Below, piece by piece: positions 1-64,000 of a DNA stretch of 64,000 bases. This DNA is from an uncultured Bacteroidota bacterium (lineage in GTDB: Bacteria; Bacteroidota; Bacteroidia; Chitinophagales; Chitinophagaceae). Position 1 is the first letter of the stretch. Each line of letters opens with the position of its first letter. The stretch is taken from NCBI GenBank assembly GCA_903938445.1, contig CAJADG010000081.1:1-64000 (forward strand), in the 5' to 3' direction. The notes beneath the pieces are model-generated. The model was given only the letters and a program-made list of their open reading frames with translations. It did not search any database and was not told the DNA's origin. A program made the position numbers and the translations under genes.

Positions 1-1
1 G

Positions 2-274
2 TCACCTATTGGATTGTCATTATTCAATAAATTAGCACCCTTTAAATTTGCTTCTTTATTAATGGCAGTATGGTTTACAGCAAATGCCTTTGCGAATAAA
101 TTAGCGGGAGTATTTAGTGCTTTATATCCTGAAAATGGAAAAATAACTTCCTTTGCTGGTTATCAAATTTCAAATCTTCATGAATTTTTTATGTTCTTTG
201 TTTTCATGGCAGGATTGGCTTCGATTGTATTATTTTTCTTATCAAGCAAGCTTAAGAATTTAATGGAAAACTAA
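2..274 (+). CDS. POT-family peptide transporter, C-terminal end (truncated by window start)
   Basis: The reading frame is open from the first bases of the window to a TAA at 272-274, so only the last ~90 residues of a larger protein are visible. The start SPIGLSLFNKLAP matches the conserved late segment of proton-dependent oligopeptide transporters (POT/PTR, a branch of the MFS), and two hydrophobic helices follow before a short charged tail. The family imports di- and tripeptides with protons across the inner membrane. The TTG at 14 is an internal Leu codon, not a start. It converges on the acetyl-CoA synthetase gene. The family call is fairly firm; substrate cannot be judged from this fragment. 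Confidence 0.8.
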   Translation, partial: SPIGLSLFNKLAPFKFASLLMAVWFTANAFANKLAGVFSALYPENGKITSFAGYQISNLHEFFMFFVFMAGLASIVLFFLSSKLKNLMEN

Positions 275-298
275 TTTTTATGAGATTAATTGTAATTA

Positions 299-2236
299 TT
301 ACAACATTCCTTTTACAATTTCATCTACTACAGCTGGATCCAATAGCGTAGAAGTATCTCCTAAATTGCTAGTTTCTCCTTCGGCTACTTTTCTTAAAAT
401 ACGACGCATGATTTTTCCAGATCTTGTTTTGGGTAAGCCAGATACAAATTGAATTTTATCTGGTTTTGCAATAGGTCCAATGATACGCGTAACGGTTTGC
501 AAAATATCTTTTCGAACCATATCGCCTGTACCATGTGTATCCTGACCATGAGATCCTGTATAAATAACGTATGCATAAATACCTTGACCTTTAATATCAT
601 GCGGATAGCCCACCACTGCACTTTCAACTACACCAGCATGCATATTAATTGCGTTCTCTACTTCGGCAGTACCAATACGGTGACCACTTACATTTAAAAC
701 ATCATCCACGCGCCCTGTAATTCTAAATTGGCCTTCTTCATTTTTCAATGCACCGTCTCCGGTGAAATATAAATTTTCATAAGTGGCAAAATAATTGGTA
801 CGACAACGCTCATGATCGCCATATGTAGTTCTTAATGTGGCTGGCCAAGGTTGTGTAATACATAAATTACCACGATACAATCCATCTTCTTTTTCAGTGA
901 TTTCATTTCCCTTATCATCCACTAATATCGCTTTCACTCCTGGCATTGGATAGGTTGCCCATCCTGGTTTTCCTGGCGTAATACCTGCCATATTCGAAAT
1001 CATAACACCTCCTGTTTCTGTTTGCCACCAAGTGTCAACAATAGGACATTTCTTTTTACCAATATGCTCATCATACCAATGCCATGCTTCCTCATTGATG
1101 GGTTCTCCAACGGTTCCCAAAATTTTCAAACTACTTAAATCATGGTCTTTCACAGGACCTAAACCAAAGCCCATCAAAGATCTTATGGCTGTTGGGGCTG
1201 TATATAAAGTATTCACTTTGAATTTGTCTACGATATCCCAAAAACGACCAGCATCTGGGAAAGTTGGAACGCCTTCGAACATAAGTGAAGTACCACCAGC
1301 GCTTAATGGGCCATATACAATATAACTATGTCCTGTAATCCAACCAATGTCAGCAGTACAAAAGAAAATATCATTAGGTTGGTATTGAAATACATTGATA
1401 AAAGTATAGTTGGTGTATACCATGTAACCAGCAACACTATGCACCACTCCTTTGGGTTTGCCAGTGGATCCTGATGTATACAAAATAAATAAAGGGTCTT
1501 CGGCGTCCATCTCAACAGCAGGTACTAACTCTAATCCTTGTGATTCTACTTTTTTAATTTCATCTTCCCACCAAATATCTCTGCCTTTTAACATGGAAAC
1601 TGCCGTTCTTGTTCTTGTACAAACAATTACTTTTTTTACTGTTTTGTTGCCAATTAATGCATCATCAATCACTGATTTTAATGGGATGTCTTTGGCCCCA
1701 CGATAGGCACCATCGCAGGTTATTATGAATTCAGCTTTTGCATCTTCTAATCTATCAGCTATACTTTGTGCAGAAAATCCACCAAAGATTACACTGTGAA
1801 TAGCACCAATTCTTGCACATGCTAATATCGCAATAGCTAGTTCGGGAATCATACCCATGTAAACACAAACACGATCTCCTTTTTGTACGCCATTATTAAG
1901 TAGCACTTGTGCAAACTGACATACTTTTAAATGCAGTTGATTATAAGTGATAATTCGATGATGTTCTTCGGGATCATTTGGTTCCCATATAATTGCAGGT
2001 GTATTTCCTCTTTTTTCAAGATGTCGGTCTAAACAGTTTTCGGTAATATTTAATTTACCACCTTTAAACCATTCAATTTTTGGATCTTTAAAATTCCAAT
2101 CTAAAACAGTATCCCACTTTTTTTTCCAAGTAAAATTTTCGGCAATCTCACTCCAAAACTCAGCTGGGTGGTCAATACTTTTTTTGTAGTCCTCGTGATA
2201 TTGTTCGAGGCTTTTAATTTGATAAGGGTAGCTCAT
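299..2236 (-). CDS. acsA: Acetyl-CoA synthetase
   Basis: AMP-forming acetate-CoA ligase: acetate + ATP + CoA gives acetyl-CoA + AMP + PPi in the cytoplasm. The 645-aa length is typical of Acs. Visible motifs are the ATP/AMP-binding P-loop TSGSTGKPKG (around residue 260), the WWQTETGG core motif, and the C-terminal PKTRSGKIMRR, whose Lys (about 608) is the usual reversible acetylation site that controls the enzyme. The N-terminus begins with the acetyl-CoA synthetase N-domain. The ATG at 2236 is preceded by TAACTTTA (2263-2270, minus strand), one mismatch from the Bacteroidota -7 element. It is divergent from an MFS carboxylate-type transporter, which may suggest joint use of acetate or related acids (inference). 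Confidence 0.96.
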   Translation of the reverse strand: MSYPYQIKSLEQYHEDYKKSIDHPAEFWSEIAENFTWKKKWDTVLDWNFKDPKIEWFKGGKLNITENCLDRHLEKRGNTPAIIWEPNDPEEHHRIITYNQLHLKVCQFAQVLLNNGVQKGDRVCVYMGMIPELAIAILACARIGAIHSVIFGGFSAQSIADRLEDAKAEFIITCDGAYRGAKDIPLKSVIDDALIGNKTVKKVIVCTRTRTAVSMLKGRDIWWEDEIKKVESQGLELVPAVEMDAEDPLFILYTSGSTGKPKGVVHSVAGYMVYTNYTFINVFQYQPNDIFFCTADIGWITGHSYIVYGPLSAGGTSLMFEGVPTFPDAGRFWDIVDKFKVNTLYTAPTAIRSLMGFGLGPVKDHDLSSLKILGTVGEPINEEAWHWYDEHIGKKKCPIVDTWWQTETGGVMISNMAGITPGKPGWATYPMPGVKAILVDDKGNEITEKEDGLYRGNLCITQPWPATLRTTYGDHERCRTNYFATYENLYFTGDGALKNEEGQFRITGRVDDVLNVSGHRIGTAEVENAINMHAGVVESAVVGYPHDIKGQGIYAYVIYTGSHGQDTHGTGDMVRKDILQTVTRIIGPIAKPDKIQFVSGLPKTRSGKIMRRILRKVAEGETSNLGDTSTLLDPAVVDEIVKGML

Positions 2237-2322
2237 AGCGCAATCGTTAAAATTAGATATACTAAAGTTACATTTTTTACATTTAAATATTTAACTTGAA
2301 TGATAACTGGAAAACGATTGCT

Positions 2323-3927
2323 ATGAATTCAGAAAAAAAACAAAGCAGTATTGCATTTGTCATAGGGGCATCCTCTGTGGGTACTTTAATTGAATGGTAT
2401 GATTTTTACATTTTTGGCATGTTGGCTACCATTTTATCCAAACAATTTTTCCCTGCCGAAGCAGGCACAGCAGCACTTTTAAGCACATTGGCCATTTTTG
2501 CCGCAGGCTTTATAGTACGCCCTTTTGGTGCCTTGGTATTTGGACGCTTAGGTGATTTAATTGGTCGAAAGCATACTTTTTTACTGACTTTAGTCATAAT
2601 GGGAGGTTCCACTTTTGCGATAGGATTAGTTCCTGGATTTAAAACGATTGGATGGGCTGCGCCGATTATTGTGCTTGTTTTAAGATTATTGCAAGGTTTA
2701 GCGTTAGGAGGTGAATATGGAGGAGCAGCAACTTATGTAGCGGAACATGCTCCCGCAGGACAACGTGGCTTTTGGACATCATGGATTCAAACCACAGCAA
2801 CACTTGGTTTATTTTTAGCGCTTGGCGTCATTATATTAATACGATCTAATCAAGGAGTAGAAAATTTTAGTGCAGAGTGGGGTGGATGGAGATATCCTTT
2901 TTGGATTTCAATTTTATTAGTGGGTATTTCTGTATTAATTAGAATGCGCATGAGTGAATCGCCCATGTTTACTAAATTAAAATCCGAAGGAAAAACTTCG
3001 GTGAATCCATTAAAAGAAAGTTTTGGAAACAAAGCAAATTTTAAAATGGTATTGTTAGCATTGTTTGGAGCAGTAATGGGGCAGGGTGTAGTATGGTATA
3101 CTGGACAATTCTATGCACAAAGTTTTATTGAAACAGTTTGTAAAATTGATTTCGTTCAATCCAGAAATATAATGTTGGTGGCGATATTGATGGCAACCCC
3201 TTGTTTTGTTTTATTTGGATGGTTAAGTGATAAACTTGGTCGTAAGTGGATTATGCTCTTAGGAATGTTTTTAGCAATTTGTACTTATCGCCCTATTTAT
3301 AAAGAATTTATTGCTATAACGTCTGCTAAAAATAGAACTCAAATCGTAGACACAAGGCTCACCAATGCAGGTCCAAAAATTCCTTTGATTGATGCAAAAG
3401 ACAAACATAAAATGTATATAAGACATGTGATTGATACCTTTTATACGGATGGTTCTGTTTTTAAATATACTATCACTGATACCTTAATTGGTTTTAATGA
3501 ATTGGGGGTAGATAGGCCCATCAATTTAATGAATCCAACCTTAATTAAGTACAAATCAATTAAACCGAATGTTGTCATTGAAAAAACAATGGGTAAGTCA
3601 GCAACCTGGGATATCATCTGGCTGGTGTTTATTCAAATTGTTTATGTAACAATGGTGTATGGTCCAGTAGCTGCATTTTTAGTTGAAATGTTCCCAACAA
3701 AAATTAGATATACTTCCATGTCGCTACCTTATCATATTGGTAATGGTGTATTTGGTGGGTTGGTTCCTTTTTTAGGAACATTAATTGTTGAGTTTACAAA
3801 AACAACCGAAAAGCCTGCTGGGGACGTACTTGCAGGCTTATGGTATCCTATTGGAGTAGCAACAGTTAGCTTAATTATTGGTATAGTTTATTTATCCAAT
3901 AAGATGGATAAAAATGTAATGGATTAA
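2323..3927 (+). CDS. MFS transporter, metabolite:H+ symporter type, with a ~100-aa insertion
   Basis: Inner-membrane secondary transporter of 534 aa resembling the MHS group (proline/betaine, shikimate, citrate carriers). The N-terminal IEWYDFYIFG, the loop motif GRLGDLIGRKHTF and a second copy GWLSDKLGRKWIM fit that group. Residues ~322-425 form a mostly hydrophilic stretch of about 100 aa between predicted helices of the C-terminal half; standard MHS carriers of ~430 aa lack it. I take the ATG at 2323; a TTG at 2296 would add nine poor residues. A small two-helix membrane protein follows 18 nt downstream. Substrate unknown; divergence from acsA hints at a small carboxylate, which is only inference. 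Confidence 0.82.
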   Translation: MNSEKKQSSIAFVIGASSVGTLIEWYDFYIFGMLATILSKQFFPAEAGTAALLSTLAIFAAGFIVRPFGALVFGRLGDLIGRKHTFLLTLVIMGGSTFAIGLVPGFKTIGWAAPIIVLVLRLLQGLALGGEYGGAATYVAEHAPAGQRGFWTSWIQTTATLGLFLALGVIILIRSNQGVENFSAEWGGWRYPFWISILLVGISVLIRMRMSESPMFTKLKSEGKTSVNPLKESFGNKANFKMVLLALFGAVMGQGVVWYTGQFYAQSFIETVCKIDFVQSRNIMLVAILMATPCFVLFGWLSDKLGRKWIMLLGMFLAICTYRPIYKEFIAITSAKNRTQIVDTRLTNAGPKIPLIDAKDKHKMYIRHVIDTFYTDGSVFKYTITDTLIGFNELGVDRPINLMNPTLIKYKSIKPNVVIEKTMGKSATWDIIWLVFIQIVYVTMVYGPVAAFLVEMFPTKIRYTSMSLPYHIGNGVFGGLVPFLGTLIVEFTKTTEKPAGDVLAGLWYPIGVATVSLIIGIVYLSNKMDKNVMD

Positions 3928-3945
3928 ATTTTAAAAAGGGATTGT

Positions 3946-4200
3946 ATGAATAGTTTAAAAAAAATATTAGGTTTTGTTTGGATGATTTTAGCGCCAGCAA
4001 TAATTTGTTTTTTAGTTTACGAAGCCTTTGTAAAAATTGGAGCAGCAAAGCCCACTGAAAAAGCAAATGTGATATTGCAATGGGTAATCATTTTGATCAT
4101 TTTCACGCCAATTAGTTTTGGTTTTTTCCTTTTTGGAAAATACGCTGCTAATAATGAATATGACCAATTGCCAACTTCATCCGAAGATCTTAACGATTAG
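3946..4200 (+). CDS. Small membrane protein downstream of the MFS transporter
   Basis: An 84-residue protein with two predicted transmembrane helices (about residues 7-29 and 44-66), a short polar linker containing AAKPTEKAN, and an acidic tail. It begins 18 nt after the transporter stop, so the two are probably one transcript. I cannot assign a function. It resembles small uncharacterised proteins that accompany such transporters in Bacteroidota, and an accessory or stabilising role for the carrier is a guess. Good start codon and clean membrane topology make it a real gene. Confidence 0.68.
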   Translation: MNSLKKILGFVWMILAPAIICFLVYEAFVKIGAAKPTEKANVILQWVIILIIFTPISFGFFLFGKYAANNEYDQLPTSSEDLND

Positions 4201-4237
4201 TAAACGGTTATTTAATTTTTGTTAAGTATTTTTGGAT

Positions 4238-5137
4238 ATGGCATTAGAAGTAAAAGGGCTTTTCAAAAAATATGAGGCGCAGATAGCAGTGGCAGATTTG
4301 TCATTTACTATTGAAAAAGGGTCAGTCGTTGGGTTTTTAGGCCCCAATGGTGCAGGCAAAAGCACTACTTTAAAAATGATCGCTGGTTATCTTGAGCCAG
4401 ATGCTGGTGAGGTTGTTCTAAATGGTATATCTAATCAAAAAGAACCCATTGCATTTAAGAAAATGATTGGGTATTTGCCCGAAGCAAATCCTTTGTATGA
4501 AGAGATGTATGTGAAAGAATATTTTTCTTTTTTAGCATCCATCCATAAAATTGATCAAACTGCACAAAGAATTGAGGAAGTGATTTTGCAAACGGGTTTA
4601 ATGCCCATGCAACATAAAAAAATTGGGGAACTTTCAAAAGGCTATAAACAAAGAGTTGGCATTGCTGCTGCCATTATACATAAGCCTGCATTGATATTAT
4701 TGGACGAACCTACTTCGGGTTTGGATCCCAATCAACTCATTGAAATTCGCGCCCTTATTCAATCCTTAAGTAAGGATGCCATTGTTTTATTCTCTACACA
4801 TATTTTACAAGAAGTGTCCGCTATATGTTCAAGTGTATTGGTATTGCATCAATCTAAATTAGTTGCGAATACTTTAATTGAAGATTTATTAAAGCCTTCT
4901 CAACCAGCAGTGCGCGTAGTTTTTGAAGAGGAAATTGATCCTTATTTAATCGACGACTTCTTTAAAAATCTAAGCTTTGAACAAATTGACAAACATGCGT
5001 TAGTAATAAAATCGAGTGACTTGACCGTTTTAAAAAAACAGATTTTAAACCATGCATTAGCTAAAGGCTTGAATATCCAAGCTTTGCAAACGCAGGAGGC
5101 AAGTTTAGAAGAAATCTTCAAATTGCTTACCCATTAA
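4238..5137 (+). CDS. gldA: ABC transporter ATP-binding protein, GldA-like
   Basis: Cytoplasmic ATPase subunit of an ABC exporter, 299 aa. Walker A GPNGAGKST (about residue 35), signature LSKGYKQRVG (about 132), Walker B LILLDEP (about 153) and the switch His in FSTHIL are all present. Length, the YLPEANPLYEEMYVKEY segment and the C-terminal extension match GldA, which with membrane subunits GldF and GldG forms a transporter needed for gliding in Flavobacterium. GldF and GldG are not in this window, so a general ABC-2 exporter ATPase remains possible. ATG 4238 is chosen over the TTG at 4232, six bases earlier. Followed by eno after 64 nt. Confidence 0.78.
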   Translation: MALEVKGLFKKYEAQIAVADLSFTIEKGSVVGFLGPNGAGKSTTLKMIAGYLEPDAGEVVLNGISNQKEPIAFKKMIGYLPEANPLYEEMYVKEYFSFLASIHKIDQTAQRIEEVILQTGLMPMQHKKIGELSKGYKQRVGIAAAIIHKPALILLDEPTSGLDPNQLIEIRALIQSLSKDAIVLFSTHILQEVSAICSSVLVLHQSKLVANTLIEDLLKPSQPAVRVVFEEEIDPYLIDDFFKNLSFEQIDKHALVIKSSDLTVLKKQILNHALAKGLNIQALQTQEASLEEIFKLLTH

Positions 5138-5183
5138 AAAAAAGGGTGTAAATTGCGATCTCAAACTGAAACAACTTTTTTAG

Positions 5184-6497
<1,314 letters not shown>

Positions 6498-6514
6498 TTC
6501 AATTCTAAGAATAT

Positions 6515-6541
6515 AAAAAAGGCCCCGATCGGGGCCTTTTT
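6515..6541 (+). terminator. Rho-independent terminator after eno
   Basis: Perfect 16-nt palindrome GGCCCCGATCGGGGCC at 6521-6536, flanked by A6 upstream and a T-rich run (TTTTTCTTTTT) downstream. It lies 18 nt beyond the enolase stop and separates it from the next gene. Confidence 0.92.
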
Positions 6542-6590
6542 CTTTTTGCGTATTACTAGAACTATGCTAATTTTACGATAATTGTTTTGT

Positions 6591-6923
6591 ATGCAAGCCT
6601 TAAAGAAAATTTTTCCAATCCTTATTAATCGCTATTTTTTAGTTTCGGTAGGATTTGTGGTATGGATGTTATTTTTTGATCAACGCGATTATTTCCAGCA
6701 AAAAGAACGTGCTAGCGAATTGAATAAAGTGGAGGCTGCAAAAAAATATTATAATGACGAGATTGAGAGTACTAAGAAGCAATTAAATAATCTACAAAGC
6801 AATCCTACCGCAATAGAAAAATATGCACGTGAAAGATATTTATTAAAGCGTGAAGGGGAAGAAGTTTATTTATTTGAAGATACAGCAAAGCATTCAGGAA
6901 CACCTGTTCAAGAAAAAAAATGA
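6591..6923 (+). CDS. Septum formation initiator, DivIC/FtsB family
   Basis: Small bitopic division protein of 110 aa: a short cytoplasmic N-terminus, one transmembrane helix (about residues 11-28), then a coiled coil (about 33-75) and the typical NPTAIEKYARERYLLKREGEEVY stretch that ends the family domain. FtsB/DivIC joins FtsL and FtsQ/DivIB in activating septal peptidoglycan synthesis. ATG 6591 is preferred to TTG 6582. It overlaps the following nth by 4 nt (ATGA), so the two are translationally coupled. The paralogue question (FtsB or DivIC) cannot be settled here. Confidence 0.88.
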   Translation: MQALKKIFPILINRYFLVSVGFVVWMLFFDQRDYFQQKERASELNKVEAAKKYYNDEIESTKKQLNNLQSNPTAIEKYARERYLLKREGEEVYLFEDTAKHSGTPVQEKK

Positions 6924-7588
6924 TAAAGAAAGAGCGCTACGAAAAAGTGTTGGAATATTTCCAAACACATATGCCTGTAGCAGAAACCGAATTAACCTAT
7001 AGCAATCCCTTTGAATTATTAGTAGCTGTTATTTTATCTGCTCAGTGTACTGATAAACGTGTTAATTTAACAACCCCTTCTATTTTTAAACAATTCCCTA
7101 CGCCACAAAAAATGGCAAAGGCTAATTTTGATGAATTGTTTCCACTTATAAAAAGCATCTCTTATCCCAATAATAAAACCAAGCATTTAATTGGCATGAG
7201 TCAATTATTAGTGAATGATTTTAAGGGAGAAGTACCCATGACTATTGAGGATTTAATTAAGTTGCCCGGGGTAGGTCGCAAAACAGCCAATGTAATTACT
7301 AGTGTTTGGGATCATCAACCCAATATGGCAGTGGATACACATGTGAACAGAGTAAGTAAAAGATTAGGTCTGGTTCCCATGACAGCAACGACTCCATTGG
7401 CAGTAGAAAAAGTACTTATAAAAAATATACCTACTGAACTTGTACATACTGCGCATCATTGGTTAATTCTGCATGGACGCTATGCATGTGTAGCAAGGAC
7501 TCCTAAATGCGCCGATTGTGGATTACAATCCTTTTGTAAATACTATGAGAAAAATGTAACCAAACAAAAAGGAAAAGAAGGTAAATAA
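6920..7588 (+). CDS. nth: Endonuclease III (DNA glycosylase/AP lyase)
   Basis: Base-excision repair enzyme that removes oxidised pyrimidines and cleaves the abasic strand. The 222-aa protein has the helix-hairpin-helix LPGVGRKTANVI (residues ~115-126) with the catalytic Lys, the catalytic Asp in AVDTHVNRV (about 138), and the four-cysteine [4Fe-4S] loop with spacing C-x6-C-x2-C-x5-C (about residues 190-206). All key residues are intact. The start overlaps the previous stop by 4 nt, and a terminator shared with the convergent ferredoxin oxidoreductase gene follows. Confidence 0.96.
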   Translation: MIKKERYEKVLEYFQTHMPVAETELTYSNPFELLVAVILSAQCTDKRVNLTTPSIFKQFPTPQKMAKANFDELFPLIKSISYPNNKTKHLIGMSQLLVNDFKGEVPMTIEDLIKLPGVGRKTANVITSVWDHQPNMAVDTHVNRVSKRLGLVPMTATTPLAVEKVLIKNIPTELVHTAHHWLILHGRYACVARTPKCADCGLQSFCKYYEKNVTKQKGKEGK

Positions 7589-7640
7589 AAAGAGGGCAAA
7601 GCGAAAAATAAATTACCTCAAATTATAATAGCACACACAT

Positions 7641-7673
7641 AAAAAAAGGGTCCAAATTTGGTACCCTTTTTTT
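7641..7673. terminator. Bidirectional terminator between nth and the 2-oxoacid oxidoreductase gene
   Basis: Arms AAAAAAAGGGT (7641-7651) and ACCCTTTTTTT (7663-7673) enclose a second self-complementary core CCAAATTTGG (7652-7661), with one unpaired T. A-tract and T-tract on both sides allow it to serve both convergent genes. Confidence 0.85.
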
Positions 7674-7694
7674 ATAAATCTAAGTAGGCGACTA

Positions 7695-9542
7695 CTATAA
7701 GTATTGATTGATTGCGTCCATCAATTCTTGTTTAGTAATAGGAACACCCATCATTTTATTATATCCTTTTGCATCTACTAAATATTTGTCACGAATAATT
7801 TTAATCAATTGACCATTGTTGATCTCAGGAATTAAAACGGTTTCAAAGTTCTTTAAAATATCCCCTAAGTTACTAGGGAAAGGACGCATGTACTTGATAT
7901 GTGCATGGCTAACAGACTTACCTTGTGCAAGTAACTCCATAACTGTGCCTTTAATAGTACCATAAGTAGAACCCCATCCTAATACCAATACTTTACCTTT
8001 TTCAGCACCGCTGTCAATGGTTTGTTTTGGAATATAGTCTGCAATTTTTTCTACTTTAGCTTCTCTCATTTTAATCATGAACTGGTGGTTCTCTGCTTCA
8101 TAGTTTACGTTACCAGTTTCATGTTGTTTTTCCAAACCACCAATACGATGCTCTAAACCAGGTGTACCAGGTACTGCCCAAGGACGCGCTAATTTTTCGT
8201 TTCTTGTATATGGTTTGTATTTTAATTCACCCTCATCCAACTTAGTTTTGAAAGTAACTTCAATTGCAGGTAAGTCAGCTGCTTTTGGAAACTTCCAAGG
8301 CTCAGCACCATTTGCAATATATCCATCACTTAATAAAATAACTGGAGTCATATGTTGTAAAGCAATTCTAACTGCTTCAAAAGCCATATCAAAACAATCG
8401 CTTGGTGTTGAAGTTGCAATAATTGGAATAGGAGCTTCTCCATTACGTCCATAATATGCTTGCATTAAGTCACTTTGCTCTGTTTTAGTTGGCAAACCTG
8501 TTGAAGGTCCACCTCTTTGAATGTTTACAATCACCAATGGTAATTCTAACATCATTGCCAATCCCATTGCTTCTGTTTTTAAAGCCATACCTGGACCAGA
8601 AGTAGTTGTTAAACCAATTTGACCACCATAGCTTGCACCAATCGCAGAGGCAATACCTGCAATCTCATCTTCTGCTTGGAATGTTCTTACACCAAAGTTT
8701 TTATACTTACTTAATTCATGTAAGATATCTGTAGCAGGAGTAATAGGATAAGAACCTAAGAACAATGGAAGGTTTGCTTTTTGTGAAGCGGCAATTAAAC
8801 CCATTGATAAAGCTTGGTTACCCATGATACTACGATAAGTACCTGGTTCCATTTTTGATTTTTCTACTTTGAATCTTGCTGCATTAAATAATTCAGCAGT
8901 CTCTCCATAAAAATAGCCAGCTTTTAAAACAGCGATATTACTATTTAAAATAGATTCTTTTTTTCCGAATTTCTCTTTTAAGAAACTGATGGTAGTATCT
9001 AAGTCTCTATTGTAAACCCAATAGATAACACCCAATACAAACATATTCTTAGCACGATCTCTTTCTTTATTTCCTAATTCAGGGAAATCCTTTAAAGCTT
9101 CACGTGTTAATTTAGTAACATCAATTTTAGTTAATTCATAACCATCTAAACTTCCATCTTCTAATGGATTAATTCCATCAGGATAATTGGCAAGACGTAA
9201 ATTTTTAACATCAAAACCATCGGTGTTAGCGATAATTTTTCCGCCCTTCTTTAAACTTTTTAAATTTACTTTTAAAGCTGCAGCATTCATCGCAACTAAT
9301 ACATCACATGCATCACCAGGAGTGTATACTTTGTCTGAACTAAAGTGAACTTGGAATCCACTTACACCAGGTAAGGTTCCGATAGGAGCTCTGATCTCAG
9401 CTGGGAAATCAGGAAAGGTAGCTAGGTCAATACCTAGAATCGCAGTATTGTTTGTGAATTGCTGTCCTGTTAACTGCATTCCATCTCCACTATCACCAGC
9501 AAATTTTATCACTACATCCTGTAAAATAACTTCGTTCTGCAT
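7695..9542 (-). CDS. korA: 2-oxoacid:ferredoxin oxidoreductase, fused gamma/alpha subunit
   Basis: Alpha chain of a thiamine-dependent 2-oxoacid (probably 2-oxoglutarate) ferredoxin oxidoreductase, 615 aa. The N-terminal ~190 residues are the gamma-type domain (KFAGDSGDGMQLTG); the remainder is the alpha pyrimidine-binding domain (GNQALSMGLIAAS, SYPITPATDILHEL, TTSGPGMALKTE) and domain II. The enzyme oxidatively decarboxylates a 2-oxoacid to its acyl-CoA and reduces ferredoxin. The beta subunit, which binds TPP and an Fe-S cluster, is normally adjacent but is absent from this window. ATG 9542 is preferred to TTG 9563. Pyruvate as the substrate cannot be excluded. Confidence 0.86.
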   Translation of the reverse strand: MQNEVILQDVVIKFAGDSGDGMQLTGQQFTNNTAILGIDLATFPDFPAEIRAPIGTLPGVSGFQVHFSSDKVYTPGDACDVLVAMNAAALKVNLKSLKKGGKIIANTDGFDVKNLRLANYPDGINPLEDGSLDGYELTKIDVTKLTREALKDFPELGNKERDRAKNMFVLGVIYWVYNRDLDTTISFLKEKFGKKESILNSNIAVLKAGYFYGETAELFNAARFKVEKSKMEPGTYRSIMGNQALSMGLIAASQKANLPLFLGSYPITPATDILHELSKYKNFGVRTFQAEDEIAGIASAIGASYGGQIGLTTTSGPGMALKTEAMGLAMMLELPLVIVNIQRGGPSTGLPTKTEQSDLMQAYYGRNGEAPIPIIATSTPSDCFDMAFEAVRIALQHMTPVILLSDGYIANGAEPWKFPKAADLPAIEVTFKTKLDEGELKYKPYTRNEKLARPWAVPGTPGLEHRIGGLEKQHETGNVNYEAENHQFMIKMREAKVEKIADYIPKQTIDSGAEKGKVLVLGWGSTYGTIKGTVMELLAQGKSVSHAHIKYMRPFPSNLGDILKNFETVLIPEINNGQLIKIIRDKYLVDAKGYNKMMGVPITKQELMDAINQYL

Positions 9543-9623
9543 ATGGCTGTAATTTGTCTTCAAAGGTACTAAGACATGCGCCTAAATGTTTATTTTTTAT
9601 TATTTTTTTTATATTTTCTTGAG

Positions 9624-9631
9624 TAACTTTG
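9624..9631 (+). promoter_or_regulatory. -7 promoter element of the polysaccharide deacetylase gene
   Basis: TAACTTTG matches the Bacteroidota consensus TAnnTTTG exactly and ends 19 nt before the ATG at 9651. No clear -33 TTTG is visible. Confidence 0.6.
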
Positions 9632-9650
9632 CAGACTAATCTTTCGATAC

Positions 9651-10427
9651 ATGATCATCGCCCCAATTTTCTATATATTGGCTCACTTATTCATTCCTAA
9701 TAATGCATCAAATGCAATCGTTCCCAAGCCTATTTACAATGCTTTGGATAGTGAGATAAGGTATGTTTACCTAAGTTTTGATGATGGTCCATTGGAAGGG
9801 ACTTCAAATTGCATTGACATTTGTTTAAATCAAAAAGTGCCTGCTACTTTTTTTGAAGTTGGAAGACATCAGGCAATTACTAACAGAGCAAAGTCATTCT
9901 ATAATCGAATCATGCAGAATGAAGCACAGTTTATGATAGCAAATCATAGTTACACCCATGCTAATAGTAAATACAAATACTTTTACCGTCATCCGAATAT
10001 GGCTTTTGAAGACTTTATGCAAGCACAAAGTTCTTTAGCAATTAAAAATAATATTATTCGTTTGCCTGGCAATAGTGCATGGAATACAACTACTTTAAAA
10101 AAGGCGAGTGGATTAGTTAAACCAATAGTTCACAAATTAGATAGTGCAGGATTTAATATTATTGGTTGGGATGTGGAGTGGGGATTTAATAAAAAAGGAA
10201 AACCAAGACAAACTCCACAATTTGTGGTAGATATGATAGATTCTGCATTTGCGCGTAATCATACGGCTACTAAAAATAATGTAGTCATTTTAATGCACGA
10301 TCATATGTTTAGAGCTTCTGAAGATTCAGCTAAATTGGTTACTTTCATTGAGTTATTAAAATCAAATCCAAAATTTCAATTGCGTAAAATATCCCAATAT
10401 CCTGGTTTGAAAAACGGAGGACGTTAA
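9651..10427 (+). CDS. Polysaccharide deacetylase (NodB/CE4) family protein
   Basis: Probable metal-dependent de-N-acetylase acting on cell-envelope glycans; 258 aa. The five CE4 motifs are recognisable: SFDDGP (motif 1, metal and base Asp, about residue 42), NHSYTHAN (motif 2, the H-x3-H metal ligands), RLPGNSAW (motif 3), GWDVEW (motif 4) and VILMHDH (motif 5 His). The hydrophobic N-terminus (MIIAPIFYILAHLFI) looks like a signal anchor or uncleaved signal. It stands alone with its own promoter, followed by a Bax-inhibitor-like gene. Substrate (peptidoglycan, chitooligosaccharide or other) is not evident. Confidence 0.85.
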   Translation: MIIAPIFYILAHLFIPNNASNAIVPKPIYNALDSEIRYVYLSFDDGPLEGTSNCIDICLNQKVPATFFEVGRHQAITNRAKSFYNRIMQNEAQFMIANHSYTHANSKYKYFYRHPNMAFEDFMQAQSSLAIKNNIIRLPGNSAWNTTTLKKASGLVKPIVHKLDSAGFNIIGWDVEWGFNKKGKPRQTPQFVVDMIDSAFARNHTATKNNVVILMHDHMFRASEDSAKLVTFIELLKSNPKFQLRKISQYPGLKNGGR

Positions 10428-10494
10428 CATTTTTTTTGCAATAATTTTAAGCAAGTTTTTTGTATATTTATAATTGAAAATTAAAATAAATTTT

Positions 10495-11283
10495 ATGGGC
10501 GCATTTAATACAGGTAATCCCACCCTTACCGAAAAAATTTTTGACAAAAGTTTGAATGAAACTTCAAAAGCATTTGGAGTAATGACCGTTAGAGGCACAT
10601 TAAACAAGTTTGGCTTTTTGATGTTAATGATGATGGGTTCTGCAATGTATATTTGGAGTATTGTTACACCTGAAACAATGGGGACGGCCAATACATTAAT
10701 GTTAGTGGGTTTGATTGGAGGTTTTATTCTTGCCATGGTTATGATGTTTAAGCCAAATTTAGCTTCTTATATTGCGCCTGCTTATGCCATTATGGAAGGC
10801 TTAGCAATCGGTGGAATTAGTGCATATTTTAATGCCATGTTTGGTGCCAAATTGGGTGCTGCTGGTCAAAGTTCTAATATCATTGTAAATGCAGTTGGCT
10901 TAACAATGGGTGTTGCCATCGCAATGTTTTTATTGTACAATTTTAGAATTATTAATGTTACTAATCGTTTAAGATCGATAGTAGTATCTGCGACCGCAGG
11001 TATTGCCATCTTTTATTTTATCATGATGATTGCCAGATTGTTTACACATACCGATGCATTTGGAGCATTTGACGGATCTCTTTTAAGTATTGGTATTAGT
11101 TTATTTGTGGTGGGTATTGCTGCATTTAATTTATTATTAGATTTTGATGCAATTGAGCAAGGGGCTGAAATGGGTGCACCAAAATATATGGAATGGTACG
11201 GTGCTTTTTCCTTACTAGTGACTTTGATTTGGTTATACTTAGAAATATTAAAATTATTGAGCAAATTGAACTCAAGAAAGTAA
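10495..11283 (+). CDS. Bax inhibitor-1/YccA-like membrane protein
   Basis: Polytopic inner-membrane protein of 262 aa with about seven hydrophobic helices and the family's polar N-terminus (GNPTLTEKIFDKS). The segment YAIMEGLAIGGISAYF and the late DFDAIEQGAEMGAPKYMEWYGAF, with its buried acidic residues, are diagnostic for the YccA-like branch of the Bax inhibitor-1 superfamily (PF12811 type). Some superfamily members act as pH-sensitive calcium leak channels; the role of this branch is not established. ATG 10495 is preferred over the TTG at 10474. It ends at a clear terminator. Confidence 0.88.
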   Translation: MGAFNTGNPTLTEKIFDKSLNETSKAFGVMTVRGTLNKFGFLMLMMMGSAMYIWSIVTPETMGTANTLMLVGLIGGFILAMVMMFKPNLASYIAPAYAIMEGLAIGGISAYFNAMFGAKLGAAGQSSNIIVNAVGLTMGVAIAMFLLYNFRIINVTNRLRSIVVSATAGIAIFYFIMMIARLFTHTDAFGAFDGSLLSIGISLFVVGIAAFNLLLDFDAIEQGAEMGAPKYMEWYGAFSLLVTLIWLYLEILKLLSKLNSRK

Positions 11284-11304
11284 TTTATTTAAATAGTGTA
11301 TTAG

Positions 11305-11331
11305 ATAATGGCCCCAATTTGGGGCCATTAT
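11305..11331 (+). terminator. Terminator after the Bax-inhibitor-like gene
   Basis: Perfect 12-bp stem: ATAATGGCCCCA and TGGGGCCATTAT around the 3-nt loop ATT, followed by T-rich sequence; 21 nt after the stop codon. Confidence 0.9.
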
Positions 11332-11373
11332 TATTTATTGTAATCGGGTAACCATTCTTGTTAATAATTATGG

Positions 11374-11381
11374 TAAATTTG
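11374..11381 (+). promoter_or_regulatory. -7 promoter element of the E1 dehydrogenase gene
   Basis: TAAATTTG, an exact TAnnTTTG match ending 16 nt before the ATG at 11398. Confidence 0.6.
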
Positions 11382-11397
11382 AAAATAAAGTAGCGCA

Positions 11398-13389
11398 ATG
11401 GAATTCCAGCCTGGCCAATTAGACAACCAACAACTTATACAACTTTATCAATCTTTGCTTTTGCCAAGAATGATTGAGGAAAAAATGTTGGTGCTATTAC
11501 GTCAGGGTAAAATAAGTAAATGGTTTAGTGGCATTGGTCAAGAAGCCATTGCCGTAGGCGCAACACTGGCTTTGCATAAGGATGAATGGATTATGCCCTT
11601 GCACAGAAATTTAGGTGTGTTTACTGCGCGCGACATGCCGCTTACTGATTTATTCAAACAATGGCAGGGCGATGTAACTGGGTATAGCAAAGCAAGAGAA
11701 AGAAGTTTTCATTTTGGATCCAAGCAGCATTTTATTTGTGGAATGATTTCACATTTAGGTCCTCAGTTAGCATTAGCAGATGGCGTTGCATTGGCTTATC
11801 AACAAAGGGGCCAACAAAAAGTGGCATTGGCATTTACAGGGGACGGAGGTACAAGTGAAGGAGACTTTCATGAAGCCTTAAATGTAGCAGCAGTTTGGAA
11901 TTTACCCGTAATTTTTATTATTGAAAATAATGGCTACGGTTTAAGTACTCCTACCAACGAACAATATAAATGCGATCATTTAGTGGATCGTGCAAAAGGC
12001 TACGGGATTGAAGGAGTGCGCATTGATGGAAATAATATTTTAGAAGTTTATAATACTATTAAAGGCGTTAGAGATTATTGTATTCAACAACAAAAGCCTT
12101 ATCTCATTGAGTGCGACACTTTTAGAATGAGAGGTCATGAGGAAGCAAGTGGTATTAAATATGTTCCTACAGAGTTGTTGGAACAATGGGCTCAAAAAGA
12201 TCCAATTAGAAATTACGAAGATTATTTATTATTAAAAGGAATTATTCAACCATCGGAGATTGCAACAATACGCTCTATTATCAAAGAGAAAATCGAGTTG
12301 GATTTAGCACAGGTAATGGAAATGACCCCATTGCATCCTTCGGTTGAAAATGAATTGGGTGATGTTTTTGCGCCCATTACGGAAAATAGTATTCCTAGTT
12401 TGGAAACATTAGTTCAACCTGAAGTCAAAACAAAAAGATTCATAGAATCCATCAGTGATGCTTTACGTGCAGCAATGCATCGTTATCCTGAAATGATTAT
12501 CATGGGACAAGATATTGCTGAGTATGGAGGTGCATTTAAAGTAACCGAAGGATTTGTAAATGAATTCGGAAAACAGAGAATTCGTAATACCCCTATTTGT
12601 GAGAGTGCTATTGTAGGAGCCTCATTGGGATTGAGTTTGGAAGGAATTAAATCTGTTATGGAGATGCAGTTTGCGGATTTTGTTTCTGTTGGATTCAATC
12701 AGATTGTAAATAATTTAGCAAAGATTCATTACAGATGGGGGCAAAATGCAGACGTAGTTGTTCGTATGCCAACTGGTGCTGGCGTGGGTGCAGGTCCATT
12801 TCATTCACAATCGAATGAAGCATGGTTTACACATGTGCCAGGATTAAAAGTAGTATATCCTTCCAATCCAGCAGATGCAAAAGGATTAATGATTGCTGCA
12901 TTGTCCGACCCTAATCCTGTTTTATATTTTGAACACAAAGCAATGTATCGAAGTGTAGAAGGGGAAGTGCCGGATATGTATTATCAAGTGCCAATTGGAA
13001 AAGCGCATTTTGTAAGCAGGGGTGAGGATGCTACTATTATTACTTATGGAATGGGAGTGCATTGGGCAAAAAAGTATCAAGCTGAAAATACAGAAGTATC
13101 ATTGACGATACTTGATTTAAGAAGTTTAGCTCCATTGGATTATGATGCCATAGCAGATGCAGTGGCTAGCACCGGCAAAGTAATAATACTTCATGAGGAT
13201 AATTTAACCGGAGGTATTGGTGGAGAAATTAGTGCATGGATTGCAGAACATTGCTTTACAAAGTTGGATGCACCTATTATGCGTTGCGCCTCATTAGACA
13301 CGCCAATTCCATTTAATACTGTTTTAGAAAAACAATATTTAGCCAATAGTAGACTGCATGAAACCTTGCAAAAATTATTACAATACTAA
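11398..13389 (+). CDS. 2-oxoacid dehydrogenase E1, fused alpha and beta subunits
   Basis: Thiamine-dependent E1 component of a 2-oxoacid dehydrogenase complex, 663 aa, with the alpha (residues 1-~310) and beta (~335-663) chains in one polypeptide. The TPP/Mg motif GDGGTSEGDFHEALN begins near residue 148; the beta half begins with a transketolase-like fold (IIMGQDIAEYGGAFK, GASLGLSLEG). It decarboxylates a 2-oxoacid and transfers the acyl group to an E2 lipoyl domain. The sequence type is that usually annotated as branched-chain (2-oxoisovalerate) E1 in Bacteroidota, but pyruvate is possible. The E2 gene at 27.8 kb is unlinked. The 3' end overlaps the convergent dipeptidase by 4 nt. Confidence 0.9.
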   Translation: MEFQPGQLDNQQLIQLYQSLLLPRMIEEKMLVLLRQGKISKWFSGIGQEAIAVGATLALHKDEWIMPLHRNLGVFTARDMPLTDLFKQWQGDVTGYSKARERSFHFGSKQHFICGMISHLGPQLALADGVALAYQQRGQQKVALAFTGDGGTSEGDFHEALNVAAVWNLPVIFIIENNGYGLSTPTNEQYKCDHLVDRAKGYGIEGVRIDGNNILEVYNTIKGVRDYCIQQQKPYLIECDTFRMRGHEEASGIKYVPTELLEQWAQKDPIRNYEDYLLLKGIIQPSEIATIRSIIKEKIELDLAQVMEMTPLHPSVENELGDVFAPITENSIPSLETLVQPEVKTKRFIESISDALRAAMHRYPEMIIMGQDIAEYGGAFKVTEGFVNEFGKQRIRNTPICESAIVGASLGLSLEGIKSVMEMQFADFVSVGFNQIVNNLAKIHYRWGQNADVVVRMPTGAGVGAGPFHSQSNEAWFTHVPGLKVVYPSNPADAKGLMIAALSDPNPVLYFEHKAMYRSVEGEVPDMYYQVPIGKAHFVSRGEDATIITYGMGVHWAKKYQAENTEVSLTILDLRSLAPLDYDAIADAVASTGKVIILHEDNLTGGIGGEISAWIAEHCFTKLDAPIMRCASLDTPIPFNTVLEKQYLANSRLHETLQKLLQY

Positions 13390-14543
13390 TTAGGATTATT
13401 AATACGATAAACACGTAAGAAGTTTCCGCCCAATACTTTTTCAATATCAGCATCCTTATAACCACGCTTAATTAGTGCTTTGGTAAATTCAGGATAATCC
13501 AATACTGTTTTTAATTGTAATGGCGCAGAGTCAATGCCATCAAAGTCGGAACCCAATCCAACGTGATCAATGCCAATCAATTTTACGATATGATCAAAGT
13601 GATGCATTAATACTTCGATGTCTGGTTTAATGGCATCAGCTTGTTTTTTGTATTTGTCTGCAATAAACGTAAGTGCATATGCTTTTTGCATTCCGCTCGC
13701 CACCAAAGAATCCGTTTCTTTTTCATGTGATTTATAAAAAGCAGCTGCTTTTTTTGCATATGTGCTATCTACAAAGGCAGAATAAAAATTTAAATGAATC
13801 ACACCACCATTTTTTCCTACTGCTTTAATTTGATCGTCTTTTAAATTTCTTGATACTGGATTAATTGCATAAGCATCGCTATGAGAGGCAATCACAGGCT
13901 TGGTAGTAGTGTTTATAGCGTCCCAAAAAGTAGCTTCACCAACATGTGAAATATCAACGATGATACCTAGTTTATTCATGCGCTTTACAATCTCTTTTCC
14001 AAAAGGAGTTAACCCTTTATGGCCAGTATATTTAGGATCTTTTTCATCAGCATGTGAGCTTGCCCAGCTATTTGAATTATTCCATGTAAGCGTCATGTAA
14101 CGCACCCCTCTTTTATAAAAAGTGTCAAGTTTATTAATGTCATCTTCAATCATATGACCTCCTTCCACACCATATTGAGCAACTAATTTTCCTTCTTTTA
14201 AGGCTTGATCAATTTGCTTCCAAGTTTTAGCCACTACCATTTTGTCTGGATTTCTTGAAGCTACTGCATCCAAGGTATCCATTTGTCTCATCGCCCAAGC
14301 GTAAGGATTTTTTTTCTCTCCATCGCAAAAAATGGAAAATAATTGATAATCAACGCCTCCTTTTTTGAATCGTTTTAAATCAGAATGATTAATGCCTGTT
14401 AAATCCTGATCCAAACTCACATTTTTTTCTAAACAAGCACTCACGGCGTCATTGTGGGTATCCACTAAAACAGATTTAAAATGAATAGATTGGCTATTGG
14501 CTTGTATTGAAAATGCAACAAAAAGAGGTACTAGGTATTTCAT
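13386..14543 (-). CDS. Membrane dipeptidase, peptidase family M19
   Basis: Zinc-dependent dipeptidase related to renal dipeptidase, 385 aa, with a cleavable signal peptide (MKYLVPLFVAFSIQANSQS), so exported to the periplasm or envelope. Metal-binding and catalytic motifs appear in order: DTHNDAV (His/Asp), the bridging Glu in YGVEGGHM, ISHVGE, ASHSDAYAI and GLGSDFDG. All are intact. Such enzymes hydrolyse dipeptides, some with D-residues. It is convergent with the E1 gene and divergent from prfA. Confidence 0.92.
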   Translation of the reverse strand: MKYLVPLFVAFSIQANSQSIHFKSVLVDTHNDAVSACLEKNVSLDQDLTGINHSDLKRFKKGGVDYQLFSIFCDGEKKNPYAWAMRQMDTLDAVASRNPDKMVVAKTWKQIDQALKEGKLVAQYGVEGGHMIEDDINKLDTFYKRGVRYMTLTWNNSNSWASSHADEKDPKYTGHKGLTPFGKEIVKRMNKLGIIVDISHVGEATFWDAINTTTKPVIASHSDAYAINPVSRNLKDDQIKAVGKNGGVIHLNFYSAFVDSTYAKKAAAFYKSHEKETDSLVASGMQKAYALTFIADKYKKQADAIKPDIEVLMHHFDHIVKLIGIDHVGLGSDFDGIDSAPLQLKTVLDYPEFTKALIKRGYKDADIEKVLGGNFLRVYRINNPN

Positions 14544-14579
14544 GGTACGGGTTTGTTTTTAATTGACAACTAAAATAGC

Positions 14580-14587
14580 TATTTTTG
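14580..14587 (+). promoter_or_regulatory. -7 promoter element of prfA
   Basis: TATTTTTG, an exact TAnnTTTG match ending 17 nt before the ATG at 14605. It lies downstream of the TTG at 14563, which supports 14605 as the true start. Confidence 0.6.
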
Positions 14588-14604
14588 CGCACAGAAAAAC
14601 GACT

Positions 14605-15669
14605 ATGTTAGATAAATTAGAAGCCATAAAAGCTAGATTTGACCAGGTAGGGGTGGCTTTAACCAATCCTGAAATCATTAATAACCAAACAGAGTTTGGC
14701 AAAATGAGCAAGGAATACCGTTCCTTGGAAAAAATTGTACAGCCTTATTTAAGATATGTGAAGGTGTTGGATGAGCATAAATTTGCAAAAGAGTCTTTGA
14801 ATGGGGACGATGCAGATATGCGTGAATTGGCAAAAATGGAATTGCCTGCATTAGAGGAAGAAAAAGAAGTTTTAGAAAAAGAGTTAACTAAGTTATTGAT
14901 TCCAAAAGATCCACAGGATGATAAAAATGCCATTATTGAATTAAGAGCAGGAACCGGTGGAGATGAAGCCAGTTTATTTGTGGGAGATTTGTTAGGCATG
15001 TACACACGATATTGTCAAAAGAAAGGTTGGAAAGTAGCCATCGCAAGTGAGAGTGAAGGATCAGTGGGAGGATATAAGGAAGTAATTTTAGAGGTCACCG
15101 GTGAAGATGTATATGGAACATTGAAGTTTGAGAGTGGAGTACACCGTGTACAACGCGTTCCTAGTACAGAAACGCAAGGTCGTGTGCATACTTCGGCGGC
15201 AACTGTTGCTGTAATGCCCGAGGCCGAAGAAGTAGATTTTGTATTGAACCCTGCAGATGTAAAAATGGAAACAGCGCGAAGTGGTGGTGCAGGTGGACAA
15301 AACGTAAATAAGGTAGAGACCAAGGTAATGTTAACGCATATACCAACGGGTACTGTAATTATTTGTCAAACTGAACGTTCGCAGTTGGGTAACCGTGAAA
15401 AAGCAATGGGCATGTTGCGTACTAAATTATTTGAAGAGCAGGTACGTAAACAAGAGGATGAAATTTCGAGACATCGTAAAACATTGGTGAGTACGGGAGA
15501 TAGAAGTGCAAAAATCAGAACCTATAACTGGCCACAAGGTCGTGTTACTGATCATCGAGTAAATGTAACTTCCTATAATTTAGATGCCGTGGTGAATGGG
15601 GAGATTGAAGAATTCATTGAAGCATTACAAATGGCAGAGAATGCGGAGAAAATGTTGGTGCAGAACTAA
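14605..15669 (+). CDS. prfA: Peptide chain release factor 1
   Basis: Class I release factor that reads UAA and UAG and releases the finished peptide. The 354-aa length is standard. The catalytic GGQ lies in [15 protein letters not shown] (around residue 232), and the codon-reading tripeptide position is PST in [13 protein letters not shown], where RF1 usually has PAT or PVT, a mild variant. The N-terminal coiled coil and domain 2 ([10 protein letters not shown]) are present. ATG 14605 sits correctly behind the promoter; the in-frame TTG at 14563 would place the promoter inside the gene. It is convergent with galE, 4 nt apart. Confidence 0.97.
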
Positions 15670-15673
15670 GTAT

Positions 15674-16693
15674 TTATTGTTTCGCTAAGCTTTGCTCCCA
15701 TTGCCATGCAGTAAGCATCATTTCTTCTAAACCATACTTACATTCCCAACCTAATTTGGTAACAGCTTTGTCATTGTTGGCGTAAATTGCAACAATATCA
15801 CCTGCTCTTCTTGGTCCAATTTCATAATTTAATTTTACGCCACTTACTTTTTCAAAAGCTTTAATAGCTTCTAAAACCGTAATGCCATTTCCGGTACCTA
15901 GGTTAAAAACTTCACAAGTTTTTTCAGTATTGTTTTTGATTGAATATTGTAATGCTAAAGTGTGAGCGTGTGCAATATCACAAACATGAATGTAATCTCT
16001 AATGCAACTACCATCTCGCGTATCATAGTCGTCACCATATACTTGCATGGTAGGTAATTTGCCAATCGCAGTTTGTGTAATAGCAGGCACTAAATTTTGT
16101 GGACGACCAATGGGTAATTCCCCAATAGCGGTGCTAGGATGTGCACCCACTGGATTAAAGTAACGTAATAATATAGTCGATAAAGGATAAGTAAATGCAG
16201 TATCACGCACAATGGTTTCTCCCATTTGCTTAGTAGCGCCATAAGGGGAAGCAGCAGTTTGCAAAGGAGTTTCTTCTGTTACAGGAATCATTTCAGGATT
16301 GCCATAAACCGTGCAAGAAGAAGAGAAAATAAAATGTTTTGCATTATATTTTGCAGCCATGTTAAGTAAGTGTACTAATGAAAACAAATTGTTCTCATAG
16401 TAGTCTAGTGGTTTTTCTACCGACTCGCCAACTGCTTTGTAGGCAGCAAAGTGAATAACACCAATAATGCTAGGATTCTCTTTGAATATGTTTTCAGTAG
16501 CTGCCTTATCTGTTAAATCAACATTGTAGTTTTTAATACGCTTGCCAGTAATTTTTTCAATACCGTCTAAAGATTTGTCAGTGGCTCTAGATAAATTATC
16601 GGCAGAGATAACATTAAATCCATTTTCTATTAAATCAACAATGGTATGTGCGCCAATAAAACCACAACCTCCAGTAACAAGTATTGTTTGCAT
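15674..16693 (-). CDS. galE: UDP-glucose 4-epimerase
   Basis: Extended short-chain dehydrogenase of 339 aa that interconverts UDP-glucose and UDP-galactose using bound NAD. The NAD motif GGCGFIGAH is at the N-terminus, the catalytic Ser region FSSSCTVYG and the YGATK (Tyr-x3-Lys) pair are intact, and NPVGAHPS and GTRDGSCIRDYIHV-like sugar-nucleotide segments follow. It lies 39 nt downstream of the sensor kinase stop on the opposite side and reads in the same direction, but no shared function is implied. Supplies galactosyl units for surface glycans. Confidence 0.96.
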   Translation of the reverse strand: MQTILVTGGCGFIGAHTIVDLIENGFNVISADNLSRATDKSLDGIEKITGKRIKNYNVDLTDKAATENIFKENPSIIGVIHFAAYKAVGESVEKPLDYYENNLFSLVHLLNMAAKYNAKHFIFSSSCTVYGNPEMIPVTEETPLQTAASPYGATKQMGETIVRDTAFTYPLSTILLRYFNPVGAHPSTAIGELPIGRPQNLVPAITQTAIGKLPTMQVYGDDYDTRDGSCIRDYIHVCDIAHAHTLALQYSIKNNTEKTCEVFNLGTGNGITVLEAIKAFEKVSGVKLNYEIGPRRAGDIVAIYANNDKAVTKLGWECKYGLEEMMLTAWQWEQSLAKQ

Positions 16694-16732
16694 GCTTACA
16701 ATTTAGAGCACAAAGAAACGAAAAAAAATGCA

Positions 16733-17779
16733 TTAAATTTTAGTAGCCAATGTAAAGCCAACCGTAGTTCCCACATTCACCTTGCTTCTTATTTGCATGG
16801 TTTCATTATGAGCTTCAATAATATGTTTGCAGATAGCTAATCCAAGGCCGGTACCTCCAATATCTCTGCTACGCGCGTCATCTGTTCTGTAAAAACGTTC
16901 AAATAGTCTAGGAATATGTTCTTCAGCGACGCCAATACCATCATCGCTAATTTCAATAAGTAGTTTAGAATCTTCTAACTGATAAATGCTTGCTGTGATA
17001 TGCCCATCAATCTTTCCATATTTAGCAGCGTTTGAAATGATATTCACTAATACCTGATAAATTTTATTTTTATCCGCAAATACATGCATTGGTGCTTCAC
17101 TGCCTTTTTTATAATGAAACTGAATATTCTTTTTCAACCATTTTACACTTAAATTATGTACCACTTCATTTATTAAATCCTGAATAATAAAAGAAGTTTT
17201 TAAAATGGGTTCCTTATTAATTTCTAGATTGGTAATAACATCCACATCATTCAATAATCCTACAAGCCTTTGAACATTAGCTTGTGCTTGATTAATAAAC
17301 TTATTGCCAATTACAGGATCTTCCATGGCGCCATCAGCAATGAGCTCCAAATAACCTTGAATGGCAAAAATGGGCGTTTTTATTTCGTGCGATAAATTTT
17401 GAAGAAATTCTTTTCTAAACGCTTCGTTGGATTGTAATTGTTGAATTTGCTTAGTTTGTTGCGCCGCCCAGTGTTCTACGTCTTCGCGTACATCGTCAAT
17501 ACCTTTTTTGGGTAAAATATATTTTTGATAAGCTTCCTCTCTTTTACTTGCCTTGGTGGAGGAAATAAGTTTGTAAATGAGTTTTATTTTTCTATAAATA
17601 AAATATTCTAAAATTTGATAGACTAAAAAATAGATAACAACAAAGCAAGCTGCAAAATAGGCTAATAATACACGCCAATCTGTGATTAAAACAAATACAC
17701 TTATCCCAATAATGCTTGATAAAAGCAATGCAGTTAATGCTGCTAATTGTTTTGGCGATAAATTTTTTTCTTTAAACAT
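16733..17779 (-). CDS. Sensor histidine kinase, PhoR-like
   Basis: Inner-membrane kinase of 348 aa. Two adjacent transmembrane helices (about residues 11-31 and 34-57) with almost no periplasmic loop suggest it senses membrane or intracellular cues. The H-box SHEIKTPIFAIQGYL (His about 128) is followed by the N-box IISNAAKYGK (about 248), G1 ISDDGIGV and G2 GGTGLGLAICKHI (about 313). No PAS or obvious HAMP domain is visible. It follows its cognate response regulator gene by 59 nt on the same strand. The stimulus is unknown; phosphate starvation is only suggested by family resemblance. Confidence 0.92.
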   Translation of the reverse strand: MFKEKNLSPKQLAALTALLLSSIIGISVFVLITDWRVLLAYFAACFVVIYFLVYQILEYFIYRKIKLIYKLISSTKASKREEAYQKYILPKKGIDDVREDVEHWAAQQTKQIQQLQSNEAFRKEFLQNLSHEIKTPIFAIQGYLELIADGAMEDPVIGNKFINQAQANVQRLVGLLNDVDVITNLEINKEPILKTSFIIQDLINEVVHNLSVKWLKKNIQFHYKKGSEAPMHVFADKNKIYQVLVNIISNAAKYGKIDGHITASIYQLEDSKLLIEISDDGIGVAEEHIPRLFERFYRTDDARSRDIGGTGLGLAICKHIIEAHNETMQIRSKVNVGTTVGFTLATKI

Positions 17780-17838
17780 ACACTTTGTACATGAAGGAAC
17801 CCATAACGAAGTTAGCTATTTAAATCAATTAAAATAGA

Positions 17839-18522
17839 CTAATAGTCGAACTTGTAGCCAACTCCTTTAACAGTGGTAATGCAATCAATTCCTAATTTGG
17901 CTCTGATTTTTCTTACATGAACGTCAATGGTTCTGTCCCCTACGATTACATCATTACCCCAAACCTGAGATAAGATTTCATTTCTTAAAAATACTCTTCC
18001 TGGCTGTGAGGCTAATAAAAACAATAGTTCAAATTCTTTTTTAGCAAGAATATGAGTCTCTCCTTTTAAAATGGTTTTATACTGAGTAGGATCAATCACT
18101 AAATCCTTTACTTGTATCAGTTTATTATCCGAAGCAGTTGGCTGAATTCTTCTGAATAATGCAGTTATTCTACTTACTAAAACCTTTGGACTGATTGGTT
18201 TATTTACAAAATCGTCTCCACCTAATTCTAATCCTTTAATATGAGACGCTTCATCATTAAGTGCTGTTAATAAAACAATCAAAGTTTTATCAAATTGTTT
18301 GTTACTTCTTAAATATTCACACACTTCAAAACCGTTACGTTTTGGCATCATGATATCTAGAATAATGCAATCTGGTGTATATAACTGTGCTTTTTCAATG
18401 GCTTCGCTACCATCTTTTGCTGTAAAAACCTCAAAGCCAGCTTTAGTTAAATGGAAACTAATAATTTCAATAATATCAGGCTCGTCGTCTGCAATTAGTA
18501 TTTTAATAGGGTTGGTTTCCAT
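17839..18522 (-). CDS. Response regulator, OmpR/PhoB family
   Basis: DNA-binding response regulator of 227 aa. Receiver domain: acidic pair DDEPD, phospho-acceptor Asp in CIILDIMMPKRNG (about 57), Thr/Ser switch in LLTALND and Lys in VNKPISP. C-terminal winged helix ends ...VHVRKIRAKLGID..VKGVGYKF, typical of PhoB/OmpR. I start at the ATG 18522 (METNPIK): the perfect -7 element TAAATTTG at 18538-18545 lies between this ATG and the earlier ATG at 18549, so a transcript from it could not encode the longer form. Directly upstream of its sensor kinase. Confidence 0.93.
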   Translation of the reverse strand: METNPIKILIADDEPDIIEIISFHLTKAGFEVFTAKDGSEAIEKAQLYTPDCIILDIMMPKRNGFEVCEYLRSNKQFDKTLIVLLTALNDEASHIKGLELGGDDFVNKPISPKVLVSRITALFRRIQPTASDNKLIQVKDLVIDPTQYKTILKGETHILAKKEFELLFLLASQPGRVFLRNEILSQVWGNDVIVGDRTIDVHVRKIRAKLGIDCITTVKGVGYKFDY

Positions 18523-18537
18523 AGTTGAATATATGCC

Positions 18538-18545
18538 CAAATTTA
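18538..18545 (-). promoter_or_regulatory. -7 promoter element of the response regulator gene
   Basis: Minus-strand TAAATTTG, an exact TAnnTTTG match ending 15 nt before the ATG at 18522. Confidence 0.55.
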
Positions 18546-18612
18546 GCATTAAATAGGCACAACAATCGAAAGCAAAGACATTATCAAATTGTTAACTAAA
18601 TAAGCCTAATAA

Positions 18613-19269
18613 CTAGTTTCCTTTAAGAATATGTAAAATATAAGGGTTTGCCTTTTTCTCTCTTCCCCAGGTGGTTTCAGGGCCATGACCAGCATAAATA
18701 GTCATTGTATCCGGCAGTGGTAATATTTGAGAACTGATACTTTTTATGAGGTCTAGGGGATTGCTTCCAGGTAAATCAGTTCTTCCTACTCCGTCCTTAA
18801 ATATTAAATCACCTCCAATTAAAAAATCTTGCTTTTCATTATAAAAGCAAACACTGCCTGGAGAGTGTCCAGGGGTAACTAACACTTTAAACTGGTCTTT
18901 TCCAAAGTGGATGATTTCATCTTGATCAATATATTGCACCGGGCCTTTATAGGGTTCGCAAGGAACACCCCATCTAGCACCACCTTCAGGTAAACGATCA
19001 ATGACAGGTTGCTCATTTTTATGAAAATGTGCAGTGAGTCCATATTTTTCACTTACAAAGTTATTGCCAAATACATGGTCTAAATGACAATGGGTATTGA
19101 GTAATAGAGTAGGAGTTAATTCATTTTCAGTAATAAAATTTACTAAGGCTTCTTGTTCATTTCTTAAATAACAACCCGGATCTACAATGATTGCATTTTT
19201 TTCCTCATTGAATAAAATGTAAGTGTTTTCCTGAAACGCGTTAAAACAAAATGAATGTATAGTAAGCAT
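18613..19269 (-). CDS. MBL-fold metallo-hydrolase, glyoxalase II-like
   Basis: Metallo-beta-lactamase-fold hydrolase of 218 aa. The dinuclear metal motif NTHCHLDHVFG (HxHxDH) is present, followed by TPGHSPGSV (third His), GGDLIFKDGVGRTDLPG (bridging Asp) and YAGHGPETTWG (last His). Small proteins of this group are often called hydroxyacylglutathione hydrolases. As this organism encodes BshA and so probably makes bacillithiol, a bacillithiol thioester or other thiol ester is a plausible substrate (inference). No partner gene is obvious. Confidence 0.87.
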   Translation of the reverse strand: MLTIHSFCFNAFQENTYILFNEEKNAIIVDPGCYLRNEQEALVNFITENELTPTLLLNTHCHLDHVFGNNFVSEKYGLTAHFHKNEQPVIDRLPEGGARWGVPCEPYKGPVQYIDQDEIIHFGKDQFKVLVTPGHSPGSVCFYNEKQDFLIGGDLIFKDGVGRTDLPGSNPLDLIKSISSQILPLPDTMTIYAGHGPETTWGREKKANPYILHILKGN

Positions 19270-19280
19270 GAAAATGAATT

Positions 19281-19310
19281 AATAATAGTAATAGTAATAG
19301 AAATAGAATA
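19281..19310. repeat. Short AATAGT-type microsatellite upstream of the MBL hydrolase
   Basis: About five tandem AATAG(T/A) units fill the 44-nt gap between the pyrD stop side and the start of the MBL hydrolase. The copy number could vary and alter the leader of that gene (inference). Confidence 0.6.
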
Positions 19311-19313
19311 GGG

Positions 19314-20354
19314 TTATTTGTAATTGGATAAATATTCACAAATATTTTTGACCATTCCAGGTCCTTCATAAATAAAGCCGGTCCAAATTTGAACTAAACT
19401 GGCACCTGCCTCTATTTTGGATTGCGCATCTTCACCTTTAAAAATACCACCACTTGCAATAATCGGTAAACGATTTCCAATGCCTTTATGTAGGTAACTT
19501 AATACTTGGTTTGATTTTTCAAGTAATGGTTGGCCACTTAATCCACCAGCACCAAATTGGGTTGCGGCAGTTAAATTATTTTGGTTCAATAAGCTACGAT
19601 CCAATGTGGTATTGCTTGAAACCAAACCGTCGATTTTCACTTCCTGTGTTAATGAAATAATATCATCCAATGCAGCTGTTTCTAAATCGGGTGCAATTTT
19701 CAATAAAATAGGTTTTTTATTTTTATTGATATTTTGTAATTCACTAAATATTTTTCTTAAAGATTCTTTTTCTTGTAATTCACGAAGTCCTGGTGTATTG
19801 GGAGAACTCACATTTACAACAAAGTAATCTACCACTTCTTCTAATCCCGAAAAATTAATGCAATAATCCTTCCAAGCATCGCTATTATCGGTGACTTTAT
19901 TTTTCCCAATATTACCTCCAACAATCAAACTAGAATTTGATTTTTCTTTTCTAATTTTTAATCTTTTTGAAATCGCTTCTACACCATCATTGTTGAATCC
20001 CATTCGGTTAATCAAGGCTTTTTGACTTGGTATTCTAAACAATCTTGGCGTAGGATTACCAGCCTGTGCTTTTGGCGTTACCGTTCCAATTTCAACAAAG
20101 CCAAATCCTAATAATTCCAAAACATCTAAATGTTCTGCATTTTTATCGAAACCAGCACCCAGTCCAACCGGGTTGGGGAATTGTAAACCAAAGAGTTCTT
20201 TTGATAAATCCTTTCCTTTAAATTGAAAATTGTCAGCAAGTAATTGTTTGCCAAATGGCAAAGCTGCTGCAAAGTGTAAACCTTGCATGGATACTTTATG
20301 GGCAGTTTCCGGAGGAAGTAAAAATAGGGTATTGCGGATAATAGGGTAGATCAT
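19314..20354 (-). CDS. pyrD: Dihydroorotate dehydrogenase (quinone), class 2
   Basis: Membrane-associated FMN enzyme of pyrimidine synthesis that oxidises dihydroorotate to orotate and passes electrons to menaquinone. The 346-aa length and the N-terminal amphipathic helix region (IRNTLFLLPPETAHKVS) define class 2. Visible motifs: NPVGLGAGFDKNAE, GFVEIGTVTPKAQAGNPTPR, catalytic Ser in NVSSPNTPGL, KIAPDL, and phosphate-binding ASGGIFKGEDA. Its -7 element ends 4 nt before the ATG. Other pyrimidine genes (partial carB, pyrC) are in this window but unlinked. Confidence 0.96.
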   Translation of the reverse strand: MIYPIIRNTLFLLPPETAHKVSMQGLHFAAALPFGKQLLADNFQFKGKDLSKELFGLQFPNPVGLGAGFDKNAEHLDVLELLGFGFVEIGTVTPKAQAGNPTPRLFRIPSQKALINRMGFNNDGVEAISKRLKIRKEKSNSSLIVGGNIGKNKVTDNSDAWKDYCINFSGLEEVVDYFVVNVSSPNTPGLRELQEKESLRKIFSELQNINKNKKPILLKIAPDLETAALDDIISLTQEVKIDGLVSSNTTLDRSLLNQNNLTAATQFGAGGLSGQPLLEKSNQVLSYLHKGIGNRLPIIASGGIFKGEDAQSKIEAGASLVQIWTGFIYEGPGMVKNICEYLSNYK

Positions 20355-20358
20355 ATTG

Positions 20359-20366
20359 CAAAATTA
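20359..20366 (-). promoter_or_regulatory. -7 promoter element of pyrD, 4 nt from the start codon
   Basis: Minus-strand TAATTTTG, an exact TAnnTTTG match, separated from the ATG by only CAAT. Transcription should begin at or next to the ATG, so a leaderless message is predicted. Confidence 0.5.
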
Positions 20367-20453
20367 CAATGAAATATTTAGTTGCATAAACAACTGTTTA
20401 TAAAAATGCCTACATTTATGGTGAAATTGAGTGTTTCACATAAATCCAATGGT

Positions 20454-21629
20454 ATGCAAGAAGCTTATATAGTAGCCGGTTTTAGAACTGCCGTGACAAA
20501 GAGTAAAAAGGGAGGCTTTCGTTTTATGCGTTCGGACGAATTAGCGATTCAAGTCATTCAGGGGTTGATGAAAAGTTTGCCTGCCTTGGATCCAAAATTG
20601 GTAGATGATGTGATAGTAGGCAATGCGGTGCCAGAAGCCGAACAGGGTTTACAATTTGGAAGAATGATTTCAGCAAAAGCTTTAGGTATTGAAGTGCCTG
20701 GAATTACCATCAATAGATATTGCGCAAGTGGTTTAGAAAGTATTGCCATGGCGACTGCTAAAATTAGAACCGGCATGGCCGATTGTATTATTGCTGGCGG
20801 TACAGAATCTATGAGTTTGGTACCCACAGCTGGATGGAAAACAGTACCTGCCTATTCTATAGCAGTAGAAGAACCAGATTATTATTTATCCATGGGTTTA
20901 ACAGCCGAAGCGGTTGCTCAAGAATACAATGTGAGTAGGGAAGACCAAGATGCGTTTGCATTGTCTTCACATCAAAAAGCAAAAGCAGCTATTGAACAAG
21001 GTCATTTCAAAAAAGGTATTTTACCGATTGAAGTAACAGAGACTTATGTAAATGAAAAAAATAAAAAAGCAACCAAGTCTTATATTGTTGATACAGATGA
21101 TGGAGTGCGTGCAGATACAACGATTGAAGCATTATCAAAATTAAAGCCAGCATTTGCAGTGAAAGGATCTGTAACAGCAGGAAATTCTTCACAAACAAGT
21201 GACGGTGCAAGCTTTGTAATTGTGATGAGTGAAAAAATGATTAATTCGCTAGGATTAAAGCCAATTGGGCGTTTGGTGAATTGTGCTTCTGCCGGAGTGC
21301 ACCCAAGAATAATGGGTATTGGTCCAGTAGCAGCCATTCCAAAAGTATTAAAACAAGCTGGAATGAATTTGGATCAAATTGATTTAATAGAATTGAACGA
21401 AGCATTTGCATCCCAATCTTTAGCTGTAATTCGAGAATTAAATTTAGATACGAATAAAGTAAATATTAATGGAGGCGCTATTGCATTAGGCCATCCATTA
21501 GGTTGCACAGGTGCTAAATTAACAGTACAAATATTAAATGACTTAGAACGTTTGAATAAAAAGTATGGTATGGTAACTGCTTGTGTAGGTGGCGGTCAAG
21601 GCATTGCCGGGGTGATCGAGAGAATCTAA
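20454..21629 (+). CDS. Acetyl-CoA C-acyltransferase (thiolase)
   Basis: Thiolase of 391 aa that cleaves 3-ketoacyl-CoA with CoA (fatty-acid beta-oxidation) or runs the reverse condensation. The nucleophilic Cys is in NRYCASGLES (about 90), the NEAF motif is in ELNEAFASQ, the catalytic His in GGAIALGHPLGCTGA and the second Cys in TACVGGGQG. I choose ATG 20454 (MQEAYIV), which gives the usual family length; ATGs at 20406 and 20418 and a TTG at 20382 would add unconserved residues. Stands alone, divergent from pyrD. Confidence 0.92.
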   Translation: MQEAYIVAGFRTAVTKSKKGGFRFMRSDELAIQVIQGLMKSLPALDPKLVDDVIVGNAVPEAEQGLQFGRMISAKALGIEVPGITINRYCASGLESIAMATAKIRTGMADCIIAGGTESMSLVPTAGWKTVPAYSIAVEEPDYYLSMGLTAEAVAQEYNVSREDQDAFALSSHQKAKAAIEQGHFKKGILPIEVTETYVNEKNKKATKSYIVDTDDGVRADTTIEALSKLKPAFAVKGSVTAGNSSQTSDGASFVIVMSEKMINSLGLKPIGRLVNCASAGVHPRIMGIGPVAAIPKVLKQAGMNLDQIDLIELNEAFASQSLAVIRELNLDTNKVNINGGAIALGHPLGCTGAKLTVQILNDLERLNKKYGMVTACVGGGQGIAGVIERI

Positions 21630-21640
21630 ATCGCCAGTTA

Positions 21641-22840
21641 CTATGGGTAAAGTAAATATTTCTTTCTGATTTTTTTGAATGCAATTAATCCTGGCTCCCA
21701 AGATTTTCTAATGTCTGCTTCTGACACTCCGTCTTTTATTTGCTGCATTAAATTGGCATTGCCTGCAAGCTTATTAAAAAAGTAAGCAGTAGGTTCTTTT
21801 GTTTTGGGTGCTAAAAAGAAACTATCTTTTTGCGGAAAGTTTTTATACATTTCTAAAATCAATGCAAGATCTATCTTATCCTTTGGTGGCGTTTGTTGGG
21901 TAAGATCCCATCCATAACAAACTTGTCCATATAATTTTGAAGACAAAGCACCTACTCTTGGATTGGGTGTAAAACTAAACGTCTTAATGGTAATACTTGG
22001 ATGACCAATGTATGCAAAAGCATGAGCAGTTCCACGTCCTTCACTCATTACCGTTCCTTCCACTAAACATGTTGTTGGGTACCATAATATGGAGGACATG
22101 TCTGGCAAATTGGGAGAAGGGGCAATCGGCAATGTATACATGGATTGATGCGTATAATTTTTATTGCGAATAATTTGTAAAGACCAATTTGCATTTTGAT
22201 TTGTTTTACTACTATCCATTTTCATCCACTTTTCTCCTCTCAACATGAATGCATATTCTCCCATCGTCATTCCATAAACAATTGGTATGGCTTGCTTTCC
22301 AACACCACTCACATAAGGTGTCTCTAAAATAGGGCCGTCCACAAAATGTCCATTTGGATTTGGGCGATCTAATACTATTAAAGGTTTGTTATTGGCCATT
22401 GCAGATTCCATATAATACTGCAAGGAATTGATATAGGTATAAAATCGAGCACCAACATCCTGTACATCAAATAATAAAATGTCAATGTCTTCCAAATCTT
22501 CTTTAGCAGGCGCATTCTTTTTTCCATACAATGAAACTATTGGTATGCCAGTTTTTTCATCTAATGCATCATTTACTTTTTCACCAGCATCGGCGGTGCC
22601 TCTGAGACCATGTTCGGGGGTAAAAACTTTTTGAATATGAATCCCTGCTTTTAATAAAGTGTCCATTAAATGAGACTTTCCAATTAACGCAGTTTGATTG
22701 GTAAATAATCCAACACGTTTATTTTTTAACAAAGGAAAGTACTCGCTGGTTTGATAGGCTCCTGGTAGTATATTTTGTTGTGCGTGTATATGCGTTGTTG
22801 TAAAAACAATCAATAACAGAATAGACAATACTTTATTCAT
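21641..22840 (-). CDS. namZ: Exo-beta-N-acetylmuramidase NamZ-like (DUF1343)
   Basis: Secreted 399-aa protein with signal peptide (MNKVLSILLLIVFTTTHIHAQ). The DUF1343 landmarks are VGLFTNQTAL, FTPEHGLRGTADAGE, DVQDVGARFYTYI and LDRPNPNG. Members of this family in Bacillus and Tannerella (NamZ) release N-acetylmuramic acid from the non-reducing end of peptidoglycan fragments. It sits 10 nt downstream of nadE on the same strand, so cotranscription is likely. The product MurNAc could enter the AmgK/MurU-type pathway encoded at 52.3-54.5 kb in this window. The enzyme activity is inferred from family membership. Confidence 0.85.
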   Translation of the reverse strand: MNKVLSILLLIVFTTTHIHAQQNILPGAYQTSEYFPLLKNKRVGLFTNQTALIGKSHLMDTLLKAGIHIQKVFTPEHGLRGTADAGEKVNDALDEKTGIPIVSLYGKKNAPAKEDLEDIDILLFDVQDVGARFYTYINSLQYYMESAMANNKPLIVLDRPNPNGHFVDGPILETPYVSGVGKQAIPIVYGMTMGEYAFMLRGEKWMKMDSSKTNQNANWSLQIIRNKNYTHQSMYTLPIAPSPNLPDMSSILWYPTTCLVEGTVMSEGRGTAHAFAYIGHPSITIKTFSFTPNPRVGALSSKLYGQVCYGWDLTQQTPPKDKIDLALILEMYKNFPQKDSFFLAPKTKEPTAYFFNKLAGNANLMQQIKDGVSEADIRKSWEPGLIAFKKIRKKYLLYP

Positions 22841-22849
22841 GATAAAAAT

Positions 22850-24532
22850 TTAACTCAAATATTTTCCAACAATGGGCACTCTACGACCAACACCAAATGC
22901 TTTTGGTGAAATACGAATGATGGGACAAAACTGATTACGCTTGTACTCGTTGTTATTTACCATCTTTAAAGTGCGATCCACCAAAGCTTCATCAAATCCA
23001 AGCGATTTAATTGCGGAAGGATCTGCTCTTTTTTCAATGTATTGATATAAGATTTGATCAAGTATTGCATAATCTGGTAAACTATCACTGTCTTTTTGAT
23101 CAGGTCTAAGTTCGGCACTAGGTGCTTTATCAATAATATTTTGAGGAATTATTTCATTATTTCTATTAATGTAATTTGCCAAGGCGTACACTTGCATTTT
23201 ATAACAACCCCCAAGTACACCAAGGCCTCCAGCCATATCCCCATATAAAGTGCCATAGCCGGTTGCTAATTCACTTTTATTGGAAGTATTCAATAAAACG
23301 TAGCCAATTTTATTGGCAATTGCCATTAAAATATTACCACGCGATCTACTTTGTATATTCTCTTCTGCTAAAGAAAAAGGAAGATCTTTAAAAATAGGTT
23401 TTAATGTAGACAAGAAAGTTTCATAAACCTCTTTGATTGGTATGATATCATATGGGTTGTTTAAATTCTTGCTAAGTTGAACCGCATCATCAACTGAATG
23501 TTCAGTTGAATAGGGCGAAGGCATTAATATAGCATGTACATTTTCCTTACCCAATGCGTCACATGCAATAGCCAAAGTAACTGCGGAATCAATACCGCCA
23601 GAAGATCCTAGAATGGCACGCTTAAAGCCCATCTTATTAAAATAATCCTTGATCCCTAATACCAATGCTTTATACACTTGATCAATATTAAGTTCGGGCA
23701 TTAGTTTAACTGGATTCAGTTCTTTACTTGGTACTTGTGCTGCTGGTTCTAAAATTGGCGCATTTATAGTTCCATCTTCGTTGCATTCAAAAATTTGCAT
23801 GGCAGATTCAAACATGGGTAGTGCTCCACATAAATTAGCATCTTTGTCAAATACCAATGAAGCGCCATCAAAAACAATTTCAGTTTGACTCCCAACTGCG
23901 TTACAATAAAATAAAGGCTTCTTATATTTTACAACATTTGCTTTAATAGTTGCTTTACGATCCTCGTCATGCGTATAATCAAAAGGGGAAGCGCTCAGGT
24001 TTAATAAAATGTCTGGTTGTTGATCCATCATTTTATCCATTGGACAAATGCGATACAAAGGATTGTCACCTAGATTCCAAATGTCTTCACAAATTGTAAT
24101 GGCTAATTTTTTTCCTTTAAATGGAACTACCTTCCAATCGTCTGCGGGTTCAAAATATCTATTTTCATCGAACACATCATAGGTTGGCAACAGTGTTTTA
24201 TGAATTTCGGCTACTATTTTTTGTTCGTATAAAAAAAATGCAGCGTTGTATAAATCTTTTCCTTTTTCATTTGAATTACGTGCAGGACTACCAATCAAAA
24301 CCCCAATCGTATCTGCGGCATGTTTAATGGTTTCAATGCTTTCGTAACATTTATTAATAAAGTCTTTAAACTCTACAAAGTCTCTTGCAGGGTATCCACA
24401 AACACTCATCTCGCTAAATAAAATAATATCGGCTCCTTGCTTTTTAGCTTCCTCAATGGCGCATAACATTTTTTCGGTGTTTTGCTCAAAGTTGCCAATA
24501 TGATAATTTTGTTGGGCTATGCAAATCTTCAT
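22850..24532 (-). CDS. nadE: Glutamine-dependent NAD+ synthetase
   Basis: Two-domain enzyme of 560 aa that makes NAD from nicotinate adenine dinucleotide using glutamine. N-terminal nitrilase-like amidase: catalytic Glu in LFSEMSVCGYP, Lys in HKTLLPTYDVFDE, Cys in ITICEDIWN. C-terminal synthetase: ATP-pyrophosphatase loop GSSGGIDSAVTL (about 310). Both halves are complete. In Flavobacterium gldB also lies beside nadE; here gldB is divergent, its ATG 57 nt away. Confidence 0.96.
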   Translation of the reverse strand: MKICIAQQNYHIGNFEQNTEKMLCAIEEAKKQGADIILFSEMSVCGYPARDFVEFKDFINKCYESIETIKHAADTIGVLIGSPARNSNEKGKDLYNAAFFLYEQKIVAEIHKTLLPTYDVFDENRYFEPADDWKVVPFKGKKLAITICEDIWNLGDNPLYRICPMDKMMDQQPDILLNLSASPFDYTHDEDRKATIKANVVKYKKPLFYCNAVGSQTEIVFDGASLVFDKDANLCGALPMFESAMQIFECNEDGTINAPILEPAAQVPSKELNPVKLMPELNIDQVYKALVLGIKDYFNKMGFKRAILGSSGGIDSAVTLAIACDALGKENVHAILMPSPYSTEHSVDDAVQLSKNLNNPYDIIPIKEVYETFLSTLKPIFKDLPFSLAEENIQSRSRGNILMAIANKIGYVLLNTSNKSELATGYGTLYGDMAGGLGVLGGCYKMQVYALANYINRNNEIIPQNIIDKAPSAELRPDQKDSDSLPDYAILDQILYQYIEKRADPSAIKSLGFDEALVDRTLKMVNNNEYKRNQFCPIIRISPKAFGVGRRVPIVGKYLS

Positions 24533-24589
24533 AAACTCAAAGTTCGGTTTTTAAAAATAAATAAACTCGGTTTTTTTGTACTTTCACCT

Positions 24590-25597
24590 ATGCGAATTGC
24601 CACTTTTATTACTTTTTTCTCTGTTTTATTTGCGTTTGGCTGTAATCAACTAAATATTGATCCAGCGGAGAAGGCGCCTCTTTTTCAAGTGAAAATTGAA
24701 AGATTTGATAGTGCTTTTTTTTCAATGGACACAGTGCACACAGCAATTGAAATAGAAAAACTACTTAAAGCATATCCAGGTTTTGGGCAAGATTTTTTAA
24801 CTAGAATTCTAATGTTAAAAAAAGTTGATGATACTATTGGTATCAAAACGTTCTACAGAAATTATTTACCGATTTATAAAGATGTGCAAAAAGTAAATGC
24901 AATCAAAATTGCTAAGCCTGCTATTGAAGATGCCTTTAAGCGATTACATTTTTATTTTCCTAAATATGCATTGACGCATCATGTGATTTTATTTGTAGGT
25001 CCATTGGAATCTTATGGGAACATAATTACGAATGATGCCATAGCAGTTGGGCTGCAAATGCATATGGGTGCTCCATCAAAATGGTATTACGATGAGCGTA
25101 TTCAAACTATATATCCAACTTACTTGAGTCGTAGATATACACCAGATAATATTGCATTTAGTACAGTGCAAAATATTTTAAGCGATATTTATTTACCTTC
25201 TGTTAAATCACCTACTTTAATTGCGCAAATGATTGAAGCTGGTAAAATACAATATATTATGAATGCATGTTTTCCTAATGCGCCAGACTCCTTGCGATTA
25301 GGTTATACAAATGAACATTGTATCAATATCAAAAGTCAAGAGGGAGAAATTTGGTCTTATTTACAACATGAAAAATTAAGTTATTCCACCCATTCCACTG
25401 ATATAGATAACTTTATGCAGGATGCAGCATTTAGTAACTTATTTGGAGAATCTTTGCCTGGAAATATTGGGAAATATATTGGGTTTAAAATAGTAGATGC
25501 CTGGATGCAACAAAAAACACAAAAAGGGATTACAATGGAGACGCTTTTGAATACTTCTTCCGATAAAATTTTTGAAACAGCGGCTTACAATCCTTAA
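24590..25597 (+). CDS. gldB: Gliding motility lipoprotein GldB
   Basis: Predicted lipoprotein of 335 aa with a lipobox ending FAFGC (Cys 18), so anchored in the envelope. The region VKIERFDSAFFSMD near the mature N-terminus and the C-terminal GKYIGFKIVDAWMQQK match GldB, required for gliding and type IX secretion-related surface motility in Flavobacterium. In that genus gldC follows; here it does not, the next gene being convergent apaG. The frame extends back to a TTG at 24482 inside nadE, but the lipoprotein signal fixes the start at 24590. GldB-like proteins occur in non-gliding Bacteroidota too. Confidence 0.85.
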   Translation: MRIATFITFFSVLFAFGCNQLNIDPAEKAPLFQVKIERFDSAFFSMDTVHTAIEIEKLLKAYPGFGQDFLTRILMLKKVDDTIGIKTFYRNYLPIYKDVQKVNAIKIAKPAIEDAFKRLHFYFPKYALTHHVILFVGPLESYGNIITNDAIAVGLQMHMGAPSKWYYDERIQTIYPTYLSRRYTPDNIAFSTVQNILSDIYLPSVKSPTLIAQMIEAGKIQYIMNACFPNAPDSLRLGYTNEHCINIKSQEGEIWSYLQHEKLSYSTHSTDIDNFMQDAAFSNLFGESLPGNIGKYIGFKIVDAWMQQKTQKGITMETLLNTSSDKIFETAAYNP

Positions 25598-25602
25598 TCT
25601 AA

Positions 25603-25989
25603 TTAATTTAATTTGATAGGAGCTGCTAATTTAAAGGCAGGTATTTTTACTTGAATTTGACTGCGATTTTCTATGTTTTCCATGGTATAGAAACCTTGCA
25701 TCTTACCTAGTTCGCTTTTTAAATGACAGCCGCTTACATATTGGTAATGCTTACCAGGCATTATGATAGGTTGAACACCTACGACACCTTCACCTTCCAC
25801 AATTCTTTGTTCGGTATTACTATCAAAAACTTCCCAGTATCTTCTTAATAATTTTACAGGAAACGCATTATGATTTTCAATGGTAATGCGATATGCAAAC
25901 ATGTATTCATTCTGTAATGGATTGCTATAATCTTTTTGGTAAAAAGATTCTATGCTTATTTCTATTCCTTCTGAAATCTTAGAAACCAT
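25603..25989 (-). CDS. apaG: ApaG domain protein
   Basis: Small single-domain beta-sandwich protein of 128 aa of the ApaG/DUF525 family, linked genetically to Co2+/Mg2+ sensitivity and polyphosphorylated nucleotide metabolism in enterobacteria. The family core AYRITIENHNAFPVKLLRR, GEGVVGVQPIIMPGKHYQYVSG and the MQGFYTME end motif are clear. The exact molecular role is unsettled in the family. Convergent with gldB, 5 nt apart. A small imperfect hairpin sits in its 5' region around 26014-26029. Confidence 0.93.
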   Translation of the reverse strand: MVSKISEGIEISIESFYQKDYSNPLQNEYMFAYRITIENHNAFPVKLLRRYWEVFDSNTEQRIVEGEGVVGVQPIIMPGKHYQYVSGCHLKSELGKMQGFYTMENIENRSQIQVKIPAFKLAAPIKLN

Positions 25990-26105
25990 TTTTCTAGTAT
26001 CTAAATAGTGCGCCGCAGAGTATACTGCGAGGTAAAAGTAACAAAAAATTTACACGGATGGCTTAAAAAAACAGCATAATTTTTTATTAGACACATTAAG
26101 TGCTT

Positions 26106-26113
26106 TACCTTTG
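26106..26113 (+). promoter_or_regulatory. -7 promoter element upstream of isocitrate dehydrogenase
   Basis: TACCTTTG, an exact TAnnTTTG match, ends 56 nt before the ATG at 26170, so the transcript would have a leader of about 50 nt. The rest of the 180-nt intergenic region (25990-26169) shows no other feature. Confidence 0.55.
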
Positions 26114-26169
26114 CGCAATCGTATGCGTTTAGTTGAAAATCACTCAATTATAATTTAAAATATACCCAA

Positions 26170-27621
26170 ATGAAGATCGCAGTTGCAAATGGAGATGGAA
26201 TTGGCCCAGAGATAATGGAGGCTGTCATTCATGTATTTAATTCCGCAAAAGTTCCCTTGGAATATCAATTTGTGGATATGGGTAAATGGGTTTTTGATAA
26301 AGGCTTTAGCAACGGAATGACACCAGAAGCTAAAGCAACCATCGAAGATCTAGGTATATTATTTAAAGGGCCGATGGAAACTCCAAAAGGTAAAGGAGTG
26401 AAAAGTGTTAATGTTACTGCAAGAAAAACTTGGAATACTTATGCTAATGACAGGCATTTTCAAACATTAAGTGGAGTTGATACTGTTTTTAGTAAGGCTG
26501 GTATCAATATCGATTTAACCATTGTAAGAGAAAATATTGAAGATACTTACGGTGGTGTTGAGCATATGCTAACACAAGATGTTGCATTAGGCCGTCGTTT
26601 TATTACTCGTCCAGGAAGCGAACAAGTAATTAGATATGCTTTTGAAATGGCTAAGAAAAAAGGAGCTAGAAGAATCACTTGTGGTCATAAAGCAAACATC
26701 ATGAAATTAACAGATGGATTGTTTTTAGAAGTATTTAAGGAAGTGGCTGCAGAATATCCTGAATTAAATGCCGATGATATTATTGTAGATGATTTATGTA
26801 TGAAATTAGTAAGTCGACCAGAAACTTTTGATGTAATTGTATTAACTAATTTGCAAGGTGATATTGTTAGTGACTTATGCGCTGGATTGGTTGGTGGGCT
26901 TGGGTTTGCGCCTTCTGCAAATATTGGGGATCATATTTCTATTTTTGAAGCAGTGCATGGAACTGCACCAGATATTGCAGGAAAAAATATTGCGAATCCA
27001 ACTTCCTTATTATTGAGTGGATTAAGTATGTTGCGACATTTAGGTTTAATGGAACAAGCAGTAATGATTGAAAATGCTTTGTTATATACTTTAGAATCTG
27101 GAGTACATACAGGTGACTTTGGTGACAAAACCATTCCATCCGTAAACACGACACAATTTGCACAAGCAATCATTGATAATTTTGGCAAATTACCCAAGAC
27201 GAATCCAAGACCTGCATTAAAGAATTTTGAATTTATTCCAACCAACAGTAAAATTACCGTTAATCCAATGTTGGAAGGAAGTCAAAAAGAGGAACGTAAA
27301 ATTGTGGGAGCAGATATTTTTATTGAAAGTAATTTACAACCCAATGCCATTGCAGAAATTGCCATCAAACATGAAACTGAAAATTTGAAATTGATTATCA
27401 TTTCAAATCGCGGTACACAAGTATGGCCAACAGGATCTGTTTACACAAATTTGGTGAATCAATTCAGGTTGCGTTTTGAAACTAAAGAGGATAATATCGT
27501 TACTCAAAAAGACGTCATTCATCTTTATAGTACTTTGTCTAATGATTTCTCGATTAGTTCGCTTGAGACCTTAAATATGTGGGCTGGCAAAAAAGGATAT
27601 AGCTTGGCTCAAGGTCAATAA
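26170..27621 (+). CDS. icd: Isocitrate dehydrogenase, long C-terminal type
   Basis: TCA-cycle enzyme converting isocitrate to 2-oxoglutarate, 483 aa. The first ~335 residues are the beta-decarboxylating dehydrogenase core: NGDGIGPE, the substrate loop KGVKSVNVTARKTWN, VRENIEDTYGGVEH, and EAVHGTAPDIAGKNIANP. Residues ~340-483 form an additional C-terminal domain like that of the Thermus and Rickettsia enzymes (about 480-496 aa). NADP is the usual cofactor of this long type. Own promoter; monocistronic judging by the 145-nt gap before the next gene, which holds nothing I can identify. Confidence 0.92.
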   Translation: MKIAVANGDGIGPEIMEAVIHVFNSAKVPLEYQFVDMGKWVFDKGFSNGMTPEAKATIEDLGILFKGPMETPKGKGVKSVNVTARKTWNTYANDRHFQTLSGVDTVFSKAGINIDLTIVRENIEDTYGGVEHMLTQDVALGRRFITRPGSEQVIRYAFEMAKKKGARRITCGHKANIMKLTDGLFLEVFKEVAAEYPELNADDIIVDDLCMKLVSRPETFDVIVLTNLQGDIVSDLCAGLVGGLGFAPSANIGDHISIFEAVHGTAPDIAGKNIANPTSLLLSGLSMLRHLGLMEQAVMIENALLYTLESGVHTGDFGDKTIPSVNTTQFAQAIIDNFGKLPKTNPRPALKNFEFIPTNSKITVNPMLEGSQKEERKIVGADIFIESNLQPNAIAEIAIKHETENLKLIIISNRGTQVWPTGSVYTNLVNQFRLRFETKEDNIVTQKDVIHLYSTLSNDFSISSLETLNMWAGKKGYSLAQGQ

Positions 27622-27766
27622 TGACCACTTGGTTTTAATTCGTGGCAACGTTTTCGGAAAAATGCTTTGGTTTTACCCTCATTTGACCAAAAATTGCCAA
27701 TATCGGTGGGAAAAAAACCAATTTTGATGTATTTTCACAGCTCAATTACAAAATAGCCTTTTACCT

Positions 27767-29392
27767 ATGGCAGAAGTTATATTAATGCCTCGCTTAAGCG
27801 ATACAATGACCGAAGGAGTGATAGCGGCATGGCATAAAAAAGTGGGAGATACCGTTAAGAAGGGCGACTTATTAGCCGAAATCGAAACGGATAAAGCCAC
27901 CATGGAATTAGAGAGTTACCAAGATGGAGTGCTTTTGCATATTGGTACACCTCGTGGAGGAAAATTACAGGTGAATGATTTACTTGCCATTTTTGGTAAG
28001 GAAGGAGAAGATATTAGCGGATTAATTAATGGCGCAAATGTTGCTCCAGCTCCTACTGCTGTTGAAATGCCTGCTACTTCTGCACCTGCAGCGCCTGCAG
28101 CAAGCGGAGTAGATTATACTAAAATGGAGGAAGTTGTGTTAATGCCTCGTTTGAGTGATACCATGACAGAGGGTGTTATTGCTGGATGGCAAAAGAAAGT
28201 GGGAGATACTGTGAAGAAAGGAGAAGTGTTAGCGGATATCGAAACAGATAAAGCTACCATGGAATTAGAATCTTATAAGGATGGAATTTTATTATATCAA
28301 GGTGCTCAAAAAGGAGAAAAGATTTTAGTCAACGATTTGCTTTGCATAATCGGTCAAACCGGAATGGATATTGATGCAATCGTAAAAGGAATTAAGGGAG
28401 GTGCTACAACAGCGACTGCACCTGCTGCTGCTCCTGCTGCATCAACACAAGCTGCCGCTCCAGCGCCAGTTGCAACTTCGGCTCCAGCACCTGCTGCTGT
28501 ACAAGTTGTAAATGAAGGACGCATTTTTGCATCTCCATTAGCGAAAAAAATTGCACAAGAAAAAGGAATCGATTTAAAATATGTGAAGGGTACGGGTGAG
28601 AATGGAAGAATCACAAGAACAGATTTGGAAAACTATACTCCAGCAGCCGCTGATGCAAAAGCAAATGCTACTGTATCATCAGCATCTACAAGCTTTGTGC
28701 CAGCTGGTACGGTGAGCTTTGTGGATACGCCGGTTTCACAAATGCGTAAAGTAATTGCAAAGCGTTTGAGCGAAAGCTTATTTACTGCGCCGCATTTTTA
28801 TTTGACCATGAAAATTAATATGGACGCTGCTATCAAAGCACGTACTTTATTAAATGAAAATGCAACTACTAAGATTAGCTTTAATGATATGATTGTGAAA
28901 GCAACTGCATTGTCATTAAAACAACATCCAAAAGTAAATAGTAGTTGGATGGGGGATTTTATTAGAGAAAATCATCACGTAAATATTGGGATTGCAGTAG
29001 CTGTAGACGAAGGTTTATTAGTACCTGTGTTACGTTTTGCAGATAGCTTGAGCTTATCACAAATTAGCGGAAACGTAAAAGAATTTGCAAAGAAAGCAAA
29101 AGATAAAAAATTACAACCTGCAGATTGGGAAGGAAGTACATTCACCATTTCTAATTTAGGCATGTTTGGTATTGACCAATTCACTGCAATTATCAATCCG
29201 CCAGATGCTTGTATTTTAGCAGTAGGTGGAATTGCACAAGAACCTGTAGTGAAAGGTGGTCAAATAGTTCCAGGAAATGTGATGAATGTTACTTTAAGTT
29301 GTGACCACCGTGTAGTAGATGGTGCAACAGGAGCAGCGTTCTTACAAACTTTAAAGAGTTTATTAGAAGAGCCATTAAGAATGTTGGCGTAG
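27767..29392 (+). CDS. pdhC: Dihydrolipoamide acetyltransferase (E2 of pyruvate dehydrogenase)
   Basis: E2 core of a 2-oxoacid dehydrogenase complex, 541 aa. Domains in order: lipoyl 1 (residues ~1-78, ETDKATMELESY), an Ala/Pro linker, lipoyl 2 (~122-200, same motif), a long Ala/Pro linker, the E3/E1-binding domain (ASPLAKKIAQEKGIDL, ~247-285) and the acyltransferase domain with catalytic SCDHRVVDGATGA. Two lipoyl domains point to pyruvate as substrate. The two lipoyl copies are near-identical in their core, an internal duplication. The E1 and E3 partners are not adjacent. Confidence 0.94.
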   Translation: MAEVILMPRLSDTMTEGVIAAWHKKVGDTVKKGDLLAEIETDKATMELESYQDGVLLHIGTPRGGKLQVNDLLAIFGKEGEDISGLINGANVAPAPTAVEMPATSAPAAPAASGVDYTKMEEVVLMPRLSDTMTEGVIAGWQKKVGDTVKKGEVLADIETDKATMELESYKDGILLYQGAQKGEKILVNDLLCIIGQTGMDIDAIVKGIKGGATTATAPAAAPAASTQAAAPAPVATSAPAPAAVQVVNEGRIFASPLAKKIAQEKGIDLKYVKGTGENGRITRTDLENYTPAAADAKANATVSSASTSFVPAGTVSFVDTPVSQMRKVIAKRLSESLFTAPHFYLTMKINMDAAIKARTLLNENATTKISFNDMIVKATALSLKQHPKVNSSWMGDFIRENHHVNIGIAVAVDEGLLVPVLRFADSLSLSQISGNVKEFAKKAKDKKLQPADWEGSTFTISNLGMFGIDQFTAIINPPDACILAVGGIAQEPVVKGGQIVPGNVMNVTLSCDHRVVDGATGAAFLQTLKSLLEEPLRMLA

Positions 29393-29450
29393 GAAGGCCC
29401 CACGATTTTTTAACTTTTAAGTTAAGTTTAATTAAAAAAGTAAACATATA

Positions 29451-29480
29451 AAAAAGCCCCGATCAACTCGAGGCTTTTTG
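29451..29480 (+). terminator. Terminator after the E2 gene
   Basis: AAAAAGCCCCGA pairs imperfectly (one mismatch) with TCGAGGCTTTTT around a short loop, with an A-tract before and T-tract after. It may also serve the convergent metalloprotease gene. Confidence 0.78.
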
Positions 29481-29504
29481 TTTCAGTGTATTTGATTTTT
29501 ACAT

Positions 29505-31949
29505 CTAAAAATCACTATCACATCCAATAGGAGCACCTGGTGCAATCACTACTGGTTTTGGTAAATTGATTGTTCCAGGGTTTTTAATTCTTTCAATGGC
29601 AAAATCATATTGAGCTTTATGCGCTACATCTGTTTTGCTTAAGCTTTCTAATTTTGTTTTTAATTGTTGTAAACGGTCATTACAAATGCTTCTTACTTCG
29701 TAGTTGGCTTCAGCACTTTGATGTACTCCCAATAACCAAGTTAAAACTTGTTGTTGTGTTTGTTGGTGAACACTACCTTCTAAGCCGGCAGGTATTTTAG
29801 CATACCATGTATTTTTTAAAATAGCGTCCAGTACATTGTCAAATCCAATGGTATTAGCTCTTGCTTTATTTTGAACTAATCGATTGGCTCTTTCTACATT
29901 AAATAAAAATGCTAATTCATAATCTGCTAAAGCTTCTGCTGCACTTAAAGCATCAAAGCTCATGCCTGTTCTTTTTTCAAATAATTCCCCTACACCATAA
30001 TACATTGGTGGTCTTGGTGGTATTAAGGCTAAAATATTTTCTGGTATAGTAAGTGTACTAGCTGACAAGCAATTTACAGCAGCATCTAATGCCTTTTGTT
30101 GCATTGCATTTGAAAGAATAGTTGGCTTGATTTGATTTTGATCGCCTCTTACGCTATAGTTATAATTGATACCACCAATTAATTTAGTTACTGCTTCCAA
30201 TTGATAGCGATGATAATTATACGCAGGTACTAAAACGTCTTCTAATTTAGTAAGTGGAGTTCCGTTTTGTATAGCTTCTTCTCCAAATTGGGCAATTGCT
30301 TTTTTACGTACTGCTAAAGTTTGATTTAATCCAGCAACAGCATCTCCATTATTATCCCATAAATGCGCATAGGGGTGAAAGCCACTGGCAGCGCGCGCAT
30401 CAGCGTCTGCAATAAATAATAATCCATTTTTAGAATTTTCTTCTAATAACTTATTAAGTGCAGCTGGCTCATTGGTGCCTGCAGGAAAATCTGTGTATCC
30501 ATACATGATGGCTCTTTTATCCCATGCTCCAATTTCGTTGGTATATACTTTTGAAAAATCAATTTCACCCTTATCATTTACAAAAATATTGGGATGCGGA
30601 TAGTCCATTACCGAAGCACGATCATTATAGCTGGATGCATAATTGTGTTGTAAACCCAAAGTATGTCCTACTTCATGCGCAGCTAATTGTCTTAATCTTT
30701 GCAACGCTGCAGTTCTCATTTTATCTGTAACGGGTTTGCCATTGATGTAAGGTGAAAGTAGAGATGTAAAAATTAAATAATCCTGTCTCACTCTTAATGA
30801 ACCCAAGGTTACCTGTCCTTTAATAATTTCACCAGTTCTTGGGTCTGAAATAGTCATTCCATAACTCCAACCGCGTGTAGAACGATGCACCCAGTTGATC
30901 ATATTGTAACGTATATCCATTGGGTCTGCACTGTCGGGTAATATTTTTACTTGGAATGCATTTTTATATCCTGCTGCTTCAAATGCTTGATTCCACCAAC
31001 TTGCACCTTCTAATAATGCAGAACGAATGGGCTCAGGTGTTCCATTATCTAAATAATATACAATTGGTTTTACTGCTTCACTGACTGCTGCATTGGGATC
31101 TTTCTTTTGTAATCGATGACGATTGATAATCATTTTTTCAATAGGCTCACTAAAGTCACTGCCATAATCAAAATAACTTGTTCCAAAATAACCGCTTCTT
31201 ATATCATAATTTCTTGCATGATAATTTTGATCAGGAAGTTCAACAAAACTATGATGCATGCGCACAGTTATAGCTTCGTTGGATGGAGTTACTGCATTTA
31301 CTAATCTACCAGCATCTGCGCCACCTATAAAAGTAAGTGTAGCTTCCATCTCAGTATTCTTTGGAAAGTTTTTTGTGTTGTTAATATATATTGCTGAACG
31401 ACCTTCATTAAGTGTGTAAGTGCCTTGCTTCATTTTTCTAATCTTATCTGCTACTCCATGTGCATCTCTTAATAAAAAAGAAGTGGCATCTACTAATGCA
31501 ATTGTGTGTCTAGTTCCATTAGAAGAATCAATACTTTCTGCTTCCACATTAAAACTAAAAATAATGGATTGGGCGAATGACTCGTTCACTGCTTTTTGTT
31601 CTCTTGGATCATTGGTGACAGCACGAAAATTATAATTAGGTTGAGTTAATAAGATTTTTTTACCAACTCTTTGAAAATATACTATTCTTGAACCACCTAT
31701 TTGTCCTCTATCAAGTCCAATATCATTAGATCCTAAGCCAGCAGGCAAAGAGTTTACATACAAAAATGGGGTTTCTAGTTTATCAATGGCCATATACATT
31801 TTACCATTGGCAGCATCCCACCAATAATTAAAGTAGCCTTTGTGGTATTCCAAATTTTTTGTTTTATCTGAAATAGTTTGTGCATTACTGTTTTTTTGCA
31901 TGCATAATACTAGAGATAAAAATAGAATATGCTTTAAAATTTGTCGCAT
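29505..31949 (-). CDS. Secreted zinc-dependent metalloprotease (DUF5117/DUF4953 type)
   Basis: Large exported protein of 814 aa with a signal peptide (LFLSLVLCMQKNSNA). The zinc-binding motif HEVGHTLGLQHN (around residues 420-432) is the extended HExxHxxGxxH of metzincin-like peptidases, followed by a Met-turn candidate SVMDYPHP. The N-terminal part (ETPFLYVNSLPAGLGSNDIGLDRGQ) is the DUF5117 domain common in Bacteroidota, and the C-terminal half is helical DUF4953-like. All metal ligands are intact. The substrate is unknown; location is probably periplasm or cell surface. A histone-like gene lies upstream behind a terminator. Confidence 0.85.
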   Translation of the reverse strand: MRQILKHILFLSLVLCMQKNSNAQTISDKTKNLEYHKGYFNYWWDAANGKMYMAIDKLETPFLYVNSLPAGLGSNDIGLDRGQIGGSRIVYFQRVGKKILLTQPNYNFRAVTNDPREQKAVNESFAQSIIFSFNVEAESIDSSNGTRHTIALVDATSFLLRDAHGVADKIRKMKQGTYTLNEGRSAIYINNTKNFPKNTEMEATLTFIGGADAGRLVNAVTPSNEAITVRMHHSFVELPDQNYHARNYDIRSGYFGTSYFDYGSDFSEPIEKMIINRHRLQKKDPNAAVSEAVKPIVYYLDNGTPEPIRSALLEGASWWNQAFEAAGYKNAFQVKILPDSADPMDIRYNMINWVHRSTRGWSYGMTISDPRTGEIIKGQVTLGSLRVRQDYLIFTSLLSPYINGKPVTDKMRTAALQRLRQLAAHEVGHTLGLQHNYASSYNDRASVMDYPHPNIFVNDKGEIDFSKVYTNEIGAWDKRAIMYGYTDFPAGTNEPAALNKLLEENSKNGLLFIADADARAASGFHPYAHLWDNNGDAVAGLNQTLAVRKKAIAQFGEEAIQNGTPLTKLEDVLVPAYNYHRYQLEAVTKLIGGINYNYSVRGDQNQIKPTILSNAMQQKALDAAVNCLSASTLTIPENILALIPPRPPMYYGVGELFEKRTGMSFDALSAAEALADYELAFLFNVERANRLVQNKARANTIGFDNVLDAILKNTWYAKIPAGLEGSVHQQTQQQVLTWLLGVHQSAEANYEVRSICNDRLQQLKTKLESLSKTDVAHKAQYDFAIERIKNPGTINLPKPVVIAPGAPIGCDSDF

Positions 31950-31974
31950 CTTATTTGGTTGAGTATTAAAATAA

Positions 31975-32002
31975 AAAATCCCGCTTTATAGGGCGGGATT
32001 TT
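31975..32002 (-). terminator. Terminator after the histone H1-like gene
   Basis: AAAATCCCGC (31975-31984) pairs with GCGGGATTTT (31993-32002) across an 8-nt loop, with T-tract on the minus-strand 3' side; it begins 16 nt after the stop of the Lys/Ala-rich gene. Confidence 0.88.
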
Positions 32003-32018
32003 ATGGTAAATGATATTA

Positions 32019-32564
32019 CTATGCTGTTGGATTCGTATCGCTTGTTGGCTCAGCAAAAAGTGTTTGAGGAACTGCTTCAACAACTACTGGAGCTGGTGCA
32101 GGTGCTGCAACTACTTTTTTAGCAACTTTCTTTTTTGCTACTGGTTTTTTAGCAACTACTTTCTTAGTGGCAGGTTTAGTTGCTTTTTTAGGAGCTACTT
32201 TCTTTGCTGCTTTTTTTACAGTTGGTGTTTTAGCAACTACTTTCTTAGCTGTAGGTTTAGCTGCTTTTTTAGGAGCTACTTTCTTTGCTGCTTTTTTTAC
32301 AGTTGGTTTTTTAGCAACTACTTTTTTAGCTGTAGGTTTAGCTGCTTTTTTAGGAGCTACTTTCTTTGCTGTTTTTTTTACAGTTGGTTTTTTAGCAACT
32401 ACTTTTTTAGCTGCAGGTTTAGTTGCTTTTTTAGGAGCTACTTTCTTTGTTGCTTTTTTTGCAGTTGGTTTTTTAGCAACTACTTTTTTAGCTGCAGGTT
32501 TAGTTGCTTTTTTAGGAGCTACTTTTTTTGCAGGAGCTGATTTCTTTTTGCTTGACTTTGCCAT
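32019..32564 (-). CDS. Histone H1-like Lys/Ala/Pro-rich repeat protein
   Basis: Very basic 181-aa protein made almost only of Lys, Ala, Pro, Val and Thr. Residues 13-147 are five tandem copies of a 27-residue unit of the form KKVAPKKATKPAAKKVVAK followed by a KPTxKKxx tail. The start is MAKSSKKKSAPA; the C-terminus switches to an acidic, non-repetitive tail with PAPAPVVVEAVPQ. The composition is that of the C-terminal tail of eukaryotic H1 and of bacterial H1-like nucleoid proteins such as HctB and BpH1, so DNA binding or compaction is inferred. Coding on the other strand is a repeat shadow. Confidence 0.8.
   Translation of the reverse strand: MAKSSKKKSAPAKKVAPKKATKPAAKKVVAKKPTAKKATKKVAPKKATKPAAKKVVAKKPTVKKTAKKVAPKKAAKPTAKKVVAKKPTVKKAAKKVAPKKAAKPTAKKVVAKTPTVKKAAKKVAPKKATKPATKKVVAKKPVAKKKVAKKVVAAPAPAPVVVEAVPQTLFAEPTSDTNPTA
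32124..32528 (-). repeat. Five tandem 81-bp repeats inside the histone H1-like gene
   Basis: The same 9-mer GGAGCTACT (plus strand) recurs at 32191, 32272, 32353, 32434 and 32515, exactly 81 bp apart. Each copy encodes 27 residues in frame. The middle copies are nearly identical at DNA level, which points to recent unequal exchange or slippage and possible length polymorphism. Confidence 0.9.
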
Positions 32565-32655
32565 GGAGGTTATTTTAATTTAGTTAGTAAGTTTATTTTT
32601 ATAAAATTACATCGTTTTGTTGACACAAAATAAAATCTATTTATATTTTTAATAA

Positions 32656-32663
32656 TAGATTTG
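32656..32663 (+). promoter_or_regulatory. -7 promoter element of the CoA-binding protein gene, 4 nt from its start
   Basis: TAGATTTG, an exact TAnnTTTG match, separated from the ATG at 32668 by TAAC only; predicts a leaderless message. Confidence 0.5.
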
Positions 32664-32667
32664 TAAC

Positions 32668-33033
32668 ATGCAAACGCCCATCACCTTAGTAATAGGAGCT
32701 TCTCCTAACCCAGACAGATACAGTTTTTTAGCAACTCAATTGTTGCATGAAAAAAAATATCAAGTTTATCCTTTTGGAATTAAGAAAGGACAAATTGGTG
32801 AGCTGGAAATTTTACATGATTGGCCAAAGACCGGAACCATTGATACGGTTACTTTGTATGTGGGTCCTGCCGGACAGGTAGCATATTATGATGCCATATT
32901 ATCATTGGCGCCAAGACGCATCATTTTTAATCCTGGCACCGAAAACCCTGATTTACAAGCATTAGCAACTGCTAAGGGGATAGAAACCATTGAAGCATGT
33001 ACACTTGTTTTGTTAAAAACAGGACAATACTAA
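32668..33033 (+). CDS. CoA-binding domain protein (YccU-like)
   Basis: Single Rossmann-fold protein of 121 aa of the CoA_binding_2 family (related to the CoA-binding domain of succinyl-CoA synthetase). VIGASPNPDRYSFLATQLL is the nucleotide-binding beta-alpha-beta start and IIFNPGTENPDLQ with GIETIEACTLV completes the fold. No catalytic domain is attached. The physiological role is not known. Convergent with yifB, 3 nt apart. Confidence 0.86.
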   Translation: MQTPITLVIGASPNPDRYSFLATQLLHEKKYQVYPFGIKKGQIGELEILHDWPKTGTIDTVTLYVGPAGQVAYYDAILSLAPRRIIFNPGTENPDLQALATAKGIETIEACTLVLLKTGQY

Positions 33034-33036
33034 CCG

Positions 33037-34590
33037 CTACTTTTTCCATTTGCCCCAACTGTCTCTGTCCAAACATCGATATTGTATTGCCTCGCTGATA
33101 TGTGTCGGACTAATAGAAATATCAGCTGCTAAATCTGCGATAGTCCTTGCAACCCTCAAAATACGATCATGTGCCCTTGCACTTAATTGAAATTGCTCCA
33201 TAGCACTTTGAAGCAATATTCTCCCTTCTTCGTTTAGTTTACAATTGTCTTTTAATTGAATGGGGCTCATCTGAGCATTGGTGAATGTATTTGGGTGATT
33301 TGAAAATCTTTCACCCTGAATAGTTCTTGCGGATAAAACTGATTTTTTGATATCCTCTGTAGTTCTGGGTGTATTTATTTCATTTAATGAAGAAAAGGAA
33401 ATGGGAGAAAGTTCAACATGTAAATCAATACGATCTAGTAATGGGCCGGATATTTTGTGTAGGTATTTTTGAATGGCAGTGGTACTGCAAACACAAGCTT
33501 TAGTGGGGTGATTGTAGAATCCGCAGGGGCAGGGGTTCATTGCCGCAACCAACATAAATCTAGCTGGGTAACTTAAATTCATTTTAGCTCTTGATATATG
33601 CACGATGCCTTCTTCCATGGGCTGTCTTAAAACTTCAATTACGGTTCTTTTAAATTCTGGCAGTTCATCTAAAAATAATACGCCATTATGTGCTAGCGAT
33701 ATTTCACCTGGCTGAGGATAACTACCGCCTCCAATGAGTGCTATGTCAGATATTGTATGATGGGGCTGTCTAAAGGGGCGTTGTAATTGTAACTCATTTA
33801 ATAAACCACCCTTATTGGATACACTATAAATTTGAGTGGTTTCAATTACTTCTTTTTTTGAAAGTGGTGGTAAGATGGAAACGATACTTTTTGCCAACAT
33901 GGTTTTCCCAGCACCTGGTGGACCAATCATAATAAGGTTATGACCTCCTGCACTTGCAATTTCAAGTGCTCTTTTTCCATGTAGTTGGCCTTTTACTTCC
34001 TCTATTGTTGGCAATGCAATAGTGGAGGCAATATCGATAGAGGGACTTATATATTTATTGTGAATCTGCGGTTGTAAACTTCCATTTTTAATAAATTCAA
34101 CCACCTCCTTTAAATGTCTAAAACCAAATATGGGGATGCCTTCAATGATAGATGCTTCTTTTATATTTTCAATTGGAATAATTAATGCTTTCAAATTTTC
34201 TGACTTTGCTTTAATGGCCATGGCAAGCGCACCTTTAATGGGATTGATAAGACCATCAAGTCCTAATTCTCCCATGATCAGTAGTTGATCTAATGGCATG
34301 ATTGTCTCTAATTGTTCTGATGCGGCAATAAGCCCAATGGCGATGGGCAAATCAAAAGCAGTTCCAGTTTTTCTAATATCAGCGGGGGATAAATTAATGA
34401 GTACTTTTGTGCGAGGCATGTGAAAACCATTTGCTTTAATGGCACTTTCAGTTCGATCTAAACTTTCTTTAATAGCAATGTCGGGAAGGCCTACAATTCC
34501 ATAACCTTGGCCCATACTCACATTTATTTCAATAGTAATGAGGGTTGCTTCAATGCCAATGATGGAACTTCCTTTAATTTTAATGAGCAT
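33037..34590 (-). CDS. YifB/ComM family Mg-chelatase-like AAA+ ATPase
   Basis: Cytoplasmic AAA+ protein of 517 aa. An N-terminal Lon-like domain (INVSMGQGYGIVGLPDIAIKES) precedes the Mg-chelatase AAA core: Walker A GPPGAGKTMLAKS (about 222), Walker B LFLDELPEF, the Cys-rich NPCPCGFYNHPTKACVC and the sensor region LLDRIDLHVEL. The family member ComM is a branch-migration helicase that aids integration of transformed DNA in Haemophilus and Vibrio. Whether this organism is competent cannot be told here. Next upstream on the strand is a MutS-like gene. Confidence 0.93.
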   Translation of the reverse strand: MLIKIKGSSIIGIEATLITIEINVSMGQGYGIVGLPDIAIKESLDRTESAIKANGFHMPRTKVLINLSPADIRKTGTAFDLPIAIGLIAASEQLETIMPLDQLLIMGELGLDGLINPIKGALAMAIKAKSENLKALIIPIENIKEASIIEGIPIFGFRHLKEVVEFIKNGSLQPQIHNKYISPSIDIASTIALPTIEEVKGQLHGKRALEIASAGGHNLIMIGPPGAGKTMLAKSIVSILPPLSKKEVIETTQIYSVSNKGGLLNELQLQRPFRQPHHTISDIALIGGGSYPQPGEISLAHNGVLFLDELPEFKRTVIEVLRQPMEEGIVHISRAKMNLSYPARFMLVAAMNPCPCGFYNHPTKACVCSTTAIQKYLHKISGPLLDRIDLHVELSPISFSSLNEINTPRTTEDIKKSVLSARTIQGERFSNHPNTFTNAQMSPIQLKDNCKLNEEGRILLQSAMEQFQLSARAHDRILRVARTIADLAADISISPTHISEAIQYRCLDRDSWGKWKK

Positions 34591-34643
34591 ATTTTTTGCT
34601 CAAAATCTAATTGATATTTTTTACTGATTAGAAGGTATAAATA

Positions 34644-35957
34644 CTATAAAGCGTTTAATAAATCCACTACGCCTTCTCTTTCTAAAATAAGATATCCAAT
34701 ACGATCCTGGCTGATGCCAGGGGTGAGATGGTATTGAAAATGAAGTTGCTTATCTTTTACTGAAGTTTCAAAGTAACTAAATTGAATATTATCATGTTTT
34801 TTTAATCCTTCACTAATTTCATATAAGTGAGTGGATAAAATAAAAATGCTACTTCTTAATTTTTGTAAACCTTCAATCACTTGTGTACTACACTTCATAG
34901 CGTCTAAAATATTAGTGCCCTTAAAAAGCTCATCAATCAAAACGCAATTCTTTTTGCCATCATTGATTTTAAGCACCGTATTTTTTATTCTTTGCACTTC
35001 ATTATAAAAATAACTTTCTCCTTTCATCACATTATCTGCAATATTTAAATTGGTAATGAGACCATCCATTACGGTAAGTGTAATTTTTTTTGCAGGAGCG
35101 CCAATGCCAATATGGGAAAGATATACAACAATTCCCATGGTTTTAATAAAGGTGCTTTTCCCTGCCATATTAGCCCCTGTTAAAAATAAAAAGTTTTTTT
35201 CAGGAGTAAGGGTAAGGTCATTACCAATGGCATTATGCACCAAGGGGTGTACTGCTTGCTCAACTGCTAAATAGGGCTTTGAATCCTCTATCCAATTAGG
35301 AAATTCAAATTCATAATTGGTATGCGCTTTTGCCAAACTATATAAAGCATCCAAATCATAAAAGTAATCTAAGAGAGATCTTATATGCGTTTTATAATGG
35401 TAAATTAAAAAGTAAGCTAGACTTAATACCTCCTGTGGCCCATTCACTTTATAATTTTTATCAATGGCGTCAAACCTAGGATTAGCAACAAGCTTACTAA
35501 TATTAATTACTAATTTTTCAATTACTGGGTTGTCATTTATTTTTTCAAACACGGACACCCAATCTTTTAAACTTTGAATAAATATGACAAGATGCTCTAC
35601 CGAATATTTAAGTAAAGAATAATCGGCTTTATTCCAAAATTGATACCAGTATGCGCCTGTATAACTTATTTGAGTAGGAATCGTTTTAAAACTAGTTTCA
35701 AAAAATTTTTCAATAATCAAACAAGTGCCATTGGAGATTTTCATGGTATCCACCAGCTCCATATTTTCAATAAATGAATTAAGTGCAGCTTGTCTTTGTT
35801 CAATGAAAGTTAGAGATCCTAATGGTTGATGAAGGTAATTGTCTAAATATGCTTTACCCCCATTTGTTTTACAAAAATTTAAATGGCTGGCTAATCCAAT
35901 ATTTTCACCATTGTCAAATAGTCCAATATCCTGCAGTGTTATTTTATCAACTTGCAT
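34644..35957 (-). CDS. Short MutS-like ATPase
   Basis: Protein of 437 aa carrying the MutS core helices and C-terminal ABC-type ATPase but no mismatch-binding or connector domains; MutS is about 850 aa. Walker A is TGANMAGKSTFIKT (about 262), Walker B ends LIDELFKGT and the switch is STHLYEIS. Lever-type helices fill residues ~1-230. There is no Smr domain, so it is not MutS2. It resembles short MutS-family proteins common in Bacteroidota whose function is not established. Lies between yifB and pyrC on the same strand. Confidence 0.82.
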   Translation of the reverse strand: MQVDKITLQDIGLFDNGENIGLASHLNFCKTNGGKAYLDNYLHQPLGSLTFIEQRQAALNSFIENMELVDTMKISNGTCLIIEKFFETSFKTIPTQISYTGAYWYQFWNKADYSLLKYSVEHLVIFIQSLKDWVSVFEKINDNPVIEKLVINISKLVANPRFDAIDKNYKVNGPQEVLSLAYFLIYHYKTHIRSLLDYFYDLDALYSLAKAHTNYEFEFPNWIEDSKPYLAVEQAVHPLVHNAIGNDLTLTPEKNFLFLTGANMAGKSTFIKTMGIVVYLSHIGIGAPAKKITLTVMDGLITNLNIADNVMKGESYFYNEVQRIKNTVLKINDGKKNCVLIDELFKGTNILDAMKCSTQVIEGLQKLRSSIFILSTHLYEISEGLKKHDNIQFSYFETSVKDKQLHFQYHLTPGISQDRIGYLILEREGVVDLLNAL

Positions 35958-35980
35958 AATGCAATCTGTTATTAGTAGGA

Positions 35981-37321
35981 CTAGTCTCTGTCAAACTGAA
36001 GTCTTGCCCCCTTAACGGCTTCATTGAATTGACCAGCGTGATACACTAAATGACCATTTACAAATGTACTACTCACTTGAAAAGGGAAACTGGTATTTTC
36101 AAGTGGGCTCCATCCACATTTGTATAATATGTTTTCCTTGGTAATGGTGTAAGGGGCTTCTTTTACCAACACTAAGTCGGCATGATAACCTTCTCTAATA
36201 AAACCACGGTCTTTAATTTGAAAACAAGTAGCTACTGCATGACTCATTTTTTCTACCACTTTTTCCATGCTTATTTTCCCTTCTTTTACATATTTCAACA
36301 TCAACATTAAAGAATGTTGAACCAATGGGAGACCAGCATGTGCATGAACATAGTCTTCTTGCTTTTCTTCCCAGGTATGAGGTGCGTGATCAGTTGCAAT
36401 GATATCCAAACGGTTGTCCAATAAACCTTCCCATAAAGCTTTTTTATTTTCTGGTGCTTTGATGGCAGGATTACACTTAATCAAATTTCCTAATTGAGCA
36501 TAATCATCTGAAGTAAAATGTAAATGGTGCACACATACTTCAGAGGTTATTCGTTTATCAGCAAGCGGTCTTAGGTTAGAGAATAATTGTAATTCTTTCG
36601 CTGTGCTAATATGCAAAATATGTAATCTGGTATCAAATTTTTGAGCCAATTGAATTGCCTTCCATGAGGATTCAAAGCAAGCTTCCTCATTGCGAATGAT
36701 AGGATGATCTGATGGTTCTAAATGTGCTTTAATTGCTTCTAAATCTGCCTTATTTTTTTTAATAATACTTTCTTCTTCACAGTGGGTTGCAATCAACAAC
36801 TCTGATTTACTAAAAATATTTTCTAAAATAATGGGGTTGTCTACTAATAAGTTTCCAGTGGAAGAACCCATAAATATTTTAATACCACAAACTTCTTTCT
36901 TTTTAGCATTTGTTTTTAACACTTCCTCTAAGTTCTCTTGGGAAGTACCCATAAAAAAAGAATAGTTTGCTAAGGAAGTTTCTGCACCAATAGCATATTT
37001 TGCTTCTAATAATTCTTGTGTAAAAGTTGGAGGATTGGTGTTAGGCATTTCCATAAAACTTGTTACACCCCCCGCAACAGCAGCTTTAGCTTCTGAATAA
37101 ATATTGGCTTTATGGGTGAGTCCGGGTTCTCTAAAATGGACTTGATCGTCAATCACACCAGGCAATAAAAATTGTCCAGCTCCATCCATTTCAATCACAT
37201 TTTTAGAAGTACTAATATTGGGTCCAATTTTTTCAATTCTACCGTTTACAATAAGTACATCACCATGAATGCTTTTGCCTTCATTAACGATGGTTGTGTT
37301 TTTTATAATGTAGTTCTCCAT
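35981..37321 (-). CDS. pyrC: Dihydroorotase, class I
   Basis: Amidohydrolase of 446 aa that cyclises carbamoyl-aspartate to dihydroorotate in pyrimidine synthesis. The binuclear zinc site is complete: QVHFREPG (two His), the Lys to be carboxylated in GIKIFMGSSTG, ATHCEEE, LHILHIST and TDHAPHTWEEK. Its length and motifs match active bacterial class I enzymes rather than the inactive PyrC-prime form. It is 4 nt from porT, so both are probably cotranscribed with ubiE. Confidence 0.93.
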   Translation of the reverse strand: MENYIIKNTTIVNEGKSIHGDVLIVNGRIEKIGPNISTSKNVIEMDGAGQFLLPGVIDDQVHFREPGLTHKANIYSEAKAAVAGGVTSFMEMPNTNPPTFTQELLEAKYAIGAETSLANYSFFMGTSQENLEEVLKTNAKKKEVCGIKIFMGSSTGNLLVDNPIILENIFSKSELLIATHCEEESIIKKNKADLEAIKAHLEPSDHPIIRNEEACFESSWKAIQLAQKFDTRLHILHISTAKELQLFSNLRPLADKRITSEVCVHHLHFTSDDYAQLGNLIKCNPAIKAPENKKALWEGLLDNRLDIIATDHAPHTWEEKQEDYVHAHAGLPLVQHSLMLMLKYVKEGKISMEKVVEKMSHAVATCFQIKDRGFIREGYHADLVLVKEAPYTITKENILYKCGWSPLENTSFPFQVSSTFVNGHLVYHAGQFNEAVKGARLQFDRD

Positions 37322-37325
37322 AATA

Positions 37326-38087
37326 TTAGTTCTCTATGTGAATGGTGAAGTATATAAAATTAGAAGTGATTTTATCCAAACTACTAACTAATAATTTAGG
37401 ATCGTTTAGTTTTCTCAAATCCCTTAAGCCATAACTAAATTTAACTTCAGGAGAAATGGTTGCATATCTTAAATAAAAACTAGTGCCTAAGCCAATTTCG
37501 TATGCTATGTCAGTACCTTTAATAACATTTGGATAAGACTGTCCATTATTGATTGTAGCAGATTTTTCAGAGCCTAAATCAAAGCCAAATTTTATTCCAG
37601 TAATCAAATAATGACGCATGATATCGGTATATCTAAAAGCGGTATAACGGTCTGATTGCATTTTAATATCAAAAGGAACATCAATAATTACAGAAGGGAT
37701 GGAATAAGTTTGCGTGTTTGGAGAATTTGTTCCATTTGTAGCCAATGTGGTATAACTAAAAGCATTTCTATTTCCGGAAATTAAAAGAGTGGGGTTGGTT
37801 CTTAATAAAAAATGGTTGGTTAGTTTTAATGTTCCACTCAGCCCTAAATTAATATACATCGTCTGTATAGGTTGAATGGTGCTAATTGAACCAGTAGATG
37901 GCATTAAAAAATAAGTATTTCTATTAAAAGATAAAAAGCTATTATTCAGTCCAAAGCTCATTCCTAAATAATAGGGAAGGTCGTCATGATCTGGTTGAAA
38001 TACTTCATCTGTTTGTGAAAATGCGGCTGATGCAAATCCTAAAAATGCGATAATGATTATAACTTGCTTCCGCAATAGATACTGCAT
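37326..38087 (-). CDS. porT: PorT-like outer-membrane protein (type IX secretion/gliding)
   Basis: Outer-membrane beta-barrel protein of 253 aa with signal peptide (VIIIIAFLGFASAAFSQ). Alternating amphipathic strands (for example YYLGMSFGLNNSFLSF, FLLRTNPTLLIS, GIKFGFDLGSE) and the terminal YFTIHIEN fit the PorT/SprT family, a component needed for type IX secretion of adhesins and proteases. The first 31 nt overlap the end of ubiE, a linkage known in Bacteroidota and one that implies translational coupling. The call rests on length, topology and neighbour, since barrel sequences diverge. Confidence 0.83.
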   Translation of the reverse strand: MQYLLRKQVIIIIAFLGFASAAFSQTDEVFQPDHDDLPYYLGMSFGLNNSFLSFNRNTYFLMPSTGSISTIQPIQTMYINLGLSGTLKLTNHFLLRTNPTLLISGNRNAFSYTTLATNGTNSPNTQTYSIPSVIIDVPFDIKMQSDRYTAFRYTDIMRHYLITGIKFGFDLGSEKSATINNGQSYPNVIKGTDIAYEIGLGTSFYLRYATISPEVKFSYGLRDLRKLNDPKLLVSSLDKITSNFIYFTIHIEN

Positions 38088-38803
38088 ATTCCTAAACTTA
38101 ATTTTTGTTGAGCCACTTGTTTAAATCCGGCCTTTTCAAAAATAGTCAAAAAGGCGCTTCCTTCGGGGAAAGCAATCACACTTTTATTTAAGTAGGCATA
38201 AGCTTCTTTATTACCAGAGAAGATTTTACCTATAGTTGGGGTAATCCAATTCATATAAAAGCTATAAATAGGCTTAAAAAGTGGATTGGTAGGTTGAGAG
38301 AACTCTAAAATAACCAACTTGCTATTGGGCTTTAACACTCTATGAATTTCCTGGAGTCCTTTTTCCAAATTAGCGAAATTTCTTACTCCAAAAGCAACCA
38401 TTGCTCCATCAAACTTTGCTTCTTCAAATGGAATGTCGGTACTATCTCCTAAAACCAACTGAATTTTATGGGAGAGCCCTGTATTTGAAATTTTAATTCT
38501 GCCATATTGCATCATGCCTTCAGAAATATCCATACCTGTGATTTGTTCAGGTTGAATAAGTTTATTGGCCATTAAAGCCATATCAGCAGTTCCTGTTGCT
38601 ATATCTAATAAATGATGAAGTGGCTTTTGGCCAAATTTTGAAATGGCCTTTTTTCTCCAACCTTGGTCAATACCCAAGCTTAAAAAGCGGTTTAAGAAAT
38701 CATATCTTTTAGCAATAGAATTAAACATACTTGCCACCTGATCTTTCTTTCCTGCATCACTCCCGGCATAGGGAACAATTTTATCGTGTTCGAATTGACT
38801 CAT
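38057..38803 (-). CDS. ubiE: Demethylmenaquinone methyltransferase
   Basis: SAM-dependent C-methyltransferase of 248 aa (UbiE/MenG) for the last step of menaquinone synthesis. Motifs: MFNSIAKRYDFLNRFLSLGID, the SAM loop LLDIATGTADMAL, GMDISEGMMQ, and FGVRNFANLEKGL. Bacteroidota use menaquinone, so the MenG reaction is the likely one. The -7 element TATCTTTG lies only 4 nt before the ATG at 38803. Leads a tight set with porT and pyrC; divergent from rsgA. Confidence 0.94.
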   Translation of the reverse strand: MSQFEHDKIVPYAGSDAGKKDQVASMFNSIAKRYDFLNRFLSLGIDQGWRKKAISKFGQKPLHHLLDIATGTADMALMANKLIQPEQITGMDISEGMMQYGRIKISNTGLSHKIQLVLGDSTDIPFEEAKFDGAMVAFGVRNFANLEKGLQEIHRVLKPNSKLVILEFSQPTNPLFKPIYSFYMNWITPTIGKIFSGNKEAYAYLNKSVIAFPEGSAFLTIFEKAGFKQVAQQKLSLGICSIYCGSKL

Positions 38804-38807
38804 ACTG

Positions 38808-38815
38808 CAAAGATA
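38808..38815 (-). promoter_or_regulatory. -7 promoter element of ubiE, 4 nt from the start codon
   Basis: Minus-strand TATCTTTG, an exact TAnnTTTG match, separated from the ATG by CAGT; predicts a leaderless ubiE-porT-pyrC message. Confidence 0.5.
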
Positions 38816-38843
38816 TTGATTTTGTGGGTTATCTTCGTATCAC

Positions 38844-39767
38844 ATGAGAGCTAGGATTTATAAATCTACAGGTAGTTGGTACACCGTTAAATCGGAGGAG
38901 GGATTGTTTTATCAAGCACGCATAAAAGGGGTGATAAAATTAGACAATCGTACTTCTACCAACCCCATAGCGGTAGGGGATTGGGTGAGTTGTGAAAAAG
39001 AAGCCGATCAGCCTACCATCATGATATCTGACATTTTAGATCGAGATAATTACGTTGCAAGACAATCACCACATAATAAAAGACAGCAACATATTATTGC
39101 TTCTAATTTAGATCAATCTATTTTGCTTGCTACTTTAAAGTCTCCAAAAACTTCACAGGGATTTATTGATCGTTTTTTAATTTCTTGTGAGGCTTTTCAT
39201 ATTCCAGCTATTATTGTTTTTAATAAATCTGACATCTATGGAGAAAAAGAGATGGCAATTTATGAAATGATGAAAGAAATGTATGAAGCCATAGGGTACC
39301 AAGTTTTTTTAATAAGCATTGAAAAAGAAATTGGATTAGCTCCTATTAAAGAATTGTTATTGAATAAAACTACATTGGTAAGTGGACATAGTGGAGTAGG
39401 TAAATCTTCTTTTATTAATTATTTATTTCCAGACTTAGATATTGATACGCAAGAAGTTAGTGAGTGGAGTGGAAAAGGAATGCATACTACTACCTTTGCA
39501 CAAATGTATGATTTGCCAACAGGAGGTTCGGTGATTGATACACCCGGTATGCGTGAATTGGGTTTGGTTAATTTAGAGAAAGAAGAATTAGCGCAATATT
39601 TTCCGGAAATGCGTGAAAAAATGAGCGGCTGTCAATTTAATAATTGCCAACATATTAACGAACCAGGTTGTGCCGTGAAAGCTGCAGTGGAAAAGGGTTT
39701 GATAACCGAAGCACGCTTTTTTAGTTACGTGGATTTATGGCATGGTATAGAGACCTACAAGTATTAA
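38844..39767 (+). CDS. rsgA: Ribosome small-subunit maturation GTPase RsgA
   Basis: Circularly permuted GTPase of 307 aa that helps mature the 30S subunit. N-terminal OB fold, then G motifs in the permuted order: G4 NKSD (about 127), G1 GHSGVGKSS (about 179), G3 DTPG (about 232). The C-terminal zinc knuckle GCQFNNCQHINEPGC is intact. TATCTTCG (38830-38837), one mismatch from the -7 consensus, ends 6 nt before the ATG. Divergent from ubiE across a 40-nt gap. Confidence 0.96.
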   Translation: MRARIYKSTGSWYTVKSEEGLFYQARIKGVIKLDNRTSTNPIAVGDWVSCEKEADQPTIMISDILDRDNYVARQSPHNKRQQHIIASNLDQSILLATLKSPKTSQGFIDRFLISCEAFHIPAIIVFNKSDIYGEKEMAIYEMMKEMYEAIGYQVFLISIEKEIGLAPIKELLLNKTTLVSGHSGVGKSSFINYLFPDLDIDTQEVSEWSGKGMHTTTFAQMYDLPTGGSVIDTPGMRELGLVNLEKEELAQYFPEMREKMSGCQFNNCQHINEPGCAVKAAVEKGLITEARFFSYVDLWHGIETYKY

Positions 39768-39784
39768 TTCCACATTTATTTTTC

Positions 39785-40324
39785 CTACTTTTTATCAGGC
39801 GCTTCATTGGCATGCTCAAACCAGCTTGCATACTTTACATAATTATTCGAAATACGATTTATCTCGCCATGAATTAATTCCTCACTAACTGCTTTAACTT
39901 TTTTAGCGGGTACACCAGCATAAATACTTCCAGCTTCTACAATTGTTCCTTCTAAAACCACAGCACCTGCTGCAATAATTGAATTAGAATGCACCACGCA
40001 TCCATCCATTACAATACTACCCATACCAATTAAAACATTGTCGTGAATGGTACAACCATGCACCATAGCATTATGTCCAATGGAAACATTGTTGCCAATA
40101 TTAGTAGGGTGTTTTAAATAAGTACAATGTATAATAGCGCCGTCTTGAATATTTACTTTATTACCCATTTTAATAAAATGCACATCTCCTCTGATGACCG
40201 CATTAAACCAAACTGAGCATTCATTACCCATGACCACATCACCCACAATGGTTGCATTGGGTGCTACAAAACAATTTTCACCAAATTGTGGATCTTTCCC
40301 TTGAACAGTGAGTATGGTTGCCAT
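39785..40324 (-). CDS. Gamma-carbonic-anhydrase-like hexapeptide protein
   Basis: Left-handed beta-helix protein of 179 aa. Hexapeptide repeats (FVAPNATIVGDVVMG, VNIQDGAIIHC, VSIGHNAMVHG, VLIGMGSIVMDG) run through the chain. The candidate metal-binding histidines H in IIHC, IGHNAMVHG are present, as in gamma-class carbonic anhydrases and their YrdA/PaaY relatives. Zinc-dependent CO2 hydration is possible but not certain. ATG 40324 is used; the frame extends to 40375 without conserved sequence. Divergent from an aminotransferase. Confidence 0.88.
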   Translation of the reverse strand: MATILTVQGKDPQFGENCFVAPNATIVGDVVMGNECSVWFNAVIRGDVHFIKMGNKVNIQDGAIIHCTYLKHPTNIGNNVSIGHNAMVHGCTIHDNVLIGMGSIVMDGCVVHSNSIIAAGAVVLEGTIVEAGSIYAGVPAKKVKAVSEELIHGEINRISNNYVKYASWFEHANEAPDKK

Positions 40325-40358
40325 AAAAATGCGACTTTTGTACTGCAAATTACGCTGA

Positions 40359-41558
40359 ATGGCAACAATAAACAATAGACATCTCTTTTTTCAACACCTG
40401 GCTCAAACCTCAGATAAACCTATAGGGATAGAAGTGGCAACGGCTAATGGTATTTATATTCATGACGTAGCAGGCAAAGCCTTTATAGATATGATTGCAG
40501 GATTTAGTGTTTGTAATATTGGGCATAGTCATCCTGCAGTAATTCATGCCATTAAAGAACAGGTGGAAAAATACATGCATGTTATCGTGTATGGTGAATT
40601 TGTGCAAGCGCCACAAGTACAATATGCAAAAGCAATCACGGCCTTGTTACCAGAAAATTTAGATGCAGTCTATTTTACAAATAGTGGTGCTGAAGCAACG
40701 GAAGGCGCAATGAAATTGGCAAAGCGTGTTACAGGTCGAACAAAAATACTTTCTTTTAAAGGTGCTTATCATGGAAGTACACAAGGGGCATTGAGTGTAA
40801 TGGGAGATGAATATTTTAAAAATGCGTTTAGGCCTTTGCTACCTGATACTTTACAATTACGCTATAATAATTTTGAAGATATTGAATTCATTGATAATAC
40901 AGTTGCATGTGTTTTAGTAGAATTAGTGCAAGCCGAAACGGGCGTTACACCTGCTAACAAAGAATGGATTGGGGCCTTAAAGGAAAAGTGTGAATCTTTA
41001 TGTGCTTTATTGATTGTTGATGAAATTCAATCTGGCTTTGGGCGTACAGGTACCTTATTTGCTTTTGAACAATATGGGATTGTTCCAGATATTTTATTAA
41101 CGGGGAAAGCATTGGGTGGCGGCCTGCCATTGGGGGCTTTTATTGCTAGTGCTAAAATGATGTCAGCATTGACTCAAAATCCTGTATTAGGCCATATCAC
41201 TACCTTTGGTGGGAATCCTGTTTCCTGTGCAGCGGGGATGGCAGCATTAACTGTTTTACAGCAAAGTGGTTGGATAGGAGCGGTGAAAGAAAAGGAAAAT
41301 TATTTAGTGAATCATTTGCATCACCCTGCTATATTACATCGCAATCATTGTGGATTATGGATGTCATTACAATTTGAATCCGCAGCGTTGACTAAAAAAA
41401 TTGCAGCTGCTTGTATTGAAAATGGAGTAATAACGGATTGGTTTTTATTTGCTGAAGATCGCATTCGTATTGCACCGCCTTTATGCATCACGATTGATGA
41501 ACTAATTGTAGCGATAGATAAAATGATTGCAAGTATCAATCAGGCAACCTCGAATTAG
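40359..41558 (+). CDS. Class III aminotransferase (acetylornithine-type fold)
   Basis: PLP-dependent class III aminotransferase of 399 aa. The Schiff-base Lys lies in LLTGKALGGGLPLG (about 250), the cofactor Asp in LLIVDEIQSGFGRTG, and the phosphate-binding FTNSGAEATEGAMKLA and substrate HGSTQGALSV segments are clear. The closest named types are acetylornithine/succinylornithine or 4-aminobutyrate aminotransferases; annotation pipelines call such proteins the aspartate aminotransferase family. No arginine-synthesis genes adjoin it, so the substrate is open. Its 3' end overlaps bshA (convergent) by 4 nt. Confidence 0.86.
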   Translation: MATINNRHLFFQHLAQTSDKPIGIEVATANGIYIHDVAGKAFIDMIAGFSVCNIGHSHPAVIHAIKEQVEKYMHVIVYGEFVQAPQVQYAKAITALLPENLDAVYFTNSGAEATEGAMKLAKRVTGRTKILSFKGAYHGSTQGALSVMGDEYFKNAFRPLLPDTLQLRYNNFEDIEFIDNTVACVLVELVQAETGVTPANKEWIGALKEKCESLCALLIVDEIQSGFGRTGTLFAFEQYGIVPDILLTGKALGGGLPLGAFIASAKMMSALTQNPVLGHITTFGGNPVSCAAGMAALTVLQQSGWIGAVKEKENYLVNHLHHPAILHRNHCGLWMSLQFESAALTKKIAAACIENGVITDWFLFAEDRIRIAPPLCITIDELIVAIDKMIASINQATSN

Positions 41559-42691
41559 CAATCTCCTGTTCTGCAATATTGACGATACAAAGTTTCGTAT
41601 TGAGGAATAATACTTTCAATATCAAATTGCTTTGCTTGATTTAATGCGTTCTTTTTAAAAGTATTCAACTTTTCTTCGTCTTGTAAAATGGCAATTGCTT
41701 TTTCGCTCATTGTTTTGGTGTCTCCCACAGATGCAGTATATCCCGTAACGCCATCGATGTTTACTTCGGCTAGTCCACCTGCGTCAGAACTAATCACCAC
41801 AGCACTTGCAGCCATTGCTTCTAAGGCAGCTAATCCAAAGCTTTCATATTCTGATGGTAGTAAGAAAATATCACTTACTGCTAAAATTTCTTCCATTTGC
41901 TCTTGCTTTCCTAAAAAACGGACATCGGATTCTATTCCAAATTGTCTTGCTAAGTCCTCGGCAATAGGACGTTCTGGTCCATCACCCACCATTAACAATT
42001 TAGAAGGAATAGTAGCATGAATATTTTTAAATATTTCCATTACATCATCTATTCTTTTTATTTTTCTAAAGTTAGATGCGTGTACAATAATTTTTTCTCC
42101 ATTAGGTGCAATCACTTGTCTAAATGCAGCCACCGGTTTTTTATCATAACGATGTAAATCCACAAAATTATTGATGACCTGAATATTTTTACGAATATCA
42201 AAATGCTTCAAGGTTTCTTCTTTCAAATTTTCAGACACTGCAGTAATCGCATCACTCTCATTAATGGAGAAAGTAACTACGGGTTCGTAAGTTTTATCTC
42301 TTCCTACTAAAGTAATATCCGTTCCATGTAGCGTAGTAATTACAGGAACCGATCTGCCTGTTTTTTGCATTACAATTTGCTTGGCAGTATAAGCAGCTGA
42401 AGCATGCGGAATAGCATAATGTGCATGTATCAAATCCAAATCATGATTTAAAATAACATCCACCATGGTACTGGCTAAAGCCAATTCATAAGGAGGATAA
42501 TCAAATAAAGGATAAGTAGGTACCCTTACCTCATGATAAAATATATTGGCATGGAAGCCATTTAATCGAACCGGTTGTTGGTAGGTAATAAAATGAATCT
42601 CATGACCTTTTTCGGCCAATGCTTTTCCAAGCTCAGTCGCTAATACGCCACTTCCTCCAAATGTTGGATAACAAACAATACCAATCTTCAT
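41555..42691 (-). CDS. bshA: N-acetyl-alpha-D-glucosaminyl L-malate synthase
   Basis: GT4 glycosyltransferase of 378 aa that joins UDP-GlcNAc to L-malate in the first step of bacillithiol synthesis. The N-terminal YPTFGGSGVLATELG, the HAHYAIPHAS and TLHGTDITLVG segments and the donor-site SEYESFGLAALEAMA are characteristic of BshA rather than a general GT4 enzyme. It shows that this organism probably uses bacillithiol as its thiol buffer. BshB and BshC are not in the window. Confidence 0.92.
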   Translation of the reverse strand: MKIGIVCYPTFGGSGVLATELGKALAEKGHEIHFITYQQPVRLNGFHANIFYHEVRVPTYPLFDYPPYELALASTMVDVILNHDLDLIHAHYAIPHASAAYTAKQIVMQKTGRSVPVITTLHGTDITLVGRDKTYEPVVTFSINESDAITAVSENLKEETLKHFDIRKNIQVINNFVDLHRYDKKPVAAFRQVIAPNGEKIIVHASNFRKIKRIDDVMEIFKNIHATIPSKLLMVGDGPERPIAEDLARQFGIESDVRFLGKQEQMEEILAVSDIFLLPSEYESFGLAALEAMAASAVVISSDAGGLAEVNIDGVTGYTASVGDTKTMSEKAIAILQDEEKLNTFKKNALNQAKQFDIESIIPQYETLYRQYCRTGDC

Positions 42692-42781
42692 TTTACTTAA
42701 GTTGAATATGCAATTAACAACTAAATATCCGATAAAGTTTAATTATATTTAAGAATTATTTGAATGTTAAAATAACAACTT

Positions 42782-44155
42782 ATGCGTCTATTATTAGTGT
42801 TGGTTTTTTGTTTGCCATTTTTAGCGCAAGCACAAGTGAATCAAGATAGTATTATGATTAAAAAAATGTCAGATGAAATTATGACCCATGGCAAGGCTTA
42901 TGATTTGTTAAGAGAGCTGACTAAAAAAATTGGAGGTCGTTTAGCGGGTTCTCCTCAACAACAAAATGCGGCCGTTTGGGGTAAGCGTAATATGGAATCA
43001 TTTAATCCTGATAAAGTGTATTTGCAGCCTTGTAAAACACCAAGTTGGCAAAGAGGTGGAAAAGATTTTGCAGCCATTGTGGGCGTTAATGGAAAGCCAA
43101 CAATCCAAAAATTAGAAGTATTGGCATTGGGAAATTCATTAGGCAGTAATGGTTTAATTGAAGCTGAACTTTTAGCCGTTGCTAATTTTGATGAATTGGA
43201 AAAACGCAAGGACGAAGTAAAAGGAAAAATTGTTTATTTCAATAGTGAGTTTGATCCAACATTGGTGCAAACCTTTAAAGCATATGGTGCATCTGGTGTG
43301 TACAGAAGATCAGGCCCTAGTCGTGCTGCAAAATATGGAGCAGTAGGCGTGATGATTCACTCCTTAAGTTCTGCACCTGATAATGCGCCACATACAGGTG
43401 CAATGGTATATGATGAAGCGCAACCAAAAATTCCTGCTGTAGCTTTAGGACCTAATGATGCTAAGGCTTTATATGCACAAGCAAAAAAAGAAACCCTAAG
43501 AGTGCAAATGCAAACCTATGGTTTCTTTTTACCTGATGCGGATGAAAATAATGTTGTTGCAGAAATAAAAGGTACAGAACATCCTGAAGAAATTATTACC
43601 ATAGGAGGTCACTTAGATAGCTGGGATGTAAACGAAGGTGCACATGATGATGGTGCAGGTGTGGTACATGCAATGGAAGTATTACGCACAATGAAAGCAT
43701 TAAATTATCAACCTAAACATACTATTCGTTTTGTATTATTTGCCAATGAAGAGAATGGCGGAAAAGGGGGTGCTAAATATGCCGAGTTAGCGAAAGCAAA
43801 TAAAGAGAAACATATTTTAGCTTTAGAAAGTGATGAGGGTGGTTTTACACCAAGAGCCATTGCTATTACTTGTTCTCCAGCACAATTAGCTCGATTTGAA
43901 AAATGGACGCCGTTGTTAAAGCCTTATGGAACCGAAGTTACACCAGGCGGTGGTGGCGCTGATATTGGACCATTAACAGGGTATGATAAAAATATTATTA
44001 TGTCGAGCATGATTCCAGATAGTCAACGTTATTTTGATTTGCACCATGCAAAAACAGATGTTTTTGAAAATGTAAATAAGCGTGAATTGTTATTAGGTGC
44101 GGTAAACATCGCAGCCTTCATTTACTTAGTAGATCAGTATGGCGTGAATCCATAA
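42782..44155 (+). CDS. Secreted M28 family zinc aminopeptidase/carboxypeptidase
   Basis: Exported peptidase of 457 aa with signal peptide (MRLLLVLVFCLPFLAQA). A PA (protease-associated) domain lies at about residues 120-250, within the M28 fold. Zinc ligands are visible in GGHLDSWDVNEGAHDDGAG and the catalytic Glu pair in FANEENGGKGG; a further ligand Asp is in LESDEGG and the last His in DLHHAKTD. The layout resembles carboxypeptidase Q and similar enzymes. Cleavage preference is unknown. Ends at a strong hairpin terminator. Confidence 0.91.
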   Translation: MRLLLVLVFCLPFLAQAQVNQDSIMIKKMSDEIMTHGKAYDLLRELTKKIGGRLAGSPQQQNAAVWGKRNMESFNPDKVYLQPCKTPSWQRGGKDFAAIVGVNGKPTIQKLEVLALGNSLGSNGLIEAELLAVANFDELEKRKDEVKGKIVYFNSEFDPTLVQTFKAYGASGVYRRSGPSRAAKYGAVGVMIHSLSSAPDNAPHTGAMVYDEAQPKIPAVALGPNDAKALYAQAKKETLRVQMQTYGFFLPDADENNVVAEIKGTEHPEEIITIGGHLDSWDVNEGAHDDGAGVVHAMEVLRTMKALNYQPKHTIRFVLFANEENGGKGGAKYAELAKANKEKHILALESDEGGFTPRAIAITCSPAQLARFEKWTPLLKPYGTEVTPGGGGADIGPLTGYDKNIIMSSMIPDSQRYFDLHHAKTDVFENVNKRELLLGAVNIAAFIYLVDQYGVNP

Positions 44156-44174
44156 GTCAGTCACGAAAATTAAT

Positions 44175-44214
44175 TAGACAAATAAGCCCCGAATTTCCGG
44201 GGCTTATTTGTCTA
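44175..44214 (+). terminator. Strong terminator after the M28 peptidase gene
   Basis: Perfect 17-bp arms (44175-44191 and 44198-44214; core AATAAGCCCCG/CGGGGCTTATT) with a 6-nt loop. The T-tract after the stem is weak (GGTTTTC), but the stem is long. Confidence 0.85.
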
Positions 44215-44229
44215 GGTTTTCTACACATC

Positions 44230-44244
44230 AGTCGCTTTGCGACT
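44230..44244. other. Short hairpin between two terminators
   Basis: AGTCGC-TTT-GCGACT, a perfect 6-bp stem with a 3-nt loop and no T-tract. It sits between the terminators of the two convergent genes; role unknown. Confidence 0.5.
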
Positions 44245-44281
44245 TCTTAGGTGGCTTTGAAAAAATCATAAGACGAAAAAT

Positions 44282-44316
44282 AAAAAAGCCCTTAAATTTT
44301 AATTAAGGGCTTTTTT
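44282..44316 (-). terminator. Terminator after the carB C-terminal gene
   Basis: Arms AAAAAAGCCCTTAA (44282-44295) and TTAAGGGCTTTTTT (44303-44316), 14 bp perfect with a 7-nt loop, directly after the minus-strand stop at 44318. Confidence 0.92.
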
Positions 44317-44317
44317 A

Positions 44318-45511
44318 TTAACGAGAAAGGTTCATGGAACGCTCTTTGTACAATGTTCTGAAGTAAGGGTCGCGTAAGTCTTTGATAAAACGAATCGCTT
44401 CACCAGTACTCTTCATCTCTGGTCCTAATTCTTTGTTCACGCCAGGGAATTTCTCAAAGCTAAACACCGGTTCTTTAATTGCGAAGCCGTCTAGTTTTTT
44501 CTCCATGGTAAAGTCAGTCAACTTTGCAGATCCCAACATTATTTTGGTAGCAATATTTAAATAAGGTATTTGATATGCTTTAGCAATGAACGGTGTTGTT
44601 CTTGATGCTCTTGGGTTAGCTTCAATCACATATACTTTATCATCCTTAATGGCAAACTGAATATTAATCAATCCTCTGATATTTAAAGCTCTTGCGATTT
44701 TCTCACTATAAAATTCCATTGTCGCAACAATCAATGGAGTCAAGTTAAATGCAGGTAATACTGCATTACTATCACCACTATGAATACCCGCTGGCTCAAT
44801 ATGTTCCATCACACCCATTACGTGAAAAGTTTCACCATCAAAAATGGCATCCACTTCGGCTTCTTGACAACGATCTAAGAAATGGTCAATTAAAATTTTA
44901 TTATCAGGGATATGTTTTAAAATGCCTACTACTGCAGTTTCTACTTCGGCATCATTGATTACAATACGCATTCTTTGACCACCAATTACATAGCTAGGTC
45001 TTACCAATACTGGATAACCTACTTGGTTGGCAACCTCAATGGCTTCTTCGGCTGTGTAAGCAGTACCATAACTTGGATAAGGAATATTTAATTCTTTTAA
45101 CAAGTCACTAAAACGACCACGGTCTTCGGCGATATCTAAACTATCAAATGAAGTACCTATAATTTTAATGCCTCTTTCTGTTAAACGCTTTGCTAATTTT
45201 AATGCAGTCTGTCCTCCTAATTGTACAATCACACCTTCTGGTTGTTCTAATTCAATAATCTCCCAAAGGTGTTCCCAAAACACAGGCTCGAAATATAATT
45301 TATCGGCCATATCAAAATCGGTAGATACGGTTTCAGGATTACAGTTAACCATGATGGCTTCGTAACCAGATTCTTTCACTGCTAATAAACCGTGTACACA
45401 ACAATAGTCAAATTCAATACCTTGCCCAATACGATTAGGACCACTTCCTAAAACAATAATTTTCTTCTTTTTCGATGGGATGGATTCGTTGGAGTTCAGA
45501 TTGTTGCTCAT
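44318..45511 (-). CDS. carB: Carbamoyl-phosphate synthase large subunit, C-terminal half only
   Basis: A 397-aa protein that equals only the second half of CarB (normally ~940-1070 aa). It opens with a short unconserved leader, then IIVLGSGPNRIGQGIEFDYCC, which is residue ~558 of the Escherichia coli protein, and runs through the second ATP-grasp domain (VLVRPSYVIGGQRM, EVDAIFDG, VIEANPRASRT) to LGPEMKSTGEA. The allosteric MGS-like domain is missing. This half phosphorylates carbamate in the full enzyme. A perfect -7 element 15 nt before ATG 45511 shows an independent gene. The N-terminal half is nowhere in this window; umuC lies just upstream. Confidence 0.85.
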   Translation of the reverse strand: MSNNLNSNESIPSKKKKIIVLGSGPNRIGQGIEFDYCCVHGLLAVKESGYEAIMVNCNPETVSTDFDMADKLYFEPVFWEHLWEIIELEQPEGVIVQLGGQTALKLAKRLTERGIKIIGTSFDSLDIAEDRGRFSDLLKELNIPYPSYGTAYTAEEAIEVANQVGYPVLVRPSYVIGGQRMRIVINDAEVETAVVGILKHIPDNKILIDHFLDRCQEAEVDAIFDGETFHVMGVMEHIEPAGIHSGDSNAVLPAFNLTPLIVATMEFYSEKIARALNIRGLINIQFAIKDDKVYVIEANPRASRTTPFIAKAYQIPYLNIATKIMLGSAKLTDFTMEKKLDGFAIKEPVFSFEKFPGVNKELGPEMKSTGEAIRFIKDLRDPYFRTLYKERSMNLSR

Positions 45512-45526
45512 ATGTATAAAATTGGG

Positions 45527-45534
45527 CAAAAATA
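45527..45534 (-). promoter_or_regulatory. -7 promoter element of the carB C-terminal gene
   Basis: Minus-strand TATTTTTG, an exact TAnnTTTG match ending 15 nt before the ATG at 45511, in the 78-nt gap after umuC. Confidence 0.58.
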
Positions 45535-45589
45535 CATCAGCAAAAGCATTTATACGAATTTTTATGGAAGGGTTTTCCACCAAGTTTAC

Positions 45590-46876
45590 TTATTGCACCT
45601 GGCAAAGCTCGTCCCAACGGGTGGTATAGCGTTTGCTGCGCTTTTCACTACGCATTTTCCAGTTTTTCTGGGTGCTCGAAGTGCCAAATTTGAGTACGTC
45701 GTTGCGATAAGCAGCATTCATATTGTCAATAACATTCATTAGTTTTTTGCGTCTCGCATCGGCCGGGGCAGCAAAGAGGTTGGTTTGTAAAGCGCTATCG
45801 GGCACAAAATCACTTACAATCACCCCTGCTTTTTTATACACTTCGCCTTCCTCAAATAGGGTTTTGCCAATAGCGACTGCGGCCTTGATAATATCGGGGG
45901 TCACATTGCTTGGGTTGTCTAGTAAAGTATATCCATTTACCTGGCTGCCTCGGTGGTAGTGTGTGTGGTAGGGTTGAGGGGCCACTTTGCGCAGTAAAAA
46001 AACATGCACGCATTTTGCGGCACTATTTTGCCTTCTTAATTTTTCACAGCAACGAGTAGCATAAGTCGCGAGGGCTTCTTCAATTTCCTGCCAGCTAGTT
46101 ACATTGCGACCAAACATGCGCGTAGTAGCGATCATTTTTTTTTCGGTACGCGGTGCTTGCATACTATGACTTTGTAATCCTTTGAGCTCTCTCATTAATT
46201 TAATACCCGTAATGCCCCCTAAAAATTTTTTACCCCAGCTAAGGTCTTTCATGCTTAATGCAAATGCGGTATGAATACCATACACTTTTAATTTTTCGCT
46301 ATAGCTATAACCAATTCCCCAAACATCTTCGATAGGTGTTTTTTGTAAAGCGTTTTGTATTTTTTGTACGCTATCTAAAACCACTACACAATTGGTTTGT
46401 ATTTTATTTTTTTTAGCCAATCTATTGGCAACTTTGCTGAGTACTTTATTAGGTGCGGCACCAATAGATACCGAAATGCCCGTCCAAGTTTCGATGGTGT
46501 TTTTTAAATGAATGCAAAAATCATATACATCTTTATCGGCAATATGATGTAAGTCTACAAAGGCTTCATCTACTGAATACACTTCTACATGATCCTTTGG
46601 TAGCAAGGATCTCATGGTTTCCATTACACGCCAACTCAAGTCACCGTATAAATGGTAATTAGAGGAGAAAGTGTGTATCCCAAATTTTTTAATGCGCTCA
46701 GCTTCTTGAAAATAAGGGGCCGCCATAGCGATTCCTAATTTTTTTGCTTCGTCGGAACGAGAAACGATACAGCCATCATTATTGCTTAAAACAACAATGG
46801 GTGCATTTTGTAAAGTGGGTGCAAAAAGCCGCTCACAGGAACAGTAAAAACTATTACAATCAATAATCGCTTGCAC
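45590..46876 (-). CDS. umuC: DNA polymerase V catalytic subunit, Y family
   Basis: Translesion polymerase of 428 aa. Catalytic acidic residues are present: Asp in IIDCNSFYCSCE at the N-terminus and the Asp-Glu pair in YSVDEAFVDL (about 104), with the steric-gate region SNNDGCIVSRS. Helix-hairpin-helix and little-finger domains follow, and a C-terminal LQTNLF resembles the beta-clamp motif QLNLF of E. coli UmuC. Encoded 33 nt downstream of umuD. The polymerase appears intact even though the partner UmuD is not (see that entry). Confidence 0.94.
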   Translation of the reverse strand: MQAIIDCNSFYCSCERLFAPTLQNAPIVVLSNNDGCIVSRSDEAKKLGIAMAAPYFQEAERIKKFGIHTFSSNYHLYGDLSWRVMETMRSLLPKDHVEVYSVDEAFVDLHHIADKDVYDFCIHLKNTIETWTGISVSIGAAPNKVLSKVANRLAKKNKIQTNCVVVLDSVQKIQNALQKTPIEDVWGIGYSYSEKLKVYGIHTAFALSMKDLSWGKKFLGGITGIKLMRELKGLQSHSMQAPRTEKKMIATTRMFGRNVTSWQEIEEALATYATRCCEKLRRQNSAAKCVHVFLLRKVAPQPYHTHYHRGSQVNGYTLLDNPSNVTPDIIKAAVAIGKTLFEEGEVYKKAGVIVSDFVPDSALQTNLFAAPADARRKKLMNVIDNMNAAYRNDVLKFGTSSTQKNWKMRSEKRSKRYTTRWDELCQVQ

Positions 46877-46909
46877 AATTTTAAAATTTAATTCGCAGTT
46901 AATAATCGA

Positions 46910-47353
46910 TTACAAACCATGAATTACATAAGTCACCACGCCCCATGTTTTATAATCCTCCAAGTGTTCAATGTGGATAGCACCATACTTTTTATTTTCG
47001 GGGAGTAGGGTAACGCTATGTGTTTGCATTTGTAAACGACGCACTAAAAATTCACCATTCAAAATAGCCACTACTACTTTTCCGGATCGGGGAGGAATAC
47101 TGCGATCCACAATTAAAGTGTCTCCAATATGAATGCCGGCACCGAGCATGGCATCGCTATTGACTCTAAAGAAAAAAGTAGCTGGTTTATTGTGAATGAG
47201 TTGCTCATTTAGGTCAATACCTCTTTCCATAAAGTCGTCCGATGCGGCACCAAAACCGGTCGCATTGGCTTGCACTACTTGGCTGGCTTGGTAGTTTTTA
47301 TTAATCTGTTGGGTAGCGATTCCCTCGCTTGGGTCCATATCTATATATTCCAT
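46910..47353 (-). CDS. umuD: UmuD homologue lacking the autoprotease dyad
   Basis: Peptidase S24/LexA-like partner of UmuC, 147 aa. GFGAASDDFMERGIDLNEQLI aligns with GFPSPAADYVEQRIDLNQLLI of E. coli UmuD, and the fold continues GDTLIVDRS...NGEFLVRRL. The catalytic Ser (GDSM in E. coli) is Ala68 (SDAM, codon GCC), and the catalytic Lys (FTVKKL in E. coli) is Arg105 (FLVRRL, codon CGT). The usual UmuD-to-UmuD' self-cleavage should therefore be impossible. About 32 residues precede the usual cleavage position. It may work uncleaved as a permanent UmuD'-like partner or have another mode of activation (inference). Confidence 0.88.
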   Translation of the reverse strand: MEYIDMDPSEGIATQQINKNYQASQVVQANATGFGAASDDFMERGIDLNEQLIHNKPATFFFRVNSDAMLGAGIHIGDTLIVDRSIPPRSGKVVVAILNGEFLVRRLQMQTHSVTLLPENKKYGAIHIEHLEDYKTWGVVTYVIHGL

Positions 47354-47378
47354 AAAACTAAATTTATTAGCAATATTA

Positions 47379-47393
47379 ACTAAATTATTTAGT
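47379..47393. promoter_or_regulatory. Palindromic operator candidate upstream of umuD
   Basis: Perfect 15-nt inverted repeat ACTAAAT-T-ATTTAGT, 25 nt upstream of the umuD ATG and abutting TAATATTG (47371-47378, minus strand), one mismatch from the -7 element. Its position suits a repressor site such as a LexA-type or other damage-response regulator. It also lies in the divergent gap with the Rieske gene. Confidence 0.5.
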
Positions 47394-47450
47394 ATTTTTA
47401 TGAATATTTTCTAGCGGGCATTTTGTACCTTGGGGGTCAAATTGTGCGCT

Positions 47451-48542
47451 ATGGATAAGCCGTTTTATATTGACCCGAATATTGCAAGAGCAAAAACGAT
47501 TGATACTAGTTTTTACTTAGAAACCAAATGGTTAGAAGCTTCGAAGGAACAAATTTTTGCTCCTAGTTGGCAGTATATTGGGCATACTGGTATGGTGCTT
47601 AATGCAGGGGACGCGCATCCCATTCAATTCTTAGAAAATTATATTAACGAACCCTTGGTGCTAACAAAGGATGCCGAGGAGCATATTCACTGTTTGTCAA
47701 ACGTGTGCACGCATCGCGGAAATTTAATGGTGTACGAGCCTTGTAGTGCGCAAAAACATTTGCGTTGTAAATACCATGGCCGCGCATTTCATTTGGATGG
47801 AAAATTTATTTCCATGCCTGAGTTTAAAGACGTTGAAAATTTTATTCCAGAAAATAATCACTTGCATCATTTGCAATTGTATCAATGGGGCCCATTGTTA
47901 TTTACGCAATTGAAAAAAGGATTGGGTCCTGAATTATTTTTTAGAGAAATGGAATCCCGTATTGGATGGCTGCCCATTAATGACTTGGTATTTGATGCAT
48001 CAAGATCCAATGATTATTATATTAAAGCCAATTGGGCTTTGTACTGTGAAAATTATTTGGAAGGATTTCATATTCCATTTGTGCATCCAGGATTGAGTGC
48101 GTTTTTAGATTTTAAAGATTATTCAACAGAAATTTTTAAGTATTCAAATTTACAATTGGGTATTGCAAAAGACGATGAACATTGTTTTGATATACCTGCA
48201 GACCATCCTGATGCAGGCAAGCGTATTGCCGCTTATTATTTTTGGGTATTCCCTAATATGATGTTTAACTTTTATCCTTGGGGATTGTCTTTAAATGTAG
48301 TCACGCCCATAGATGCGAACAATACAAAAGTGAGTTTCTTGAGTTTTGTATTCGATGCAAGTAAATTAGGTCAAGGCGCAGGAAGTGGACTAGATACGGT
48401 AGAGCAAGAGGATGAAGAAGTGGTGCAGTATGTACAGCAGGGAATTCGTTCACGTTTTTATCATTACGGACGCTACGCAACACAGCGTGAACAAGGAACG
48501 CATCATTTTCATAGTTTGCTCGCAAGCTTTTTAAGCCAATAG
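47451..48542 (+). CDS. Rieske non-haem iron oxygenase, alpha subunit
   Basis: Aromatic-ring-hydroxylating-dioxygenase type alpha subunit of 363 aa. The Rieske [2Fe-2S] ligands are CTHRGN (C-x-H, about 85) and CKYHG (C-x2-H, about 106). The mononuclear iron site is NYLEGFHIPFVHPG (two His, about 206-211), with an Asp in QEDEE near 320. The family includes carnitine and choline/glycine-betaine monooxygenases as well as ring dioxygenases; no beta subunit or reductase is adjacent, which favours the former group. ATG 47451 is used. TACCTTGG upstream is one mismatch from a -7 element. Confidence 0.87.
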   Translation: MDKPFYIDPNIARAKTIDTSFYLETKWLEASKEQIFAPSWQYIGHTGMVLNAGDAHPIQFLENYINEPLVLTKDAEEHIHCLSNVCTHRGNLMVYEPCSAQKHLRCKYHGRAFHLDGKFISMPEFKDVENFIPENNHLHHLQLYQWGPLLFTQLKKGLGPELFFREMESRIGWLPINDLVFDASRSNDYYIKANWALYCENYLEGFHIPFVHPGLSAFLDFKDYSTEIFKYSNLQLGIAKDDEHCFDIPADHPDAGKRIAAYYFWVFPNMMFNFYPWGLSLNVVTPIDANNTKVSFLSFVFDASKLGQGAGSGLDTVEQEDEEVVQYVQQGIRSRFYHYGRYATQREQGTHHFHSLLASFLSQ

Positions 48543-48543
48543 T

Positions 48544-49449
48544 TTATTTAGCCCAACGCACAATTACATTCCAATCATTGCCGGTTTGAATATGGTATTT
48601 ATCAGCAAAGCTGCCTTGGTTTAAGGCAAAAGATAAATCCATTAAACTATTTAAATAAGCAAGTGGTTTGCCAACACCAACGCCACCGAATGTATTTTCA
48701 AAAGACATACTACCTGTGTAGACTAGTTTATATTTATTAAATATTTGAACAACAATTTCATTTTTTGCATGTGCAATGGAAGTAAATTTTTTCCAATTGT
48801 CTTGGTCAATATTTGTCCACACATTTCCATATTGAATATCTAAAATGGAAATATTTCCTTTTAAAAATCCGTTGGCTAAACTAGCTTTTTGATAAGTTAA
48901 TGCAGTGATAGGCTCATTACTTATTTTGCCTACTTGCTCATAACGAATGGTATGTGAAGCGAGTCTTGCGGCAGTGTAAGCGTATACATCACGTCCATGA
49001 AAAGTATAAGATGCACCAGAATTTTTTCTTCTATTCACCGCTTCGTCAATTGCTCTTACCGAATCAATGCCTAATGATTGGGCAATTAAAGTAAGGGTAC
49101 CATTGTCGGGGGTAACAATATAATGTCCTGTTTTTGTTTTTACCACAACCGATTTTCGATTGGTGCCAACACCAGGATCTACCACGGAAACAAACACGGT
49201 GCCCGCTGGCCAATAAGGTACTGTTTGGTCTAATCGATACGCTGCTTCCCAAATATTATAGGCAGGAATATCATGTGTTAAATCGTATAATTTTAAATTA
49301 AGATCAACACCACTTGCAACTCCTTTCATTGCAGAAACTGCACCATCTTTGGTTCCAAAGTCAGTTTGAAAAACAACAATTCCATTTTGTGCATTTAAAG
49401 AAATGTTCAGCACCATTATTGCGCAGAGAAGACAAAGTATTTTTTTCAT
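48544..49449 (-). CDS. Secreted S-adenosylmethionine hydrolase (DUF62 family)
   Basis: Member of the SAM hydroxide adenosyltransferase/halogenase family, 301 aa, with a signal peptide (ILCLLCAIMVLNISLNA), so exported. The hydrolase triad of the Pyrococcus enzyme (Asp68, Arg75, His127) is matched by VDPGVGTNR (Asp, Arg seven residues on) and FHGRD. TDFGTKDGAV, TPDNGTLT and DIQYGNVWTNI complete the fold. The triad favours hydrolysis to adenosine and methionine, not halogenation. Its ATG overlaps the stop of the TonB-dependent receptor gene by 1 nt (TAATG). An extracytoplasmic site for SAM hydrolysis is unusual. Confidence 0.88.
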   Translation of the reverse strand: MKKILCLLCAIMVLNISLNAQNGIVVFQTDFGTKDGAVSAMKGVASGVDLNLKLYDLTHDIPAYNIWEAAYRLDQTVPYWPAGTVFVSVVDPGVGTNRKSVVVKTKTGHYIVTPDNGTLTLIAQSLGIDSVRAIDEAVNRRKNSGASYTFHGRDVYAYTAARLASHTIRYEQVGKISNEPITALTYQKASLANGFLKGNISILDIQYGNVWTNIDQDNWKKFTSIAHAKNEIVVQIFNKYKLVYTGSMSFENTFGGVGVGKPLAYLNSLMDLSFALNQGSFADKYHIQTGNDWNVIVRWAK

Positions 49450-52232
49450 TAAAACTTGAAAGCTAATTTGGTAAATAATCTTAAACCATTGTAGCCCATT
49501 TGAACACCATCCCAAGGACCTCCTGTTTCGTTATCACCCGCCCATCCTTTTGCAAGTGGGTTAATAGCGTAATCAGGATGTACATTAAAGATATTGTCCG
49601 CACCAAAAATGATAGAAGTCTTTTTAGCTACTTGCACATTCATATACAAGTCGGTAGTGAATTTTCCTTTGTAGTTGAAAATCTCTGGCACCAAAGTATT
49701 ACCTGTTGCATCTGCATCTGCAGGTACTTGAGGATTAATACCATCACCATTCACTCCAAATCCTGTTAAGGCTAAGTCACCAAAGTAAGTAACTCTTGCA
49801 CCAAGTGTCACTTTGTTTTTTGTATAATCAAAACTTGTAGAGAATTTAGATTTAGGAGCAGAAGCTTTTAAGAAATATTTTTCACGATCGTTAAAGAAAG
49901 TGTTTGCGTTGTATTCATTTGTATTCAATGCTGCTGGAACATGAATTGCATCAATAGTAATACCTTGGAAGTTGGCTACAAATAATATTTTGAAACGTTC
50001 TTTGTTTGAAATTTTCTTTTGATAATCAGCAACCACATCTATACCTGTATTAGTAGTATTTACAGCATTTGCGAAGAACTGAGCAGTAGCAACACCTAGA
50101 TTATTAAGTTTAGCAGTTAATGCAGCAGGAAGTGTTGGGTCAGATGCACCAAATAATCCAGACAATACTACGCGATCCTTCATTTGAATAGTATATCCAT
50201 CTACCGTAAATGTTAAACCTTGTACTGGTTTCCATGTAAATCCTAAACTAGCATTGGTACTTGTTTCTTGTTTTAAAGATGGGATACCTGCTAATTTAGT
50301 GATAGGGTCATCGTTGTTAGCAATTCTAGATTGAACCAATTGTCCACCAGAGAAAGAAGTTAAAGTATTGCTGAAATATTTTTGTTGTAGAGAAGGAGCA
50401 CGGTAACCTGTGCTAAATGATCCTCTAAAATTAAAATTATCAGTTGCTTTATATCTGAAAGAAGCTTTGTAAGTAGCCACTTGACCAAAGTCAGAATAAT
50501 TTTCTAAACGAATAGCACCTGTTAACAATAATTTATTTGTAGGAGTATATTCCAAATCGCCGTAAGCACCACCTACCCAACGATGTGCACTCACTCTATC
50601 AGCAGGGCTAAATCCAGGAAAACCTTGTGAGCCTGGTGCTTGTTGTAATCCAAAACTATTTGGATATGCATTGTAAGATGCTAATTCACCTTCAAAAATT
50701 TTGTATTCTTCGAATCTTAATTCACCACCATAAGAAACTTTAACGCCACCATCATTTATTTTACCAAATTGTTTTGATAAATCTAAATTAGAAGTGTTTT
50801 GTAAAAAGCTAAATCCACCATCATCAAAATGAGTTTGAGCGATATTGCCAATATTAGAAGCGTTAAATGTACCATCGCCATAATAGTGGAAAGTATTTTG
50901 ACCAATGCTATTGCTCATATCCCAATACCAACCACCAGCAGTTTTGCCTGAGAATCCTCCAACATAAGAGAAGTCATTAATATTGGCTTGAATATGAGGA
51001 TTGTAACTTGTATCACCACTTCCTGAAGCAAACATAATGCTAGGCACATATATTAATTGTCCTTTTGAGTTTACAGGGAAACGAGTAGGCTTTGCAGACC
51101 AGTTTCTTGTATAAGCATAAGCGTCAGAGGTTTTAGTATTATAACTACCAAAAGAATAAAATTTAGTATTTGCATCAATTGGTAATTCCATATTAAACAT
51201 GATACCATGTGATCCCATGGAGCCATCACCAAATCCTTGTCTCCAAGTGTTGGTAGGTAATCCATCAGCAGCAGGCGCTTGTCTAAATGTTTTTCCTTGA
51301 TTGGTATAATCATAAGAGATATTGATAAAACCACCTTGCTTTCCTAATTCAAATCCTTTATTGATAGAAAGGTTTTGTGTAATACCATCAATAGCACCAT
51401 TGTTTAAATAGTTGTGCTCGTCTTTAACTGAATAGGTATTGTTTTTTTTATCATAGTAACCAGCTAACCCCGTAGTTACATTCCATTCGTTGGTGTTTTT
51501 CTTTAACACAATATTCATAACACCTGCAATGGCATCAGAACCATATTGCGCAGATGCGCCATCTCTTAAAATTTCAATTCTGTCCACAGCAGATTCAGGA
51601 AATCCGTTTAAATCAACTCCTGAATTACCACGACCTCTTGTTCCAAATAATCCAACAAATGCAGTGGTATGTTGACGCTTACCATTAATTAAAACCAATG
51701 TTTGGTCAGGGCCTAAACCTCTTAAAGTACCTATGTCAATATGATCGGCACCATCCGCACCTGATTGTTTATTATAGTTAAAAGAAGGCGCCACAAAATT
51801 CAAAGTAGAAGTTAAATCCATACGCGCTGTGTTCACACCAACGTCGGATAATTTAATAACGTCTACTGGTACTGGAGATTCCGTTTTAACACGACCTGCT
51901 CCACGGCTACCTACTAAAATTACATCTTGTAAATCGGTAGTAGTAGCATTTAAAACAACATTCAATACATTATTAGTAGCAGTTATTTTTTTTGATTCGT
52001 AACCCACTGAACTAAAATCGAGCGCACTACCAACTTGAGCATTGATAGAGAAATTTCCGCTTTTATCTGTAGTAACAACTGTTTTTCCAGCTGCTTTTAC
52101 ACTAACACCTTCCAATGGAGTTCCCTTATTGTCAGTTACTTTTCCTGTTAATTTTTGCGTTTGCGCAAATGAACAAATTGTTAACAGCATCCCGAAAAAT
52201 AATGCTGTTGAGCGTTTAAAGATTGCTTGCAT
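49449..52232 (-). CDS. TonB-dependent receptor
   Basis: Outer-membrane active-transport receptor of 927 aa. After the signal peptide (FFGMLLTICSFA) comes a carboxypeptidase-D regulatory-like domain (LTGKVTDNKGTPLEGVSV, ~23-110), the plug (about 115-235, with RGLGPDQTLVLINGKRQH and DRIEILRDGASAQYGSDAIAGV) and a 22-strand barrel ending FTKLAFKF. No SusD-like partner is adjacent, so it is probably not a glycan system. The ligand is unknown. The downstream gene, overlapping by 1 nt, encodes a secreted SAM hydrolase. ATG 52232 is chosen, since the earlier TTG at 52262 precedes the signal peptide needlessly. Confidence 0.93.
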   Translation of the reverse strand: MQAIFKRSTALFFGMLLTICSFAQTQKLTGKVTDNKGTPLEGVSVKAAGKTVVTTDKSGNFSINAQVGSALDFSSVGYESKKITATNNVLNVVLNATTTDLQDVILVGSRGAGRVKTESPVPVDVIKLSDVGVNTARMDLTSTLNFVAPSFNYNKQSGADGADHIDIGTLRGLGPDQTLVLINGKRQHTTAFVGLFGTRGRGNSGVDLNGFPESAVDRIEILRDGASAQYGSDAIAGVMNIVLKKNTNEWNVTTGLAGYYDKKNNTYSVKDEHNYLNNGAIDGITQNLSINKGFELGKQGGFINISYDYTNQGKTFRQAPAADGLPTNTWRQGFGDGSMGSHGIMFNMELPIDANTKFYSFGSYNTKTSDAYAYTRNWSAKPTRFPVNSKGQLIYVPSIMFASGSGDTSYNPHIQANINDFSYVGGFSGKTAGGWYWDMSNSIGQNTFHYYGDGTFNASNIGNIAQTHFDDGGFSFLQNTSNLDLSKQFGKINDGGVKVSYGGELRFEEYKIFEGELASYNAYPNSFGLQQAPGSQGFPGFSPADRVSAHRWVGGAYGDLEYTPTNKLLLTGAIRLENYSDFGQVATYKASFRYKATDNFNFRGSFSTGYRAPSLQQKYFSNTLTSFSGGQLVQSRIANNDDPITKLAGIPSLKQETSTNASLGFTWKPVQGLTFTVDGYTIQMKDRVVLSGLFGASDPTLPAALTAKLNNLGVATAQFFANAVNTTNTGIDVVADYQKKISNKERFKILFVANFQGITIDAIHVPAALNTNEYNANTFFNDREKYFLKASAPKSKFSTSFDYTKNKVTLGARVTYFGDLALTGFGVNGDGINPQVPADADATGNTLVPEIFNYKGKFTTDLYMNVQVAKKTSIIFGADNIFNVHPDYAINPLAKGWAGDNETGGPWDGVQMGYNGLRLFTKLAFKF

Positions 52233-52335
52233 AGTAGTTAAATTGTGCGATGAATTTACCACTTTTTCTCATTTTTTTAAACATAACATTTAATTAGTTA
52301 CTTTTAAGCTAATTTAAAGCTGATTATATACCCCT

Positions 52336-53775
52336 ATGGAAGACATTTTAATACATATAAATAATTTATATAAGACCATTAATGATAAGGATTGGGATGA
52401 GATCAGCAAGATTCCTCAAAGTGGTGGGGATCGTGTATATTTTAGAATCACTCAGGGGCAGCAATCTTGGATTGCCACTTATAATTTGAATTTAAGAGAG
52501 AATGAAACTTTTATAGAATTTGCCAATCACTTTTATGCAAAAGGTTTGCCAGTACCACAAATTTTAGCAGTAAGCGAGGACAAGACTATATATATCCAAT
52601 CCGACTTAGGAAGTGTTTCTTTATTAGAGGTTTTAGAAAAAGAAGGGAAAACAGAACATGTATTTTCATTATTTCAAAAAAGCTTGAGTGCTTTGGCAAA
52701 ATTGCAGGTTCAAGGAAGTGCTGGATTAGATTATAATTATTGCCTTACTTCAAAAGAGTTTGGGAAGCACGCTATTTTAACAGACTTATTATATTACAAA
52801 TATTATTTTTTAGATGCATTGCAATATCCATACGATAAGCAAGCCTTGATTAATGAGTTTGAATTATTAAGTGATCAATTGGCGAGTAAGGATTTAAATC
52901 ATTTTTTATTTAGAGATTTTCAAAGTAGAAATATTATTGTCTCTAATGAAGAGGTTTATTTTATTGACTTTCAGGGTGGAATGCAAGGAGGTTTATCTTA
53001 TGATGTTGCTTCCTTATTATGGCAAGCAAAAGCAGAATTGTCCAATGAGTGGAAAGAAAAATTAGTTGATTATTATATTAGTGAAGTGCAAAAATTATTG
53101 CCTTCCAAAATGGATCAAGCAAAATTTAGAAAGCAATACAATGGATTTGTTTTATTGCGTTTATTACAAGTATTAGGTGCTTATGGTTTTAGAGGCTTGT
53201 TTGAAAGGAAAGCACATTTCTTAACTAGTATTCCATTAGGTTTAAATAACTTAAAAAACTTTTTAGCCGTTTCTCCTATAAGCAATGACACGCCTGTGTT
53301 TGCTGGGATATTAAACTGGATGGTATCGGATGAGGTTGTTCAGCGATTTACACCACCTGTGGCTAATGAACAAACACCATTGGTAGTAACAATCAATAGC
53401 TTTAGTTATAAAAAAGGATTGCCTAAAGACGAAACTGAAAATGGAGGTGGATTTATTTTTGATATGCGAGGAATTTTAAATCCAGGAAGATTTGAGGAAT
53501 ATAAAAAATTGGCCGGTATACATAAGCCGGTGCAAGATTTTTTAGAACAAAGAACAAAGATGAATACCTTTTTAAATAGTGTCTGGGATTTAATCGATAT
53601 TACTGTTGAAAATTATTTAGAAAGAGGTTTTGAGTCTTTACAAATTAATTTTGGATGCACCGGCGGGCAACACCGTAGTGTATTTGCAGCAGAACAAACT
53701 GCAAGGCATTTAAGAAATAAGTATAAAGTGAAAGTGGTGTTAGAACATACCAATAAAGACAACTGGGTAAAATAA
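52336..53775 (+). CDS. Fusion of amino-sugar kinase (AmgK-like) and RapZ C-terminal domain
   Basis: Two-domain protein of 479 aa. Residues ~1-330 are an aminoglycoside-phosphotransferase-fold kinase: the catalytic loop FRDFQSRNIIV (about 192) and the metal Asp in YFIDFQGGMQGG match AmgK, the anomeric kinase of MurNAc and GlcNAc. Residues ~350-479 match the RapZ C-terminal domain (VTINSFSYKKGLPKD, FDMRGILNPGRF, FGCTGGQHRSV), which binds glucosamine-6-phosphate in E. coli. The RapZ N-terminal P-loop domain is absent. A MurU-like gene follows 5 nt on. Together: salvage of cell-wall sugars with a built-in sensor (inference). Confidence 0.85.
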   Translation: MEDILIHINNLYKTINDKDWDEISKIPQSGGDRVYFRITQGQQSWIATYNLNLRENETFIEFANHFYAKGLPVPQILAVSEDKTIYIQSDLGSVSLLEVLEKEGKTEHVFSLFQKSLSALAKLQVQGSAGLDYNYCLTSKEFGKHAILTDLLYYKYYFLDALQYPYDKQALINEFELLSDQLASKDLNHFLFRDFQSRNIIVSNEEVYFIDFQGGMQGGLSYDVASLLWQAKAELSNEWKEKLVDYYISEVQKLLPSKMDQAKFRKQYNGFVLLRLLQVLGAYGFRGLFERKAHFLTSIPLGLNNLKNFLAVSPISNDTPVFAGILNWMVSDEVVQRFTPPVANEQTPLVVTINSFSYKKGLPKDETENGGGFIFDMRGILNPGRFEEYKKLAGIHKPVQDFLEQRTKMNTFLNSVWDLIDITVENYLERGFESLQINFGCTGGQHRSVFAAEQTARHLRNKYKVKVVLEHTNKDNWVK

Positions 53776-53780
53776 TTTTT

Positions 53781-54524
53781 ATGCGCGCAATGATATTAGC
53801 TGCCGGATTAGGCACAAGGCTAAAACCCTTTACCAATGATCATCCTAAGGCGTTGGCAGTAGTGAATGGAAAATCTTTATTGCAAAGAAATGTTGAATAT
53901 TTATTGTCCTTTGGCATTACAGATATTATTGTGAATGTGCATCATTTTGCCGATCAAATTATTAAAGCTGTAAATGAAAATAAAGGATGGGGAGCTAATA
54001 TTACGATCTCCGATGAAACAGATGAGGTATTGGAAACAGGTGGTGGACTTTTAAGAGCTGCTAATTATTTTGAATCAGAGGATCGATGGTTAGTCATGAA
54101 TGCAGACATTTTAACTAATTTGGATTTGCATAAAATGATTGCCGCAGATGAAGCTTATGCAATTAAAGCAGAAGGTGATTTGGTAGCAACCTTGGCGGTG
54201 ACCGATAGAAATTCAAGCAGAAATTTAATATTTAATCAATCTGGCACTTTATGTGGCTGGAAGAATAATAATACGGGTGAAGAAAAATGGGCGCTTCCAT
54301 TAAGAAATCCAAATTCCGCAGTACCAAAGGCTTTTAGCGGCATTCAAATAGTGCATGCATCCTTTTTACAAGAAGTTCAATTGCGCGGGAAGTTTTCATT
54401 GATAGATGCTTACTTACAATTAGCACAACATTATGCCATTCACTATTATGATCATAGTGAGGGTATTTTATTAGATGTTGGAAAACCAGAAAGCTTAGAA
54501 AAAGCCGCTACTATTTTTAAATAG
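53781..54524 (+). CDS. murU: Nucleotidyltransferase, MurU-like
   Basis: GT-A-fold NDP-sugar pyrophosphorylase of 247 aa. The nucleotide motif AMILAAGLGTRLKPFT, the Lys of DHPKALAVVNG and the metal Asp in MNADILTNLD are in place; ETGGGLLRA is shared with MurU, which makes UDP-MurNAc from MurNAc-1-phosphate. The preceding gene is an AmgK-like kinase 5 nt upstream, the same pairing as amgK-murU in Pseudomonas. This route bypasses de novo UDP-MurNAc synthesis and the fosfomycin target. Another sugar-1-phosphate substrate cannot be excluded. Confidence 0.85.
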   Translation: MRAMILAAGLGTRLKPFTNDHPKALAVVNGKSLLQRNVEYLLSFGITDIIVNVHHFADQIIKAVNENKGWGANITISDETDEVLETGGGLLRAANYFESEDRWLVMNADILTNLDLHKMIAADEAYAIKAEGDLVATLAVTDRNSSRNLIFNQSGTLCGWKNNNTGEEKWALPLRNPNSAVPKAFSGIQIVHASFLQEVQLRGKFSLIDAYLQLAQHYAIHYYDHSEGILLDVGKPESLEKAATIFK

Positions 54525-54563
54525 TGATCATTTTTTTCAACCTCACCAAGTGCTTCGTTAAAT

Positions 54564-55718
54564 TTAGACTTTTATGTAAATCTTTTTCTTGTCTAAAATA
54601 TAGGCAAGTGAAAACATAAATGCAATAAAACAAAGCGCGTATACAAAAGAGCCAATTCTTAAATCGCTATTGATGTTTTTGCAAATATGTTCGTAGAACC
54701 AGGGGAATGCAGAAGTGTACACTGGTTGTCCTTTTTCATCGGTATGATCTACCCATCTTAACAATGCTAATACCCTTGGCAAAAAGCCACTCAATACAAA
54801 AATGAAAAGGGGGTTCTTCCCAAACACATCAAAAAAGTGACTCCATCTTCCCTTGGCTTCTTTAAATTCTAATAAAAAGATAAACATCCCAAGTGTAATC
54901 ATAGCAAGGCCTGTAGTGTATAGCACATAGCTACTAGTCCATATTTTTTTATTAATCGGGAAACTAAAATCCCAAATCCATCCTGCTAAAACCAATACCA
55001 CACCAGTTAATAAAACATTGGCTAGCATTTCAAAATTCTTTCCTTTCGCTTGTATGTATTCGCCTACTAAAAAACCTAAAATTACTTGCACAATTGCAGG
55101 GAACATACTCACTAAACCTTCTGGATCAAAGGGGACTCCTTCGCCTTTGTAAATATGTGAAACCCCTAATATACTTTGATCAATGGCATTGCCAAAATAA
55201 CCCGATAAACTATACGGATGTCCAGCTGCACCCAATAAAATATTCAATACCCAATAAATAACAAGTATCATCATGCCCATAAATAAGGCCATTCTTGATT
55301 TACCATAATACACTATTACGGATGCGAAAAAATAACAAAGTGCTATTCTTTGCAATACACCTAATATGCGTACATTCTCCCAAACTTTAAAAATTAAATG
55401 ATTATCAGACCATTTTACAAATGGGCTCCAGTTTAAGAAAAGTCCAATGGCAAAAATGAGCAAAGTTCTTTTAATTACTTTTTTCCAAAAGTCAGCTGGG
55501 GTGCCCAAAGCTAACTTTGGCATTACAAAACTCATTGCATTTCCTACTGCAAATAGGAAAAATGGGAACACTAAATCAGTAGGGGTGCAACCATGCCAGC
55601 TGGCATGCTCCAAAGGGCTAAAAATATGCCCCCAACTGCCAGGATTGTTCACTAAAATCATGAGTGCAACGGTAGCTCCTCTAAAAACGTCTAGGGAATA
55701 ATATCTTTCTTGGTTCAT
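54564..55718 (-). CDS. NagX-like membrane acyltransferase (DUF5009)
   Basis: Polytopic inner-membrane protein of 384 aa with about ten helices. The N-terminal SLDVFRGATVALMILVNNPGSW and CTPTDLVFPFFLFAVG are the signature of the family that contains heparan-alpha-glucosaminide N-acetyltransferase (HGSNAT) and NagX. It may acetylate amino sugars across the membrane; activity is inferred from the family. It is convergent with the AmgK-RapZ/MurU pair and may belong to the same amino-sugar metabolism. Confidence 0.83.
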   Translation of the reverse strand: MNQERYYSLDVFRGATVALMILVNNPGSWGHIFSPLEHASWHGCTPTDLVFPFFLFAVGNAMSFVMPKLALGTPADFWKKVIKRTLLIFAIGLFLNWSPFVKWSDNHLIFKVWENVRILGVLQRIALCYFFASVIVYYGKSRMALFMGMMILVIYWVLNILLGAAGHPYSLSGYFGNAIDQSILGVSHIYKGEGVPFDPEGLVSMFPAIVQVILGFLVGEYIQAKGKNFEMLANVLLTGVVLVLAGWIWDFSFPINKKIWTSSYVLYTTGLAMITLGMFIFLLEFKEAKGRWSHFFDVFGKNPLFIFVLSGFLPRVLALLRWVDHTDEKGQPVYTSAFPWFYEHICKNINSDLRIGSFVYALCFIAFMFSLAYILDKKKIYIKV

Positions 55719-55775
55719 AGTGTTAAAAGGGGGTAAATATTATAAATTACTTTCTTATATATATGGTCAAAATAA

Positions 55776-55783
55776 TATCTTTG
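55776..55783 (+). promoter_or_regulatory. -7 promoter element of the rfbBCA cluster
   Basis: TATCTTTG, an exact TAnnTTTG match ending 16 nt before the rfbB ATG at 55800. Confidence 0.6.
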
Positions 55784-55799
55784 TAAGATACAAATTCAG

Positions 55800-56894
55800 A
55801 TGCAAAAAAATATATTAATTACCGGCGGAGCAGGATTTATTGGATCGCATGTAGTGCGTTTAATGGTGACCAAATATCCTGATTATCAAATCTTTAATTT
55901 AGATGCCTTGACTTATGCGGGCAACTTAGAGAATTTAAAGGATATTGAAAAATTACCTAACTATCATTTTGTAAAGGCCAATATTTTGGAGGCGGATGCT
56001 TTAAAGGAAATTTTCCAAAAGCATAATATCACAGACGTAATCCATTTAGCTGCTGAATCACATGTGGATAGAAGCATTGTTTCTCCTTTGGATTTTGTGT
56101 ACACAAATGTGATTGGTACTGTGAACTTATTAAATACTGCCAAAGAATTTTGGAAGGGTGATTTAAGTTATGATAACGCGCATGATGGAACTTGGGATCA
56201 AAAAAGAGATCATTTATTTTACCATATTTCAACAGACGAAGTGTACGGTAGTTTAGGCAAGGAAGGATTGTTTAAAGAGACTACTCCTTATGATCCCAAC
56301 TCACCCTACTCTGCAAGTAAAGCAGCGAGTGATCATTTTGTAAGAGCGTATGGTGAAACGTATCATTTACCGATTGTGGTTTCTAACTGCTCTAATAACT
56401 ATGGCCCTAATCACTTTCCTGAAAAATTAATTCCATTATTCATTCATAATATTATCCATAAAAAAGCATTGCCAGTATATGGTGATGGTTTGTACACACG
56501 TGACTGGTTATATGTCATTGACCATGCGCGCGCGATTGATTTAATATTCCATGAGGGTAAAAAAGGGGACACTTATAATATTGGTGGCTTTAATGAATGG
56601 ACCAATATTGATTTAGTGAAATTGCTTTGCGCTCAAATGGATGAAAAATTAGGAAGAGCAAAAGGAGAGAGCGAAGGTTTAATTACTTACGTGAAAGATC
56701 GTCCAGGTCATGATCGTAGATACGCCATTGATGCGACAAAATTAAATAAGGAATTAGGATGGACGCCTTCAGTTACTTTTGAACAAGGCTTGGCAGCTAC
56801 CATTGATTGGTATTTGCAAAACACCGCCTGGTTAGAAAATGTAACCAGTGGTGCTTATCAAACTTACTATAACGAAATGTATAGCAACAGATAA
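55800..56894 (+). CDS. rfbB: dTDP-glucose 4,6-dehydratase
   Basis: NAD-dependent extended SDR of 364 aa making dTDP-4-keto-6-deoxyglucose. NAD motif GGAGFIGSHVV, HLAAESHVDRS, catalytic HISTDEVYGSLG (Thr, Asp, Glu) and YSASKAASDHF (Tyr-x3-Lys) are complete; NCSNNYGP and GDGLYTRDWLYV follow. Second step of the dTDP-rhamnose pathway for surface polysaccharide. The stop overlaps the rfbC start by 1 nt (TAATG). Confidence 0.96.
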   Translation: MQKNILITGGAGFIGSHVVRLMVTKYPDYQIFNLDALTYAGNLENLKDIEKLPNYHFVKANILEADALKEIFQKHNITDVIHLAAESHVDRSIVSPLDFVYTNVIGTVNLLNTAKEFWKGDLSYDNAHDGTWDQKRDHLFYHISTDEVYGSLGKEGLFKETTPYDPNSPYSASKAASDHFVRAYGETYHLPIVVSNCSNNYGPNHFPEKLIPLFIHNIIHKKALPVYGDGLYTRDWLYVIDHARAIDLIFHEGKKGDTYNIGGFNEWTNIDLVKLLCAQMDEKLGRAKGESEGLITYVKDRPGHDRRYAIDATKLNKELGWTPSVTFEQGLAATIDWYLQNTAWLENVTSGAYQTYYNEMYSNR

Positions 56895-57445
56895 TGAAAA
56901 TTGAGCAGACCCCCCTTAAAGATTGTTTTATCGTTCATGAAAAAGTGAATGGAGACGCCAGAGGTTATTTTATTGAGACTTTTAATCAAAGAGATTTTAA
57001 TGCTGCTACAGGATTAGATATTGTTTTTGTACAAGACAATCAATCCAAATCATCCAAAGGTGTTTTAAGAGGATTGCATATGCAGCGTGGTGCTTCGGCC
57101 CAAGCAAAATTAGTGAGAGTGTTGGCTGGTGCAGTGTTAGATGTTGCGGTGGATTTAAGAAAAGGGTCACCAAGTTTTGGCCAACATTATGCCATTGAAT
57201 TAACCGAGGACAATCACAAACAATTTTTTGTACCTGCAGGATTTGCCCATGGCTTTGTTGTATTAAGTGAAACAGCTACTTTCTTTTATAAAGTAGATAA
57301 GTTTTACGAGCCAGGCAATGAAGTAGGTATTATGTACAACGATAAAGACTTAAATATTGACTGGAAGTTGCCAGTAAGCGAATTAATATTTTCTGAAAAA
57401 GATAAAACATTAGGAAGCTTCGCAGCATACGCGGCGAGTTTATAA
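56894..57445 (+). CDS. rfbC: dTDP-4-dehydrorhamnose 3,5-epimerase
   Basis: Cupin-fold epimerase of 183 aa. The catalytic His lies in RGLHMQRG, the Asp in VLDVAVDLRKGSP, the Tyr region in ATFFYKVDKFYEPGNE, and FVPAGFAHGFVVL is the family signature. Third step to dTDP-rhamnose. Translationally coupled to rfbB. A 79-nt gap with a short hairpin (GCACGAAGTGC, 57475-57485) separates it from rfbA. Confidence 0.95.
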   Translation: MKIEQTPLKDCFIVHEKVNGDARGYFIETFNQRDFNAATGLDIVFVQDNQSKSSKGVLRGLHMQRGASAQAKLVRVLAGAVLDVAVDLRKGSPSFGQHYAIELTEDNHKQFFVPAGFAHGFVVLSETATFFYKVDKFYEPGNEVGIMYNDKDLNIDWKLPVSELIFSEKDKTLGSFAAYAASL

Positions 57446-57524
57446 AAAATAAAATTATTAGGTGCATGATTTGAGCACGAAGTGCGAAAACATATACACA
57501 AACAAAAAATAAATTATTCGGTAT

Positions 57525-58385
57525 ATGAAAGGAATTATTTTAGCAGGCGGTTCAGGTACAAGATTGTATCCTATTACCAAGGGAATCAGTAAGCAATTAA
57601 TGCCTATCTATGATAAGCCAATGATTTATTACCCAATGTCTGTATTGATGTTAGCGGGTATCAAAGAAATTTTAATCATCACTACCCCTGAGGACAATGA
57701 TCAGTTTAAAAGATTGTTGGGAGATGGTTCGGAGATAGGTTGTCAATTTACTTATGCGGTACAAGCAGTTCCTAATGGATTAGCGCAAGCATTTGTGATA
57801 GGTGCTGATTTTGTGGGCAAGGATAAAGTGGCATTAGTGTTGGGTGATAATATTTTTTATGGTGCTGGCTTTAGTAAGTTGGTGCAATCTTTTAATGATG
57901 TGGATGGAGCAGCCGTGTTTGCCTATGAAGTGAATGATCCTGAAAGATATGGTGTAGTAGAGTTTGATGAAAACAACAACGCATTGTCATTGGAAGAAAA
58001 ACCAAAAGCACCAAAATCAAATTACGCAGTACCTGGATTATATTTTTACGATAACCAAGTAGTAGAAATTGCCAAAAACATACCTGCTTCACCAAGAGGC
58101 GAATATGAAATTACCGATGTAAATAAAGTGTACTTAGAGCGTAAACAATTACAAGTGGGTATCATGAATCGTGGAACTGCTTGGTTGGATACAGGTACAT
58201 TTGAATCCTTGGCCGACGCTTGTGAGTTTGTACGTGTCATTGAGAAAAGACAAAGTCAAAAAATAGGCTGTATCGAGGAAGTAGCCTTTAGAATGGGCTT
58301 TATTGATAAGGCACAATTACTTGTTTTAGCCGATAAATACGCTAAGAGCGGGTATGGAGAATACCTTAGAAACTTAAAAAAATAA
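57525..58385 (+). CDS. rfbA: Glucose-1-phosphate thymidylyltransferase
   Basis: Makes dTDP-glucose from dTTP and glucose-1-phosphate; 286 aa. [42 protein letters not shown] (metal Asp) and FYGAGF segments are typical of RmlA, and the C-terminal helices carrying the allosteric site are present. First enzyme of the path, encoded last. RfbD (dehydrorhamnose reductase) is missing from the cluster. The regulator carH starts 41 nt later without an intervening terminator. Confidence 0.96.
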
Positions 58386-58426
58386 GATTTTACTGAACTT
58401 TTTTAGTTTGCTGTTGTTTTAGCTGT

Positions 58427-59305
58427 ATGTCATCTTATACCATTAAGGATTTAGAGCAAATTTCTGGGATCAAAGCCCACACCATCCGTATTTGGGAGCA
58501 ACGATATCATTTTTTGCAACCTCAGCGAACGGAAACGAATATCAGATCCTATTCTGCCGAAGAATTAAAGGTGATTCTGAACGTGTCCCTATTAAATAAA
58601 TACGGGTTCAAGATTTCGCATATTGACAAAATGAGTCAAGCCGAAATTGAAGATAAGATCATTGGCTTGAACCAAATGGATGCCGAAAAGGAAAGAGTGG
58701 TGAATGCATTAATCAAGGACATGGTATCCTTGGACATGGTATCTTTCGAAAGACAATTAGATAATTACATCGCACAGAAAGGGATTGAGAAAACCATTAC
58801 CAATATTATCTTTTCATTCTTAGAACGTGTTGGGGTATTGTGGATTACCAATCACATTAATCCTGCTCAGGAACATTTAGCTTCTAATATTATCAGACAA
58901 AAAATCATATTGGGTATTGAAAGATTGCCAAGAAATATGGCGGCTCCTAAGTTGATTGTATTATTTATGCCAGAGGGTGAATACCATGAAATTGGATTAT
59001 TATTTGTTCAATATTTATTAAAGTTGAGAGGATATCACGTTGATTATTTAGGTGCGAATGTGCCCATTATCGATTTGAAATATTTGACTGAATTAAAGAA
59101 GGTTGACTACTTATACGCCCATATTACATCGCCCATTAAAGGCTTTAAATTGAACAAGTTTATGGAGCAAATCAGTCATTTGAATCCTAATATCCCCATT
59201 ATCCTTACAGGTCAAATGATGCAGGAATATAAAGGCCCTGTAGCCTCCCATATCAAAGTAATGAACTCTCTTTCACAAACTATGGAGATTTTGTCGAATT
59301 TATAA
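58427..59305 (+). CDS. carH: CarH-type MerR regulator with cobalamin-binding light-sensor domain
   Basis: Transcriptional repressor of 292 aa. MerR helix-turn-helix at residues ~3-70 (YTIKDLEQISGIKAHTIRIWEQRY), a four-helix cap at ~85-165 and a B12-binding Rossmann domain at ~175-292. It keeps the CarH photochemistry residues Trp139-x9-Glu149-His150 (WITNHINPAQEH) and the cobalamin ligand motif E-x-H-x2-G (His187 in GEYHEIG). In Thermus and Myxococcus such proteins bind adenosylcobalamin in the dark, tetramerise and repress carotenoid genes; light breaks the Co-C bond and releases DNA. Here it sits directly before the sigma factor-crt operon. Start ATG 58427. Confidence 0.9.
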   Translation: MSSYTIKDLEQISGIKAHTIRIWEQRYHFLQPQRTETNIRSYSAEELKVILNVSLLNKYGFKISHIDKMSQAEIEDKIIGLNQMDAEKERVVNALIKDMVSLDMVSFERQLDNYIAQKGIEKTITNIIFSFLERVGVLWITNHINPAQEHLASNIIRQKIILGIERLPRNMAAPKLIVLFMPEGEYHEIGLLFVQYLLKLRGYHVDYLGANVPIIDLKYLTELKKVDYLYAHITSPIKGFKLNKFMEQISHLNPNIPIILTGQMMQEYKGPVASHIKVMNSLSQTMEILSNL

Positions 59306-59353
59306 TCGCTTCTAACCATCAGGGAATCAACAGTTTAGCCATTATTTTTATTT

Positions 59354-59383
59354 TGTTTAATAAAAATATCGAAAGATTAAACA
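59354..59383. promoter_or_regulatory. Operator module 1: inverted TGTTTAAT half-sites, 22-bp spacing
   Basis: TGTTTAAT (59354-59361) and its exact complement ATTAAACA (59376-59383) are 22 bp apart start to start (two helical turns). Likely binding site of the adjacent CarH-type repressor. The left half overlaps TATTTTG, a near -7 element. Confidence 0.6.
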
Positions 59384-59402
59384 GAATATCAATTATTAGA
59401 CT

Positions 59403-59410
59403 TAGTTTTG
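59403..59410 (+). promoter_or_regulatory. -7 promoter element of the sigma factor-crt operon
   Basis: TAGTTTTG, an exact TAnnTTTG match ending 35 nt before the sigma-factor ATG at 59446. Its last two bases overlap the left half-site of operator module 2, so bound repressor would block the start site. Confidence 0.6.
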
Positions 59411-59438
59411 TTTAACATTATTGAAAAATAGTTAAACG
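59409..59438. promoter_or_regulatory. Operator module 2: inverted TGTTTAAC half-sites, 22-bp spacing
   Basis: TGTTTAAC (59409-59416) and GTTAAACG (59431-59438) repeat the arrangement of module 1 with the same 22-bp start-to-start spacing; only the outermost base of the pair differs. The modules are 55 bp apart. Covers the predicted transcription start. Confidence 0.6.
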
Positions 59439-59445
59439 AAATAAC

Positions 59446-59946
59446 ATGTCAAACGCAGAATTTAGCTTACTACTTACCGAAAACGCCGAGTTTTTAAGAC
59501 CATTTGCAGTGAATCTTACGAAAGACCATGAATCTGCAAAAGATCTTTTTCAAGAAACACTTTTCCGTGCTTTTTCTAACAAAGACAAGTACAATGTAGG
59601 TACCAATATTAAGGCATGGTTGTACACGATTATGCGTAATATTTTCATTAATGATTATCGCAAACGTTCAAAGCAATCTATTGTTTTTGATAGCACTCCC
59701 AATGATTATATTATTGACCAAACGCATACCAAGGTTTTAAACCAAGGAATGACTAATTTAAATATGCGTGAAGTGAATCAAATGATATTTGATTTGCCAG
59801 AATTATTTAGAATCCCTTTTAATTTGTACTTTGAAGGCTATAAATACAACGAAATTGCCGAAGAGTTGGGCGAACCATTAGGAACCATCAAAAGTCGCAT
59901 TCACTTTGCAAGAAAAATATTGAAACAAAAAATTGAAAGATATTAA
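59446..59946 (+). CDS. ECF-type RNA polymerase sigma factor
   Basis: Sigma-70 family factor of 166 aa with region 2 (~10-75: DLFQETLFRAF, NIKAWLYTIMRNIFIND) and region 4 (~110-160: IAEELGEPLGTIKSRIHFARKIL), no regions 1 or 3. No anti-sigma gene is adjacent, which suggests control by expression through the CarH-regulated promoter. First gene of the crt operon: crtI begins 7 nt after the stop. By analogy with light-driven sigma factors in Myxococcus and Streptomyces it may turn on the crt genes or other photoprotection genes (inference). Confidence 0.92.
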   Translation: MSNAEFSLLLTENAEFLRPFAVNLTKDHESAKDLFQETLFRAFSNKDKYNVGTNIKAWLYTIMRNIFINDYRKRSKQSIVFDSTPNDYIIDQTHTKVLNQGMTNLNMREVNQMIFDLPELFRIPFNLYFEGYKYNEIAEELGEPLGTIKSRIHFARKILKQKIERY

Positions 59947-59953
59947 AAATAGT

Positions 59954-61453
59954 ATGCCCAATTCTAATAAAAATGTACTCGTAATTGGTGCAGGTTTTGC
60001 AGGACTTTCTGCTGCGACTTTTTTAGCTCAAAAAGGTTGGCAAGTAACTGTAGTAGAAAAACACGATATGCCAGGTGGAAGAGCAAGAAAGTTTGAAGCA
60101 GATGGATTTGTTTTTGACATGGGCCCCAGTTGGTATTGGATGCCTGATGTGTTTGAAAAATATTTTTCAAAATTTGGAAAGCAGGTTAGTGACTATTATA
60201 ATTTAAAAAGATTAGATCCATCTTACACGGTTTATTTTGATGAAACACATTGGGATATGCCTGCTAATTATAATCAGTTAAAAGATTTATTAGAAAGCGT
60301 AGAACCCGGTGCTGGAAAGGCTTTGGACCAATTTATGGCCGAAGCTGAATATAAGTATAATGTGGGTGTTGGAAAATTAGTACATAAGCCTGGACAATCT
60401 ATATTTGAGTTTTTGGATTGGGAAGTTATTAAAGGTGTTTTTAAATTAGACATCTTTAAGTCGATGAAAAAACATGTCGCTCATTTTTTTAAGCATCCTT
60501 ATATTCAATCCATTATGGAGTTCCCGGTTTTATTTTTGGGAGCCCTGCCTCAAGATACACCTGCCTTATATAGTTTAATGAATTATGCAGATATTAAAGG
60601 GGGAACATGGTATCCTGAAAAAGGCATGTATAGTATTGTAAATGCAATGTATGAATTGGCAGTAGAACAGGGTGTTCAATTTTGTTTTGGTGAAGAAGTT
60701 AAACATATTGAAGTTGTTAATGGATTTGCAAAATCTGCAAGAACTATTAAGAAAATTGGCAACGAACAGAAAGAATATTTTTTTGATGTAATAATTGGTG
60801 CTGGAGATTATCATCATATTGAAACAAAATTATTAGATACAAAGTATCAATCTTACACCGATAAATATTGGGATGAAAGATTGATGGCACCAAGTTCTAT
60901 TTTATATTATGTAGGTTTGAATAAAAGAATAGAAAATGTATCCCATCATAATTTGTTTTTTGACACCGATTTTGGAGTGCATGGAAAAGAAATTTATACC
61001 GACCCTTCCTGGCCAAAAGAGCCCTTATTTTATGCAAGTGTTCCTTCCGTAACGGATCCAACGGTGGCTCCTGAGGGACACGAAAATTTATTTTTATTAA
61101 TTCCTATTGCTGCCGGTTTAAAAGGAGATACGGAGGAAGTGCGTAATATGTATTTTGATAAAATTGTAACAAGACTAGAAGCGCGTTGGGGACAATCTAT
61201 TAAAGACGCGATTGTGTTTAAAAAATCCTTTGGAGTGACTGATTTTGTATCTGAATACCACTCTTTTAAAGGTAATGCCTACGGATTGGCAAATACTTTA
61301 ATGCAAACTGCTATTTTAAAGCCATCTTGTAGGAGTAGAAAAATAAATAATTTATATTACACTGGACAATTAACAGTTCCTGGACCAGGAGTACCGCCAA
61401 GTTTAATTAGTGGTGAAGTGGTTGCTGAATTAGTTAATACAAATTATAAATAG
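59954..61453 (+). CDS. crtI: Phytoene desaturase
   Basis: FAD-dependent enzyme of 499 aa that introduces double bonds into phytoene to give lycopene. The N-terminal dinucleotide motif VLVIGAGFAGLSAATFLA, GGRARKFEADGFVFDMGPSWY and the C-terminal LYYTGQLTVPGPGVPPSLISGEV signature are typical. ATG 59954 is chosen over the TTG at 59933, which lies inside the sigma gene. 8 nt separate it from crtB. Membrane-associated carotenoid pathway, step 2. Confidence 0.95.
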   Translation: MPNSNKNVLVIGAGFAGLSAATFLAQKGWQVTVVEKHDMPGGRARKFEADGFVFDMGPSWYWMPDVFEKYFSKFGKQVSDYYNLKRLDPSYTVYFDETHWDMPANYNQLKDLLESVEPGAGKALDQFMAEAEYKYNVGVGKLVHKPGQSIFEFLDWEVIKGVFKLDIFKSMKKHVAHFFKHPYIQSIMEFPVLFLGALPQDTPALYSLMNYADIKGGTWYPEKGMYSIVNAMYELAVEQGVQFCFGEEVKHIEVVNGFAKSARTIKKIGNEQKEYFFDVIIGAGDYHHIETKLLDTKYQSYTDKYWDERLMAPSSILYYVGLNKRIENVSHHNLFFDTDFGVHGKEIYTDPSWPKEPLFYASVPSVTDPTVAPEGHENLFLLIPIAAGLKGDTEEVRNMYFDKIVTRLEARWGQSIKDAIVFKKSFGVTDFVSEYHSFKGNAYGLANTLMQTAILKPSCRSRKINNLYYTGQLTVPGPGVPPSLISGEVVAELVNTNYK

Positions 61454-61461
61454 AAAAAGAT

Positions 61462-62304
61462 ATGTCTTCGATTCAATTATATAATCAAGTAACTGCTGAA
61501 GCAAGCAAAAAGACCACCTTGATGTATAGTTCAAGTTTTTCCTTGGCTATTAAGTTGTTACATGCTGATTTACGTCAGCCCATTTATGATGTATATGGGT
61601 TAGTTCGATTTGCAGATGAAATTGTAGATACTTTTCATGATTTTGATAAAGCTGCTTTACTTAATCAATTTAAAAAAGATACTTATGAAGCGATTGAACA
61701 AGGTGTGAGTTTGAATCCAATTTTGCACCGTTTTCAATTAACAGTGAAAAAATATAATATTGAACTGGACTTGGTGGAAGCGTTTTTTAAGAGTATGGAA
61801 ATGGATTTGAGCAAGCAAGATTATGATGCACAAACTTATCAAACCTATATATATGGTAGTGCAGAAGTAGTTGGTTTAATGTGTTTGCATATTTTTTGTA
61901 ATGGAGATAAAGCCACTTATGAAAGTTTAAAACCTGCTGCTCAAAAATTAGGTGCTGCATTCCAGAAAGTAAATTTCTTAAGGGATATTAAAGCAGATTT
62001 CGAAGGTTTAGAACGTATGTATTTTCCAAATTGTGATTTTACTAATTTTAAAGAAGAAGATAAACGACAAATTGAGGATGACATTCAAGCTGATTTTTCT
62101 GGTGCTTTGGATGGAATTAAAGCATTGCCCATGAAAGCGAGATTTGGAGTATATGTAGCTTTTAAATATTACTACACACTTTTCAAGAAGATTAAAAAAA
62201 CGGAACACGATTCTATTTTAAAAATGCGTATTCGTATACCAGATTATAAGAAATTATTAATTCTAGCGAATGCAAGTATCCGTAGTCAGCTTAATTTATT
62301 TTAA
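61462..62304 (+). CDS. crtB: Phytoene synthase
   Basis: Squalene/phytoene synthase of 280 aa that condenses two geranylgeranyl diphosphates. The first Asp-rich motif is RFADEIVDTFHDFD (about 52), the second FLRDIKADFEGLERMYFP (about 172). Both magnesium-binding sets are complete. It follows crtI and precedes idi by 2 nt. The GGPP synthase gene is not visible in this window. Confidence 0.95.
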   Translation: MSSIQLYNQVTAEASKKTTLMYSSSFSLAIKLLHADLRQPIYDVYGLVRFADEIVDTFHDFDKAALLNQFKKDTYEAIEQGVSLNPILHRFQLTVKKYNIELDLVEAFFKSMEMDLSKQDYDAQTYQTYIYGSAEVVGLMCLHIFCNGDKATYESLKPAAQKLGAAFQKVNFLRDIKADFEGLERMYFPNCDFTNFKEEDKRQIEDDIQADFSGALDGIKALPMKARFGVYVAFKYYYTLFKKIKKTEHDSILKMRIRIPDYKKLLILANASIRSQLNLF

Positions 62305-62306
62305 CC

Positions 62307-62840
62307 ATGGATACTGTTGAGCAAGTTGTATTAGTGGATGAGCTCAATAATGAGTTAGGATTCATGGAAAAAATGAAAGCGCATCAGCTTGGCGTTTTAC
62401 ATAGAGCTTTCAGTGTTTTTCTTTTTGATGAAAATGGAAATATGTTATTGCAAAAAAGGGCTTTGGAAAAATACCATAGTCCAGGCCTTTGGACCAATAC
62501 TTGTTGTAGTCATCCAAGACCAGGTGAGCAAACGATTGATGCAGCAAAAAGAAGATTAATTGAAGAAATGGGGATTGTGGCGAATATGAGTTTGGCATTT
62601 GATTTTATTTATAAAGCTGACTTGGACCAGGATTTAACGGAGCATGAATTGGATTTTGTTTTTATTGGAACTTATAATGGAATCATTTCTCCTAATAGTT
62701 TAGAAGTTAGTGATTACCTTTACATAAGTATAAAAGAATTGACTGCTAAAATGGATGACAATGCAGATCAATTTACAGTTTGGTTTAAAATTGCATTTCC
62801 AAGAGTGATGCAATGGTATCAGTTGAATATTGTTAATTAG
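62307..62840 (+). CDS. idi: Isopentenyl-diphosphate isomerase, type 1
   Basis: Nudix-fold isomerase of 177 aa that interconverts IPP and DMAPP. The catalytic Cys is in NTCCSHPRPGE, the Nudix box RRLIEEMGI, and the catalytic Glu region in TEHELDFVFIG. Inside the crt operon it raises DMAPP supply for GGPP; it starts 2 nt after crtB. Start ATG 62307. Confidence 0.95.
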   Translation: MDTVEQVVLVDELNNELGFMEKMKAHQLGVLHRAFSVFLFDENGNMLLQKRALEKYHSPGLWTNTCCSHPRPGEQTIDAAKRRLIEEMGIVANMSLAFDFIYKADLDQDLTEHELDFVFIGTYNGIISPNSLEVSDYLYISIKELTAKMDDNADQFTVWFKIAFPRVMQWYQLNIVN

Positions 62841-62852
62841 AAAACTAAATAT

Positions 62853-63326
62853 ATGTTGTTATTTATTGCTGTAATGTTGGGCACTTTTGCCGTGATGGAA
62901 GGAATTACTTGGTTGACACATCGTTTTGTAATGCATGGTTTTTTGTGGTATTTACATGAGGATCATCATCAACCTACAGGACATTTTTTTGAAAAAAATG
63001 ATGCCTTCTTTTTAATCTTCGCTATCCCAAGTATGGCTTGTATTTTTTATGGCAATTTTGGCGGACCACTATGGGTTGCTGCTATTGGTACAGGTATTGC
63101 TATGTATGGTTTTGCCTATTTTATAGTACACGAAGTAATTATACATCAACGTATCAAATGGTTTACTAGATCTAATAGTAGATATATTAAAGCAATTCGT
63201 TGGGCGCATAAAATGCACCATAAGCATATTGGAAAAGAAGAAGGAGAAAGTTTCGGAATGCTTTTAGTTGCTAAAAAGTATTGGGATAAAGTTCGTCAAG
63301 ACGAGCGTATCCAAGCTAATGGATAA
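62853..63326 (+). CDS. crtZ: Beta-carotene hydroxylase
   Basis: Di-iron membrane hydroxylase of 157 aa of the fatty-acid hydroxylase superfamily, with about four helices. The His-box set is complete: HRFVMHG, HEDHH, and HKMHHKH with an additional HEVIIHQ. It adds 3- and 3'-hydroxyls to beta-carotene, giving zeaxanthin. Sits between idi and crtY; the order matches other Bacteroidota crt clusters. Confidence 0.92.
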   Translation: MLLFIAVMLGTFAVMEGITWLTHRFVMHGFLWYLHEDHHQPTGHFFEKNDAFFLIFAIPSMACIFYGNFGGPLWVAAIGTGIAMYGFAYFIVHEVIIHQRIKWFTRSNSRYIKAIRWAHKMHHKHIGKEEGESFGMLLVAKKYWDKVRQDERIQANG

Positions 63327-63332
63327 AAACTT

Positions 63333-64000
63333 GTGGAAACGAATAACACCATTCAACAGGAACCTGTTTTTGACATCATCATTGCTGGCGCAGGTTGCGC
63401 TGGCTTATCCTTACTATACGGCCTTATTACTGAAAGTAAATTAAGTCAGTTACGTGTTTTAGTAATTGACAAGGCATTGGAAAAATCAAATGATCGTACT
63501 TGGTGTTTTTGGGAAACTGAAAAAGGTCCCTTTGAATCTATTATTTGTAAGCAATGGGATGCAATAACTGTACATAAAAATTCTTTTTCAAGGCAATTAA
63601 CAACTACGCCCTATACCTATAAAATGATACAGGGGTTGGATTTTTATAATTTTGTAATAATGGAAGCCAAAAAATTTTCGAATATTTTTTGGCAGGAAGC
63701 AGCAATTACAAACATTGAAACATTAAACAACAATGCTATTGTTTATTGGGAAGGAGGTTCAGCAAAAGCTTCAAAAGTATTTTCGAGTATTTTACCCATT
63801 GATTCTTTATATACCATTAGTCAATCAACCAATACAAAACCTTTTTTATGGCAACATTTTAAAGGGTTGCTTGTTGAATTTGAGCAACCTGTTTTTGATG
63901 CTCATATCGCTACTTTAATGGATTTTAATGTTGACCAAAAAGGAGCAACTGCATTTATGTATCTGCTTCCATTGGATAATAAAAAAGCATTGGTAGAATA
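63333..64000 (+). CDS. crtY: Lycopene beta-cyclase (CrtY type), truncated at the window end
   Basis: An open frame runs from the GTG at 63333 through the last base (222 codons visible). The FAD-binding motif DIIIAGAGCAGLSLLYGL follows a short leader, then VLVIDKALEKSNDRTWCFWE, the Trp-Cys-Phe-Trp pattern of CrtY-type lycopene cyclases, and ATLMDFNVDQKG. It would turn lycopene into beta-carotene, the substrate of CrtZ. No ATG exists near the start, and an in-frame TAA (the crtZ stop, 63324-63326) limits it to this GTG, 6 nt after crtZ. The 3' end lies beyond the window. Confidence 0.9.
   Translation, partial: METNNTIQQEPVFDIIIAGAGCAGLSLLYGLITESKLSQLRVLVIDKALEKSNDRTWCFWETEKGPFESIICKQWDAITVHKNSFSRQLTTTPYTYKMIQGLDFYNFVIMEAKKFSNIFWQEAAITNIETLNNNAIVYWEGGSAKASKVFSSILPIDSLYTISQSTNTKPFLWQHFKGLLVEFEQPVFDAHIATLMDFNVDQKGATAFMYLLPLDNKKALVE

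Follow-up and report, generated by a model that had tools for sequence, protein, structure and literature searches.

The 64,000 nt of Chitinophagaceae DNA analysed here (the window) carry a MerR-type regulator gene next to a carotenoid operon, and we consider it highly likely that its product is an adenosylcobalamin (AdoCbl)-dependent CarH light repressor, of a type belonging to this family, acting via two modules of inverted half-sites on an operon headed by a sigma factor gene. Judged from sequence, the system appears to combine a CarH-type sensor with a paired operator resembling that of class II LitR, at a different spacing, and an ECF-sigma-headed Bacteroidota operon. In the proposed mechanism, an oligomer of B12-loaded CarH would bind in the dark to both modules, in each of which two TnnACA half-sites stand in inverted orientation (TGTTTAA N16-17 TTAAACA). 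The modules lie about five helical turns apart, and one would lie immediately upstream of the promoter, the other over the -7 element and the transcription start, such that the bound protein would shut off the sigma-crtI-crtB-idi-crtZ-crtY operon. Light would break the Co-C bond, CarH would leave the DNA and carotenoids would be made. We infer this DNA binding, repression, release by light and regulation of targets from the protein family, the conservation of the operator, its co-occurrence with CarH and the presence of an adenosyltransferase gene; the points that count against it include an Ile140 in place of His132, the replaced Ser and Gly of the B12 motif, four CarH genomes that lack the pair, and rhodopsin sites found in a minority. 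PTPS-folE is probably a further target of this repressor, as is rhodopsin-blh in the window genome and some relatives.

Table 1. Positions of the regulator, candidate operator modules, promoter elements and operon genes in the window, and of two further candidate sites in the same genome
Feature	Position	Strand	Basis or remark
carH, CarH-type MerR regulator, 292 aa	58427..59305	+	HTH, four-helix and Rossmann cobalamin domain
Distal module, left half-site TGTTTAAT (minus strand TTAAACA)	59354..59361	-	located by search of window
Distal module, right half-site ATTAAACA	59376..59383	+	located by search of window
-7 element TAGTTTTG, TAnnTTTG-like	59403..59410	+	common to the four closest relatives examined
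Proximal module, left half-site TGTTTAAC	59409..59416	-	located by search of window
Equivalent of family -7-like TAACTTTA/G, here TAACATTA	59413..59420	+	degenerate
Proximal module, right half-site GTTAAACG	59431..59438	+	located by search of window; one mismatch
ECF-type sigma factor, first gene of presumed operon	59446..59946	+	Sigma70_r2, r4_2; synteny
crtI, phytoene desaturase family	59954..61453	+	NF058655 CrtID, 724.6 bits, cut-off 640
crtB, phytoene synthase-like	61462..62304	+	PF00494 SQS_PSY
idi, isopentenyl-diphosphate isomerase	62307..62840	+	NF002995 over cut-off
Presumed carotene hydroxylase (crtZ-like)	62853..63326	+	histidine pattern; no Pfam or NCBIfam match
Presumed lycopene cyclase-like (crtY-like), runs past window	63333..64000	+	ORF end in L305
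Perfect inverted pair before PTPS-folE	window genome (G000) C44:20588-20617 = L145:6089-6118
Perfect inverted pair between rhodopsin-blh and divergent gene	window genome (G000) C8:18099-18128 = L144:3600-3629

The gene order in the window is rfbA-like, carH, ECF sigma, crtI, crtB, idi, crtZ-like and crtY-like. The gene preceding carH we take to be rfbA-like, the crtZ-like assignment is our reading of a histidine pattern and the last gene is presumably crtY-like. For crtI the ATG at 59954 was chosen as the start, the open frame also allowing a TTG at 59933. One CarH-like match was found in the window genome (2.24 Mb in 92 contigs).

The MerR protein encoded in the window belongs to the CarH-type cobalamin sensors. 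It includes an N-terminal MerR HTH, exceeds the Pfam cut-offs for MerR_1 and MerR (PF13411 and PF00376) and for B12-binding_2, and matches B12-binding below the cut-off of that family. TtCarH/LitR was the best match in a PDB search, and the CarH equivalog NF052513 ranked first among 13 NCBIfam families at 102 bits against a cut-off of 400, which makes the protein homologous to the modelled equivalog while lying outside it. The predicted structure (mean pLDDT 90) found its best solved match in the cobalamin domains of TtCarH (VIA Z about 17, ~195 residues), followed by photocobilins and CtMerR (Z 15.6-16.2 for CtMerR). Retention of the four-helix part alone, the trait of class II LitR, was not seen; the model contains a predicted Rossmann part and the lower-ligand His is kept.

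The adenosyl-capping motif Wx9EH (W139, E149 and H150) and the lower-ligand His in D/ExHx2G (E185, H187 and G190) are both present, and across 70 family loci W139 is kept in 70, E149 in 68, H150 in 69, E185 in 70 and H187 in 69. The signature GxxW, EH, GxxH, GxxxP, which is tied to light-responsive domains in the accessible part of PMC11796333, is complete (GVLW, EH, GEYH, GANVP). The full B12 motif D/ExHx2Gx41SxTx22-27GG reads E-x-H-x2-G-x41-H-x-T-x26-T-G; its SxT/V-then-GG part is absent (HIT at 232-234, TG at 261-262), with His232 and Thr261 replacing the Ser and the first Gly. In the 70 family loci, position 232 is H in all, 261 is S in 66 and T in four, and 262 is G in all. The residue following Trp139 is Ile140, the place of His132 in Thermus CarH, and a His is found there in three of the 70 family loci and one of the 80 named loci (the best 80 of 582, a set that overlaps the first). 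The first-pass annotation held that every CarH-defining residue is kept, which stands for W139, E149, H150, E185, H187 and G190 and fails for Ile140 in the place of His132 and for the replaced Ser and Gly, though the SxT/V-GG remainder is not an established requirement for CarH function and the His after Trp is not CarH-defining.

His132 of TtCarH is described as the upper cobalt ligand of the light state, and many CarH proteins are described as having such a His. Its loss here, together with the altered tail of the B12 motif, would suit a regulator that uses the inverted pairs as its operator and is switched by how much AdoCbl is available (B12 sufficiency) or by some other signal instead of light, and class II LitR and CarA, as described in the accessible parts of PMC9758184 and PMC9304148, act without direct B12 photochemistry. 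We regard this as unlikely, since the W, EH and lower-ligand His residues are kept almost without exception, some of the further sites described below precede light-related genes, and CtMerR, with an Arg at the His132 place, monomerises in light according to the accessible part of PMC11796333. The accessible part of PMC10442372 gives the H132A variant of TtCarH as mostly tetrameric after light and cites a contrary earlier report. As for the cofactor that an AdoCbl-dependent light repressor would need, a route appears to exist in the window genome, which has a Cob_adeno_trans (adenosyltransferase) gene at C44:9443-9943; the gene is found in 142 of 147 family genomes and its presence therefore does not discriminate.

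All four half-sites that the first-pass annotation placed at 59354/59376 and 59409/59431 were found there, the one at 59431 with a single mismatch (ACG for ACA). A spaced search of the whole 64-kb window permitting up to one mismatch returned the two crt modules only, with 0 and 1 mismatch, and shuffles of the window gave a mean of 0.18 matches, two matches being reached in 2 of 100 shuffles with no requirement that they be adjacent. The doubt that attaches to chance matches in a single window is removed by the conservation of the half-sites in relatives. The same annotation made its proposal depend on the half-sites being kept in relatives that share the operon, and the proposal passed this check: of the 63 family loci in which carH and the sigma gene are linked (70 loci less seven with no sigma gene in reach), 59 have the proximal inverted pair with up to one mismatch per half-site. 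Two of the four misses, L067 and L068, are due to a 29-bp gap and both carry the pair when 170 bp is read. Among named loci with a sigma gene in reach (74, being the best 80 of 582 less six with none), the proximal pair was found in 73 and the distal pair in 59; this set overlaps the family set and the two tallies are not independent. Named relatives among these best 80 of 582 are lake MAGs with CarH identity of up to 84 %, and Sediminibacterium, Hydrotalea and Ferruginibacter are also represented, which makes Chitinophagaceae the likely family.

Perfect TGTTTAA...TTAAACA pairs in the 63 carH-then-sigma loci have a 7-mer start-to-start distance of 23 in 13 and 24 in 45, and Markov-shuffled controls of these loci yielded at most one perfect pair at any spacing. 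When the upstream regions were aligned (31 duplicates of 197 having been removed), the half-sites of 139 proximal and 93 distal modules were near-invariant and the spacer mostly variable, and in 86 of the 93 the distance from one left arm to the other was 55-57 bp, or about five helical turns. The right arm contains TAAACA, which fits TnnACA, given as the core of known CarH operators in the accessible part of PMC9304148. Three tandem TnnACA direct repeats at 11 bp were found in none of the 139 pair-bearing promoters and two in six, against a shuffled mean of 2.5, all 139 having been selected for carrying the inverted pair. A reading of the operator as direct repeats was rejected on these counts, and the inverted arrangement, already contrasted with the Thermus direct repeats in the first-pass annotation, holds over the 139 promoters. 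The same counts, and the presence of the CarH core within the half-sites, argue against the idea that CarH binds elsewhere, or to 11-bp direct repeats, while some other dimeric regulator, found alongside CarH, binds the inverted pairs. Such a regulator would be compatible with the co-occurrence of CarH and the pair, which is a correlation, and we consider it very unlikely.

The -7-like sequence seen family-wide is TAACTTTA/G, which lies inside the proximal left half-site and has a weak TTTGG ~20 bp upstream; together these match the consensus of a Bacteroidota -33/-7 promoter. On this reading the distal module lies immediately upstream of the promoter, and the proximal one covers the -7 element and start. 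The window and its four closest relatives have a TAnnTTTG match 10 bp further upstream than the family -7 (59403 against 59413). In the window this is TAGTTTTG, which lies at -43 relative to the start of the sigma gene and ends on the proximal left arm. The perfect -7 element claimed for 59403-59410 is thus present, and TAnnTTTG is kept at this position in the four closest relatives (L177-L180), but it is absent from L181-L183 and is not a family-wide feature.

Co-occurrence of the pair with CarH was examined in 147 family genomes, 102 of which have the sigma factor gene, using E 1e-60 as the threshold for a CarH orthologue. Among sigma-bearing genomes, the pair (up to one mismatch in all) is found in 73 of 77 with a CarH orthologue, the window genome included, in two of five with a weak CarH match only and in one of 20 with no CarH match. 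The difference between genomes with an orthologue and those lacking CarH gave a Fisher p of 2.4e-15, uncorrected for kinship. In both weak-match genomes with the pair, the contig begins within 325 bases of the sigma gene and hence an adjacent carH would be cut off. The orthologue-bearing genomes with no pair are G085, G096, G099 and G111, and the single CarH-less genome with it, G112, is 69 % complete. Five genera include both states: in four the CarH-less member has no pair, one of these retaining a two-mismatch remnant, and in the fifth the CarH-less member, the 69 % complete genome, keeps it. Where carH is elsewhere or divergent, the pair is kept in nine of ten orthologue-bearing genomes, G099 being the miss.

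Twenty family genomes retain the ECF sigma factor but have no CarH match, and 19 of them lack the operator. The position of the half-sites directly before the sigma gene, overlapping the -7-like region, would also fit promoter elements read by the sigma factor itself in an autoregulatory loop. This is disfavoured by the CarH-less genomes, and inverted pairs are also found before crtI with no sigma gene, before carH, before PTPS-folE and before photolyase; we judge autoregulation to be extremely unlikely. The AdoCbl-dependent repressor remains our preferred reading.

The paired sites appear to mark genes outside the pigment operon, which the first-pass annotation had missed. Of the 147 family genomes, 85 contain perfect pairs, and a control spacing still gives such pairs in 16, from which it follows that some perfect pairs are due to chance. 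Three occur in the window genome, namely the distal crt module and the sites that precede PTPS-folE and rhodopsin-blh, genes whose names have domain support. The PTPS gene was found in 17 of 20 close relatives and one of the 17 loci was dropped as incomplete; the pair is at the same position in 13 of the 16 readable close relatives with up to one mismatch in all (expected 0.035), and in 14 of 16 with up to two. It is followed by a TAACTTT-type -7.

The rhodopsin gene is less widespread in the family (13 of 147 genomes) than in close relatives (18 of 20). With up to one mismatch, the pair before it was found in four of 16 readable close-relative regions (chance 0.165; three of 19 loci were dropped as incomplete) and in three of 13 family regions (chance 0.08), the window genome being included in each count. 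Universal control of rhodopsin was therefore not upheld, the pair being above chance but limited to some lineages. In the window genome 286 bp separate the pair from the rhodopsin start and 108 bp separate it from the divergent gene, which we take to be threonine-synthase-like, and these distances leave the target unsure.

Two further sites with one mismatch in the window genome, C5:7505 and C12:4585 (L293 and L294), are probably chance occurrences; we take their neighbours to be a glutamine-synthetase-like ORF and a peptidase-like ORF, the start of which is overlapped. Sites with up to two mismatches in this genome (68) were not in excess of a reversed-pattern control (91).

In other genomes, a pair precedes a photolyase gene (by Pfam) in L292, what we take to be a photolyase-like operon in L148, an SDR gene in L162, carH itself in L150 and L153, and crtI directly, with no sigma gene between, in L149, L155 and L160. 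The L148 ORF preceding the photolyase-like gene, taken for an SRPBCC protein, had no Pfam match. In L149, L150, L155 and L160 a distant CarH-like gene (35-39 % identity) adjoins crtI with no sigma gene, and a like site lies before crtI or carH. In four close relatives (L278, L279, L284 and L288) the operator is 57-58 bp from a divergent acyltransferase-like gene and a polyprenyl synthase gene follows that for a HAD hydrolase; the operator abuts the HAD start codon in three of the four, the contig of the remaining one being cut. The site in these four may reflect shared ancestry only. A perfect pair at L146:3141-3170, ~160 bp before a gene that we presume to encode the primary sigma factor, was seen in one relative and may be due to chance. 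Genes with no evident light role adjoin the site in six of 18 loci (L146, L147, L154, L156, L158 and L161), a set hand-picked from the non-sigma sites among the matches listed, and in five of 16 loci (L282, L283, L285, L287 and L291), a set made up of non-crt sites plus one crt site (L281). The gene names in both sets are mostly our tentative assignments from sequence, some with domain support.

The window protein shares its domain order, Wx9EH, ExHx2G and fold with the class I LitR proteins, CarH of Thermus thermophilus and Bacillus megaterium, as well as a predicted carotenoid operon target and the TnnACA half-site core. It differs from them in having no His after the Trp and a B12 motif with HxT and TG, and in the ECF sigma factor that heads the operon. 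The operators of these CarH proteins are three to four tandem 11-bp direct repeats, whereas here the 8-mers form inverted pairs, 22-23 bp start-to-start. The first-pass annotation was right in this contrast but missed a precedent for paired sites, namely the TGTACA-N12-TGTACA sites of the Pseudomonas class II LitR proteins PplR1 and PmlR2 (accessible part of PMC9758184). TGTACA-N12-TGTACA may be read, in our analysis, as inverted TnnACA halves. The TnnACA starts would then be 18 bp apart (by arithmetic) against 24-25 here. According to the same part of PMC9758184, one Pseudomonas site overlaps the -35 and the other lies between the transcription start and the start codon, the light-induced genes include folE, photolyase and cryB, with an SDR in the cluster and folE LitR-dependent; that part describes no sigma-headed carotenoid operon, which the window has. 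Class II LitR keeps the four-helix part of the B12 domain only, and PmlR2 takes its signal from a short LOV protein.

CtMerR of Chloracidobacterium thermophilum is likewise described as a MerR-cobalamin light sensor with no His at the His132 place (Arg), but its DNA-binding domain is distant and the accessible part of PMC11796333 reports no operator. In Myxococcus xanthus, CarA and CarH also have a carotenoid target, and their operator was once given as two inverted repeats near the promoter; the accessible part of PMC9304148 has later work reading it as direct repeats. CarA is B12-independent. Among the openly licensed PMC papers listed, titles and starts of abstracts yielded no description of this operator or regulon.

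In another Bacteroidota family, Chryseobacterium lacus makes light-induced carotenoids, and the accessible part of PMC7064467 records that no car or lit gene was found. The present locus offers a testable candidate operator for B12 light regulation in a lake and soil family of Bacteroidota and hints at the way in which inverted instead of direct repeats may be recognised by a CarH-type protein, and the family supplies many natural CarH variants that lack the light-state histidine. More broadly, and with slightly less than even confidence, we suggest that in the Chitinophagaceae a B12 photoreceptor with no bis-His light state may, through inverted modules, serve as a master light repressor that links carotenoid formation with pterin synthesis and, in some lineages, with rhodopsin and the enzyme that makes its retinal, with photolyase and with a polyprenyl synthase operon. 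Such a regulon would respond to green light and serve photoprotection as well as light-driven proton pumping, and the locus hints that a B12 photoreceptor may be connected with a rhodopsin operon.
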